NCBI GenBank assembly: GCA_951799425.1
Contig: OX637404.1
Location: forward strand, 20,997,545-21,061,544
Source of the DNA: Ilex aquifolium
Lineage: Eukaryota > Streptophyta > Magnoliopsida > Aquifoliales > Aquifoliaceae
Direction: 5' to 3'
DNA length: 64,000 nucleotides
In this document: positions 1 through 64,000 of the stretch, piece after piece
Numbering within the stretch: the stretch's first letter is position 1
Layout: the number at the start of each line of letters is the position of its first letter
Program-made: the position numbers and the translations under genes
The notes under the pieces: model-generated
The model's database searches: none
Told to the model about the DNA's origin: nothing
What the model saw: only the letters and a program-made list of their open reading frames with translations

Positions 1-234
1 ACAAAAAAAAAAAATTCATTCTTGTCTCTTCTGGAAATTGAACACCTGCAACTTGAAGCATGAACTAGTGGTAATGGCAGGGTTGCCAAATATAAGAGGC
101 CCAGAGCTACAATCCTTTTTGGTTATCTTTTTAGTGCACATGGGAGAAATTGCTACAAATTTGTGAGACCCTGATGGTAATCTAACACATTGAGCACACA
201 CAGAAGAAATAGAACAGGTATCTGCAACTGCCAA
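1..234 (-). other. Possible 3' exon or gene fragment at the window edge
   Basis: On the minus strand a frame ends QVFNFQKRQE and then stops. It contains a Cys-containing stretch, DTCSISSVCAQCVRLPSGSH. An overlapping frame upstream reads DLGINLTDCLQLAIPTEGK, also coding-like, so a frameshift or a splice near 230-240 is possible. I do not recognise the family. Confidence 0.25.
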
Positions 235-1150
235 GAGGTTGTTTTCCCTTCAGTTGGAATAGCAAGTTGCAAACAATCAGTCAAATTTATCCCTAAATCC
301 TCAAAAGAAAAAAATATAGGTTACGAGCTTCAGTCAACGACCTTTTAGTAGATATGATCAATTTCAAAGTTCCATTGTGTATGAGATTTTTGCCTACACG
401 AAAGTGCCAAGTTGTCACCAAAATACTCTCACTAATCATAGTCATCCCTATCAAACAACAATGCCACCATGCACTATCTACTTCTTAGAGAGTATCACCA
501 TCACCATTACTCTAACAACGAAATCCACCAATTCCACGAAACTTCTCATATTAATTTCATATGAGATTTTTTAATGGATAATGCGAAGTTCAACTTTGTC
601 CCTTTAATAGAATACATATCCAAATAAGATGTGATCCACTAAATGACTCCAATAAACGTCAACTATCGCAATTTCTAATCCGTTAAACAAATAACTAATA
701 ACACCTAAACATCTGCTTTGCTTCAGGCCTGCAGGACTCCTAATAACAGCTAAACCGAAGTTTCCCTTAATTCTAAACCATAGGTGCACGCAATCAAATG
801 ACCATTAGAAGTTGGTGTTGTCATTACTCTGTCTTTCTGTAAGTGACTATCAAGTATCAACTCAGGCTAAGGTTAAGCCGAAAAATTGTCCATACAAACC
901 GATAAAGTCATCTTATGATTCATTTACAGATACATTTCCCATGGCCTCAACTTGAGACCATTATTTTTCACAGTTCTAAACACTGCATATCTGTTAACCC
1001 TGTAGTAGATGCTTGAGTTTGTCCTCTTGATCTTGTGTCAATACGAACTTTTACACATTACTAATATTTTTAAAAGGGTGTTTTAGTATCAAACCAAATA
1101 AATTATATGCAATTTGTAAACTTTGTTGAGAAAAACAAGGGAAAGAAATC
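235..1150. other. Intergenic, no gene seen
   Basis: Short ORFs only, none conserved in appearance. Possibly downstream UTR or flank of the putative edge gene at 1-234. Confidence 0.5.
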
Positions 1151-1950
1151 CACTTCAGCCATCAACAATTAGGTGCCCACCTGACTTGGCACCATGAGAT
1201 CAGATCTAAGCACTAGCTGTTGGAAGGTCTGCTCTAGGGAGTGTTTCAGAATTGAGATCGAACAAATAAGAGCCCAGCGGCGACATAATGTTTCTACTGG
1301 CCCCAATTGTCTGCATAACTACCCGTGTTGATGGTATTAGCAGAGGGACATAAGACATGATAAAGAGTTTAAATCATTTCATATAGGAAACAACTTCACA
1401 GTCTCTCCGAATCATCGTTTTCATAATGGGATGTAATGTAAGCTAGTTGCTGTCCAGTCTCATGAAATCCAAGGCAGCATTGTTAAATGAGGAGGGCCTC
1501 TTGTTTCTAGCCAAGCAGGCCTATGAGGCTGTGACTTGATCAAAATTTTCAGCCATTAATCTTGAGGTGCCCACTTTGACTTGGCACCATGAGACCATAT
1601 CTAAGCACCAACCCGACCGAACTAAATTATGTAAGCTGTTCAAAGATCTCATCTCAAGAGTATGTCAGAATCAAGATGGAACAATGTGACCCCAGGGGCG
1701 ACAGAATGTTCTTAACTGCCCCATTTGTCTGCAGTACTCTCTGGATTGAAGGTATGATCAGAGATACTTGAGCATACTCAAGACTTTGAATCATTTTCAT
1801 ATAGGAACAACTTCACAGTCTCTCCAGATCATTGTTTTCATGATGGGGTGTAAACTAGTTGCTGTCCAGCCTGATGAAAAACGACAGAACATGGTTGATT
1901 GAGGAGGGCCCTCCTCTTGTTTCTAGCCAAGCAGGCCTTTAAGGCTGTAA
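1151..1950. repeat. Two-copy tandem duplication, about 395-base unit
   Basis: Copy 1 spans about 1151-1545 and copy 2 about 1546-1950. Shared blocks include GACTTGGCACCATGAGA, ACAACTTCACAGTCTCTCC and TCTTGTTTCTAGCCAAGCAG. Neither copy carries a convincing ORF. The divergence suggests an old duplication; it could be non-coding transcript or UTR. Confidence 0.8.
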
Positions 1951-2573
1951 CTATTGAATTGTAGCAGCCGTTCAGCAGTTCCATTTCCATATGCATATGG
2001 CGACCCTGTTTTGTATATAATGGAAAGCCAAAATTGAATTGGATGGTTCAGTCATATTCTCAAACAGTTTATTATAGTGAAGACCTCAATCTTGAAAATC
2101 AGCTTGAAAGAGTTTATTATATTTGACCGATGTGGGATTATAATATTCCATCGTACTCCTACAGTTTAAATGAATCCATGGACAAGGCTCATCACTGCTT
2201 CAGACATTCACTTATAATCGATTATATATATAGCAAAATTGGATAGACGACACTGGAAATGTTGAATCCATAAGCTTGTTCCTTGTGATTTTTATTGTAA
2301 CAACACAATCTTAGAATGTTGTGGCCATTGATTAATGATTTTCTCCTCCAACTGATCTACAAAATGTTGCCAACTCAAGCTTGTTCACTGTCATATCTGA
2401 AAAATTCTAGTTGAACCTAGAAAATAAGTGCACCACCACCAACTTTGTCACATACCCAACACACATATGGCTAAGGCGGAGTCTGAGGGGCAACTAATAA
2501 ACAAACTTATTCATACTTTAGAGAGGTTGATTGCTAAGACTTAAATGCACGACGTATTGCTAGAGCAGATGAG
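1951..2573. other. Intergenic, no gene seen
   Basis: It contains TTGACCGATGTGGGAT near 2123, a motif common in plant retroelement ends, but no matching second end. Confidence 0.4.
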
Positions 2574-2800
2574 AAAGGGTGTCAGACGTGTCGTGTTTGT
2601 GTGACCTGTATGTCGTGTTATTCGTGTTCATGTTATTTGTGTTTATGTCAAGACCCACGAAAAAAAATTATATTTAGTGTGTTCTGAGTATTAAACATTA
2701 GTTTAGACTATTTATTATGCGTACTTAATAATCGTATCAATTTTATAATCATTCGGGTTCGTGTCGGGTTCTTATCAACGGGTCAAAGTTGACACCCCTA
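2574..2800. mobile_element. hAT-type element remnant, family A-like
   Basis: The left end is AAAGGGTGTCAGACGTG and the right end in reverse is TAGGGGTGTCAACTTTG. Subterminal GTGTCGTGTT blocks match family A. The flanks CAGATGAG and CCTATGTG agree at 5 of 8 positions, a decayed duplication at best. Confidence 0.55.
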
Positions 2801-3952
2801 CCTATGTGAGAGACTCGCACCATGTGTGTATATTGGATTTGTACAAAAGATTTCTTGAAAATTAGGTTTATTCTATGCCAAGCCAAAAAAATAAATAAAT
2901 TTGGATAGTCATTATTTCTGTAGTCATCATATATTCTCATGTCAAGCTAAAAAAAAATGAAAAATGAAAAAAGAAAATGTTGCTCCAAAATCTGCTGGAA
3001 TTGACAGACATATCTCAATTGACAGATAGTTTTCAGCTGTCTATTTTTAAGGATTCAAATGTCTTGTTTCATAACTTACTTGGATGAGAAATAATCAACA
3101 AACACACAATACAAGGAACTAATAAAAGAGGATTTTTTTCATTAATTCAATTGAAGTGACTTTAGTTACAGAAAGACTGAATAAATAGTCTTGATTGTAT
3201 TAATAACTGCCTCCTAAAAATTATTACAAAACTACACCTAAAAATGTCCAGATCGTGAGTCTTGTAGGGAGTTTGAATGTATCTTTCATCTTCTCCATTA
3301 TATGTCCTTTTATAGCTACTGTGTTCGACGATTTTGTTTCCATCGACTTCTCTTTTTAAATATAGCTGTCGTTGATCATCTCCCGCTCTTTCTTTTAAAT
3401 TCTTCCACGTGACACTTTTTAAATGTCATGTGACGTCAAGTGTCCATAAGTTGAATATTCCTGAAATTTGATATTTTATGTTTAAACAGAAAGATAATTT
3501 TTTTTAAAAAAAAAAGGCTTTCGATGACAGATCACATAACTTTATAACAATCATGAGTCGACTCCGCACATTATTTTCACAATTTTCATAAAATGCAAAA
3601 TCCAAAATGACAACGTATCCCAACGTTTTTATAAATTAAAATATCATTAAACGAATTTCAAAATGAAAAATATTATAAAAAATGAAAATGATTGGTGATA
3701 ACAAGTGGTGTCCATAGAGGACCATTCACAGCTCCACTGGAGGCCACCACGGGGCGACCTGCAATGGTCCCGAATAGTTCAGTTCAATCAAACCCCTAAG
3801 AGAAGAAGCTGACAATAAACAAATTTAGCGTGTTTGAGTTTATGCTGTATTGGGTTCTTGTTGTCTAATGTGTTGTTTACTAAATTGTAAAACGATAGGG
3901 TTTATTTATTTTGCGAGCAGTTGTTTTGCATTTGGGCAGGAAAGTAATGTTT
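2801..3952. other. Intergenic, no gene seen
   Basis: AT-rich, no sustained coding frame. A GC-richer patch at about 3710-3780 is unexplained. Confidence 0.5.
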
Positions 3953-4206
3953 CGTTTGGTAGGAATGATAGAAAATAGGAGGAATAGAAAGTAGGAGGGA
4001 TATCCTCCAAGGAAGGAAAAATCGGAATGATTTATTTTCATTCCTTTGTGTTTGGTAGCATGGATGAAAAATAAAAATGCTTAATTTTTTTTTTGTACTT
4101 GGTAAGATGAAAAAAAAATATATTTTTATTTTTTTAAAAAATATATAAATACATATTTTATCATTATATTTATATATAAAATTAATGTATATATAATATA
4201 TGTATA

Positions 4207-4805
4207 CTAGTTATTGCCTGTGCCTGAAGGCACAGTGTAATAAAAAATGATAAACAATAAATATATTTGTATTCATATCCAAAATTAAATCACAAACATA
4301 GAGAAGAGATAAAAGAATTTAAGTATCAGTTTGTAGTGGGGGTGAGAGGTGGTGGGCGGCAGTGGTGGTGGTAAGAGACGGTGATGGTTGTGGTGGCTGG
4401 CAATGACCGTGGTGGCGGTGATGGTGGCGAGGGCGGCGACAATGGTGGTGGCGGCGACGGAGGTGGTGGCTGTGGTGGGGGGGCGGTGGTGGTGGCGGCG
4501 ACGGCGGTGGTGGTGGTGGTGGGTGTAGAGGTAGTGGTGAGGGTAGAGATAGAGGTAGTGGTGGAGCAGTTTCAAACACTATTATTTTTTTTAAAGTATT
4601 TATGAGAAATAATTTCTAAAAGTAGTTTTAAAAAATCACTCCAAACACACCCTTATGACCCTATTTTTCCTATTAAATTTAAGGTGTTAATATTAACTAT
4701 TAGATTAACTTTAAAGTAAAATATAAAGTGATCTCAACCGCGAATAACAAAAGTCATTTTGTTTATCTTTTGAGATTTGAATTGTAAGCTACTTTATTAT
4801 ATAGA
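4207..4805 (-). mobile_element. Non-autonomous Helitron (copy 1)
   Basis: Read on the minus strand it starts TCTATATAATAAAGTAGC and ends with the hairpin TGTGCCTTCAGGCACA followed by GGCAATAACTAG. This is the Helitron plan: 5' TC, a 3' hairpin about ten bases from CTAG, insertion between A and T and no target duplication. The opposite arm of the host foldback is uninterrupted at this exact point (between 5238 and 5239), confirming both ends. The middle (about 4335-4565) is a GGT/GGC/GAC-rich triplet tract that yields glycine-, valine- or proline-rich ORFs which are not genes. Confidence 0.9.
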
Positions 4806-5288
4806 TATCAAAAGATATATAGATAAATAAAATACATTTCAACACAAATAATTAACTTTTTATCCACTTTCCTTCTAATTTTAGTGAGTTGGAAAAAAAG
4901 TTCATCCATTCACTTTTTTCATTCTTCATATTTTTTTTTTCTTACCAAACATGATATTTTATTTATCCCTATAACTTTCCATTTTTTTACTTTTTCATCC
5001 TTCTATTTTTCTATCGTACTAAATTGAGCATAATGGAAAAATGGAAAGATAGAAAATTGGAGGGATAAATAAAACATCATGTTTGGTAAGGAAGGAAAAT
5101 AAGAATGATGGAAAAATGGATGAATTAACTTTCCTTCCAACCCATCAAAATCAATCCCTCCAAAATCGGAAGGAAAGTAGATGAAAAATTAATTATTTGT
5201 GTTGAGACGTATCTTATTTGTCTATATATCTTTTTATATATACATATATTATGTATACATTAATTTCATATAAAAATACAATGATAAA

Positions 5289-5294
<6 letters not shown>

Positions 5295-5325
<31 letters not shown>
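5295..5325. repeat. (AT)n microsatellite
   Basis: An AT dinucleotide run at the outer end of the right arm of the inner inverted repeat. Confidence 0.9.
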
Positions 5326-5332
<7 letters not shown>

Positions 5333-5415
5333 TTTAAAAATAAATTTATAAAAATTAAAAAATTAAAAAATTAAAATTAAATTAAAATTTTTTTTTAAAA
5401 AAATTTCATCTTAGT

Positions 5416-6036
5416 TAGGGGTGAAAATTTTCGACTTAACACGATGACATTACTCGAACTCGACACGAATTTTATGACACGCACTTGATTATAACTCAAC
5501 ACGAACTCGAAATTGACCTGACACACGAACACGAAATATAAACAACTCATATTCAGTTCAACCTATCAGACCCAAAATTGACACCATCAACCTGTTTATT
5601 TAAGAATAAACACTTTCTCTATTTTCTCGTTTGTATGGTAACACGAAATTAATACGAAATTAACATTTTAACTACTATTATAGATATAAAAAGTTAATTA
5701 TTTGTTACTATTTATTAAGCACTGACATATTATTAAAAAAAAAAGATATTTTTACTCATTATTATTATTATATCTATTTAAGTTAATTTTTAGTTTGTAG
5801 AAAAAGTATGAGCATGAATTTAATTAAATGAAAATAGAATATTAGCGTTAATTTTTTTATTCAAAGTTTGTGTGAGTCAATACGAATATGAATACGAACA
5901 GGATACGAAAATAAACATGTCAACTCGACACGACACGATTAGTTAAATGAGTTGAGTTATGTTTGATTAATATTCGACACGAACCCACAATGACTCAACA
6001 CAAATCTGACACGAAACGACTCGATTGTCATCCCTA
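5416..6036. mobile_element. hAT-type non-autonomous element, family A
   Basis: It is flanked by an exact 8-bp duplication, ATCTTAGT, at 5408-5415 and 6037-6044. The inverted ends are TAGGGGTGAAAAT and TAGGGATGACAAT. Subterminal DNA is rich in ACACGA/ACTCGA blocks; the interior is AT-rich and non-coding. A clear relative, about 450 bases, is at 49050-49503, and a shorter one at 2574-2800. Confidence 0.88.
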
Positions 6037-6205
6037 ATCTTAGTCAGCACAAAAAAAAAATTAATCATTTTTATTTTCTGTCTATCCTACTAAACACAAA
6101 TGAAAGAAAATGTATCATTCATATTTTTCTTTTTTGAAGGATGAAAAATGTATCCCTCCTACTTTTCATCTTACTATTTTTTATTTTTTCTACCAAACGG
6201 AGAAA

Positions 6206-7134
6206 AAGAGAAGAAAATTTGAAAGAGACAAGTAAAAAACTTCACCAAGAAAACCACATCGGCCGACTAACAACATTAAGTGCGATGATTGAGACATTAA
6301 GGTCAAGGTCGTGAAAGTTGGTAGAATTGTCTAATTTGATATAAAAGCAAAGAGTAATGTTATTGGTATCTAATTTACTGACATAATTTATTGACCTAAT
6401 TCATTGTGATTTTTGGATTTACTGTAGACCCCATTTAACCGACTTTCAACTTGAACCTTTTAATTTGCCTATACACTTAGATTTTTTAACTTGATATTCT
6501 CAACTTGAGTCGAAATTCGAGTTTAATTATTGTGTTCAATTGGAGTCTAAATAAGTTTTATTATTTTTTATTTTTTTAAATTATTTTTTTTATAAATTAT
6601 TTTCGAATACTATTTTTAAAATACAATCCAACCACCCTCTCGATGTTTTTAAGTTGGGTTTGAGGTGCGCCCTTAACATGTAAGTAGGAATCCAATCAAG
6701 TCTACGGACTAAAATACAAAATATGTACAATCAATTACTAATAAATCAGAGGTACTGATTAAATATGATAGTCAACGACGAAAGTCAATTCCTAAAATAT
6801 TTGAATTTATGCCGATCGGCGTACAAGACTTAACTCATACACAACGCTAAACTACTCTTGTGCGGGCTTTCCGGCGTGGGATGAGTGGTACTGGTACCTC
6901 AATTCTAAGACAACGAAAAGACATAATTACCCTTGAATGGACACCTAGCTAGCTACAGGCCAATACATATCCACCTCCCCCTCACTCTCTTAAAGCTACC
7001 ACATGTTCTCTGTGTAGTATCTATCGATCCATATGACATCCAGGAGGACGAGGGACCGGAAGATAAGGAAATAAGAGAGCCTAACACTCTATTTCTGTTC
7101 ATTGGAGAGAGAAAGAGAATCAGAGGCAAGGCTC
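6206..7134 (+). promoter_or_regulatory. UNE10 upstream region
   Basis: It contains a partial MITE at about 6352-6470 (AGTAATGTTATTGG end) and AT-rich DNA. From about 6930 to the ATG the sequence becomes less AT-rich and looks like 5'UTR (GGAGAGAGAAAGAGAAT just before the start). No clear TATA box was identified. Confidence 0.35.
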
Positions 7135-10100
7135 ATGAGTCAGTGTATGGTACCCAAATGGAATCTAAGGCACCAAAGACAAGAACAGCAAGTAGAAGGA
7201 GAAGAGGGAAACAGATCTTCTCACGTGCTCAACCAGCAGAATAATCCCAGTCTTGTACTTGTCCCCATGTATGCACTTTTCTCAACTCATCCTTTTGAGT
7301 TTTTTCTGTGTTTTTATCTCATGCTCTCTCTCTCTCTCTCCCTTTCTGCTTAATGGAGTTCCTCTTTGATCACAGAATCTCATGATTCTCATCAGCTTTG
7401 TCCACCCATCAAAAGGGCAAAAAGAGAACGACCCCCCTCAACCACACTACCCCCTCCTCCCCACCCCCACCAGGAAAAAAAAAAAAAAATTCCATGCTGC
7501 AGTTAACTGTTACTCTTTCTTCTCAGGTCATTTGCACACACACACACACACAGAGTTGTATAATTTGTATTGTACACACGTGATATATTTTAACTACTCT
7601 TTGGAGTCAATCTTTCTGTACTCTATCTTTGTGATTTGAGAAATGCCTGTTTGTTAACTGTAATGTTTTTGAAAGATTAATGCCGTCTGCTCTGCCCTGC
7701 TTTTTCTCAAAATTCCTCTCTTTCTTAATTTGTTCTCTTCATCTTCCATTATATCAGCCCTCAGATAAAAAAAAAAAAATTTGTGATAAGTTCACCTTCT
7801 AGTTTCATGTAATCTTCAGTCTTGCTCAATTGTGCCTTGGGCTTCAAAGATTGGAGTCAGAAAAACAAAACAGTCTATCGGCGAGCACGATAGACTGTTT
7901 ACATATGACTCTCTTTGGTTTGTAATGACAAAAGACTCGTGCATTAGTTCATAAACCGTGATAACTTTTTTCTGACATAATTGTGTTACTTGTCACTAAT
8001 GATAAGAACAAGTAGCTATTTTTTCTATGTTTATGATTTAATCCAACTTGGCTTTATTCACACACAAATATATAATATATATATTTGAAATTTTCAGGTC
8101 AAATTATGAAGTTGCAGAGCTGACATGGGAAAATGGCCAGCTAGCCATGCACGGCCATGGTGGGATTAATATTCCCACTGTCCCAACAAAGCCCACATGG
8201 GGTACCACAGGGGACACACTAGAGTCCCTTATCAATCAAGCTACATACCATAACCACAACCTAAATTCAACCCGACACGGCCAGAACCCGACCAATATAA
8301 GCTCCAACGTTGCATCTTCAGGCGGGAAATGGGGCAAGAGCTCGAGCCACCTGCAAATGGATCAAGGTATGGTGAAAAAAGGTCGTGTTGGGTCGGAATC
8401 TGATCGGTGTGGGAGAAATTTCAGCAGTAGCGTTGCTCAAGAGGAGCGAGGAGACCGTAGCGCTTGTGCTAGTGCTAGTGCCAATTTTGTTAGGGAAAAG
8501 GATGCAACTCTGATGACTTGGGCTTCCTTTGAATCTCCTCTTCCGAGCTTGAAGACTAAAACCACTGATGAGGATTCAGCTTGTGATCTTGATGGCTCGG
8601 TAAAAATTTCTATTTCATCGTAATTTTAGTTGATTTTAAACGGTATCAAAGTAGGAGAGATTTTACGTGTAAAAATATTAAGTTACACCATCTTCGTTAA
8701 TTTAAACTTTTCTCTAATAATTTAAATTTTTAGAGCAGTCGGTTGCTTAACAATTCGTGGGTACTCATCACCCATGTAATACCCTCTTGGCAAGAATTGT
8801 ACACGATATCATAGAATTAGAAAATTACAGTAGGAACTATCAATTTAGAAGAATTTTTTTTTTTTTGAATAAAATTCTCCCACTTTCAAACATTTCATGT
8901 CATTGTTAGCAGGAAAACCGGGATGAAGAACATGAGACCAAAGGGGATACAGTCCGCTCCCACTCAACAAGACGAAGTCGTGCAGCTGCTGTTCATAATC
9001 AGTCGGAGCGGGTAAGTATTATGTTGGGAATAGTGGATGACTCATATTCACTAAACCCAAAAATTATTAGACCAAGATTAGGTGTATGACATTTACTGAA
9101 ACTAAGTTTTCTAATTCGACGTTAGGGTTATTAACTGGTACTTATAAATAAGTTATAGCCCTATGAGGATTTTGATATATCAAAATAACCGTTCTTGTGG
9201 ATGTAGGAAAAATTTCTATTGAACCACGTGTATATTATTATTCTTGATTGTTTTCTCTCTGAATATGCATTTTCATATGTATTTGCACTATGCAACACTT
9301 CTAAATTAGAAGAATACAAGAGTAAGATCCTCTCCGATTCACTTTTTTTTTCGATAGTAAAACATCCACGATAAATTTAAATGAGACCCACTATTCATAA
9401 TTAGTGGACCGCTACCATGTATGCTAGATGATTTAACTTTAATTAAATGAAATTGAAAGAAGTATATTAGAAAGTATCTAGATCCTAAAATATACCTCGT
9501 TACCTGAAAATTTGGTGATCCAATAGTAGTACCATATAAACACACTAATGATTGAGAATCATATGATATTCATGTAGAGACGCAGAGATAGGATCAATCA
9601 GAAGATGAAAGCTCTGCAGAAGCTGGTGCCAAATGCAAGTAAGGTGAGTAAAGTACTATATATGTCCTGTTACTTTTTTTTTTTTTTAAAGATGGTGCAT
9701 AATCTTGAACCAATAACCTCATGGTTGCGCTCTACCGGTTTGTGTCAGAAATAATTTTTCTACATGTGGATTAAGGCTGAGTATATCTAATTCTTGCTAA
9801 CAATGTAGTAACGAGTGCCTTATGCACTGACTGAATTTGCAGACCGACAAAGCTTCAATGTTGGATGAGGTGATCGAGTACTTGAAACAACTTCAAGCAC
9901 AAGTTCAAATGTTGAACACCGTAAGAAACATGCCTCAAATGATGATGCCTCTAGGAATGCAACAACAACAACTCCAAATGTCTCTCCTAGCCCGAATGGG
10001 CATGGGGGTCGGATTCGGGGTGGGCATGGGCATGCTTGACATGACCAATGTGGCTAGACCTGTGGCTCAGTCTCTCCCTCCTGGCCTCATCCACCCAAAC

Positions 10101-10945
10101 CACCCCGTTGCCGCTGCCTCGACCGCCTTTGTTCCACCTCCCTTTGTTGTACCACCGATGATCCCGGCTCGCTCTCCGGCTCAAGCAACTACTGGTGCCA
10201 CCACCAGCTCTCCAGTGCCTTTCAGTGATCCATATTGCGCTTTTCTAGCACAAGTACGAGATTGCACCAATTATTATCTTTAAATTTGACCCAATCATAT
10301 CAGATTGTGACTTAAACAAGTCAAGTGATACCTCGATAGAGCGAAGTTATGAAACATCGTATAAATCAATACTAATTTTTAAATTCCATTGAATAATAAC
10401 TTTTGTCTTATTGAATTGTAATCAGTGGTGGAACCACCTTATGACAGGAGGCCATGGCCCCCTAGGTTTTCTACATTTATCTTTTAACCCTCTAAATTTC
10501 GTGTTATTTATTAAAAATACTAGGTTGGCCCCTCTAGGTTTGGATATTTTCAATATAATCCCTTATAATCCATCAAAGTATCTTTTTCCAACTCTTGATT
10601 CCCCCTCTCCCCACAATTGGGAAATTCTAACTCCATCCCTAGTCATAAATTGACATCATTGAATCATAACTTGTCTCATATTTTTCCGATATGATATCGA
10701 GTTAGTATCGTAGATTTTTCCTATCAAAATCTATTTATGCATACCCTCATTAGTTGTCTAATCAAAAAATTATTTGATTTTGTATATCTCAGATTGTTTT
10801 GACTGATTGATTCTTCTTCTTCTTCCAGCAATCCATGAATATAGATCTGTACAACAAGATGGTAGCTCTCTACCGACAAGTCAACCAAACCACACAGGCA
10901 ACAAGCAGCCCATCACAGTCAAATCACTATCAAGGGGAACGATGA
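7135..10945 (+). CDS. UNE10: Phytochrome-interacting bHLH transcription factor, UNE10/PIF8-like
   Basis: Six exons read from the sequence: 7135-7268, 8098-8599, 8913-9011, 9578-9643, 9843-10253 and 10829-10945. All have GT..AG introns and the frame stays open, giving 442 aa. The start is chosen because the protein opens MSQCMVPKW, the usual UNE10 N-terminus. The exon 1/2 junction restores P-M-S-N-Y-E-V. Residues 52-64 (ELTWENGQLAMHG) form the APB motif that binds active phytochrome B. The bHLH spans about 232-288; the basic region RRSRAAAVHNQSER, followed by RRRDR, carries the H240/E244/R248 pattern of G-box binders. A Met/Gln/Gly-rich linker and a Pro-rich tail follow, ending in the conserved LYNKMVALYRQ segment. 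By family knowledge it acts in the nucleus as a red-light-sensitive regulator binding CACGTG sites. Assignment to UNE10/PIF8 rather than another PIF is from recalled similarity. Confidence 0.93.
7868..7900. repeat. Perfect 13-bp inverted repeat in UNE10 intron 1
   Basis: AAACAGTCTATCG (7868-7880) and its exact reverse complement (7888-7900) are separated by a 7-nt loop, GCGAGCA. It lies about 600 bases into the first intron. The stem is too short for a plant miRNA precursor. It could be a small foldback remnant or an RNA hairpin in the pre-mRNA. Confidence 0.6.
10425..10655. mobile_element. Possible transposon remnant in UNE10 intron 5
   Basis: It starts CAGTGGTGGAACCACC, similar to GGCGGAGCCA-type ends seen elsewhere in the window. 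It ends near CTCCATCCCTAG. It is C-rich compared with the rest of the intron and non-coding. Weak evidence. Confidence 0.3.
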
Positions 10946-12469
10946 AGCTATGTATCTATTTGCATTCAACCACTGAGAAGCATATAATATATGAGAAGAA
11001 AATGAAATTTTCAGGATCTAAATGTCTTTCTTAATCAATTGGAATGTGATTAATTTGGAACAATTTTTATATAAAAGACTTTGTGTGTGTGTGTGTATAT
11101 ATGTACTACGTGCTTGCTTACTTAGACAAAGATTTAACATATATTCCTTGAATTACTTGATTGTGATGTTTTTTTTTTCTTGAATCTACAGAGCAAACTC
11201 CTATGTACAAGCCACATGGACAGCCATTGAGGAAATTAATTATGACAACGATTAGTTTGAAAGGTGTGACAATGATTTATTTTAAAATTGTGACCTTCCA
11301 TATAGTCTGGAAATGAGAGGCAATACGAGAGACAAAAATCATGGCTCAAAAAATAAGAAAAACTTGACTAAAAGGTTTTATATATAGAATAATGATAAGA
11401 TCTGTTATGTTTTATCGTACCGAGTGTTGAAGTTGAGTGTGTTAAAAATGAAAATGTTACGATAGATGTATAGCAAAACTAGAAACAATAGAATTAAGAA
11501 AGAATATATCTGTAAAAAAGTAGATATAATATATATAAAAGATAAATTAAGGGATAATTAACTTAGGTAGTTTGGATGAAGTGCTATGACACTGGTGAAA
11601 AAAAAATGATATGATAGTTATTAACGGTAAACGTTGGGGTAGAGGAAAGTTAAAATTAGTTTTAAATAAAATATTAAAGAAAGATATGATAACTTATAAT
11701 TTAATAGAAAACATGACATTTAATAGAGCACGACGGTAAAATATGATACATGCAGCCTAACCAAAACATATTGAAACAATATTTTGTTGAGTTAGTAAAA
11801 AAACCCAAGTAAAAAAAGAAAGAAAGAAAAACTCACCTAAAATATGGCCAAAAGGCAAAAGATGGCTGATTCCTCACACTTTCATTATTCTTTTTTTTTT
11901 GGTGGGTAAGGTGAGAAACTGGTTCCTTAAACTTATGGAAAGGAAATTGAAATGATGGGAAATGACAAGCCTTTAATAAAAGGTAGGAGGAATCTTGGTG
12001 CTTATACTCCCACTCCCTCCCCCCCCCTTTATAAGGTGCTGAGAAATTAGGAAATTCTTTACAACACTATTAAAATGTATACAAAAGACATACCAGTCTT
12101 TGAATGGCATGGAGGAGGGTGGTCCTTCTCATGAAAGATTGATCACTACCCTCTTTGGGCAATAACAACTAAAGGTAACAATCCTAATTAACATAAACCA
12201 TTTATCAATTGCACAAAATCAAATTAAATGGATTATTGGGGGAGTCTTTTGAGTACCTAGTCTCTCGATTTGTAAGAATTTATTCATTTTAACAAACTCA
12301 ATAAGTTGGAGCAATTCTATCTGACTAAAGTGTAACTTTTTACGTACATTAGAAAATTCCATAAAATGTATTTAGACATTCGCTTGATGTGTCTTCGTCT
12401 TAACCAAAAAAAGTCCTAACCACGAGTGTGAAATCATGAAATTCTAATTGTCGGGGAGCCATAATTAGG
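10946..12469. other. UNE10 3' flank and intergenic DNA
   Basis: The first few hundred bases probably contain the 3'UTR; a (GT)n tract is at about 11083-11095. No further gene. Confidence 0.5.
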
Positions 12470-13118
12470 GGCGGATCCACCTTTGGACTAGGGGGCACTT
12501 GCCCACCCACCCACCCACCCACCCTCCCATTTAAAACACTTTGTCCATTTTGATATTTTGCCCCCCCAACTTTTTGAAAGTTTTTATAGTGGTCATAGAC
12601 TTCTTATTTTTACCTAGTTCGTAGTCCCGTACACCCACTCAGAATGGTTACTGGACAAGGTTGGTACTTTGAGATAAATCTCTTCTATCTAATAAATTAT
12701 TCCATCTTTTTTAAGAATAATTGTATAGTTGCTCTCAATAATTTTTCTGTAAGTTAGTAGCTCGTCCTCTAACCGAAAAGTATTTTAATAGTAATTTTTC
12801 AATAAGATGTAGGATGATCTTACCTAGGTTTCACAACAAAATGAGGATAATTTTATCATAATGTTCAGAAGAATATTATGTTCCACTTTAATATTATGCT
12901 CGAGTTGAAATGTCTTGCGGATTTTTTTTGTATATTTTTTGCTCAAGTTTTGATTAAACTAATTAAAAACTAGATTTTACTATTTTAATAGCAATTTAGT
13001 CTTGAATATCAACATAATTTATAATACTCGAACTTAAAATTTTAATGTATCAACCATTGAATTTCCCTGGCCATAATTTACCCCTTCTAACATAGAATCC
13101 TGGCTCCGCCACTGCCTA
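12470..13118. mobile_element. Probable degenerate DNA transposon (GGCGGATCCA-type ends)
   Basis: The left end AGGGGCGGATCCACC and the reversed right end AGTGGCGGAGCCAGGATTC resemble inverted termini widespread in plant genomes. Near the left end is a (CCCA)n tract (about 12500-12523). Boundaries and superfamily are uncertain; a similar sequence starts at about 49565. Confidence 0.45.
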
Positions 13119-14149
13119 TGGCTATAATAGTTATTATCGACGTTGTAGACATTAAAAACAATAGCGACTCTCCATGGTGAAGCCGGTAAAGGCCAAACGA
13201 GTTAGTCACATTCAATTAGCGACAAGCCCACCTTGTGGAACCAAAAAAGAAGTTGGTTAGTCATTTTCAATTAAAAGCATTTGAGTCCCTGAGAATGTAC
13301 ACACCTCATGCCTCATCTCAGTGAGTTTGAAATTAGAGGCCTTGTATTCAGTATGCTTGGGACCATATATTATAACACTGTCGAATGTTCGAGTCATGAA
13401 AATATTCTCACTCTTCCCCAAATTCGGCATTGATGGGAGTTTCGTTTATTGAACTGCTATTTATTTATTTATTTTTTGTGTGTACTCATGAGCTCTTGCA
13501 TAATTGTGTGCTTATGCATGTATTGAGAGGAGTCGATATATTTTTTTTGGTTCAACGGTCAGGAGTGTTCAGACAAGCTTTCACGCACATCGATTAATCT
13601 TCTCCTCGGTTCGGTCAAAAGCATACCATCTACGCAGGAAGTAGGGTATTCATGCGGAATAATCTCTCATGGTCTGGCCTAAGGGACTGCAAAGATTTTA
13701 ATTCAGAATGTCTGAATTTATAACTCGTCTTTATTACTACTTGAATTACCTTGGGATCGAAAGATGTAGAAACCATCTTGTCTGCATATGTGAATTATGT
13801 AGCCCAAACTTCAATTTTCGAATTTTTTCTTCATTTCGTATTTAAATTGTATCATGTCAAAATGATTAAAATTCATATGCGATTCATTTACATTTGTGGT
13901 TGTCCGTGCCATACTGCCATATATAAATCATACATAACCCAATTTGTATGAACCAATTTGCACTCTTTTAATTTAATTTTAAATTGCGTAATTAAAAAAA
14001 CAAATTCATATGCCATCCTGTCAGAAATATTTTTATATAAGCAACCCAAAAAAATAAAAATGGTTCATCCACAGTGTCTATCTCGCACAAATAAATTGTA
14101 GTTTTTTTCTTATATTGGGAATGGGATGGGTATCCTATCCTATGGATCT
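13119..14149. other. Intergenic, no gene seen
   Basis: AT-rich with short ORFs only. The stretch 13550-13690 is less AT-rich and may be another decayed repeat. Confidence 0.45.
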
Positions 14150-14350
14150 ACCTAGCTAGGTACCTATACAACTAGGAACCACAAATATGGCAAAGCCATC
14201 ACATAGAGGGACCAGCAGATCACCCCCAAGATCATGTGGGGGCTCTACATGAAGCAACCACCTCCCACTTGATCCTGGCTGGAAGAAGACCAGTTTAATA
14301 ACGGAGCTCATCAGTTTATCCTCTGCTATTGAATGTGTTTCAATGGTAAG
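14150..14350. other. Unexplained GC-richer patch
   Basis: A stretch of about 200 bases that is markedly less AT-rich than its flanks. It contains CCCCCAAGATCATGTGGGGG, which can form a short hairpin. A 66-aa minus-strand frame covers it but has no recognised family. It did not match any miRNA I could recall. Confidence 0.4.
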
Positions 14351-15439
14351 GACCATCTACCTCATTGCCATACACTGGATACACACACACATGTATATAT
14401 ATATATATAATAAATCAACTAGGTTTTTGAACTTATCGGGTATATTTTTTTCCCCAAATTTTACACACCCAACACACTTTCCCCCTCAAATTTTACAAAC
14501 CCAACACATACACTCCACAACACATAGCTGCACACACACGCACATTATATATAGACTTCAATATACGCATAGTATCATATCTCAGTGTATAGTAATTTTA
14601 GTCACTAAATATCACTAGTCTATTTTGACAAAATAGTAAATCCTAATGATTTTTGTCTTTATTTCCTGAACTTAAAAAATACATTCATCAAAATTCCTCT
14701 TATCGATATATGTTTATTCATCGAAATTTCTCAATAATATTTGCTTGTGGCTTACTCTTATGCACTAATGCAATATTACTGGGTTGTTCAGGTTTGCGTT
14801 GACTGCTCTATCAAGCTCGAATACAAATACCGATAGTTTGACACATGATGAATAGTCATCAATGCGATGCCTCGTGTTTGACACAATGAGTTGCCCACTC
14901 TAATTACGTATATTACTATATTATTAACTTTTTTTCCTACTCTTCCACTAAAGAAAGATGATCCTCCACCCCATGTACCATAGCCCGAGAGACGAGTTCT
15001 TCAATGTGGATTTGAAATGGTCTTGCAAAGCCGAATTAAATAATTGTCGTTGTTTTTGGAACTTATTTAATCAAATACTATATTTTAAAAAAAATCATGT
15101 TTTGTTAACACACTTTTCAACGTGAAAGCGTGTTTTGAAATTTGAGAAAAAAAATGGGTATTTCGGTGCTTACGCTGTCACAGCTACAGTGACGGTTGGA
15201 TTAATTCGTCTAGTCATTGCACCAACCATGTTTAAATACATAACCACTAGTTATTGTGACTTCGACACATAATTTTCAAAGTACAATTGGGCATTAGAAT
15301 CCAAAAATGTCATCTAACACTTGGTAAATGGCCCGATGGTCCATTGACTGAAGGGCTGGATTGGGCCGGCCCATTTTTCTCTTTGGACATTCAGTTCGAG
15401 TGGATACATAGATTTTAGGATTTTTTTTGGTATGATTAT
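14351..15439. other. Intergenic, no gene seen
   Basis: A short (TA)n tract at about 14395-14410 and an ACACAC-rich stretch. No gene or clear repeat. Confidence 0.5.
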
Positions 15440-16560
15440 ATTTTTTTAGACTTATTTGAGAAGAAGTGTATGGATAAATATTTTACTCTATTAAGTTCAA
15501 TTTTAATAAAACATCATGCGATTTGGTACAAAATTTAAATGACATTTGAATTTTTTCACTTACTTACCATTCTTTAAATTATGCATAATTTTTATTCTTT
15601 CCATCTCTTCTCATTTTCTCTCCATCTCTCTCACTCTTTCTCCATTACTCTCCCTATCTCTCCCCTTTTTTTCTCTCTCTATCTCCCATTGATAATTTAT
15701 TTTCTTTTCAAATATGTAAAGATTTGATTTGATTTTTTCATCTTTCTCCCATATTTTTCCCCTCTCTCTCACTCTCTCCCCCTATTTTATCTCACCGTTA
15801 CTTTCTCTCCTTATTTTTTTTTCTCTCTCTCTCCCTCTATTTATATCAATGTTACAACAACACAATTATACTAATCAATTACACCAATCAGTTACAATTG
15901 TCCTATAATACACCAAACAGTTACTAAATAATTAGAAAAAATTACGACACTAACCCCATTTGTCATTTTGTTGTTTATATAAATCAAATAGTTGCATCAT
16001 TTAGTATCACGATATGGTTACACCAATTATATACACCAAAAATGGTATAATGTTAAAATCTTTTGTATAATAATAAACCCAATTTGGTGTAATTATGTCG
16101 TGATACTAAATGGTGTAACTTTTTGATTTATGTAAACAACTCAATGACAAATTGAGTTGCTGTTGTAATTTCGTGTAATTGTTTGGTTTATTAGAACACA
16201 AGTAACTGTTTAGTGTATTATAGGATAATTATAACTAATTGTTGTAATTGATTGGTGTAATTATTTGTTATAACGTTGATATAAGGAGAGATAATAAAGA
16301 GAGAAAGTGTAACGGTGAGAGAAAATAGGGGGAGAGAGAGATAAAAAAATTAAATCAAATCTTTATATATTTGAAAAAAATAAATTATCAATGTGAAAGA
16401 GATAGAGAGAAAATAGGGAAGAGAGAGTGACAAAGTAATGGAGGGAGAAAGAGAGAGTAATGGAGTAATAAATAATCTTTTAGTCTTTTTTTTCAAAAAA
16501 ATACACTTAGGGTCAAATAAATTTTCTTAATGTAATTTAGCTCAATTAAGTCTAAATTTT
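15440..16560. mobile_element. Large palindromic foldback element
   Basis: The two halves are reverse complements with some divergence, centred near 16040. Paired landmarks: TATAGGACAATTG-like with CTATAATACACCAAACAGTT; TTGATAATTTATTTTCTTTT with its reverse; CTCTCTCC-rich blocks with GGAGAGAG blocks. The ends are fuzzy near ACTTATTTGAG and CTCAATTAAGTC. No ORF and no clear target duplication. Confidence 0.7.
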
Positions 16561-18013
16561 TGTATCGGCTTCCAAATTCTCCCAGATTTTAGCCCATATT
16601 TTTCCAAGCACCATACTCAAATGAATATAAAGAGATTCTGTTAAATGTACTGTTGCTTTTGCTACATTCCTCCCTCTACATCTAGACAGTTTTTTATTTT
16701 CCTCAAAGTTTTGATTATAGGAATCTAAAATAGTAGCACAAACTTATGAAATGGACGGGAAGTTAGGAAATACAGATACAGATACGGGGATATGACAAAT
16801 TTTAAAAATATAGGACACGTGTATGACAAATTTATGGCTATTAAAATAATATAATATATTTTTTTAAATAATAATCGAGTTGTAATATATTAAAATAAAA
16901 CATATATTATAACAATATTAATAATACGACTTAACAAATATTATTTTTTTGATTAAAATTAAAATAGATCAAAATATATATCCACCATTTTCATCAAACA
17001 TCATTACATACGTTACATAACAAAAAATATATTTTTAAAAATAGAAATTACACCCTTTTTAATAGTTAACTGTTGTTTTTTTAATTTAAAAAAATTCCTG
17101 GCTACATCTTAATTGTGTTTAACTGAGTTTACTATTCAAGGCACTTTTAACTACGTCGAACAATTGTCTGACTATGTCCATGTCGGACGCGTGTCCGACA
17201 TTGCCATGGCACCCTTCCGAGAAGTTTCTGTGCTTCCTTTGGAAGAAATGGACAGAGTGATGAAGTAGTCTAGTAAATCTATAAGAAATTGGAATATAAG
17301 TAGTTACATTACAAGTAGAAAGTATAAGAGCCATAAATGACTTGTTTGAACTATTCATATATAACAAATAAAGCTAACAGAGAGTTTCACTTCCAATGCA
17401 GATTTCTAGCTCATTAAAAAGAAACTATAAAAGCTTGCATTCTATAGAGGAACTATAAACATTATTAGGGTTGTCTGAACAATTCATTGATAACTACTTG
17501 CACCTTAACTTCCATTTTGAACAACAAATAAACAAACAGAATTACACTTCCAATGCAGATTTATTTCTAGCTCATACATAGAGACCACATTGATCAGAGT
17601 TATCAACATTTCAGATAAAGCTGGAGGAAATATAAGTACCTCAAGACTATGAACTTGTTTGCATAATATACATAGAAGTTGAAGTTTACTAGCTCCAATA
17701 GTCACAAAGTAAAACAGTTCTGAAACGAAAAAACAGGGAAACACCAATAAACCAACCGATACACAGAATAGCATTTGTAACTCTTTCCATTTACACCTTC
17801 CAAAGGATGTTTACTTAAGTAAGATGTCACCTTCAGCATGCCGGTTATCAGGAATCCTTACATATAATACTTTTCTGTTTCTTATTTTTTATGTGATAAG
17901 TACTACACAGTTACCATGTCCAATTACTGGAACATAAATCCTGCAACTCCTCAAGTGGTTTCAGGAAGTACCGATCATTGTATACTCAACTGCTGTAGAT
18001 AGAAACCGATAAC
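16561..18013. other. Intergenic, then 3'UTR of the calmodulin-binding protein gene
   Basis: The part near 17780-18013 is likely 3'UTR of the minus-strand gene. The rest has no supported gene. An imperfect direct repeat (TTCCAATGCAGATTT) occurs near 17391 and 17548. Confidence 0.4.
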
Positions 18014-19618
18014 TCAGGATGTACTAATTGCTGGCCGGGGTTTTCTATCCTGAAGAGAGATTACAGTTTCAAAAGCACCCACCAAAGCCTTAACCTTACT
18101 CTTCCTGGTCTGGACAAGCTTGCTAGCAGTCTCTTCAATCACATTATTGAACAAACTCTGAGCACCTTTTCTTCCTTCCACAATTCGGTGTCGAAGAACA
18201 ACTTTCACAGATTCGGATTTAGTACCTTTTGACTCGCCATCAATAACTACATTCGTTAAGCTTCTCATTTTGGTAGCAGGCTTATCATTTTGGTTCTCCG
18301 ATAGTATTTTTTGCTGCCTAAATCTGAGTCTCCTTGGACTCCTGTTTACACTTTGGATGTCAACCACCTTTCCTCTCCTGAATTTGAGCTTTTGTGGTGA
18401 GCAGTCTCTATCTTCTGAGATAATCCTTCCAACCCTTTTAGGCCTGCTCTTGGTATCAATTTTTGGATCTGCAATTTGTTTTTCACTTTTGCAAGTACGG
18501 ATGGAGCCACTTTGGGTACTACGCAAGGACTTTGATGAAAGCAAGATCAATGAAGACGACTTTTTGGATAATGATGATGACTTCTTGTTAGAAGTAGCAT
18601 TCCGAGTATGCCTCGAGCCTTTGCTATTTGAGGATAGAGGTGCAGATGAAGATAATTGAGTTGTGACTGGTTGAGGATTTCTCAGTTTTTCGTTCTCTGG
18701 AGATGGCGGTGAAAGGGAGACATCTGCACCATTTTGGCGGCCTCCATTCTCTGCAAGGCCCATGGTTTGATTCTCAGCATTCGGTTCAATGACATACAAA
18801 GTCTTCTCTGGAACTTTTTCATAGCTAGGTTGCTCAGTCTCAACTTTTCTGGCACTGGTTTCAATCTTCGGATGGGACACCTTTTTTGGATTCCTAGAGT
18901 TTCCAGGATTTGTGCTCAAAGCTTTCTTCACAGGAGGCTTGGGAGATGGATAAATAGTTGGTGGCACCTTATCATTCTTCTTGCTCATTTTGGAGGTCCC
19001 CATCACATTGCTTATTTTGATTTCACCATTCATTCTTGAAACTCCCACTGGACTCACTTGAATAGCTCCCATTCCCTTTGGTACGATAATTTCACTGAGT
19101 CTTCTGCTTGAATGATGCGGTGGAGAGAGAGAAGATGCCTTTGATTGCAATGGCTTCGGTTTCAAATCACTTGCAAGTTTTGCAGAAGCATTTATCCCCT
19201 TACCAGTTGATGCAACCTTCTTATAAGAGCCAGCTTCTTTCTTGGTAGATGCTGGACCTACTTTCTTTATAATTTCGGTTGTGTCAAGTGTTGGGCTCTT
19301 GAACTCCGGTGAAGGCTTGGGACAGACAACTGATTTCTTTTCTATCTGCACTAAATTTATAGCTTTAGCTGGATTGTTGCTTTTATCTGGTCTTGCTGTG
19401 AATCTTTTGGGCATGGGACTCTTTGTTTTGGAAACATGTTCTATCCCGTATTTACATAAGTCGTGGCAAGAACCGGTTGAAGCTCTGAGATAATTTGGTA
19501 AGACCTTTGCTCCGTGGATTTGGATCCTTAAGTTGCCAGTCGACTTCCTTCTCCTATAACCAATTTCAGCTTCAATTTTCTCAAGATTTACGGGGATATC
19601 AATTGCCACCTTGTCCAT
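18014..19618 (-). CDS. Plant calmodulin-binding domain protein
   Basis: A single uninterrupted frame of 534 aa. The start MDKVAIDIPVN is preferred over an upstream in-frame Met because a splice-acceptor-like pyrimidine tract plus GCAG lies just upstream (around 19660-19670), so the extra 33 residues are probably 5'UTR or intron. Near residues 43-58 is a YLRASTGSCHDLCKYG segment, recalled as typical of plant proteins with the calmodulin-binding domain (Pfam PF07839). The middle is Ser/Lys/Pro-rich, basic and low in order. Residues about 473-525 match that domain: VVLRHRIVEGRKGAQSLFNN, then VIEETASKLVQTRKSKVKAL and VGAFETVISLQ. This makes it a likely Ca2+/calmodulin target, possibly nuclear or cytoskeletal given its basic character; the physiological role is not visible. 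The long ORFs on the opposite strand here are shadows. Confidence 0.88.
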   Translation of the reverse strand: MDKVAIDIPVNLEKIEAEIGYRRRKSTGNLRIQIHGAKVLPNYLRASTGSCHDLCKYGIEHVSKTKSPMPKRFTARPDKSNNPAKAINLVQIEKKSVVCPKPSPEFKSPTLDTTEIIKKVGPASTKKEAGSYKKVASTGKGINASAKLASDLKPKPLQSKASSLSPPHHSSRRLSEIIVPKGMGAIQVSPVGVSRMNGEIKISNVMGTSKMSKKNDKVPPTIYPSPKPPVKKALSTNPGNSRNPKKVSHPKIETSARKVETEQPSYEKVPEKTLYVIEPNAENQTMGLAENGGRQNGADVSLSPPSPENEKLRNPQPVTTQLSSSAPLSSNSKGSRHTRNATSNKKSSSLSKKSSSLILLSSKSLRSTQSGSIRTCKSEKQIADPKIDTKSRPKRVGRIISEDRDCSPQKLKFRRGKVVDIQSVNRSPRRLRFRQQKILSENQNDKPATKMRSLTNVVIDGESKGTKSESVKVVLRHRIVEGRKGAQSLFNNVIEETASKLVQTRKSKVKALVGAFETVISLQDRKPRPAISTS

Positions 19619-22400
19619 TGTAAGAGAGTACTGAACAAAATTACAAACTAACAATCCTGCAAGGGAACATGAAGTGTTTTCTTTGAGAGAGAGAGAGAGA
19701 GAAGCAAGATAAAGCACAATGTTTTCCTTTTCTCTTAAGAATTCAAAGCCAAGGATTTACCAAGACCCGATGTAGTTGTAAAGCAGAACAATTATATTGA
19801 GCCCTCAAACATCACAAGGTTTCCATCCTGAGAACATCAACAAACCAGAAATATTTATAAGATCCAATAGTAGTCATTAGTCATAAACTTCCATGGGAGC
19901 TTTTATAAGCTCGTGTTCTGCAAATCAAAAACCAGGACTAAAAGGCTTGTGATGCATTGCATGGTTTAATACTGCCATGGGAACTGAATCTGTTCATCAA
20001 CTTCCGGCATATGATTTGTACTGAAGTATTTTGGTTTTGGGGGCAGGGGACATGAAGGTGCCTATCTATTCAAAATTCAACTTTGCATTCACATGCCATG
20101 TCAAACAGTATACAAAGAATACATAATGAACTTACAATGCACTAACACCGACTTGTTTCAATGCTTCATCCAATCATCTCACAAGTTTCCGATCTTATTG
20201 CCTTTGCGTTCAATTTTTGGTAAAATTTTCGTAATGGAGTAATTCTGTTTTTAATTTTTGATAGAATTCAAATATGGGTTATACTTGGGCTGTCGTTTGC
20301 AGGACTTATGGCAAAGGTTGGACTATCTAAGTAGGGAAGAAAATATCAGATCGATCATTTGAGGTTGTTTCTAACAAAACAAATACAGAAAAGAGAAGAC
20401 TCGACATACTTTTTCTTCAGCTTGCAATTCTTCCTCCATCTACACTGTTCCATTAAAATAAGCACAAAGTTTTACCATCAAATAAGTCCATGAACACAGC
20501 TTTAATTAAAAAAATATCAAATTGAATGACCATCCAAACTATCCATCACAATAAGAGAGAAGAAGATAAAATCGCAGAACATCTCGCTGAGAAGGACATC
20601 GTATTTGTATCCTTTAGGTTGAATAAATCACTGAGAATCATGACTAAAACCATTTGATTATGTACTCCACTAGAGCTATCATGGAGATAAATGATCATTC
20701 ATTCAGAAAATAACGGAACATACACTGCATGATAATGGAAAAATTCTTCACCTTTTTCTTGATTTTTTTGTCCCTTGATTCCTTTAAATTCAGAATACCA
20801 ATACAGACAGTTCCAAAACAATTCTTACATGATATCATGCAAGTAAATCCATAAACGAAAAGAAGCGATACACAAGCTGTCCTAGTCTAACAAACAGCAA
20901 CAAGACTTTCATCCAGAAACAAAACAAAGTGAACCGGTTTCAATTCCAATATCATGGAAATAACTGCTTATTTCTCAGTCTACTTTGCTCTTGACTCTCA
21001 TGAAGCACTGAGAGACTAGCCTGGCCCATCAAAAATCCTACAATTCGCTTCATCTAGTAAGAAACAAACCCGAAAAATTTCAACTCAAAAAATGACCAAA
21101 TTTGAGGTCCAAAAACCGAAATTAATCCATCAACTATCCAAGCAGGCACATTCCTTTTCCAAAAGAGGCGGACAATGGACATTGAACCATTTTCAACCAT
21201 GGACCTTCATTGAACAAATATCACAAATCATCCCCTTTCATTTCAATAAATCCTTGAACTCTACAACATGTTCTGATCCATCCAGCATCAATCGAATATC
21301 TACAAATTAACTGATTCCATAAAGATTAAAAGAAGGAAAACACGTCTGGATATAGAGCAATATCCTTTCATTCTGTCAATCAAGAAAAGTAATCTGAAAT
21401 TTACATCACTGGCCCTGGAGAAGAATCCAAAAAATTTTATGATTTACAGGTCTATATCTATCTGTACTTGAATAATCGAAAAATAGACTAATGAAAGCTC
21501 AAAGCTAATAGCAAGAGGCCAAACAAAATAAATAATCATAGAAACTTAACAACACATGATATGTGAAATTAGATGTCGTAAAAGAAAAAACCCATCAAAG
21601 ATAATACGAAAATAACAATGTTTATTAATCTTCTGGACCCCAACACCTTAATGAATCCATCAATATCCTGTTTTCTTCAGCAAAAACCATGTTGCAAACA
21701 AAACTGAGAGCACCTATCACAAATAAAAACTTTTATTCGTGTCGTATCAAAAAAAAAACCCAAATGAATTCATCAGAAACTTTTAGACATCAATCTTTTT
21801 ACCATGGCCACAAACAATTCAGAGACAAACCTATCAAATCCAGAAAAATCCCAATACATAAAAAACTCCGAGGACCCAAATCAGATCATCAAGCACTTGT
21901 TTTGCAATTAAACAAACACCCATGCCACAAACAAAACAATGATCAACCCACATAAAATCAGCTTTAAGAAAAGGAAATAAAACCAGTCAAAGAAATGAGT
22001 TCATAGCATAAATATACCTTTTTTTCCCATCAATTTTCTCTGTGGAAAAAGACACCAAATACCAAATGTTTAGTTTAGGAAATCACCACAAGGGTTTTGC
22101 AAATTCTTTGGTAGGTCTTTCTGTGTAAAGAATATGCTCATTTGTTGCAGAGGCATTGTTTTTTTAAGTTATGAACAAGAAAGAGAACAAACTTTTATTA
22201 CATGAGGATGATGATGAGAGGAGAGAGAAAGCGCGCGTGGAGAGAGGGGACCCCACAGAAAGAAAACGGTCCTTGTCAGAAGATTTATCCTTTCTTAAAA
22301 CAGCTATAGATTGTGTCGGCTTTGGTTGGGGAGGTTACAACTGTCCGTACGTTCTTGACCAACCATCTCTACTATCAGGATTAAATTAATACAAATTATT
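19619..22400 (-). promoter_or_regulatory. Leader introns and promoter region of the calmodulin-binding protein gene
   Basis: No independent gene is supported here. A GA/CT tract at 19686-19702 and an acceptor-like site near 19660 indicate a spliced 5'UTR for the gene ending at 18014. The transcription start is probably near 22000-22250, where a purine-rich stretch with GAGAGAAAGCGCGCG occurs. Exact leader exons cannot be fixed without transcripts. Confidence 0.35.
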
Positions 22401-22669
22401 ATTTTATCCAAAGAAAAAAAAAAGTTACATTAACCTAAATGAACACAAATAACAAACGGGTTGGGTTATTAAATTGTTTTGAATTTTATTTTATTAGGAT
22501 ATATATCAAATAAATTTTAATTTACAAAGATGTTACACAATCCGTACATACCACAAACTTGAATTAACAGAAGTCAAATATGACAAGAAAAATAAACGAT
22601 TTAACTTAAATATTACACAACCAGACTTAATTGGTGACTAGCTTAGCTATTATACACTTTATATATATA

Positions 22670-23500
22670 CTAGTTATTGTATGTGCCTGAAGGTACAGAG
22701 TAATAAAAAATGGTAAACAATAAACATATTTGTATTCATATCCAAAATCTAATCACAAATACAGAGAAGAGATAAATGAATTTAAGCATCGGTGGTAGTG
22801 GAGGTGAGATGTGGTGGTGGTAGGAGACGGTGATGGTTGTGGTGGGTGACAATGACCGTGGGGGCGGTGGCGGTGGTCGTGGTGGCGGCAGTGGTAGTGG
22901 TGGCTGCGATGGCATTGGTTGGGGCGACGGTGACGACAGTGGTGGCGGCGGCGGCGGCGGTGGTGGCAACGACGATGGTGGCGACGATGGTGGTGGTGGT
23001 GGCAACGGCAACGGCGGCGATGGTGGTTGTGGTCGTGGCAACGATGGTGGTTATGACGGAGGTGGTGGCGACAATGGCGATGGCGGTGGCGGTGACGACA
23101 ATGGTGGTGGCGGCGATGGCGGTGGTAGTGGTGGCGACGGCGGCGGGGGGGGGGGGTGGCGACGGCGGCGGTGGTGGTAGAGGTAGTGGTGGTGGGGGTG
23201 GGGGTGGGGGTGGTAGAGGTAGTGGTGGAGCGGTTTCAAACACTATTTTTTTTTTTTTTAAAGTACTTGTGAGAAATAATTTTTAGAAGTATTTTTAAAA
23301 AGTCAAACACACCCTTAGGGGCCTGTTTTTCCTATTAAATTTAGGGTGTTGATATTAGCCGTTAAATTAATTTTAAAGTATGAGCAAAAAAAAAAAATTT
23401 TAATTTTAAAGTAAAATTTAAAGCGATCTGAACCGCGAAAAACAAAAGTCATTTTGTTTATCTTTTGAAATTTGAATTGTAAGCTACTTTATTTTATATA
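22670..23500 (-). mobile_element. Non-autonomous Helitron (copy 2), expanded triplet tract
   Basis: It matches copy 1 on both sides of the triplet tract: CAATAACTAG end, near-hairpin TGTACCTTCAGGCACA with one mismatch, the CAAATATGTTTATTG-like segment, and the TAGCTTACAATTC 5' segment. Insertion is again after an A. The 5' terminus has run into a (TA)n tract at about 23495-23516, so that end is approximate. The G-rich triplet tract spans about 22795-23230, roughly twice that of copy 1. Confidence 0.8.
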
Positions 23501-24505
23501 TATATATATATATATATTTATTTACTTATGGGATGAAATTCCATACCATTAAAACACAATAAGAATCAAAGGCTCTTTTATGATTTTAAAAAAAAATTTG
23601 CTTCTTTGTCATATCGAATTTTTTTTATAGATATCACTATTTGTCATCAATGGAGTTAATAATGTTCTCCATTTTGTGTTTTTCCATTTTGTCCATCAAT
23701 CACATCTTGATTTAATTGGGGTCAATTGGATTGAATAGGATACCAATTTTGACTCAATAGAAGGGGAGTTGAGAGGAGATAAATTGCACTTTTTACCCTG
23801 AACAAATTTAAAATTTTTATATTATACTTTTAAAAATTAAATTTATCACATTGCACATTTAATATATCAATAGTATTATAATGTGCCATTTCTATTAGCT
23901 TTCCACTAGTGTTTTCATAAGTGATAATGGGTTGACTTTTGCCAAAAAAAATAACAGAAGGATCATATTGTAATATTTTTAATACATTAAAGATATAATG
24001 TGTGAAATTTAATTTATGAGGATATAAGATGAGAATTTTAAAATTTTTTAGGGGATAAAGTATAAAAAGCCCAAAAAAATCTATTGAAGGGATATCCAAT
24101 GACCGGAACATAAATGAAGGCAATCCAAATCCGATGACTTAAACAAATAAAGTTGGCTAAATATTGAAATGGAGAAAATATTTAAGGATCCACTTGATAG
24201 ATATATTTATGGAGCACTGGTCGAAATTTTATTTCGGTGTATTATTTTGGTCACCTCGAAAAAAAAAATATTTTAAAAATATTTTTGAAACATAATAAAA
24301 ACGGATAAAAAAATTTATATGTTTATTTCAAAAACATTTCGACATATTAGTCGAAATATAACGAAATATCTTAAAAAACCTAAAAATATTTCGAAACATT
24401 GGTGAAAACATACCGAAACATCTTAACACACCTTAGAAATAAAAATATTTCAATTATATAGCTGATTTGTTTCGATGATTTGACCCTCATTATAGTTATA
24501 GTTTT
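23501..24505. other. Intergenic with a probable palindromic repeat
   Basis: The segment 23785-24075 has inverted ends (ATTGCACTTTTTACCC against GGGATAAAGTATAAAAAG), probably a MITE. The segment 24220-24460 has repeated AAATATTTCGAAAC-type words. No gene. Confidence 0.4.
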
Positions 24506-25111
24506 TGTTAGAATATTTTAACTAAAAGAATGTTTTTTTATGTGTGGGAACTCAATCCCACATCGACTAAATATCCAAAAGTACTTGGGTGTATATATAT
24601 ACTAGTGTTATTTAGCCTTTGAATTAAAGAGAGATCTTGGGACTCTCACGTGCGCAAGGTAGTGAGTCCCCTGGCTCGCCTAAATGAATTAATATATTAA
24701 CTAGTATTAAACCCACTTTTTAATATTTTGTTTAATTATTTTTTGTCATTACTTATATATTAAAATTTCAGTTGCTGAATACCAAAAACCTCAAACGGCT
24801 AGTATTATATTATTTGTATATATATACACATATTTTTAGTATAGAGATATACAATCTTATATCAACTATCTTTTTATTATATAAGTTTTTGGGCAATATT
24901 TAAAGGTGTGTGTGAAACTTCTGTTTCATTCGATTGTGCAGATCTGAGTGAAGTAACAGTCAATAGGTTGGACTGTTGTATTCTGGAGACGACGCGTTAC
25001 TGCCTTCTGTGCTGTGATTCTTTCATAAAGGGGCGCGAATCGTCTTAAGAGAACGACCTAGTCCGCGCTTCATCCTGCCGTTCACTTTATTTGCATCCAA
25101 TTTTTCCAACA
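24506..25111. mobile_element. Solo LTR with 5-bp target duplication
   Basis: It begins TGTTAGAATATT and ends TTTTTCCAACA, with short inverted ends TGTTRGAA/TTCCAACA. GTTTT flanks it on both sides (24501-24505 and 25112-25116). Inside are the paired blocks TGTGGGAACTC/AATCCCACATCG and a GC-richer 3' half. No internal retrotransposon genes flank it, so it is a solo LTR left by recombination. The termini suggest a Ty1-copia type; that is inference. Confidence 0.85.
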
Positions 25112-25116
25112 GTTTT

Positions 25117-26363
25117 TCAATACCATCTTTGAGTGATGTAATGGCGAAAGCCTAGCAAACAAATTTAAGCAAATTTACACGAGAAAATTTGCCTAATTTT
25201 CAAACTCAGAACATCATATGCTTAATCAACTATGGAACCAATTTAAAACATTCATTGCATTTCTTTTTTCAAACCTTATCTTCGTTTTTTTCTTTTATAA
25301 ATACTTATATTAGGGTAATTATTGTATTAATATTATAATATAGGAAAAAAGTGCATAAAAATGGAAAAAAAATTCCAATCAAGAAATTAACAACTTGTAT
25401 GAACTTTACTAAAATAGTTCACTAATGTTAGTATTAGGAGTGATAATTTGTGACATGAAAAATTAGTTAGATCCAAACTGACTCAAAATTAACAGGTTAG
25501 AGTTCATTAGTCCTCTATTCAATTCCAAAAAATGAAACAATATACTAACCCAAATAATAAAATTTTGCCGAGTTAGCATCAAATACAAATATCACGATTT
25601 CTACACGACAAACTTGTTTGACTAGTACTGAAAACTGAATGAGAAATATTTGATTTTCTTTTTTTGTTGAAATGATATTAATATAGCACTTCAAGTAGAA
25701 CTAGAAAATTGTTTTACTTTGTTATGCTAACAAGGGGATCAAGTGATTCTTTAGGTTATGGAAGGCAATGATTAGTGGGTTAAATTATTCTTTCAGGGTC
25801 AATCAAAATACGATTAATAAACAGATCAAATGATTATAAACTCATCTGACATGATTAAGAAAGCAGATACGAATGAAATTGACTAATGATCCTAATTATG
25901 ACCTATAAATAATATAATACGCTAACACGACTTGGACCAATTAGACTCTTAGTCATCCTTTGGTGAGCTAAATGCCAACCAACATTGTACAAAGAAAGAA
26001 CATGTTTATTTCCTTCATGTTGATTGGGGTGTCAATTATAAATTTATAAGAATATCAAGGCGCAAATCACGCTTGCTTCTCTGTTTCTAGTTGTCAGGAA
26101 AATTGTGGCTTTTCCAATTTCAGTGCATTTTACATTGCTTTGATATTTGACTTCGAAGAAGAATAAAATAATAATAATTCAGTATGTAAGATTTTTATCA
26201 TTATTGCATCTGAATAGGATCAGATATATATATAATCCTGTTCCATGTGCAAAGAGATCAATTCTATTATTTTGTGACTTGAATCCACTACTCTCTATCT
26301 TGAAAGGGTATTTTTTTTTTGCTTCTTGTGGTATTTTGTTTTGTATGATTCACAGAAACAAAA
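25117..26363. other. Intergenic, no gene seen
   Basis: AT-rich; only short ORFs. Stretches at 25480-25640 and 25830-25960 have GACTC/ACACGA words typical of hAT family A but no clear ends. Confidence 0.4.
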
Positions 26364-26582
26364 TCTTATGATTAAATCTCACCTTGAGGTTGGAGGTTTG
26401 AGTTTTAGAGTCTACATTGGGATTCGATAGTTAGCCGCTATGCTAGCCTAGCTAAGTTTGTTCCCGAGAGAAATAATGGGTGCGGTTAGGAGCCTCTTGA
26501 TCTCATCGGTGAGGGCCTATCAAGGTGGTTTCTGGACACTTTCCTTTGCCCCCACTTTTTTTTTTTAATTATAAAAAAAAAA
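26364..26582 (+). mobile_element. SINE copy, 5'-truncated
   Basis: It shares CTTGAGGTTGGAGG, GGTTTGAGTTTTAGAG, ACATTGGGATTC and CCTAGCTAAGTTTGTTCCC with the copy at 52782-53025, in the opposite orientation. The A-box region is missing. It ends in T- and A-runs. Confidence 0.7.
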
Positions 26583-26732
26583 TCATATGATTAAAAATAA
26601 AAAGCAAAGTTAAGATAAACCAGAAGCCTTGGATTCTCTCTCTCTGCCATAAATTTAGTGATCCATATGTAATGATGTGATCACAAGAGCTAATTCTCTC
26701 CTAATCAAGTGCCAACCACAATATTTAATCCC

Positions 26733-26772
26733 CCCCCCCCCCCCCCCCCCCCTTCTCTCTCTCTCTCTCTCA
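26733..26772. repeat. Poly(C) run followed by (TC)n
   Basis: An unbroken run of over 20 C is followed by TTCTCTCTCTCT. It may be length-variable or inaccurately sequenced. Confidence 0.9.
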
Positions 26773-27471
26773 ATGGAGAATGAAATCTCATCCAATTAGG
26801 TGAAAAAGCTACAACCATAAAGTCAATCATAGATATGGCAAGAGCATTCTCCAAAATGTATTAATATGATTTCCCTTTTTTTTTTGTTTAAGACTTAAAA
26901 TGGCAATGTAACCCCCATAAGCTTAAAGTCAATTTCAATCACCATAAAGCCTTTCTTTTCATAGTAAACAGAAAGCCATGATGACTTGCCCTTTATTTAT
27001 GGGCCATATTGAGAATCAATGTGAAACATTTATACCCTTTTAAGTTATGCAATTACCAAGGTACCCCTAAGAAAATCTCATTCACACAAGAAGAAACTAT
27101 GGCTTGTTAGCAAGGTTTAGATCCCATCATTTGCCCCCTTGAATTAACTAGAAATTTATTTAAACTTGTATGACTTTAGGTCTAGGTCTATCAATGGTTC
27201 GTATTTCGATTTGAATAGTTAGATATGGATTGGTAATTTGTTTGATAATCTTTTATATCATATTTTACAGATTTATTAGTATTCGATTCAGTTGTGATCT
27301 AATCTAAAGTATGCAAAATTTCAGGTTCAATTGAGTTATTTAGACCGAAATATAGTTTTTAATCAAAATTTCAATTTTTAATGGATTCAATTATGAATTG
27401 TGAAAATAATATCCATAGAATATTAGGAACAAATTTGTACTTAGATTCATGATAATCGATACAGTGTGAGA
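26773..27471. other. Intergenic, no gene seen
   Basis: Non-coding, AT-rich. The part after 27180 has ATTCGATTT/GATTCAATT words that suggest another decayed palindromic element. Confidence 0.4.
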
Positions 27472-27479
27472 CTTGGAAG

Positions 27480-27745
27480 TAGGGTTGATTATCGAACGAG
27501 CCTGAACGAGTTCGAGTTGAGTTTGTCGAACTCATTTTTTTAAAGATTCTAAAAAATTGTTCAAGTTTGTTTCGTTTAGAAAATGACGAACCTGAACGAG
27601 TGGAATCCGAGTTGAGTTTGAGTATTTACATATAACCGAGTCGAGCCTATCGAGCTCGTTTTCTAAACGAACCTAAAAAATTGTTCCAAAAATTAAATTG
27701 AACCTGGAGCCGAACTCGAGTTGCTCCGTTCAATTATTAACCCTA
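27480..27745. mobile_element. hAT-type MITE, family B (copy 1)
   Basis: 266 bp, flanked by the exact 8-bp repeat CTTGGAAG (27472-27479 and 27746-27753). The ends are TAGGGTTGATTATCGAACG and, reversed, TAGGGTTAATAATTGAACGG. Subterminal DNA is rich in CGAGC/GAACGAG blocks pairing across the centre. Confidence 0.9.
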
Positions 27746-27821
27746 CTTGGAAGTGGCCTAATACCATGGGTCGGGCCCTTTCAACTGTTTGACTAAAGGG
27801 TATACATTTTCTTTCTAAAAG

Positions 27822-27975
27822 AGTAATGTTATTTGGATCTAAAAATTTGATCTAATAATTTAGTTTCAGTAGAACCATTAGATCAACACTAAATTTCAAT
27901 ATTTAATGAAGTCAAGAGTCAATTTAAAGGTATAATGAATTAGACAAATAAATTAAATTCCAATAACATTGTACT
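27822..27975. mobile_element. Palindromic MITE, same family as 58859
   Basis: AGAGTAATGTTATTTGGAT at the left pairs with the reversed right end AGAGTACAATGTTATTGGAA. Internal CAGTAGAACCATTAGATCAA matches the 58859 copy. No duplication was resolved. Confidence 0.6.
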
Positions 27976-28388
27976 CTAAAAAATTGTGGTCCTACAGTCC
28001 TACCTCAGTAGGCCTAGAGAAATTACCTAGACCAACGACCCTACCCGCCGTGCTAGAACAACTAAAGGTATACCACGTGGCAGGCTGGACTGCCCATTAG
28101 TCCAGTGGGCCTCCAGGCTACCCCATCAGGCCACAGACTATTTGTCGACCTTACCTCCCCCAAGTCTAAATCCTGGATCCGTTCATGGCTTTCTGTGCTT
28201 TACTCAATTGTCAGAATAATCGGAGCCCATAGTCCTCATGGTTAGGTTGTCGGATTTTAATTTGAATCCAATTAGTTGGATATTGATTGATATTTTTTAA
28301 TAATTATTTGAACTGAATTCAATATCTTTTATTTTATGGATTTAGATTTGAAATATTTATACCCGATCTGGTTATGACCTGGTTCGAA

Positions 28389-28419
<31 letters not shown>

Positions 28420-30489
28420 CTATAAATATTAAAAAAATTAAGTTATTATTTAAAGAAATTTAATTAAAATTTAGAGGTAATTCATTAAAATTTAATTAAA
28501 TTAAGTTATTCAGATTTGATAAGATTTTCGGACCGAATTTCAGATTGTTAATGGATTCGAAAATGGACTATGAAAATAAAATTTATCAGATTATCAGATT
28601 CGAATTCGGATAAGTCAAAATTGAATCCAATGACAGGCGTATTCAAGGTATATGGATTGAAAATATAACTATAGTACATGTGATGTCTAAATGGCATTCC
28701 CAAAAATGTCAAGTTGGTTTGAGAAAGAGTACATCTTAGCTTGAACTTTGGTGAGTTTGGGCTGCCAAGGCCTAATTGAGTTGGGCTGGAGTTCAAGTTG
28801 CAATAGTTGTCCCAATTGGGATTGTAAATGGATCGTCTGATTTTAAAATTTTCCATTTTCCCGAAATACTATCTACCTGACTAAGCATGATTCATCAAGA
28901 CGTGTACATCATGGTTGTGCTTTGTATTGTATGTTTTGCATAGTAACAGAGAGAATTGCAGTCAATAAAAGAAGATAAAAGATAAAGGTGAGAGATAAAT
29001 AGACAACATTTGGTAGGAAGAGTAAGGGGAGGAAAAGAAACACAAAGGGGGATATTTTATTCTTGGTTGACTCAATACGCTTGATTTGAGCGTGATTGCA
29101 CGTATTCGAAATTTTTGTAACAACCACCAATTTGAAGAGCCTGTAGTTCTCGTTTATTAATAATGACAAAATTCCCTTATAATACACAAATTTTTAGAAT
29201 GGAAAAATAGGTCTCTACATATACATTAGTTTAATGAAACTTAATGATACCATACTCAGCAAATCAATCCTTACTTATCACAGCTCAATCTTGAACAACA
29301 CGACTTCAAAGATTGAGGATGTGATGACCAGTAAGAAGCGAGATCTTATCCCCAACATGTAGGAAGGTCGGCGCCATCTGCTGCAGCTTGGGCATACCTT
29401 CGTCCCTGAGTAATAGACAGTCCCCTAAAGAGCAAGAGATTCTATTATAATGTATTAGTCAAGTTTTTTAACCGGTGAACCATTATAGTCTATGTGTCAA
29501 TTACATTTCCCAATACTCGTTTCATACTCATACCATTGCATACAAGTTTTGAGTTCTTAAACTTAAACATCACTATCTCACGCTTTGCGTTCACATATCA
29601 TCAAAAATCATGCACAAAATTGAACTTCTCATTAGAAGATATAAAATCTAAAAGCTTTCTTGTGACTTTGATTAGATGTGACATATAACATTTCTATATT
29701 ATATATTCATAATCATATATATTCACACAAACACAAGTTTTAATTTGAAATTCACCAATATCTTTCAAACTTGCGCTAAATTTAAACAAGAATTTTCACC
29801 ACCTAACATTATAAACCTAACCAATGTTTGTACCAAACCAGTCATTAATCATTCAACAATTGGCACTCATTTTATTTTTTCTGTTAAGTAATGGGATCTC
29901 ATTTTTCATTAAAAAAATGTATGGTATCGTATCGACAAATAATAATACCTAATGTACATTGCAATTAATCAAAGTTTTTCTCGAGTAAGTAAAATTGTTG
30001 AACTTCCAAAATGTACAAGGCCATTTGGCCCTTGTTACTGACCTTCGAATATACTCCTTATTAGCAAGACTTACAGTATATTAATATTCAATTCTATGTT
30101 AGCCTTTGTGGCTTAAAAAAAGGACCATTCAAATCGATGAGATGAAATGATTTTGTATCGATCCTAAAAATCGATACCAACTTTTTTTGTTAACCCTAAA
30201 CTAACCCGTTAAATAGAAATTCGATCTATTGAGTTGTAACTTTCGAAATAATATTAAAAAATAATTTTTTGGTACTGAAGAAAAATCATATATATGTATA
30301 GGGAGCACATACATGATTATCTCTAACAAACTTGTTACGTAGCTTCGGATTATAAAAGGTGGTCCTTAGAGAAAGATGGTCCAAAAGTTGGGTTAGACCA
30401 CCATCAACGTAGGTTGACTTGCAAGCTTTCCATAAGATAAATCAAATCTTCATGTGATAATTAAACAAGTATTTCCTTGTACTTTATAC
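27976..30489. other. Intergenic, decayed repeats
   Basis: The segment 28225-28640 resembles a decayed hAT-like element with GGATTCGAATTC words. A C-rich patch at 28015-28170 is unexplained. No coding gene. Confidence 0.4.
28388..28414. repeat. (AT)n microsatellite
   Basis: A simple dinucleotide run in intergenic DNA. Confidence 0.9.
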
Positions 30490-30745
30490 AACTACAAGAA
30501 AACAAGACTTTTGAGTCGGTGTTGTTAAATATTTAAATTTTTGCTTCAGCACTATTTGTCGAAAAAAAATGATTATTTGCTTCGGCAAGAGTCCTGATGC
30601 AAAAAAAAGGTAGTATTTGCATCGGCAAGGTGCCCCGATGCAAAAAAGATGAGTATTTGCAGCGGTAGAAGCCGAAGCAAAAAAAATTGAAGCAAAATGG
30701 CGTCGTTTTATTTTTATTTGTCACATAAAACGACGTTTTATTTGT
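30490..30745. mobile_element. CACTA-like transposon fragment
   Basis: It opens CTACAAGAAAACAAGACTTT, like the CACTACAAGAAAA termini of CACTA transposons, followed by short subterminal repeats of the form TTTGCWTCGGCAAG..GATGCAAAAAA. No second terminus was found in the window, so this is a fragment. Confidence 0.5.
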
Positions 30746-32865
30746 CATTGTTTTATACTATCCGAGATATAATTGCCAACCCCTTTAATTTATATATTTG
30801 TTTTCGATATAGTTTTTACCAGTGGAAAAAAAAGTGATTATGTCATGACAGATTCTTCAACAAATGCTAATTTTACTGTTTTGTAAACCGATATATATAT
30901 TCCTGATGAAATTTTATGCACAAAAAATTGAAAAAAAAGTTATTTTTTTCCATCTGATCAACTGATTTGAAAAAAAAAACTAAATCAAACCTGAAAATCA
31001 AAGTATAAACTCCCTTACAAAGAAGAAATGTTGCTTTACTGAGGTTTTTTTTTTTCTAATAAAAAAAAGGGAATTCATCACGACCACACGTTCTTTGGAT
31101 TTATAGCTACAACACAAACTTTGGACGAACACAAATCAAGAGCACACACTATCTATGCTCAACAATTAAACTCGGGTTTTAAGACTCTCGAATTTCGAAA
31201 CTTGTGAATTTACGTCTTATCTGTTATTCTAGACTATATCACAAAAATAACTTTGTTAATGCACATGAGTGGTTTCTTCTTTCTTTGATAATCTTTATTC
31301 AGCAGTAATGATGAAGAAGAAAGAAGAAAGAAGAAAGTGTGGGCAAGAAGAGTTTACTTGACCAAAGTTGAAAGTCTTATGATAACAAGAGAATTTGTAT
31401 TGAATGAACATGATAACTATTCCATGATTGTTTATGTTCCCTTGGCTTTAAGAAGAGGCAACCCCATCGATTTGGGGACCCAAAAAATACTGTGGCACAT
31501 ATTATACTTTTTGTTTCTGCACCAAGTATTGAAATTGAAGTAATTAATATATTAAAAGATAAATAGTATTAAGAGTTAATTATTGTAAAGGTTGGTAGCA
31601 GAATCAATTCTTCTGTTGCGAAACGTGAGAAAAAGGTCGGATATAGGGCGATGACAAGTGTTCATCCTCCAAACAATGAGATATGAACTCGAATCCAATA
31701 ATCAATGTCCCTTAAATGGGAAAATGTTACTTATCACTTCCCTAATAACTTATCCTTGGTCTAGAGACGACAACGTTGTATAATGAGTACGATATTGTTT
31801 TATGAAACATTTGGCTAACACATTTGTAAGGATTAAGGAGTTATTGTTGGCAAGACAAGTTTTTTCCTTTTTAAAATAAAAAGATAAGAAGTTCATTGGT
31901 TCAAATTAAGGCAAAACATGTTTCTTAAATCCAATGGAACAACTAAACTTTAAAAAAGATAAATTCTTAGGGGGATAGAGTTAGAAGACAAAGGCAAGAT
32001 GGTAGTTGGACAAAGCTAGGGCAACTCTTGACAAGATTTGAAATCAAGATATTTGGATTTACAATTAGTCTCTATTACATTTGACCTATTTTTTTGAGTC
32101 AGGTTATGAGAGATTTATTTCTCATGAATACTCTAGTTTCGGCGTAGATGACTTGTCTTTGACTGGACTGAGAAGAAAATTAATCGAGTTGCGCGTAAAC
32201 TGACTCAGAGACTATTAACCGTTGAAAAAAAGAAAAAGAAAAGAAATTAGGGCAACTCAGGAACACAAAATTTTTAATTGCTGGTAGGCCCTAAGAACTG
32301 TAAAAGTTTTCAAACAGACCCACTAATAATTCTAGGAACATGTTTACGCTGCATCGATCAGAATGGACCCAACAAATTCAACTCACATTTTGTAAGGCAT
32401 GATCAGAATGGGCTACTCTCCCAAAAAAAAAGATCAGAATGGGTCCTGTTGCATGCACGTCATGGGTATAAAAGCCAGAAGAGACAGCTCATAAATGGCC
32501 CTAGTGCCTAACTCGTACGGTCATAATTAAACATATAAACTAGATTAATGGTTGATTTGCCACAAATTATACTTCAAAAACACTAATGTTAACGACCGAT
32601 AATTGTTCTAAAAAGGTGTCTTTTAAATTTAGGATGCACCTATTACTTATAAATAACGTATATATCGTGTTAATCATAATGTCTTTTATGATTTTATTAT
32701 TTTACATCTCGAAACGTTTTAGCGTAATTCAATTATAAATTACACATCGAGCAATTGGAAACCCAAAAAATATAGATTGAAACATGCATGATTTTACTAG
32801 GTCACGAGTGTCCCCCAAGGAGCAAACTTCCCCATTCAATATAATGGCTCTCTTTACTAATTCAA
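30746..32865. other. Intergenic, upstream of FMO
   Basis: No gene supported. An (AAGAAGA)n-like stretch is near 31312-31336. The last few hundred bases are likely FMO promoter; no motif beyond the TATA box could be assigned. Confidence 0.45.
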
Positions 32866-32874
32866 CTATATAAA
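32866..32874 (+). promoter_or_regulatory. TATA box of the FMO gene
   Basis: CTATATAAA lies 58 bases before the ATG at 32932, followed by a C-rich stretch and an ACACACAC tract. This is the expected spacing for a short 5'UTR starting near 32900. Confidence 0.7.
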
Positions 32875-32931
32875 CCCCCCACATATTTCTACCTACAAAA
32901 CACACACACACAACAAGATCCGACTACCACC

Positions 32932-35900
32932 ATGGTTTCTGTTATCTATCAATCGAAAAATGTTTGCGTAATCGGTGCCGGACCGTCGGGGCTGGTGGCA
33001 GCCAGGGAGCTGAGGAAGGAAGGACAAAATGTCGTGGTTCTGGAGCAAAACCATGATGTTGGAGGACAGTGGCTTTATGACCCTAATGTTGAGGATGAAG
33101 ATCCCTTAGGAAAGGGCACTACCTTGAAGGTCCATAGCAGTCTCTATGAGTCAGTAAGGGTGGTCTCTCCTAGAGAGATAATGGGTTATAGTGATTTCCC
33201 ATTTTTGGTGAAGAAAGGTAGGGACATGAGAAGATTTCCAAGCCATAGGGAACTTTTCTTGTACCTTAAGGACTTTTGTGAATGGTTTGGGTTGAAGGAG
33301 ATGATAAGGTTTAATGTTAGGGTTGATTATGTGGGGATGTGGGAGAATTCAAAATTTGGTGAAGATTTGAAATGGGTTGTTAGAAGCAAAGAGAAGAAGT
33401 CTGAAAAGGTGGTGGAAGAGATCTTTGATGCAGTCATTGTGGCCACAGGTCATTACTCCCAACCCAGGCTGCCTGATATTCAAGGTATGCAAGAATCTCT
33501 CTCTCTGTCTCTCTCTCTCCATTTCCAAGGTAGTCAATTTGGCAGGAGAATGGTTCAAGTTATCTCTTGTTCGTCTTGAATGTGAAATTAACAGGAGTTC
33601 AGATAGCTGTATAAGGTTTTAATGACAATTTAACTTTAATTCCATCATCAACCCACTATAAATAGATGGTCGGGATAATGGAAAGTGAATTATTTTGGTC
33701 GAATCCTCTTTAGACCTTTTGTATCTTCACAAACTAAGAACTACGAGAATGTGCAATTCATTCTGAAGTGACGAAGGATAACATTCTCTCTCTCTCTCTT
33801 GCAACTACAAAGACCAAGACCTACAAATTACTACATTGCTTCAAGAGTGATGGATGGATGGTACCATTCTCTATCTCTTTCTCTCCAAGTAAAAAAAAAC
33901 TAAAGCAAAGTCAAGATTTTTCAGTTCTAATGAAAAGGAGCTTTATTCATTCTTAAGTGACGTAATACAATCTCCATCATTGAATATTAATAAGATCCAC
34001 TTATTTGATGGTGAAAACTGTCTCACATCAGTTGGGATGAAATACTCGGTAAAAAATCTTGGTTAGTATAGCATTGTTAGTTAATGTATTATATATAAAA
34101 ATAAAACACCTATATCAACGTAGCATTTTTTTTTGGTTTATTAAAAGAATATTCTTTTTTCCTCTTCGCCTTTTGTTTGTTAATGGTTTGTTTCATTTGC
34201 TGATAAGGAATGAATACATGGAGAAGAAAGCAAATGCACAGTCACATTTATAGGATTCCAGAGCCATTCCGCAATGAGGTAATACAATTTTCCCATACAA
34301 ATAAAAAAAGAAATGCTATCATTTTATGAATGTGTCTACGGTACCCACAAAAAATAGTGATTAGCAGTCTGAAAAATGGATCTTAGCCACTCGTATTGAT
34401 TTATTTGTGATTGTTGATCTTGAAAATGACAACGTAAATTTGTTGTGTTTTGATTTGTCAATGAATTATGTTTTATATATCATTTTCTAATTGTTAATGA
34501 TGCGACAACGACATGGTCACATCTGGGCTCGCCCCACAACCCAAAATACAAACCCGCAAACACAAAATTTCAACAGTTGTGGATTCAAAGGTGAACCAAA
34601 GTTATGGTTTTTGATTGCCCCTGAAGAACATAATCACAACAATTTTGGGTTGAAAGGTGCTTCAAAGCTGTGTTTTTTTTATTAGCTCTTGAAGCCAATC
34701 TTCAAAGTTTTGTTTTGAAACAGTCAAAATGGTTTTGTTTTCATGAAAACAGAAACGCGTTAGCGATTATATACCGAAATTCCTATGTTTCGATATGTAT
34801 CGGAATATTTCGAGATGCTCAGACCGATATTTTAGATACAAATTATCAAATATTTTCTCAGTTTGTATTATATTTCTGAATTATTTTCGAAATATTTACG
34901 AAATGTCCTTGTTTCCTTCCACAGGTGGTGATTGTGATTGGTAATTCAATGAGTGGGCAGGACATAGCCATTGAGCTTGTGGATGTGGCAAAGGAGATCC
35001 ATCTCAGTGCTAAATCTCTTGATATTTCTGAGGGATTATCAAAAGTAATCTCCAAGCATGATAATTTGCACCTTCATCCATTGGTCAGTTGATTCAAACC
35101 AATTTGTCCAAGTCTGAGAAAACCCTTTAAAATTTGTGGGCTAGTTTTGAATTTATAGAAGTTTATGGACATTGTTAAAATATTGCAGGTAGAGTCCCTG
35201 GAAGAAGATGGAAGGGTTATATTCATAGATGGCTCTTGGATCACGGCCGATACAATCATATACTGCACAGGGTAAAAATTCCATACTTCATGGAAAAAAA
35301 ACAAACTAGATTGTACTAGAAAATATTCTATGCTCACTACAATCAAGGAAAAACTGTCAAACAACTTGTTTTTGTCAAATACACAATAAAATATAAAACA
35401 TTTTATATGTGAATAATGTACAACATTTGGTAGGTGAATATGGACTTGACTAGGGTACCAATTTTTTTTTTGTATCTCCAAAATTTATTATTTTAATGAG
35501 TGTTTTTACAATATTTTTAGATAATTTTGCAACTAAAAAAATTATTATTTTTGTGGCTGATTTACCACTTTTGTGAGTGTTTTTATCACTGTTGTGACAA
35601 ATATTTTTAACATTTTTTTTGAAACAAAAAAATTATCACTTTTGTGGGTGATTTATAACATTTGTGGGTATTTTTGCCACTGTTGCGGGTGTTTTTATCA
35701 TTGTTGTGATAACTATTTTTATCACTTTTTTCGGTACCAAAAAAAATATCATTTTTGTGGTTAATTTACAACATTTGTAAGTATTTTTACCACAATTGTG
35801 AACGTTTTTTTTTACTTGATAACTATTTTTACCACTACCAATTTTCTTAATAGTGATAAAAATAACTACAAATATGGGTACGGTACCGAATTTTTTTTTT

Positions 35901-38365
35901 CCGGGTGGAGTAGACAACTCCGGTGAATATATTCTCGAGATGGTACATATGTAAGAGAGTAGAAATGCAGAAGGGAAAATTACAATTAGGCCTTTTGAAC
36001 TATATCCCTTGTTTTACATTGGCCCTTACACTATTGCCTCTCTCACATTGCACATTAAATTGTAGGTTTCAGTTTCATATTTTCCTAATCTTGAACTTTT
36101 GTCCAATTTTTAGTGCAAATCAAGGCAAAAATAGAACTGCACAATGCTAACAGATGATGGTTTTTTCTTCTCAATTGAGCAAAATTTTATTTTCTATCCA
36201 GATTTGTAGTGAAAAATTCAAAATTGGAGTAGCGTGAAACTCAAACTAATAGTTTAAAGTGCAATGTGAGAAAGAGAATAATTTAGGGGACAATATGAAA
36301 TGAGGAGAATAATTTAGGGGATCTAAGTGTAATTTACTCAAGTACCTATGCCTAACGCAATGGTTTTTAGGATGATCTTTGGCTAAACCAATCTTGGCAT
36401 AAGCTATTGCCACTATTGCTCCATTCGATAGGAGACGTACCCGAAAACGACATAACCAAATAACATGGATAAGATATTGGTCGGATAATGTGAAGCCTGA
36501 ATAATGAATACTATAAAATACGAGTATCATGCATGCTTGCAAGAGTTTCTAAGTAGCGCCGAAATTAAAACATTTTTTCGCCTATCATTGCAACTGATAG
36601 ATTTAAGGTTTGGAGCACCCTGATCACAACCAACTTCACAAATAAAACTTACATTGGAAAGAGATTATAACATTAAAATTAATAGAGCCAAGTGGGTTTA
36701 TGTGCAGATATTCATATTCCTTACCATTTCTTGACACCAAAGGAATAGTGGTGGTGGATGATAACAGAGTGGGTCCATTGTATGAGCACACTTTCCCCCC
36801 ATCACTTGCTCCCTCTCTCTCCTTCATAGGCATTCCTAGAAAGGTAAATCTCTTTACTCTTAAGAATTCATGATGTACCAAATCTTTATAATCTTACTAT
36901 TTTAAGAGTGTGTAAGCATACATATACATATATAGAATGACTATGGTACCGAACTATCACTTCTATTGAGAGTCAAGTTACATCTTTTAAATGTAAAGTT
37001 AAATTTATATGTGATAGAGCGTGAATAATCTCAATCAGTTGTAACTTCGCCTTTAAAAGTTGTATTTTTCATGATCGATCAAAATATTTCATAATCGACA
37101 ATGATTTTTTGAGTTATAACTTATACCCTTGTAACTTGACCTTAAATCATTGTAACTTTCGGTACCGTAGTCATTTTTTTAAGGGAACCTTTAATTTATA
37201 TTCACATATAGCTTAGAAAACATCATAGTTTTTTTGAGGAACAAATACAGAACCTAAAGAAGCTTTTGTCTACCCTGGGAATTAATTTTATGCAGGTCAT
37301 AGGGTTCCCTTTCTTTGAGTCACAAGCAAAATGGATAGCTCAGGTTCTGTCTGGCAAAAGAACATTGCCATCATGTGATGACATGATGCAGTCCATCAAG
37401 GAGTTCTACCACTCAAGGGAAGTTGCTGGCATTCCAAAGCATTATACCCATGAGATTGCAGATTTCGAGGTATAAATTTACTCTCACCACTCAGTCTTCT
37501 GAAGCATTGTGTTATTGTAGAGCTAATCATCTACTTATTTCATAAAAAATTTGAAGGAAAAATGACATTTTTGTTGTGGGTGTCTTGTATTCAACTCCAA
37601 GTAAATAACAGATTTGAAAACCTTTTCTCTTGAGGAATTTGAAAATGTGGATGTCTTAGATTCTATTCCAAGAGAGAGACGGCTTTGGAAACCTATTGTA
37701 TTAATCAGGAAACATGATATTTTTGGTCTATAAATAGATTGTAGATAACTTATTTTCTCTCGAAGCTTCTGGCTCTCTATTTTGGACATCCAATTCTAAA
37801 TCCGATTCTCTTGGCTAGAGAATTTTTTGTAATCTTCGTCTCAATGCTTTGCCCGTGGACATAAGTTTTCGAGGTGAACTATGTATATTTGTGTCTTCTC
37901 TATTTATATATTTTGCTTCGTTCTGTTGATTGTTTGTGGCCTTATTCATAACAGTTCAATGCACGAAACCCTTGTTACGGTTGGATCTAGAAATGTCATA
38001 TGTATGCAATATAGTCTTAGATCAAGGTTGTTTCATTGATTCAAATCCGTGATGTATATCAAAGTCACATTAACATTTGTTAATCTTATTGATCATTATG
38101 CTAAGACGCACGTGGAATGATAAAATTTTACCATGTCATAATTTATTTATTTTTTCCTTTACAGTACTGCGATCGCTATGCAGATCATGTTGGATTCCCC
38201 CACTTAGAAGAATGGAGGAAAGAGCTCTTGTTTTCAACTTTGAGAAATGCTCAAGTTAACTTGGAGACATATCGAGACTCATATGATGATGATGAGCTTC
38301 TTCAAGTGGCTTATCAGAGCCCTCATTTCACTCAATTTGGAACTCAAGCTTTTACTACTCCATGA
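32932..38365 (+). CDS. Flavin-containing monooxygenase, FMO GS-OX-like
   Basis: Seven exons: 32932-33484, 34208-34278, 34925-35083, 35189-35271, 36708-36843, 37296-37469 and 38165-38365, all GT..AG and in frame, giving 458 aa, the usual length of plant GS-OX-like FMOs. GAGPSG near the N-terminus is the FAD-binding GxGxxG motif. ATGHYSQPRLP is the conserved ATG segment closing exon 1. VIGNSMSGQD holds the NADPH-binding GxSxSG. The FMO-identifying region reads WRRKQMHSHIYR, with Arg where many FMOs have Gly. By family knowledge it is a flavin enzyme that oxygenates S- or N-containing small molecules with NADPH and O2. The substrate is unknown; true glucosinolate S-oxygenation is limited to Brassicales, so the GS-OX label describes similarity only. 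Recall places it nearest the GS-OX-like 8/9 clade. Introns 1, 2 and 4 have collected repeats. Confidence 0.93.
35540..35835. repeat. Degenerate tandem repeat in FMO intron 4
   Basis: About three imperfect units of roughly 90-110 bases. Each contains a poly-A/ATTATCACTTTTGTGG start, a GATTTA-AACATTTGTG block and a TTTTTACCACTGTTGTG block. It is AT-rich and has no coding potential. It may be an internal part of a decayed DNA transposon. Confidence 0.6.
35973..36339. mobile_element. Palindromic MITE in FMO intron 4 (copy A)
   Basis: The left end AAAATTACAATTAGGCC and the right end, read in reverse as AAATTACACTTAGATCCCC, form inverted termini. Subterminal blocks also pair (CTCTCACATTGCAC with GTGCAATGTGAGAAAG). 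The same family occurs at 38513-38890. No clear target-site duplication was seen. Confidence 0.65.
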
Positions 38366-38512
38366 GGCCATTGGTTTCACTTGAAACCCACAACTTTATA
38401 TATAAAAATAAAACACAGCCATTGCTCAATTGAAGTTGGTAAAATCAATGGCTACACAATATTAAAAGTGCTAGAAGAGAGAAAAAGAAAAGAAAAGAAA
38501 AGAAAAGAAAAG

Positions 38513-38890
38513 ACACATTTAGGCCTTGTGAATTATGCCCCTCATTTTACTCTGTTCCGTAAACTATCAACTTTCTCACATTGCACTTTAAACTTTAGAT
38601 TTGAGTTTCACATTGCCCAAATCAGACTTTTGTTCAAAATATTAATTTCACAAAAAATTTGGACAAAAATGGGATATCCCACAATATCAGGGGATGTGGT
38701 CTTTCCTTGCCTAGCTGGATATAGAATTCGATTTTTGTTTTGTTATGCAGGAAAAATTGGACAGAAGTCGATGATTGGTAAAATGCGAAGCTCAAACTAA
38801 CACTTCAACATGTAATCTGAGAAAGTAAATAGTTTAGAGAGCAATGTGAAACGAGAGGCATAGTTTAGGTGGTCTAAGTATAATTTACTC
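38513..38890. mobile_element. Palindromic MITE just downstream of FMO (copy B)
   Basis: It shares ACATTTAGGCCTTGTGAA, TTTCTCACATTGCACTTTAA and the GTCTAAGTATAATTTACTC end with copy A inside the FMO gene, in the same orientation. The left end abuts an (AAAAG)n microsatellite at about 38485-38510. It starts about 150 bases after the FMO stop codon and may contribute to the 3' end of the transcript. Confidence 0.65.
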
Positions 38891-40034
38891 TATTATTCAC
38901 AGTGATTTTCTTAATGCGTCGTAATGCATCATCTAGTTAACACTTAGAATTACTTTTTGAGCTTTTGAAAAGAGAAATTAAAGGAAAATTTTATTCAGAA
39001 TACAACAAAATGTATTTTTAGAAATTATAGTCGTACAACACTTTGTTGAGTTCATGAGAAAAATCTTTAAGGGGATAGATTGAATGTTTTCTTTCTATGT
39101 ATTACACTATTACTATAACAAGTTATATTCTTGTAAAATGTCTTGATATGTAATATATTTTAGAAGAATTTAAGACAGTCATGAACATGAGATAGCAAGT
39201 TTGATTCCCTCTAGCATAATCTGTATCTGCTTATTGTGGTTTTTGCTTTACTTTTTAATCCCAAAGTTCGATTTATTTTTCTTAGAAGTATGAACTTACC
39301 CATCTAATAAATTGTTCAGAATGTTGCTGTTTACTATCATGTGACAGCTCTCTGTAATACAATTATTACCCATGAATCAAGACAATGGTAAGCTTCCTAC
39401 AATTCAAAGCATTGACTTTATGGTTTAAAGTGACTTGACACCTACTGAGACGATACTGTTACACAATACATATAAATGTCGAGTCTTGCACAACTCGATC
39501 GAGTCGTCTAAGTTATATCTTTGTCAATCTTGAGTCGCCGAGTTATCGTCACTGATTCGGCTGATACGGTTCCGCGATGACATGAATCCCTCATTATGTT
39601 CAACATTTTCTTTGAGATCGTATCACCCACTGCAATACCGTGACCAATATGTCTTAAAACTCTCTGAATCGATGGCCAATACCGCAACCTTAAACCATGA
39701 TTGACATTTGACACAAACAAATAGAAATCAATCAGTCCAATGACATTTTCATCTTCTTTTTTCAATTCAAATTCCACTTGCAACAATCATAAGATGGGGC
39801 AGTAACTGATGCATAGCATCCATACTATACGTGTCGGGTATGCATATATGCTGCTGCCTGTAAGCTATAAACAGAGTATCCCAAACTAAATTTAGATTAA
39901 GTAATATGTACAAAGCAATCTGATTCTTCGCAAATGACCTTAGTCCAAAATTCGTAGCCAAAAAAAAAAACCATGTCCTCACTTTCTTATAATGACCCAA
40001 AAACCTATCTCCCTTCAAGTAACCATTGGTACAT
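38891..40034. other. Intergenic between FMO and DUF863 (convergent)
   Basis: The two genes face each other, so this holds both 3' flanks. The stretch 39480-39800 is less AT-rich, with a 92-aa minus-strand frame that I do not recognise. Confidence 0.4.
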
Positions 40035-43000
40035 TTAAGTAAAAGTAAGAGATGGATTACTAGCTGGAAATCTTTGGCCCCTGCGCCGTCTATTGTTCTT
40101 CCCCCAACCTGTTACGCTGCATCCTTCCCCGAAGCCCAATTCATTGACATTAGTTTGCTGCTTCAAAAGTGAGTACATTGTGTGCTGTGTGCCATTGGAA
40201 CAAGAAATACGTGACTGCCTCTTCCCTCTTGCACACCCATTTTTACCCACATTTCTCCTTCCTGAACCTGTCGCCATAGTAGTATCAGCACTTTCTGTTT
40301 GGAAGTCCTTTCGTCGCCTTGCCCTCCTTGTCTGGACCCTCCTCTGCTGACTTGATATGAAAATGGGACGTGTTCCATTCTTTCTCTGACGATTACGCTT
40401 GCAACAATACTCTTCCACCTCCATCTCTGTAGGCTTCAATGTCATGGTATCAAAGTTATCAATTACATTGGGTAAAATTTCATTGTGATCACCATCAGCA
40501 GCACCAGTCAGAAATGTTTCAACCTCCTTCTCTAGATCACCTGCCATAGAACAAACTATCCCGGAAAACCAATTTAGGCAGTCACTGAAAGCTTCTGATT
40601 GCTTACCAGTGGCATTCTCCAAACACAGTGGAACCCCAGATGTAGAAATTAAGAATATAGCTTCTGCAGCAGTCCTGGCGAGTTTCGCCTCTGGAACCCT
40701 ATCTTCCTGTTTTGAAGGTGTCTCAAGTTGGTGTTCCTCAGATTCTCCTCTAGGTGGTGAACATTCCTTATTTTCTGGACTAACAGGTGCCTCCAAATCC
40801 ATTCCTGGTGCAATTTTCATGACGAGAGTTGGAGTAGCAGGTGCAAGTGAAGACTCATCTTCTATTATGAGAGAATTCAGGTCGATGTGATTACGAAAGT
40901 CAGAAACCTTATTAACAACTCCAATATGTACCACAACATCATCTGTGCCAGAGTTTCCAGAATCCAGTGAAGAATCAGGAGCAGCCCAACTATCATGTAC
41001 CCTCATTTTCTCTCTGTTTTCTAAGTCTCCATTTTCAAACGGATGGGAAAAGACTGATTCCATCACAGCTGAATGTTGTGTTTCTTCATCGAGTTTGCTA
41101 TTACTGTCCGCCTTTGCTCTAAACCAATGGGATCCCTCCACTGAGTCTTCAGGCTTCTTTCCTTCACCTGCAATCCTGTTATTTTCTCGAGAAACTGTTG
41201 TGTCTAACGAACAGCTAGGGGGCATGGAGTTATAATTCACACCCATACGAGTGGAATCCTTAAAGCTTTCTGAAAGATCATGGTGTTTGGAAGAAGAGTT
41301 GTTGTGACCATTCCTGGTTAGAGGATTAAGACTCGTCAAAGGAGGGAAGGCCATCAATGTCATGGACTTTGACTGGAATTCAGGGGAAAAGCTGTTCGGA
41401 AGGGAGCTCACACTTCCAAACCTTGGGCTACATGTGGAATTTCTGCTTGGATGAAACTTGTTTCCAATATGGGTAGGCCAACCTACAGATGATTTAGAAT
41501 TTTTTGTCAATGACGTACGAGTATCAACACCTGGAAGTGCTTGAACTGCTATAGGGATGTGTCTCAAGTTATGTATTGCTTTCCTTTGAGATGGAACCGA
41601 TGATGGCTCAGACTTAGCCACGTCAGACTGAGTAACAAGCTGGTTTAAAGTGGGTATAGAATAACTGACCAGCACTGGATAGTTATCATTGCAAAGATTA
41701 TGATTTCTTTCGGGGATGTTTAGTTCCAAATTTGTTCTTTCACTCCACATTTCTTGGTCAACCTTATCCAATAGATTGATCCTTGGATGTTCATGACCTT
41801 GAAGTTCAACACATGATCTGGATAATCTTTCTTGACAGGAAACTTGAAAGAGAGGACTCAAATTGCTTCCACTTTTCCCTGGAAAGGTAAGCACTAACCA
41901 AACTTTAAAAAAGGACGGTGAATACAATAAAAAAAACAACCATAATCTAGATGAAACAACATCGTGTCGTTTTTAGGAAGCAAGGAAGAAAGATAAAACA
42001 ATAATGAAACCATTTTTATTTGCAATCCCAAACATAATTCTCACCTGCTTCATCATTGTAAGTTTGCAGCTCCTGTTGCCTATCATATATCATCTTTGAG
42101 CAATCCTGGAAACCCTTTCCTGCATTAATAGTATGGACAATTTCTTTATTCAGTAGTAAGAAGTCTGAATTCAACATCCCAGAGAGATTGTGGCCCTGGT
42201 ACGGAATCTCCACATGGCAGGTGTCCGAGCCCAGTAGGCTAGTGGAATTTGGAGTTCCTCGATCATCAAGCTGGATAGGCTCATTCAAGTCAACCAAATG
42301 TTTCGTTTTCCTGGAAAATGAATCAGGGCTGACAGGACCTCCTTGGCCACCGGAGAACACAACACTGCCTGAAATTCTCTTAGAAGGATAATATGGCATC
42401 TCTGGCACTTCAGAAACCTCGTTTTCTTCCAACTGCTCCTCTTCTTCACTGTCGATGTACTCATCAGCTGGAAGTTCAAGATCCAACATTCTTTTCCCGG
42501 AGTCGTCGTTTCGTGATAATGACAAGTTGCAGTCTTCCTTATGGCTTTTACTCAAGGAAGGTTCACAATCTGCTTTCATGTTATTTCCCACAACAAAACT
42601 TGAAAATGCTTGAAAGTTTTCAGCATTTAATGCATAGGACCTATTACTGGCAGGGTTTTCCCAGGGCAAGCTTGAAATGTGCCACATCTTCTGTTCCACT
42701 TCAGATGGCTTTTGAGGGAAAACAAGATTTGACTGAAATGTTTGCAACCGTAAATGATGTTCACACTTTTCTCTCAATCTAATTTCCTCCATTAATTCCC
42801 TTTGTCTTCTGTAAAGGCGATGGAGTTCAAGGACCTGGAAGGGAAAAATGCTTTCACAATCAGCAGTCTAGGAACTGTGAAGGGTGTGTTTTGATCAAGA
42901 AGAACAACTTCCCAGCAAGAATCATTTAGTTAAATACAAAGGCGATTTGTGAACATTCTCGTTGCCCTATCAAGGTGGAAGGTGAACAAATTGCTTGGGC

Positions 43001-43741
43001 TAACATGGGCCAGAGCTACAAAACACTTCTTTTTGAGCTCTGAATATCCAATTTTCTTCCAAACAGCACACCATTAATATTTTGAACTCAACATTCTTCC
43101 AGACTCGCTCTCCAAGCAAAATACACATCAAATGGTTACATGATTGCAAAGAAAATGGAATATCAAGCTCTGCTGGCTAGCAGCAGTCTTTATCCACTCA
43201 GAGTTGCCAAATCCACCATCACCCAGTGTTCTTTTAATCAAAATTTGAGGAATTTCAAAAGGTTAACAACCAAAGAAGTTCTTCATCAGAATCACCAGAT
43301 TTTTTTTTTATCTAAATAAGATAATAAGCTAATAATGTAATCCTATAAGGCATTACCTGAATTACATTTTAAAGATTTGAACAAATGATACAATTCTGAA
43401 ATTATATTAAAACAAAGTGAAAGTGCTCCATTAATAACATAAGTTCACAAATGCTTCAAGTCAAGATGATGCAACAAGTAAAATCCGAGACTTGACATTG
43501 AAAGTTGGGTGGAATATACCTGATTTCTAAATGTGGCTTCATGTTTGAGTATAGTCTGGCTTAAAATTTCTTTGACATGCCCTAGATTCTGGTTTGTAGT
43601 AAATGTTGGTGATAAATCATTGTAGAGGTTTGTACTCTTCTGGGTTCCATCACCATAATATGGGGGCCATCTATTGCCATTAGCCCCAATATTGAGATCG
43701 TTATTGGGGTAACATCCATGGAGGTAGCTTGTACACTGCAT
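40035..43741 (-). CDS. DUF863 family plant protein
   Basis: Three exons on the minus strand: 43741-43520, 42834-42045 and 41878-40035, GT..AG and in frame, giving 951 aa. The ATG at 43741 is preceded by an in-frame TAG, which fixes the start. Recognisable family features: N-terminal MQCTSYLHGCYPNNDLN; a predicted helical ELHRLYRRQRELMEEIR at about 77-93 right after the first intron; LDLELPADEYIDSE at 191-204; VDLNEPI at 255-261; and a basic C-terminus with GWGKNNRRRRGQRFP. The central half is Ser-rich and probably disordered. Pfam lists the family as of unknown function. The LDLEL and DLNEP strings resemble EAR-type repression motifs, which is inference only. Basic clusters (KRNRQRK, RRARRRK) suggest a nuclear protein. 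Opposite-strand ORFs are shadows. Confidence 0.9.
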
Positions 43742-45277
43742 CTCCCTCTAGTTCCTGGCAATGGCTTGACGGAAAAAGGAGCACATGTTTGAGTACCAAG
43801 CTTTGTAATTTTTATTCAGAGACAACCGAATCCAAAATTAAAGAGCTTTCCATAAGCAATAAATCAGAAGACACAAAAATTCCTTGTCAAAACAAATGAG
43901 GAACTTGTGGGGTATAGGAAGACAGTTCAATCTCACTTTTCCAACTCAGTAGAATGAGCTTAAAACAATCGATCCTATAACAACCTTTTGCTCTCTTTTA
44001 AAGTAATCAGGAAGTTGCAACCCATCCAAATAAATCTTCTAACCCATCTGACTCATCATGATTGCATTATTCTACATCTTTATCACCAGATCAATTTCAA
44101 AGACAGTTTGAATATAAAATTTTCAAAGGCAAGGATAACATGACACATTCATGAAAAGCACTAACTGATTAAAATGGAGATACGAATCCGGACTTACACA
44201 AGGAATTTGCAAAAAAAAAGAATAAGAATTTACCATCTTTGATGTGTGCACAATGAATATTCATGAAGGATGTTAATTTTTCCAGATAAGAGGAAAACTA
44301 ATTGATAGTGTTTTTGTGCTTGTTATCAAGTAATAGTTCAAAGCAGCAAGCACCACATACACAGGCTATGTCAACACCTAAAGAGTATTCAGATGGCTCA
44401 CCTCAAGCTCACCAAATCAAACTAGATTGCCCCAAATCTACTTGTTTCGGGTGTCACTTTGACATATATCTTCAGGCCTTGTATCTTCAGACTGTGACAA
44501 ATAGAGTCATAGCTCACTAATTATTCATGTAAAAAGATCGTCTTACTTCAATGGGTAGACTGCATTTTCAAACTCAGTAACATAATCTACCAGCTCATAT
44601 CCAACTTCAGCATATCAAAAAGGCATAAATTTTCACAAAAAATAATTTTCTGAACATAAAAAATTGATAACGAAAGAGCTAATCCACTCAAAATTCTGGA
44701 AACACCATAAGGCTAAATTTTATCTAAATTCCAATTAGAGGCCATAGTTGTCCTTATAATAATTTAGTGGCACACTTTCCTTCTTCCAGAGGTTTTAAGG
44801 TCAAATTGAACCTGGACTCCATAAAAATCTTCCTCAAGGGAGAGAGAACCCCATTCATTCTTTACACTCAATTCGCATATATTTGCCACAGGGTAGGGAG
44901 AACTCCATTTGTTGTTTAGACTAAACTCAAAGACCTTTGCCGCAGGGTAGAATTCAAAACACCAGGCGCAAAGCACATTCTCCAATTGAATTCAATCTAC
45001 TTTATGTACTTCCATCCCTGATGAAAAAATCAGGAACAATTCCGAAATTCAGGGAATTTAGGTATGATAAGCGAAATGAAAACTCTTGTAACTAGGCACA
45101 CCAGAACATTTCATAATGCCACCAGAGCATTAATTCAATCAGAATCAGAAGCCCAACAATGGGATATAACAGTATCACACCCATAAAATATAACAACTAG
45201 GATATAACAGAGCAGGAACAAGGTACTTAGAGTCCTTTGTCTGCAGTGAGTAAGAATCCCCATTCAAGGTCAGATTT

Positions 45278-45318
<41 letters not shown>

Positions 45319-46123
45319 CACAGAGAGAGAGAGAGAGAGACAGAGAGAATCAGCAAATACCACAATCATTGTTAAAACATTACAAGAATTTTCAAAGGCA
45401 AAATACAAAAAGCATTAAAAGATATGAAACAAAAGAAAAAAACTAGAATCACAAGGCATAGATCAAAAATAAAAATCACCAAACCCACTATCTCAAGCAG
45501 ATAAAACACCCAAAAAAATAAGATTTTAACAGGTATATACATGGATACATATATACATGCACAATTCGAACAACAAAATGCCGAAAAGGGAAAAACAAAA
45601 AAAATCAAAACCCATAAAATCATGTCATCAAATTTTTTATCTCAAACTCACGTTCACTTACGTCCTTCTGCTTCTATCCCAGTGTAAATACTCATTCAGA
45701 ACCAGCTCAAAACTTGCTCGAGAGCACAGGGCAAGAAAAACTAAGAACAATCAGACCCACCTTCCAGAAAACATGGTACAGAGCCACAGGAAGCTCAAAC
45801 AGCAAAATGGGTATTGTTGAAAATCCATGAAAGGAGGATTAGATAGTCATCAAGAACAGAAAAATGCAAGGAAAAAAAAGGCAGATTTGCATCTACTGGG
45901 GCCACTCTTTAGTTACAAGGAAGAGAGAGAGAGAGAGACTTATATGAGAAGCGACATGAGATCTGTCAATACATGGGTCCATCTTCTCATTTATAGCTAT
46001 GTTTGGATTTTTGGAGAAAATGGGTCTGTTTAGATTCTCTCCACCACCATTCTCCTAGAGACACATCGAAGTGAGTAAGATAAGCTAATATACAGTCCAA
46101 GGGCTAACTGTGGTTTTGAAAAA
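43742..46123 (-). promoter_or_regulatory. Leader and promoter region of the DUF863 gene
   Basis: No other gene is supported. The region contains a (GT)n(GA)n tract at 45280-45350 and a second GA tract near 45922-45940; on the gene's strand these are CT-rich, as is common in plant 5'UTRs and core promoters. A leader intron is likely. The transcription start is probably near 45900-46050 but cannot be placed exactly. Confidence 0.35.
45280..45350. repeat. Compound (GT)n(GA)n microsatellite
   Basis: GTGTGTGTGTGTGTGAGAGA runs into an interrupted GA/CAGA tract. It lies upstream of the DUF863 coding start, in the probable leader region. Confidence 0.9.
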
Positions 46124-46133
46124 TAAATAAAAT

Positions 46134-47311
46134 GGTAAATTTCATTCACACCCCCTATAATTATTTATATATTCAATGATGCCCCCTAACCTGTTTCTTC
46201 TGAAATTTCACTACACCCATTTCTAGATTTTATTGTTGAATTAATTACACCTCCTGCTGTTAATAATGTGTTCTGACAACTTGAAAAGTGAAAATCATGA
46301 CTTAAATATTGTAACATTATGCTGAATATATCCTTTACTTGCACCACCTTATAACTACTCCACTTGCTTGAAGAAACGAAGGTCTATAACCTTCTCTGAA
46401 AAAAGAACAAAGGTCTCATAGCTTAAAGATTAATTATGTTAATTAGAATGTAATTTTACTAAATTATCCATGATATATTTTAAAAAATTCAAGTCGATTA
46501 AAAATTATATTTTTTTATGTATTAAAATTTGAGTTGATTAAAATTCGATTTTAATCGTCTCAAATCAAATTTTAATCAACTCGCATTGAATTTTAATCGG
46601 CCCAATTTTGATATATAAAAATATAAATTTTAATTGACTCAAATTTTAATATGTAAAAAAAGAATTTTAATCAATTTGAATCGAATTTTAATTGACACGA
46701 ATTTTAATAAGTAAAAAATATAAATTTTTATCAACTCGAATCGAATTTTAATCGGCATTAGCAGGTCAGGTTGAGCTTAAATCAGCTCAAATTTTAATAC
46801 ATAAAAAAAATAAAATTTAATCAGCTTGAATTGAATTTTAATTGACTCAAATTTTAATATATAGAAAAACAAATTTTAATCGGCGCTATCAGCTTAGGTT
46901 GGGCTCAAATGAATTTTAATACGTAGAAAAATAAATTTTAATATTTAGAAAAATAAATTTTAATCGAATTTTATGTAGAAAGATCGTTTGAGGTTTATGT
47001 ATGGGTAATTTTGATATTTTAGGTGAAAGTGTCAATGATATTTAAATATAATTTAGAAGGGGTGTTAGTGATGTTTTGGATAATAGAAGGGGTGTCTTTA
47101 AGAATATGATAAACTAGAAGGGATGTGACTGCAATTTTTCCTAAAATTATATATAATATCTGATATACGTATATCATATGTAAGGGCATTTATGTAAAAT
47201 GGTTTCCTCTGAGCAGACAACTTGATGAGGGGTCTCAGTGAAATTTCATAAAAAGTTAGGGTTATCATTGAATATATGAATAATTACAGGGGGTGTGAAT
47301 GAAGTTTATCC
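46134..47311. mobile_element. Mutator-like MITE with internal tandem repeats
   Basis: The ends GGTAAATTTCATTCACACC and, reversed, GGATAAACTTCATTCACACC continue as an inverted repeat for roughly 60 bases or more. It is flanked by a 10-base direct repeat, TAAATAAAAT (46124-46133 and 47312-47321), consistent with the 9-bp duplications of Mutator-like elements plus a chance match. No ORF of note. Confidence 0.82.
46485..46975. repeat. AT-rich tandem repeat inside the Mutator-like MITE
   Basis: Repeated, diverged units built on AATTTTAATCGACTCAAAT and TTTTAATATRTAAAAAAA, several times in succession with a period near 60-70 bases. Non-coding. Confidence 0.65.
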
Positions 47312-47321
47312 TAAATAAAAT

Positions 47322-48722
47322 TTTGATATTATATCTCCATATTTTATTTGATAAAAATATGATATGTATAAAATTATATAGTATTTTTTAACTAATAATT
47401 ATAAATCTTTCAAACTAAAACTAATAGATGCAGATCAATTTCGTTTAGGGAATTTAGGCCCCAAACGAAAAAAGCACCACTAACATAGTCCATATCATAG
47501 ATTTAAATCCATAAAAATTGAGTCTAAGAAAAAGTCTAATTCAAATTTTAGCCAGTAAAAAAATCCTATTTAAATAATTTAGACCCAAAAGTCTAGCCCA
47601 ATAATACACAATTAAATTTAAAAAGAAAAATAAAAATATACAAAAAGTAATATACAGTAAGCATCACTAATTATTCTCTCTGTGACACACACATATTCTC
47701 CCACTAGTAATATTTTTGTCTTTATCTGAAATTAAAACATAAATCAAACCATATATTTTCATCCCCTCTCCCTTCCAATACCAATATTTCTTTTTTAATC
47801 TATTACTAGTGCAATACTTTTCTAAATAACTAAAGACACAAGATTAATCTAGTAATTCTCTCTATTTTTTCTCTAGTAATCAATGTTAGGGTAAAGTCCA
47901 TGTATCTTATCTATTTTTGTGGGTCACATCAATAAATGGAGTTTTATTCTTTTATAATTTTAATATTTTTTAATTCCAAACTCATATTATTTTCTTATGA
48001 TAGAAGTGTTTGGTTGATTTATAAATATGATAATTAGAAAAAAAAATTAGATTAAAATTAGGTGAATGAACAAGCATAGATCTCATAAAATTAGAAAGTT
48101 TAGGTAGATTAGTCATGTGATTAATTGAAAAGATGTGTATAAAATTTGAGTGCAAAACTTGACTAATAATCATTATTTTAAAAATTGAGATTTATTTTAA
48201 GTTAATTTTAAAAAATAAAAAAGACTTCATTTAGAGTCGTTGTTACAGACCTCAAAGTGTATCGAGCCACCCCTAATGGGCTACTTAAGAGATTTTGACA
48301 AGTGCGAGTCAAATAAGAGATTAGAGAGACAAACAAATATACAAATCTACTTGTTAAAAAAAAGAGTACTTAGCCACGATGATTTAAATGTTGCATGTAG
48401 ATAACATAAGTATGAGATAACTCATATGTAATGTTTAATCTATATTTATACAAGTAATAAATGACAACTAAGTCCAAAAAAATTTAATTTCCTTTTATAT
48501 TTTTTTTTTCGTCAATATTTCCTTTTATATCTTTAAGCAACTACATAATGCCACTTTTGTCTTTCTACTCCACCTTCAATCATGGAATTGGCAATTAATG
48601 CACTTTCATTGTGAATAACTCTCCGGATAGTATTAGTGGTATACACCACTTTTTATTTACTCATTTATTTGAATTTGAACTCCATTAAAAGTGACTTTTT
48701 CAATATAAATACAGTATATATT
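47322..48722. other. Intergenic, no gene seen
   Basis: AT-rich, many stops in all frames, no clear repeat structure. Confidence 0.5.
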
Positions 48723-48926
48723 TTATGACCAGCCCCACAAACCTATCCATTTGGAAATGGACGGTGTTGACGAAACGTTCAGAGAAGCATTCTTAGAGTC
48801 AAGTTCAGCTTTCTTTATAACTGCTACAGACCGCAACCCAAATTTGTAGGCACTAGCAGAGACTGCTACTACTACTACCATAGAAAGCGCATTGATCACA
48901 CCGACAAAATCACTAGTATGATTCAA
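48723..48926 (-). other. Isolated ORF, possible gene relic
   Basis: A 67-aa frame with a hydrophobic stretch (INALSMVVVVAVSASAY) and a Ser/Lys-rich tail. It stands out as less AT-rich than the flanks. There is no neighbouring exon, family match or promoter. Possibly a fragment of a retroposed or decayed gene. Confidence 0.15.
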
Positions 48927-49049
48927 TCAGTTTGTGTTCAGATTGAGTCAAAACCGATTGGTCAGCCAAGTTGAGGGCTCTAAGTTTTTGATCGAGCCAA
49001 TAAAACTTGGGACCAAGTTGATCCAATTCTGAAGTACCCATCATGGGCG

Positions 49050-49503
49050 GAGCGTAATCATGTCGTGTCGTATCGGGTTTATACGTGTCATTGTGAGTTC
49101 GTGTTGATTATTAGTCCACCCTAATCTAATCTATTTAACTAATCGTATCGTGTCGATTGACTTATTTGTTTTTGTGTCGGGTTCTTAATCGTGTTTGTGT
49201 TCGTGTTGACTCATATAAACATTGAATAAAGAATTTAACGTTAAAATTTAAATCTAAGATTTTTTATTAATTAATTAAATCCATGCTCATACTTTTTCTA
49301 TAAATTAGAAATTAACTTAATAAACATAACAATAATAATCAATAAAAATTGTTTAAGAAACAATAACAAATAATTAGTATTTTATTTTTATAATATTAGT
49401 TAAGCGTGTTAATCTTGTCAATTTCGTGTTGTTCATATTTGACACTAATCCAACCCATTTATTATTCGTATTAACGGGTCGGATTGAGAAATGATCAACC
49501 CTA
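49050..49503. mobile_element. hAT-type element, family A, decayed
   Basis: It aligns over most of its length with the reverse complement of 5416-6036: shared CATGCTCATACTTTTTCTA, TTTAACTAATCG and GTGTCGTGTT-type blocks. It ends TGATCAACCCTA. The left terminus is eroded and no duplication was found. Confidence 0.7.
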
Positions 49504-52500
49504 ATACGCTAATTTTATGTCAAATTCGAGTCATATTTTCGTGTTATGTCAGAAATTATTACTCAGAGGCCGAGCTACCTTATGAGGTGTGAAGGCACTT
49601 GTCCCCACTGAACTTTTGATCAATTATACATATGGCATATTAGAGACTTAACTTTACTCAAACTTAATATACTTGCCTCCCCCTAATTTTTTGAGAATTA
49701 ATAATGATCTAAGTTTTTTTTTTTAAAACTTGTATAGTTATCCTTAACCCTTTCTCCGTAGCCCACAATTCAATATTACATAATTAAAAGAAAAATGTAA
49801 AATGCCTCAACTCAAAGAATTCTCTACTCTTTCTAGAATTAATTTCTTAATAAGATGGATAATGGTCTCGATTAGGCTTCACAACAAAAGAAAAAATAAA
49901 ATTATCATAGAATTTGTTATTGTCTACACTACAAAGAAATTAATATGAAATTTAGCTTAAAATCAATCACTTGTAGCCTACTTTTGAGATTTAAAAATTA
50001 TTAGTTAATCATATTTTAAACGAAATTTCATTTTGCAGTTTCATATAGTAATTTAGTTTTGATTCTGAATACAATTTGTCATGCTTGAAATTAAAAATTT
50101 TTGTATCAATTAATGAGTTTATTTTAGTTTTTTTTTGTCCCTTCTAAGAGAGAATTCTCACACACACATGTTCTGCATTACAGAACCAATTGAATTGCTC
50201 ACTAGGTATAGATGAGTCACTGTACTTTTTTTTTTTTTTTCTGTTATTGTTTTGTATTCTGTTTTAGATTGAATCACAAAATAGTACAGTAGTTTGTTAC
50301 TATTTGTTGTATCTTGGATTGGATTGGATTGAATAAATTAACTGGAAGCATATTTCAATGTACTACTTTGTATCCTGTTTGAATGGACTGATTTAGTTCA
50401 TTATTTTCCTTCTATAAACCTCTATGAACTTTTGGCCCTTGGAATGCATTATTGATTTAAAGTTGGTTCAATGACAAAGAAAAACTCACTCACATGATTA
50501 TTTATGTATTTTATTTTAACTTTCACGGGGTTTTATAGTTGTATAACATGTTGCAATATATAAGTTTTCCCCAATCTAAGAATATATTTGATTTAGTTGT
50601 CAATATATTTTATGTTTGTTAGTTGTCACAAATTTATATTTAATTCTTGTGTGCCATCTAATAGTTAATTTTGTTTCACCTAATCAGTTCCACGAACAAA
50701 GACTCGATAGTGAGAGGACACACATGCACGATCATTTGAATAAGAGGAGCCACAGTAGGGCCGACCTTAGTGTCAAACCATTAACATAGTCACTTAGGGT
50801 CACAATTAAATTTTCTGCCATTTGTTTTGCTCCATGTTTTGAGGTCCATTTGAATGGATCGAGTTTAAGGGTTTAATGTATTTCATAAGTCTATGTAAAA
50901 CCTTCTATAAAGGTTTAAAATGTAACAAAACTACAGTTAACCTGTACTTGATGGCAGGGTGCAATGTGAATGATTTTGAGAAGGATGTTGGTGACCGTTG
51001 GATGAGTTTATTTGAGACTGTCGGATAAACTTATTGAAACCTGTCTCGTTTTACATTATAAATCTTCTAAAAACCTTCTCGAAAGGCATAAAATGTAATA
51101 AAATTTTCTAAAAAAATAACAATTTTTAGCTTTAAAAATAATTATCTCTCAAATTTCATTCACACTTTTCCTCCATTCTCACCGCCTCTGTCCATGTATT
51201 TCTCTCCCTCTCACTCTTATTGTTCTGCTCTAGCTCTTTGTTTTTAACTCTAGCCTTTCTTCCTCTCTTGCTAAAATTTTAATCTGTATGACTTTGACTT
51301 CAGAATTTACACCCATTTTATTGTTTAAATTGTATCGCAACTCTCTATAAAATGTATAATAATCATAAAATATATTACGTATTATCATCTTAAAAATTGA
51401 TAGGGGTCTCATGTAAAATTCTTGTCTTTAAGCCCTAATTTGTATTAGGCCGCCCCCAACGTAACTACATAGTGTGACAACCAATGAAAACAATGTTATG
51501 TTGTCTCACCTGAACTTTCTTTCTAAAGCAGTCCATAGCTCTTGAAAAGACAGGAGACACACTTTCCTCCTGTGTTGCTAAAAAATAAGAATATTCTACT
51601 GTAGCTGGAGCATAACCTTTCTTGTGATTTCAGCGTTCTCCCCGTTTCAAAATTTAAGAATATGTTTAGAAAAAAATACAATTCAAGAATTGACGCCTTG
51701 TCAAATATATTGGGTGGACGACATCGTATGGGAGTCCATTATTTTGTTACCAAATTTTATATACCAAATTAATGTGAATAGTTTAATTGGTGGAGTTCAA
51801 ATTTTGTCACTTCATTTGGTATACAATATTTAATAAATAAATTTAGAAATAACACCAATGAAAGATAAAATTCGTCGTTTCACATGTATATCTTTACAAA
51901 TATCCATATTTTTCTTCATCTTTCTCCCAAACCCTTTGTCTCTCATTTTAGCAAACCAATGTTTGTTAGGTACAATTATGAAATTGATTTTATATCAAAC
52001 TCTACTTTGTCTGTTGTATTCAATTGGAAATTCATTGGAAGCTTCCAAAATTTTGAATATTTTCAGTGTTTTTTGTCTTCTATCAATATGTACAAATGCC
52101 TCACTTGTCTCCTTGTCTTTTGTGACTTGTTTTTTAGGGTTTGAATATAGTATTAAAAAATAATTTTTTGATACTATATTTTTTTTTTGGACCAATCACT
52201 ATACGACACATGAAAAGATTTAATATTTTATCTTATTTTATGGTCAATAATTATAGATAACTTAAATCAACATCACCGATTTAAATCAATCTATCTAATA
52301 AGATAGTTAGCAATTTGAATTTTATCTCCACATTTTTTCACTCAATTCTATCACATAAAACATTTCTATCACTAATTGAATCATCTAATTTTTGACTAAT
52401 TTGTGGCTCAACAAATTTTTTATTTTAGACATTATTCATACACAATATTGTACACATGTTGATGCTTTTTTAAGGTCATTTATTTCAAAAAAATTTATCG

Positions 52501-52781
52501 AATTTTTGTTTAAATAATGAGTAAAAATTAATTTTAAATTGTGGAAAAAAATTTACTATTTTATATAGTGGAATCATTTTTTTTTAACGTTCGAATTTTA
52601 TATTACATCGCATCTTCCGACACGAGTTATGACTAACTGTTTAATATAATGCATAAGTAAATTTTTGGTACCATAGAATTTTTCTGCTTTTTAAATACAA
52701 ACTGTGGAATGAGACACATTTTAACTTATTTTGAGAACACAAGTGGCTGGTGTTACAAACTCGGAGAAAAATCTACTGCTG
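49504..52781. other. Intergenic, decayed transposon sequence
   Basis: Around 49565-50160 the sequence resembles the element at 12470-13118 (CTACCTTATGAGG.. CACTTGTCCCC). A pair CAGTAGGGCCGACCTTAG (about 50752) and TTAGGCCGCCCCCAACG (about 51448) may be ends of another degenerate element. No gene. Confidence 0.35.
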
Positions 52782-53025
52782 TTTTTTTTTCTTGGTGACA
52801 AAAGGGGCAGGGACAAAAGAGAATGCTCAGAGACTATCCCGATATATTTTCATTGTTTGGATCATGAAATCTCTGACTGTACCCGTTTCTCTTCTCGGGA
52901 ATGAACCTAGCTAGGTTACTATAACGGTCAACCACTGAATCCCAATGTAAACTCTAAAACTCGAACCTCTAACCTCAGAGTGAGAAATTTGACTGATACT
53001 CCACTCTACCACCCCACTCCCCCTT
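52782..53025 (-). mobile_element. tRNA-derived SINE copy
   Basis: Read on the minus strand: an A-box-like TGGTAGAGTGGA (53011-53000), a B box GGTTCGAGTTT (52967-52957), a body with CATTGGGATTCAGTGG and CCTAGCTAGGTTCATTCCC, and an A-rich tail. The A and B boxes are RNA polymerase III signals. A related copy is at 26364-26582. Confidence 0.75.
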
Positions 53026-53385
53026 TAATATTCATCGAAATACAAAAAAATTGGCAAAGTCCCATTACAGTGGTCCAAGAAGCCGTGTGGAAGGCCCAAT
53101 ATGATAATTGGAGTTAGAAACAAGAAAGACCATAACAAAATCCAGCCCAGTTTTCAAATGAGGCCTACTTCTGGTACTATTGTTCTTGCAAACTCGTTCA
53201 AACTCAAATTTTTTTCGGTACATTTTTCTCTAATTTATCCCTACCATATATCTCCCATAATCAATTCAAGTAAAATCTATTATTTATAAGTGGATTTCCT
53301 ATCATATATCACGAGTAAGTTACAATGGTGAATGAGATCCACCTACTCCTTTAATCAATGAGTCCAACAATGGTATTGAAAAAAG

Positions 53386-53833
53386 GAAATACTATGTATC
53401 CCAAATAGGGCTGTTAATCAAACTGAACTACTCGAGCTTGGCTTGAATTCGGTTCGTTCAGGCTCGGTTCGTTTTCTAAACAAGCCCAAACTTGAACAAG
53501 TTTTTAGACTCGTTTAGAAAACAAGCCCTACAAGCTCGGCTCAAACTCGACAGGTTCGGCTCGTTTATGTGCAAATACTCGGGCTCAACTCGGGCTTGAC
53601 TTGTTTTTAGCTCATTCAGGCTCGATTAAGAAACAAGCTTTTCAAGTTCGGCTTGGACTCGTTCGACTAACAGCCCTAATCCCAAATCTCTAACCCAAAT
53701 TTTCATCTCAAATGAAGGGAGACCATTGGATGAGTGGGTCCCATCAACTTTTTAAAATGGGACCCACTGATTTAATGGTCTTCCTTGATTTGTGATGAAA
53801 ATTTGGGTTAGAGATTTGTGATACATAGTATTA
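53386..53833. mobile_element. Palindromic MITE interrupted by a hAT element
   Basis: Without the insert, the left arm TACTATGTATCCCAAATC.. AACCCAAATTTTCATC pairs with the reverse of GATGAAAATTTGGGTT.. GTGATACATAGTATTACTCC. The centre is near 53740, where GTGGGTCCCAT meets ATGGGACCCAC. The arms are nearly identical, so the element is fairly young. It is non-coding. Confidence 0.8.
53406..53678. mobile_element. hAT-type MITE, family B (copy 2)
   Basis: 273 bp, flanked by the exact 8-bp repeat ATCCCAAA (53398-53405 and 53679-53686). The ends are TAGGGCTGTTAATCAAAC and, reversed, TAGGGCTGTTAGTCGAACG. Same family as 27480-27745. It sits inside the left arm of a palindromic MITE. Confidence 0.9.
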
Positions 53834-54491
53834 CTCCAAAATAATTTATCAGTATTATACTTTTATTTTTTTATCCAATAATATCTCTCATTGTCACGAA
53901 GCATGAAATAACCGGCCATAGCCAAGAAGAGAAAATGACGGTGAAGGCGATGGCAACGACAATGAGAATAATGGTGTTGTAGCATACGACGGATTTTCAT
54001 AAATGCTAAAAATAAAATAAGCACCTTTAATCTACCTTATCGAATATCTCATACCATCTTGAAATATAAATGCAAAGTCATGTGCACGAGACGTTTACTA
54101 ATATGAGATTAGTGAAAGATACTTGAGTTTTTTTTTTATAAAACCCATGCAGTTTGGAATTTTTTTTCTTCGAAATGGGACGTTTTGAGGTATAGTGTCG
54201 TTGACATAGATTATCGATGTCAAAGGCATGTTCAGTTAATATGTACGAACGATGGAATTCAAGCAATTATGATGATACTACAACAAGACTTGAACGTGAG
54301 AATGACTAGATGAAACGACGTTTGGATTGGTTTTTTGTAATCAAATACGCAAATATAGAGCATTCAGATTTTGACGATGCTATTAATGAAATTATGGGGA
54401 TCCATTCTGGACTTTTGACCTTGAACGTTTTGACTTTACTGATTCAACTAATGATGATTTAAAAAAATACCTACTTACTAGTCTGTGTGCA

Positions 54492-55322
54492 AGAGCAACT
54501 CCAATAATACTATCTAAAATAGTTACTTAAAATATATTTAAATATTGTATTATCTACTTTAACTAACCACTTTTTCAAATTCACTCCAACAACGCTATCT
54601 ATTTTAACTAATCACTTCAACTAACTTTCAATAATAAAATTCAAAAAATAACAATTCAACTATACATTGTATAAATTTAATCAATTATGGGCTACAAGAA
54701 TAAATATCATAAAAGATGGGCTACAAGAGTAAATATCATAAAATATTTGGGAGGTTTTGCTGAATTTTTTGGGGGGTTTTGCTAAATTTTTAGAGGGGTT
54801 TTACTGGATTTTTTTTGGGGGGGGGGGGGGGGGGGTTTGCTAAATTTTGAATTTTTTCTTGATCTTCACATCGTCTTAATCAGTTCAACAGGCACATATC
54901 GGTGATTGCTCTCAACAAAAAAAAAAAAATGAAACTAATATAAAAAGAAATGAAAAACTACCTGAATCTTAAATAGTGGAACTGAAATTGATCAAAGAAT
55001 TTACCAACGATCAATAGAGAGGCTTTCAGATAAATGGGAGCTATGGAAAATTACCTGGAGAGGGACACTTTCAGATCTCAAGAGGGTTTGAGATTCAGAC
55101 GATGAAGCCTGGAGAGGGACACTCTGCGATGAAGCCTCTGGGGGTGTTGTTGGTGCAAAAAACAGAATAGCCATCTTCTTTGCCCTCGCCAGGAGTAGCC
55201 AGCCAAACGATGGTAATGGGAAATAACTAGTGTGATAGCTAGTCCATTGGAGACAATATTTAACGATTGCCTATGTAAAATAGCTAAAAAGGGTGTTTTA
55301 TGGAGGCCCGTGGAGTTGTTCT
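54492..55322. mobile_element. Probable DNA transposon with CAACTCCA ends
   Basis: The left end AGAGCAACTCCAATAATAC and the reversed right end AGAACAACTCCACGGGCC form short inverted termini. The interior is AT-rich on the left and GC-richer on the right (ACTTTCAGATC..GAAGCCTGGAGAGGG). It contains a G homopolymer at about 54816-54835. No target duplication was settled. Confidence 0.45.
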
Positions 55323-58028
55323 ACGTTGTTGGGAACATGGTCTTTATTAAAAAATGTTCACCTTAATGTATTGTATTTTAATGTTGTATATTTCATGTCA
55401 TATGAGCATGATCTTTATTCTGTATTTGTGTTTCAGAGAATAAAATAATTAATAAATTGTTAAAAATTGAGTTAATGTTGAGACTGGAATTATTCTGTTA
55501 ATAAATCAAATGCATTCTGCATGTGCTGGTGCACAACCCAATCTTTCTAAGCAAATTGAAATGTTGTGAATCAGACCACTTACCAAAATGCATTCCCCCA
55601 TACCTAGGAAGACAATATGTGTAAACAATAAAGTTGAAGACAACAACGTAGCTGTGAATTGAGTGATTTGAAAAAGGAAAAGAAAATTAAAAATTAAAAT
55701 ATTGAAAAAGCCTAAATGCATCGGTTGAAGTGAAGGCATTAGAAAAGCGTCAGTTCAACTGATGACATTTAGAAAGCGTGAGTTAGACTAATGTCTTTAG
55801 CTTTAAACGTCATTTCACTATCGCGATTACATTAACAATCTAGCAAGAAAAATGACACTCATTTTTGGGTTAAAGGCTTCAGTTGGATTGCGATCAATTG
55901 AACTGACGTTTTCAAAAAGTACTTGAGTTTAGAAAATAGTTTCAAAACTACCTTACTCCCCTATCCAAAGAGATTATCTTTATAAATTAGAGATGTGCCA
56001 CTTAGATCACAATAGAGTAACTTGACGCACAATAAAAGACAATCTAGTGCATGAGACTCTCACCATAATAAAGACCATGAAGAGTAAGATGCACACAATC
56101 TCACTCCAGCATGTGAATAGACTATTTTTACGACTTAAACCATTGACACCACATAATAATGGAACAATTTTACGACTACGCCAAGAGTTACTCTGGAATA
56201 ACTTGGCACAAAATAGGCTCCCAATAATTTATAGTTTCTATCGAGTGCTATGACTAGACACGTGAACCAATAACACATCTTTGATAAATTAATGATGGTA
56301 AATGTGACTTTTTGTAAACATGAGTAACAAAGTGTGTATACTAACTATTGGCTAACTCCAACGATTGAGATTGCAAGAGCCATTTATATGTTAGATGTTT
56401 AGAAAAAAGCTTAATCAAGTTGCTTCATGCTCTAAAAGGTGTCTCCACAAGTGTTTCTAAGCTTCAATCATAGCTTTAGATGATGCAACAACTACAAGTC
56501 TTTCAATGTCTAGGCATCTTTGTCAAGTTATGTTAAGCTAATAGAAACAAAGAAGTTCTATCAATATGTATCTCACCAATTGTTCATCATTAAATAAAGG
56601 GAACTTTTTACTGTTTTTCTTGGGTTATTATACCGCAAATTATGATCAAGTAGAGTCAAGTTACGACTCAAAATAAATCGAATAATGACTCGATGGGATT
56701 GATCCAATGTTTTCAGGTGCCATGGCAACACTTTTAGGATCAATCTAATAAATTTTGACCAGTTTGAGTCGACCCGGTTAAATTATAATTTTGGAGGGAG
56801 AATACTTACTAATCGCTAATAAAATTTTGTTGAGAAAATAACTCAAAAATTTAGAAACGGGTCCCAACTACAAATTCAACAGCTTTTTAAATTGAAGTGA
56901 AATACGAATCAAAGCAGAATACAAGATATAAACACTTGCATAGTCCTAATTATTCCCAAACAATACCAAGGAGATGCAGATAAAAGATGATGATGAATTG
57001 AAGACAATGACTGCAGGAAGAATCATGTGTAGAATAGATATTTGATGATAAACCTCACTTCCAATCATTTTACATTGCCTTCTTGTCTTATCAGTTTGTT
57101 TATCGAAATTGATCTATTATAGGATTAAATAATTTTTTATCCGTGGTATGCTAAAAAAAACTCATCAAATATACCAAAAAAAATCTTAGCAATTTACTTG
57201 GTTCTTCTCGTAGCGAAATTTAGAGATGATTAAAATCTTTTCCCCATGCATGAACAAATTAACTATTTTAATGACTCGAATCCGTTATGTTTGAATTATA
57301 ATAAAAATTTTTGTTGATAAGTCAGCACCCATCTTGAACCCATCAATTTACTCCCCTGCACAACTCACTAATTATTAGCCAATGCTCTGAAAAGACACCA
57401 TCAAACATTAACAAACGTATTCGATAAGATTGAGAGGCTACTACAACACAAAAGATAAACTAGCTAATTAGTTTAAAGTAGAGAAGGCTATCACGACAAC
57501 CATAACGTCCACATTGCTCTATATTAATTAACGAAAAATACTATTTGTACCTAATTTAGTAATCTTATTTGATGATATGATTGATCATAATTATATAGTA
57601 TTGCTTGTAATTAACTGCTAACAAACCCTAATTACGTTACTCCATGTCCTTAAATTAAGTTGTTTTCCAAAGTTCAACGCATCAATCATAGCCCTCAGCG
57701 AAGGGTTTTGTAATTCCCCGAGATTACATTCTATATTATTTTATGATATTGTCTACTTTGAATTAGATCTGTGTAGTTTTAAAACATGTTACATAATGTT
57801 AGTTAAAAACTCACGCTTCTAAAGTGTTCACACACACACTCGCACACACTCTTCATCATGCGATGTAAGATCGATTTACGACAATCCACTTCCCTTAATT
57901 AGATCCACACCTCCTCTTGTGGGACCTGTCTAGACCTAGGAGTTGTGGAATTCCAAAGGATGCATGGTTTCCACAATGTTGTTAGTTGCATAATCCACCC
58001 TGTCTGATCGGGGTGCGCTAAGAGCGTC
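55323..58028. other. Intergenic, no gene seen
   Basis: No sustained coding frame. Scattered short ORFs only. Confidence 0.5.
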
Positions 58029-58380
58029 TTTAATAGAGACTCAAACTCTTACTCAAATTTGAGTAAAAAATAGGGTAAAAAGTTTGATTTGGTATAGACC
58101 TCTCCAATGAACATACTTTTTTTAAAGAAAGAAAAACTTAAATTTAAATAAGGACAAACTCAAATATAAAAGAGGGTAAAGTATGATTATTGGATCTTTA
58201 AAGGAGAGTGTAATCTCAGTATTAAATATTTGAGTTTAAAAAAAAGGTCTCCCTTGATTTGGATTTAAAAAATGGTTTTTCTTCATTTGGTATGAGTACG
58301 AGTCTAGCATTAGAGAAAGTTTTTAAGAGTTTTTTTTTACCTTTCAAAGAAAATAAAATAAGAATTGGAGATGATCGAAG
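58029..58380. mobile_element. Possible MITE with AGAGCGTCTTTAATAG end
   Basis: The left end AGAGCGTCTTTAATAGAGAC and the reversed right end CGATCATCTCCAATTC resemble the common plant GAGCATCTCCAA terminus. Internal blocks such as CTCAAATTTGAGTAAAAA and TTGAGTTTAAAAAAAAGG are partly palindromic. Boundaries are approximate. Confidence 0.4.
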
Positions 58381-58858
58381 GTTGCATACACTATATGGCC
58401 TCTACACCATGAGGATTTGTAGTTGTGGGTCTGTCTTGTATAATATTAGCCACTTTGGACTAGTGATGCATCGTTGGATGGTGAATGTATAGAGCTCATA
58501 TTTATAAAGCACGCAAACTTCAAGAGAGATGCGGGACTGAGTTACCACAATTTACAACCTTACGGTCACCTATCTAACCCAGGCGATGTGGGATTCTACA
58601 GTACGGTTGCCACCAAGGTAGTTGCTACCATCTCTTTACATTGTGTTAGGATAGGTGACTCATATTCAATATATGAAGAGATCTATCAATTTCGAAGATA
58701 ATGGGTCAGTTGTCGAAACGTGAGCTAATATGTTACTTAGGGTTTTGAACTATATACGTTCGAGGATATGGAGAAGGTGCCTTCGAGATTTGCCCTAATT
58801 AGGGTTGTAACATATATAAGTTAAGTTGTAACCCTATTTTTGTGGAGGAATAAAAATA

Positions 58859-59091
58859 GAGTAATATTATTTGGACCTAAAAATCTGATCTAATTTGTTG
58901 ACATAATGATGTAATTTCAGTAAAACCATTAGATCAACACAAAGTTCTAATGTTTGATGGGTCTCACAGTCAATCCAAAGATCATAGTGAATTAAGTCAA
59001 CAAATTAGGTCAGTAAAAATTTTGTCTTCTTGAGGTCAAGGGTTCAAGCCCCCTCCCCCTCCCCCTCCCAAAAAAAAAATAGCATTACTCC
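58859..59091. mobile_element. Small MITE with SINE-like insert
   Basis: The ends are GAGTAATATTATTTGG and, reversed, GGAGTAATGCTATTT, flanked by TAAAAATA (58851-58858 and 59092-59099). Near the right end a foreign-looking piece contains GGTCAAGGGTTCAAGCCCCC, resembling a tRNA-type B box, then CCCCCT repeats and an A run. Relatives of the left half occur at about 27822-27975 and 6352-6470. Confidence 0.65.
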
Positions 59092-59099
59092 TAAAAATA

Positions 59100-59884
59100 A
59101 GGCAACCGCTGTCTATCGTGGATGTAAGCAAACTATCGAACCACGTAAAATCTTATATTCTTTCTTCTAATTAATTCTGTTTTTTTATTTGTTCATCTCA
59201 CACACACAAATCACAACAGATTGGTTGTACAAGAGGTGCACAACCTACGTGACTTTTACACTACGAGAAAAAAAGATAATCATATTTTTCTGTACGATGT
59301 TGTTTATTGTGGCTAGGCCCAGATGACATCAAAACGTATGTATGTGATGAAAGTTCAAAACTTGTACATGAAAAACGTTTCACACAGACACAACACTCAC
59401 CAATTTGGATTGTGAAGTTCCACCACGTATTTTACATAAACTTGCCATTCTCCAATTCTATAAGATTAAGACTACTAAGTCATCGATCTTGAATATTATT
59501 CAAGCATGGATGTAAGGCTATGCAAATTACTCATTTCTTTATAGTCGAAGCTCAACAATTGGAACAGAGGCCAAAAAAGAAAAAAAAATGATGGAAGAAG
59601 CATCTCTCTAGAGAAAACAAAGGAGATCATAGTCTCCAAGACTTTCTTTCTATATGCCTCATGCATACATATTGATATGCCTCAACAAGAGTCACTTCAT
59701 ACATAGACATGCAACAAAGTTCCTATTTAAAAACGGTAACACTCAGTTTAATCCTCAGTAATAGAGGTATAAAGGGGATACATCGGGTATAGATCTAGTA
59801 CTCAATATCAATCCAACAAAGTGATTGACCACATGTTCGAACCCACAACGTTGTTAGTATTATTAGAACGAGGTGATGAAGTTC
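59100..59884. other. 3' flank of the dCTP pyrophosphatase gene
   Basis: It probably includes the 3'UTR of the minus-strand gene close to 59885. CACTACGAGAAAAAAAG at about 59261 is weakly CACTA-like. No gene. Confidence 0.4.
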
Positions 59885-60628
59885 CTACTTATAAGTGGAA
59901 ATAGTTGATTGATTAACAGCCGGGTACTTTTGAGCATTCTTGAGTATCTTTGTGAGTGCTGCTTGCCCCAAGTCAAGCCCACAAACATCAGCTAGCTGAA
60001 CCAGATAGAGTAGAACATCAGAAAGCTCCTCCTCCAGATGTTCCTTGTCATCAGGAGTCCAGTTGGGAAGTCCTCTTTCAACTTCTCCCTTCCACTGGAA
60101 TATCTCAGACAGCTCTCCCACCTCTCCAACCTGCACAAAACAATGTTTTCAATCTATTTTCCAACCTCCACGAACTGTTCCAAAAACTAAAGTTGTTATA
60201 ATGGGTATAACTTGAGTACTTATCGTGCCGGTTATATTTTGAGCCAACACGTGAAAGTCTTTTGATTACTAAAGTGGTGGCGAGTAGGTTTGATACTATT
60301 ATAAGAAAAAAAACCAACACAATCTGATGATAAATCATTTTTAATAGACTTGATGAGATCGAGCAGTTCTTTGATATATGGCCCTGTGAATCCATTGAGA
60401 CATGCCTTGAACTTCATTGTAATTTCGATGGTTTTCTAAAAAAAAATCAATTTAACTACTGAAAAAAGAAGTGAACAAGCTTTTAGGACTTACCAGAGCT
60501 AAAAGGAGGTTTCTGGGGCTGTGATATTGTTCCCAACCCCTCACTCTGGCAAACTCTGCAAGCCTGTCTTTAAGTTCTACAAGTGAAACATCCTTAGCTT
60601 CTTCGGGACACTTGAGGGAATTCTCCAT
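59885..60628 (-). CDS. dCTP pyrophosphatase 1-like (MazG-fold NTP pyrophosphohydrolase)
   Basis: Two exons on the minus strand: 60628-60494 (45 codons, donor GTAAGTCC) and 60130-59885 (ending TAG), giving 126 aa, normal for plant DCTPP1-like proteins. The MazG metal-binding pattern is complete: E48-V-G-E51 on one helix, then E80-L-S-D83 after 28 residues. Helix sequences LVGEVGELSEIFQW and EEELSDVLLYLVQLADVCGL are typical. By family knowledge the enzyme hydrolyses dCTP or modified dCTP to the monophosphate plus pyrophosphate with Mg2+, cleaning the nucleotide pool. No transit peptide is visible, so a cytosolic or nuclear location is likely. ORFs inside the 363-base intron are not genes. Confidence 0.93.
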
Positions 60629-60670
60629 ATCTTCTCTTAGTTATGTGTTTCACTCTGATCATGCAACTCC

Positions 60671-60678
60671 TATTTAAA
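60671..60678 (-). promoter_or_regulatory. TATA-like box of the dCTP pyrophosphatase gene
   Basis: On the minus strand it reads CTTTAAATAGG, 43 to 50 bases before the ATG at 60628. A (CT)n(CA)n tract lies immediately further upstream. The spacing implies a very short 5'UTR, so the assignment is moderate. Confidence 0.45.
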
Positions 60679-60685
60679 GCCAAAT

Positions 60686-60741
<56 letters not shown>
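60686..60741. repeat. Compound (GT)n(GA)n microsatellite
   Basis: A (GT) run continues directly into a (GA) run, just upstream of the dCTP pyrophosphatase promoter. It is the same two-part repeat type as at 45280. Confidence 0.95.
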
Positions 60742-60743
<2 letters not shown>

Positions 60744-61189
60744 TTCTGCTTATTAAAAATGCACTGTGGAGTTAATGGAGGGGCCTTGAATGTTTTTTCA
60801 AAACAGTATTCACGTGAAGTATGGCAAAGATGTTTCCATATTTGCATCCATGACTTGATATCACTAACTCCCACCTGCATATTATTTACTAGGAATATAG
60901 GCTGCAAGTTGTCTGCTACACCTCATGTTTGGCATTGGGCTCTCACCCACATTTCCTCTATATAATCATTTTCTTTTGTTCAGGGTAGTTTGATCTTATC
61001 ACTATGCATACAAATGAATCGAACCGAGCCGACATCAAACTATTTCAAAGTGGCTTGTTTGTTCCAGAAGTGTTCGGGTCATGACTGGATTCGAATAGCT
61101 TGTTCAAACCTAACTCGTTAATTTATTTTTTCAAATTTAGACTTTATTAGCCTTAACTAGTCTTGTCTGATTAAACGATGTGATTCAAA

Positions 61190-61640
61190 CATAGAAAATA
61201 GTTTAAACTGTAATAACTTCTCGAAAATAGATAGTCAAAAAGTTATCATTTAGGGTCATTATTCCTACGTATATACTCAAGATTTGTGGAGGAAATTTCA
61301 AATGTGAGATTCAACAAATGCCAATGTGAGTCGTCACAATCTCCCCTTCTTTATTTCCTCGCGTCTTCGCGATAGGCCCACAATCAATGATAAATACCAC
61401 AATGGGCAAGTGGTTAGCTCTATTCAATATTGACTCTGCATTGTAGTGCCCCCAAATCCGTACGGTCATGTGCACGGGTCGGCTGTAATACCATATGTAA
61501 TAACAACAGAAATTTTCCCAAAAGATCTAGTTAAGAAGTTGTCATTTTGGGTCATTATTCCTACATATATATCCAACCTCAGCTGTGTAAACTTCCGATG
61601 GGATTCAACACACACCAATGTGGATTGACATAAACTCAAG
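61190..61640. repeat. Diverged direct repeat
   Basis: Blocks GGGTCATTATTCCTAC and GATTCAACAMAYRCCAATGTG occur twice, about 300 bases apart (near 61250-61330 and 61545-61625). Possibly pieces of a decayed retroelement; no coding content. Confidence 0.5.
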
Positions 61641-63379
61641 TTGAAATTTACTTTATAGATTAAGCATGACTCGCTCATACATATACACGTACTACCGGAT
61701 AGTTCCACCAAATTAGTAACTCATTACAATAAATGTGTTTGTTTTACCAATCTTTCGACAAATTACACGACACACACATATATATATATGATTGGGGTGA
61801 GAAATTTAATAATTCAATATTATTAAAAGTTATAAAAGTAAGAGGGAAGGTTTCTCAAGTCCTCTTCCCAAAAAAATTGATTGTGTTATATATATAGTAT
61901 AAATATATATTTATACGTATTCACTATCCTAACGACGGGATTATATTCACCAGCCTAATCAGTCAAACAAAACCTTTCTTAGAGCTCGACTCATTACTAA
62001 AGGAGCTTTAGAATTGAGCTCGAGTTCAATTTGTTTGATGAATAAATGAAGTTGTAAAAACTTTTATCCGAACCGAATCTGAACTATTAAACAAGTAGGT
62101 TCCCTTACTCATCCCCAACTTGTGGAGTGGTTAAATTGAAAAATTACTGTTCGGAGAACATCACCAAAAAAGTATGTGTATCTTTTTGGTGATGGAGGGC
62201 AAGATACCGGAGACAAACAAGTATGATTGCCTATACTATGCAATGTAAATCCCTAGTGTTGCGGCTCTGATCTGGACAATTGTCGGCGTTTAATGCCAAC
62301 AAATCCACACGAGTTTAAAGTTGAACCCTTTGTCTTGGGCCGTTCATGACATGTTGGTTTGCACCATGGCATAACTTAATGCTATCATCCTTATCTTTGC
62401 CACCCCTATGAGTCTACGATTCATAGTTGTTTTTGTTTTTTTTCCTAGCATTGTTGTTATATGCAGCAACAAACCGTGTTGAGTTGTAACGCGAACTCGA
62501 ATATGTCATATTGAATAATAATTGGGTTAGATTAGTGTAAATACGAAATTTATTTTTGATATGATAAAGTCGTTTACTTGGAATGGTAAAAATTGTTTGA
62601 GTTTTTATTTTTCAATCTAGTACTGAATGAATTAGTAAATGATTAAAGTTATTTTTGATTTTGTTTTGCTAGATTGTGGAACGAGTTAATTTTCAATTGC
62701 TGGGGAATATTCAGTGTAATGGATTTGATTAAAGGAAACGAGGATCCTAGTGCTGTGGTTTCAAACATGACATGAAAATGAATATGACACAAACCCGAAA
62801 TAAGACAACTTAAACATAATACGACACAATTCATTGACACCACTCCTACTACATTTTATGCATGCCATCATTCCCACACTTATCATCAACACCATTATGC
62901 AATTGCATATGATAAACTATATTCTTCCCTCAGTACAACACTTTTTTTGGGTAAGTACTTCGGTACAACACTTAACTGAGAGGCATTGCTTAATTTTCAG
63001 TTTTTTACATCTTTGTTTTGCTATTCAAGAATGCTTCCACAACAACAATGTTGTTGCTGATGATGATTATGGCGAGGATGTAAATTGTAATTGCAAAATC
63101 TAGCAACTACTCCCTCAAACAAAAGGAAACAGTGAAAACTAGCAGAAACAAAAGAGATGAGCCAAGTCTCAACTTAGATGTTTGCCCTCCAAAAGGTTCA
63201 GTTAATGGAAAAGAAGCATCATTTATGCAGTAACCAACTAGTACCATCCATCTATTATTAGTGCGACATCTTAAAAGATGAGAGGGGTTAGGGGTTCAAA
63301 ACTCACCTCCAACAAGCAAGCGACCCTGTTTGAAGCTAGCATAAATGCATAATCACCTATCAGGAAAAAGAAAAGGACG
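61641..63379. other. Intergenic, no gene seen
   Basis: The segment 61980-62110 has GAGCTCGAGTTCAAT words resembling hAT family B in decayed form. GGGGTTCAAAACTC near 63290 is B-box-like and may be a SINE fragment. Confidence 0.4.
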
Positions 63380-63620
63380 CTACCATAGTCTGGAGGGCTG
63401 ATTGACTAGCAAAATTGACCAATATTTGTTTGTAAAATCTGAACCTTACTGGTTTCTTGGTGGCAAGAAGTCTGCAATTTTCATGAGGCTCAAGCCGGTT
63501 GAAAGCCAAGAAAGTATTTCTGGTTTCAAGGCAATGGCAATCGGCTCCTGATGTTTTGCACAATCCACATGCAAGTAGGAATTCAGAGAATGGAGTACTG
63601 GCAATCTGAACTTTTCAGTA
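63380..63620 (-). other. Possible exon or gene fragment near the right edge
   Basis: The minus strand reads CKTSGADCHCLETRNTFLAF then NRLEPHENCRLLATKKP, followed by a strong donor-like GTAAGG near 63452. An acceptor-like CAG lies near 63556. Cys/His spacing and codon texture look exonic, but no other exon was found and the family is not recognised. Confidence 0.25.
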
Positions 63621-64000
63621 AGGAACAACAAACATTCATATTGTGTCCCTAAATTAAGATAAGATCTATAAACAAGTGAGTTTGTATAATAGAATTTGGG
63701 TTAGCCAAGGACGGCCCAACACAAATTGGGGCCTAAAGCGAGTCCTGATCATCGATCTAGAAGAATTGGCATCCAGATCAGTCCATCATAGCCATAGAGC
63801 TCTTGTTCAACAGAGAGTCAAAATTGTGTCATAACACTGCCACAAGTTCTGGCTATAAATAACGGTCTTGACTTCATTATGTCTGCATATTGCATTCTCT
63901 TCTTTTTAACGTTTGGTTTGATGTTTTTTTTTCCTCTTGCTGTTATTATGAAATTTTATATGTCCATGAATGCATACTGAACTTCTGTAGATTGATAGCT

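Follow-up and report, generated by a model that had tools for sequence, protein, structure and literature searches.

Our results point to a recurrent, base-exact Helitron target: the bond AATATATGTATA^TATNAAAAGATATA within a MITE family, which we read as a hot bond. It is likely, in our assessment, that Helitrons of several families have landed at this same bond, and that a second bond close by has been used in the opposite orientation, through what would be the working of a RepHel-type protein. The window, by which we mean the whole 64,000-nucleotide stretch of DNA analyzed, carries a Helitron-filled copy of the MITE beside an empty one. The Helitron itself is an ordinary new member of a known element type and its empty site is genuine; the part worth following is the recurring exact bond.

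RESULTS

Helitron 4207-4805 and its empty counterpart

The features of the filled and empty MITE copies are as follows.

4207 to 4805, minus strand: non-autonomous Helitron, 599 bp, with the 5' TC at 4805-4804 and the 3' CTAG at 4210-4207
4218 to 4235, minus strand: inverted repeat of 18 nt, CTGTGCCTTCAGGCACAG, set 11 nt in from the Helitron 3' end, as read from the sequence
4338 to 4567, no strand: GGT/GGC-rich degenerate repeats in the Helitron, longer in the second window copy
22670 to 23498, minus strand: second, longer copy of the same Helitron family, with an exact 3' CTAG
3948 to 5030, minus strand: left MITE copy, which carries the Helitron and is 484 bp long once the insert is taken out, with the TIR TGTTTCGTTTGGTA..TACTAAATTGAGCA
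3945 to 3947, no strand: left copy of the TAA target duplication of the left MITE, assigned by sequence and family rule
5031 to 5033, no strand: right copy of the same TAA target duplication, assigned likewise
5034 to 6202, plus strand: right MITE copy (the "empty" arm), ending near TACCAAACGGAG
5238 to 5239, no strand: bond in the right MITE copy that corresponds to the Helitron insertion bond and is unoccupied, placed by arm alignment and empty paralogues

On the minus strand, the sequence at 4207-4805 reads TCTATATAATAAAGTAGC...CTGTGCCTTCAGGCACAGGCAATAACTAG and is flanked by an A and a T (left flank ..AATATATGTATA, last base 4206; right flank TATCAAAAGATATATAG, first base 4806). The TC and CTRR ends, insertion between A and T without target duplication, and an inverted repeat close to the 3' end are those of a canonical Helitron, and an earlier note on this DNA had correctly identified the element as a Helitron with TC and CTAG ends. 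Other Helitron copies and inserts have a comparable inverted repeat near the 3' end. The second copy in the window has a longer GGT/GGC-rich stretch, and its 5' end runs into (TA)n with no TC visible.

The earlier note had also taken both ends to be fixed to the base by a comparison of the two arms of the host. The ends 4207 and 4805 are right, but the arm comparison alone leaves one base of slack, because the bases at 4206 and 4805 are both A. The boundary is settled at 4207-4805 by the TC/CTAG rule together with other genomic copies. In the genome searched (800 Mb, 103 contigs), the 599-base query found at least 69 matches, most of them near full query length (40 of 5,782 first-look candidates were scored). 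End statistics were taken from 40 fetched regions and the second window copy, counting as single ends those outside tandem arrays. The base preceding CTAG was A in 35/35 single ends, and CTAG itself was intact in 33 of the 35 single 3' ends; T adjoined the 5' end in 39/40 single ends, and TC was present in 34 of the 40 single 5' ends, three of the six exceptions running into (TA)n. Other copies thus stop at the same bases, which was the outcome that the note had looked for in such a search. A strict 5'-end pattern followed by T had 1,659 genome matches (825 + 834, window locus counted), and its reversed control had none.

Read in reverse, the right arm continues as ..AATATATGTATATATAAAAAGATATATAG without interruption, with the junction at 5238/5239. 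That this opposite arm is empty proved correct: the rejoined left flanks (3930-4206 joined to 4806-5029) align unbroken with the reverse complement of the right arm, continuously over the junction. With both inserts removed, a looser alignment of the two arms has 390 identities among its 469 aligned columns (83%) and contains 133 internal gap columns. An inverted-repeat finder paired 4141-4206 with 5239-5304 (92%) and 4798-4893 with 5151-5246 (82%). The extent of 4136-5310 proposed earlier for the arms was too short, since they span about 3948 to about 6200.

A single arm-to-arm comparison leaves room for a hidden TA duplication, and paralogous MITEs are the stronger empty-site comparison. In all 29 paralogues the sequence runs unbroken through the bond and the TATA^TAT spacing is unchanged, which makes a hidden TA duplication unlikely and, with the A and T counts above, bears out insertion between A and T without target duplication. 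A strict empty-site pattern had 481 matches in the genome (control, 0).

Probable recurrent insertion at one exact bond

A pattern spanning the 5' junction had 124 genome matches at up to 2 mismatches (control, 3), of which 42 were exact, window locus included. We fetched 20 of the 41 other exact loci. Their common 5' end is partly a product of selection, because the query pattern holds the first ten bases of the Helitron end; on the far side, the MITE resumes at the same base in 17 of the 20. In L103 (C9:5662736-5663986), it resumes after a duplicated target stretch, with TATCAAAAGATATA.. present twice beside the Helitron. In L090 (C1:37052900-37054255) and L106 (C13:30697771-30699021), the 5' ends of two Helitrons face each other across TATCAAAAGATATA.

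A second 5'-side pattern allowed a gap of 0 to 30 bases, so that the query does not preset the position, and an identical 4-base gap was found in 30 of its 33 matches (control, 0). With a separate pattern for the 3' side, 25/27 matches were at the same bond (control, 1), and one more reads GTATA/CTAG at its end. The window locus is absent from both the 5'-side list (33) and the 3'-side list (27).

The earlier note had regarded copies with the same flanking sequence as a sign against its ends. Such copies occur. They leave the ends unmoved, because copies whose flanks are unrelated stop at exactly these bases, but they reveal that the insertion was not a one-off.

Both Helitron ends were seen at the bond in 11 of the 20 fetched filled loci. 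Inserts of the window family with both ends there are L091, L092, L095, L099, L102, and L103 (541-806 bp). The others are L109 (4,052 bp), L114 (2,505 bp), L110 (3,677 bp), L090 (373 bp), and L111 (2,196 bp); the handles L109, L110, L111, and L114 denote extensions of the loci L098, L096, L097, and L093, respectively. The 3' end of the L110 insert is CTTG, not CTRR, and the last 370 bp of the L111 insert resemble L090. The remaining 9/20 did not show their 3' side at the bond: the stretch was too short or held an array or, in L108, the 3' side lay a few bases off. In L112 and L113, which extend L107 and L094, the far Helitron end was not found.

More than one Helitron family occupies the bond. 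By blastn (E value, 1e-5), the window family has no match to the other inserts there. L109 and L114 are 95.5% identical over 2.5 kb and share 40 bases with L111, and the first 71-78 bases of L110 are 76-77% identical to L090 and L111. These similarities distinguish three clear kinds of Helitron, probably four; the likeness of L109 to L114 and of L110 to L090 and L111 means that the independent families are possibly fewer than four.

Two departures from the simple arrangement were noted. On the left side of L090 there is MITE sequence. L051 (C6:4638976-4640018) contains a Helitron array in a MITE copy, with a 5' junction six bases off the usual bond; about 200 bases past that stretch, at C6:4640228-4640250, a 3' end lies at the usual bond.

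A second bond and the 14-bp core

The second bond, TATNAAAAGATATA^T, is 14 bp from the first and is used in the opposite orientation: 31 of 56 opposite-orientation matches read AAAAGATATA/TC (control, 4). Six of the 31 loci were fetched, and every one of them belongs to a MITE copy; by eye, their 5' ends fall into about four kinds. Whichever of the two bonds is used, it is the TC end that points toward TATNAAAAGATATA. The 3'-side pattern would also show a forward insertion at the second bond, and none of its 27 matches did.

These arrangements raise the possibility, which we put forward tentatively and at slightly less than even chances, that the MITE is an orientation-locked Helitron landing pad, with a 14-bp core TATNAAAAGATATA, exact integration bonds at both edges, and the 5' end facing the core. 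A landing pad would imply that the Helitron machinery recognizes a defined target sequence, beyond the mere presence of an A-T step. The course of events that we consider likely, apart from the landing-pad idea, is as follows. The Helitron at 4207-4805 inserted between A and T, without target duplication, into the left MITE copy, and Helitrons of several families, alike in their 5' end TCTATATAATAA and in the inverted repeat near the 3' end, have used the same bond in other MITE copies, largely independently. One RepHel-type transposase, presumably supplied in trans, would nick the AT-rich stretch at a preferred position, and the 5' TC end would be joined so as to face the 14-bp core, to which we infer a role in this step.

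A general preference for AT-rich DNA

The strongest competing explanation, although an unlikely one in our view, is that the exact bond reflects only a general Helitron preference for TATA^TAT in AT-rich DNA. In its favor, among 36 sites outside the MITE, the base before the cut was A in 36/36 and the base after it T in 35/36, mostly as TAT, with a TATATA box 7-12 bases away on the CTAG side. A weight matrix trained on 30 of these sites (L051, L045, L032, L046, L050, and L039 were dropped by hand from the 36) placed the hot bond in the top 2% of positions in the 26/29 MITE copies in which the cut was placed correctly. Across all 29 copies (700-2,300 positions each), however, the median rank of the hot bond was 11th; without the three copies with a misplaced cut (L079, L084, and L087, T runs), ranks were 2-21 with a median of 10. 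Because the matrix ranks the hot bond first in no copy, general AT preference fails to explain the exactness, and the generic matrix was set aside as a predictor. Its top choice in 9/29 copies, ten bases away, was used in 0/27, and of nine A-T steps among the 29 bases upstream of AAAAG, a single one holds 30 of 33 insertions.

Hairpin-guided targeting was set aside as well. As single-stranded DNA, the 40-nt target folds better than shuffled sequences (z about -3). Compared with control A-T sites, joined insertion sites had a slight folding advantage at 30 nt (P = 0.022) that was not significant at 40 and 60 nt (P = 0.057 and 0.43), and the sites are A+T-richer than the controls. The base that would complete the stem, a C, was not enriched in filled sites by hand count (8/30 filled versus 21/100 first-listed empty sites; P = 0.62).

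Independent insertion and co-amplification

Many of the insertions at the hot bond look independent, and some co-amplification of filled MITEs is likely. We also considered a single Helitron insertion in an ancestral MITE, the composite then being multiplied by the MITE transposase, so that the bond would be shared by descent. As an account of the whole set this is improbable and largely refuted; it could apply to a subset.

The tree of the window family (79 rows) requires 10 label changes for the 13 in-MITE copies (10-12 in bootstrap replicates). Shuffled labels gave a mean of 12.2 changes, with 16/500 as low, and the in-MITE Helitrons are thus slightly clustered; well-supported branches alone force 3 changes. 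A single clade for these 13 copies was rejected, with a log-likelihood lower by 100.9 and a p-AU of 0.00024. In addition, inserts with little or no mutual similarity occur at the same bond, and the base N beside the bond varies alike in filled and empty copies, both of which speak against descent from one composite.

Other results favor co-amplification. In the MITE tree, 19 filled copies need 9 changes against a shuffled mean of 15.3, with 0/500 as low, i.e., filled MITEs cluster beyond shuffled labels; this tree is poorly supported, omits L090 and L106, and used a biased empty sample, picked by similarity to the right arm. The near identity of the L109 and L114 inserts points the same way, and a hAT-like element in this MITE (described below) has just such a history. 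Independent insertion for much of the set remains our preferred reading, and it carries the more general warning that flanks common to Helitron copies do not prove shared descent.

The host: two MITE copies

Tourist-like MITEs of the PIF/Harbinger superfamily have a 3-bp TTA/TAA target duplication, short TIRs, and many copies. The host resembles them in all of these respects, and from its termini we take it to be a pair of PIF/Harbinger-type (Tourist-like) MITE copies in opposite orientation, of which the left carries the Helitron. MITE units start with TTA/TAA followed by TGCTCCGTTTGGTA (or nearly so; L081 is an exception, with TTC) and finish with TACCAAACGGAGCA (or nearly so) followed by TTA/TAA, TGCTCCGTTTGGTA and TACCAAACGGAGCA being the TIRs. 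The duplications match in 26/26 paralogues with a 3' end; no 3' end was found in the other 3 of 29. The left MITE sits in opposite orientation at the edge of the right copy, whose own 5' TIR or 5' end and target duplication were not identified in the window.

The earlier note had seen the host as one inverted repeat whose arms began as copies of each other. This did not hold. With the right arm as the query, the best relatives elsewhere are 92-95% identical and the left partner arm is 75% identical in the same search; with the left arm, the best relatives elsewhere are 79-83% identical over most of the length, and the right arm comes in row 42/43 at 75%. Single units make up 26 of the 29 relatives; a further unit in direct orientation is present in L060 and L062, and an inverted piece of 191 bp in L088. 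A true foldback with arms from a duplication, in which the Helitron would be a locus-specific event, is very improbable and was rejected: the arms are mutually inverted and alignable over most of their length, and L088 does have its inverted second piece, yet both arms have nearer relatives elsewhere than in each other, nearly all relatives are single units with matching duplications, a separate TAA/TAA pair flanks the left unit, the hAT-like insert is confined to the right unit, and no complete head-to-head pair with common outer ends, as one mobile unit would give, exists among the 29 loci.

The insert of the right unit comprises two features.

5416 to 6036, plus strand: hAT-like element, 621 bp, with the TIR TAGGGGTGA/TCATCCCTA, also in other MITE copies
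5408 to 5415, no strand: 8-bp duplication ATCTTAGT of the hAT-like element, with a second copy at 6037-6044

Both the 8-bp target duplication, present twice, and the short TIRs are hAT-like. Part or nearly all of this element is kept in 28/29 MITE paralogues (six near full length, 18 with only a 3' piece of 62-141 bases), which indicates that it arrived with the MITE. It has become part of a MITE subfamily (window 5416-6036, L060-L088). A reciprocal history, with the hAT-like element entering one arm and the Helitron the other, was rejected, as the hAT insertion is not local and is found at the same place in MITE copies elsewhere.

DISCUSSION

Helitrons are usually said to choose an A-T step within AT-rich DNA as their target. 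The bat Helraiser/Helibat element has TC/CTAG ends, a palindrome 11 nt before the 3' end, and a preference for AT-rich DNA that is strongest on the 3' flank, according to the accessible text of its report (PMC4778049). The accessible description of wheat Xuan-Feng is that of a canonical Helitron with TC/CTAG ends, a palindrome shortly before the 3' end, and A/T insertion without duplication (PMC13286980). The element at 4207-4805 shares with both the terminal motifs, the 3'-proximal palindrome, and the mode of insertion, and the TATATA box at the sites examined here resembles the 3'-flank AT preference of Helraiser. Whereas an AT-dinucleotide preference is what those texts describe for Helraiser and Xuan-Feng, here one exact bond recurs inside another transposon. 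The Helitron machinery most likely has a sequence preference beyond the AT rule as described there. Among the entries listed from the open-access literature on Helitron target preference, hotspots, MITE insertion, and empty sites, none described an exact bond that is used repeatedly.

With its 481 empty and 30 filled copies under strict patterns, and with more than one Helitron family at the bond, the MITE family amounts to a natural replicated experiment in target recognition, and its bond is a defined substrate for assaying a plant RepHel protein. In the portions available to us, the work on HINE/Helentron compares paralogous empty sites (PMC4067079) and that on FoHeli reconstructs pre-insertion sites (PMC5148889). 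The same logic of filled versus unfilled sites fixes the ends in our case, but here the filled copy has an unfilled one as its neighbor, and hundreds more unfilled paralogues are available.

Helitrons of the window family also form head-to-tail arrays of up to five or six units (L019, L020, L025, L027, L030, L036, L045, L046, L050, L052, and others), with junctions of the types CTAG/TC, CTAG/TATA/TC, or the TC-less CTAG/TATATAAT. The last of these could perhaps derive from CTAG/TATA/TC if one TATATC repeat were lost. A pattern for head-to-tail junctions that allowed a gap of 0-8 had 558 genome matches (282 + 276; control, 0), of which 237 were of the perfect CTAG/TC type. Tandem junctions are no proof of rolling-circle concatemers, because insertion beside a resident 5' end gives the same junction. 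Tandem Helitron insertions are known from plant centromeres and from several species (cited in PMC5148889), and one element 2 bp upstream of the 5' end of another was also seen in that study, as far as its accessible part goes. The arrays found here are like those tandem insertions in their head-to-tail order and close or abutting ends; they differ from them in that one strict junction pattern of one small family is present 558 times.

Elsewhere in the window, Pfam matches at 18014-19756, 32845-33579, and 40035-42867 mark genes with a plant calmodulin-binding domain, a flavin monooxygenase-like domain (partial), and DUF863, the last spread over two open stretches. The window genes carry plant-specific domains by Pfam.
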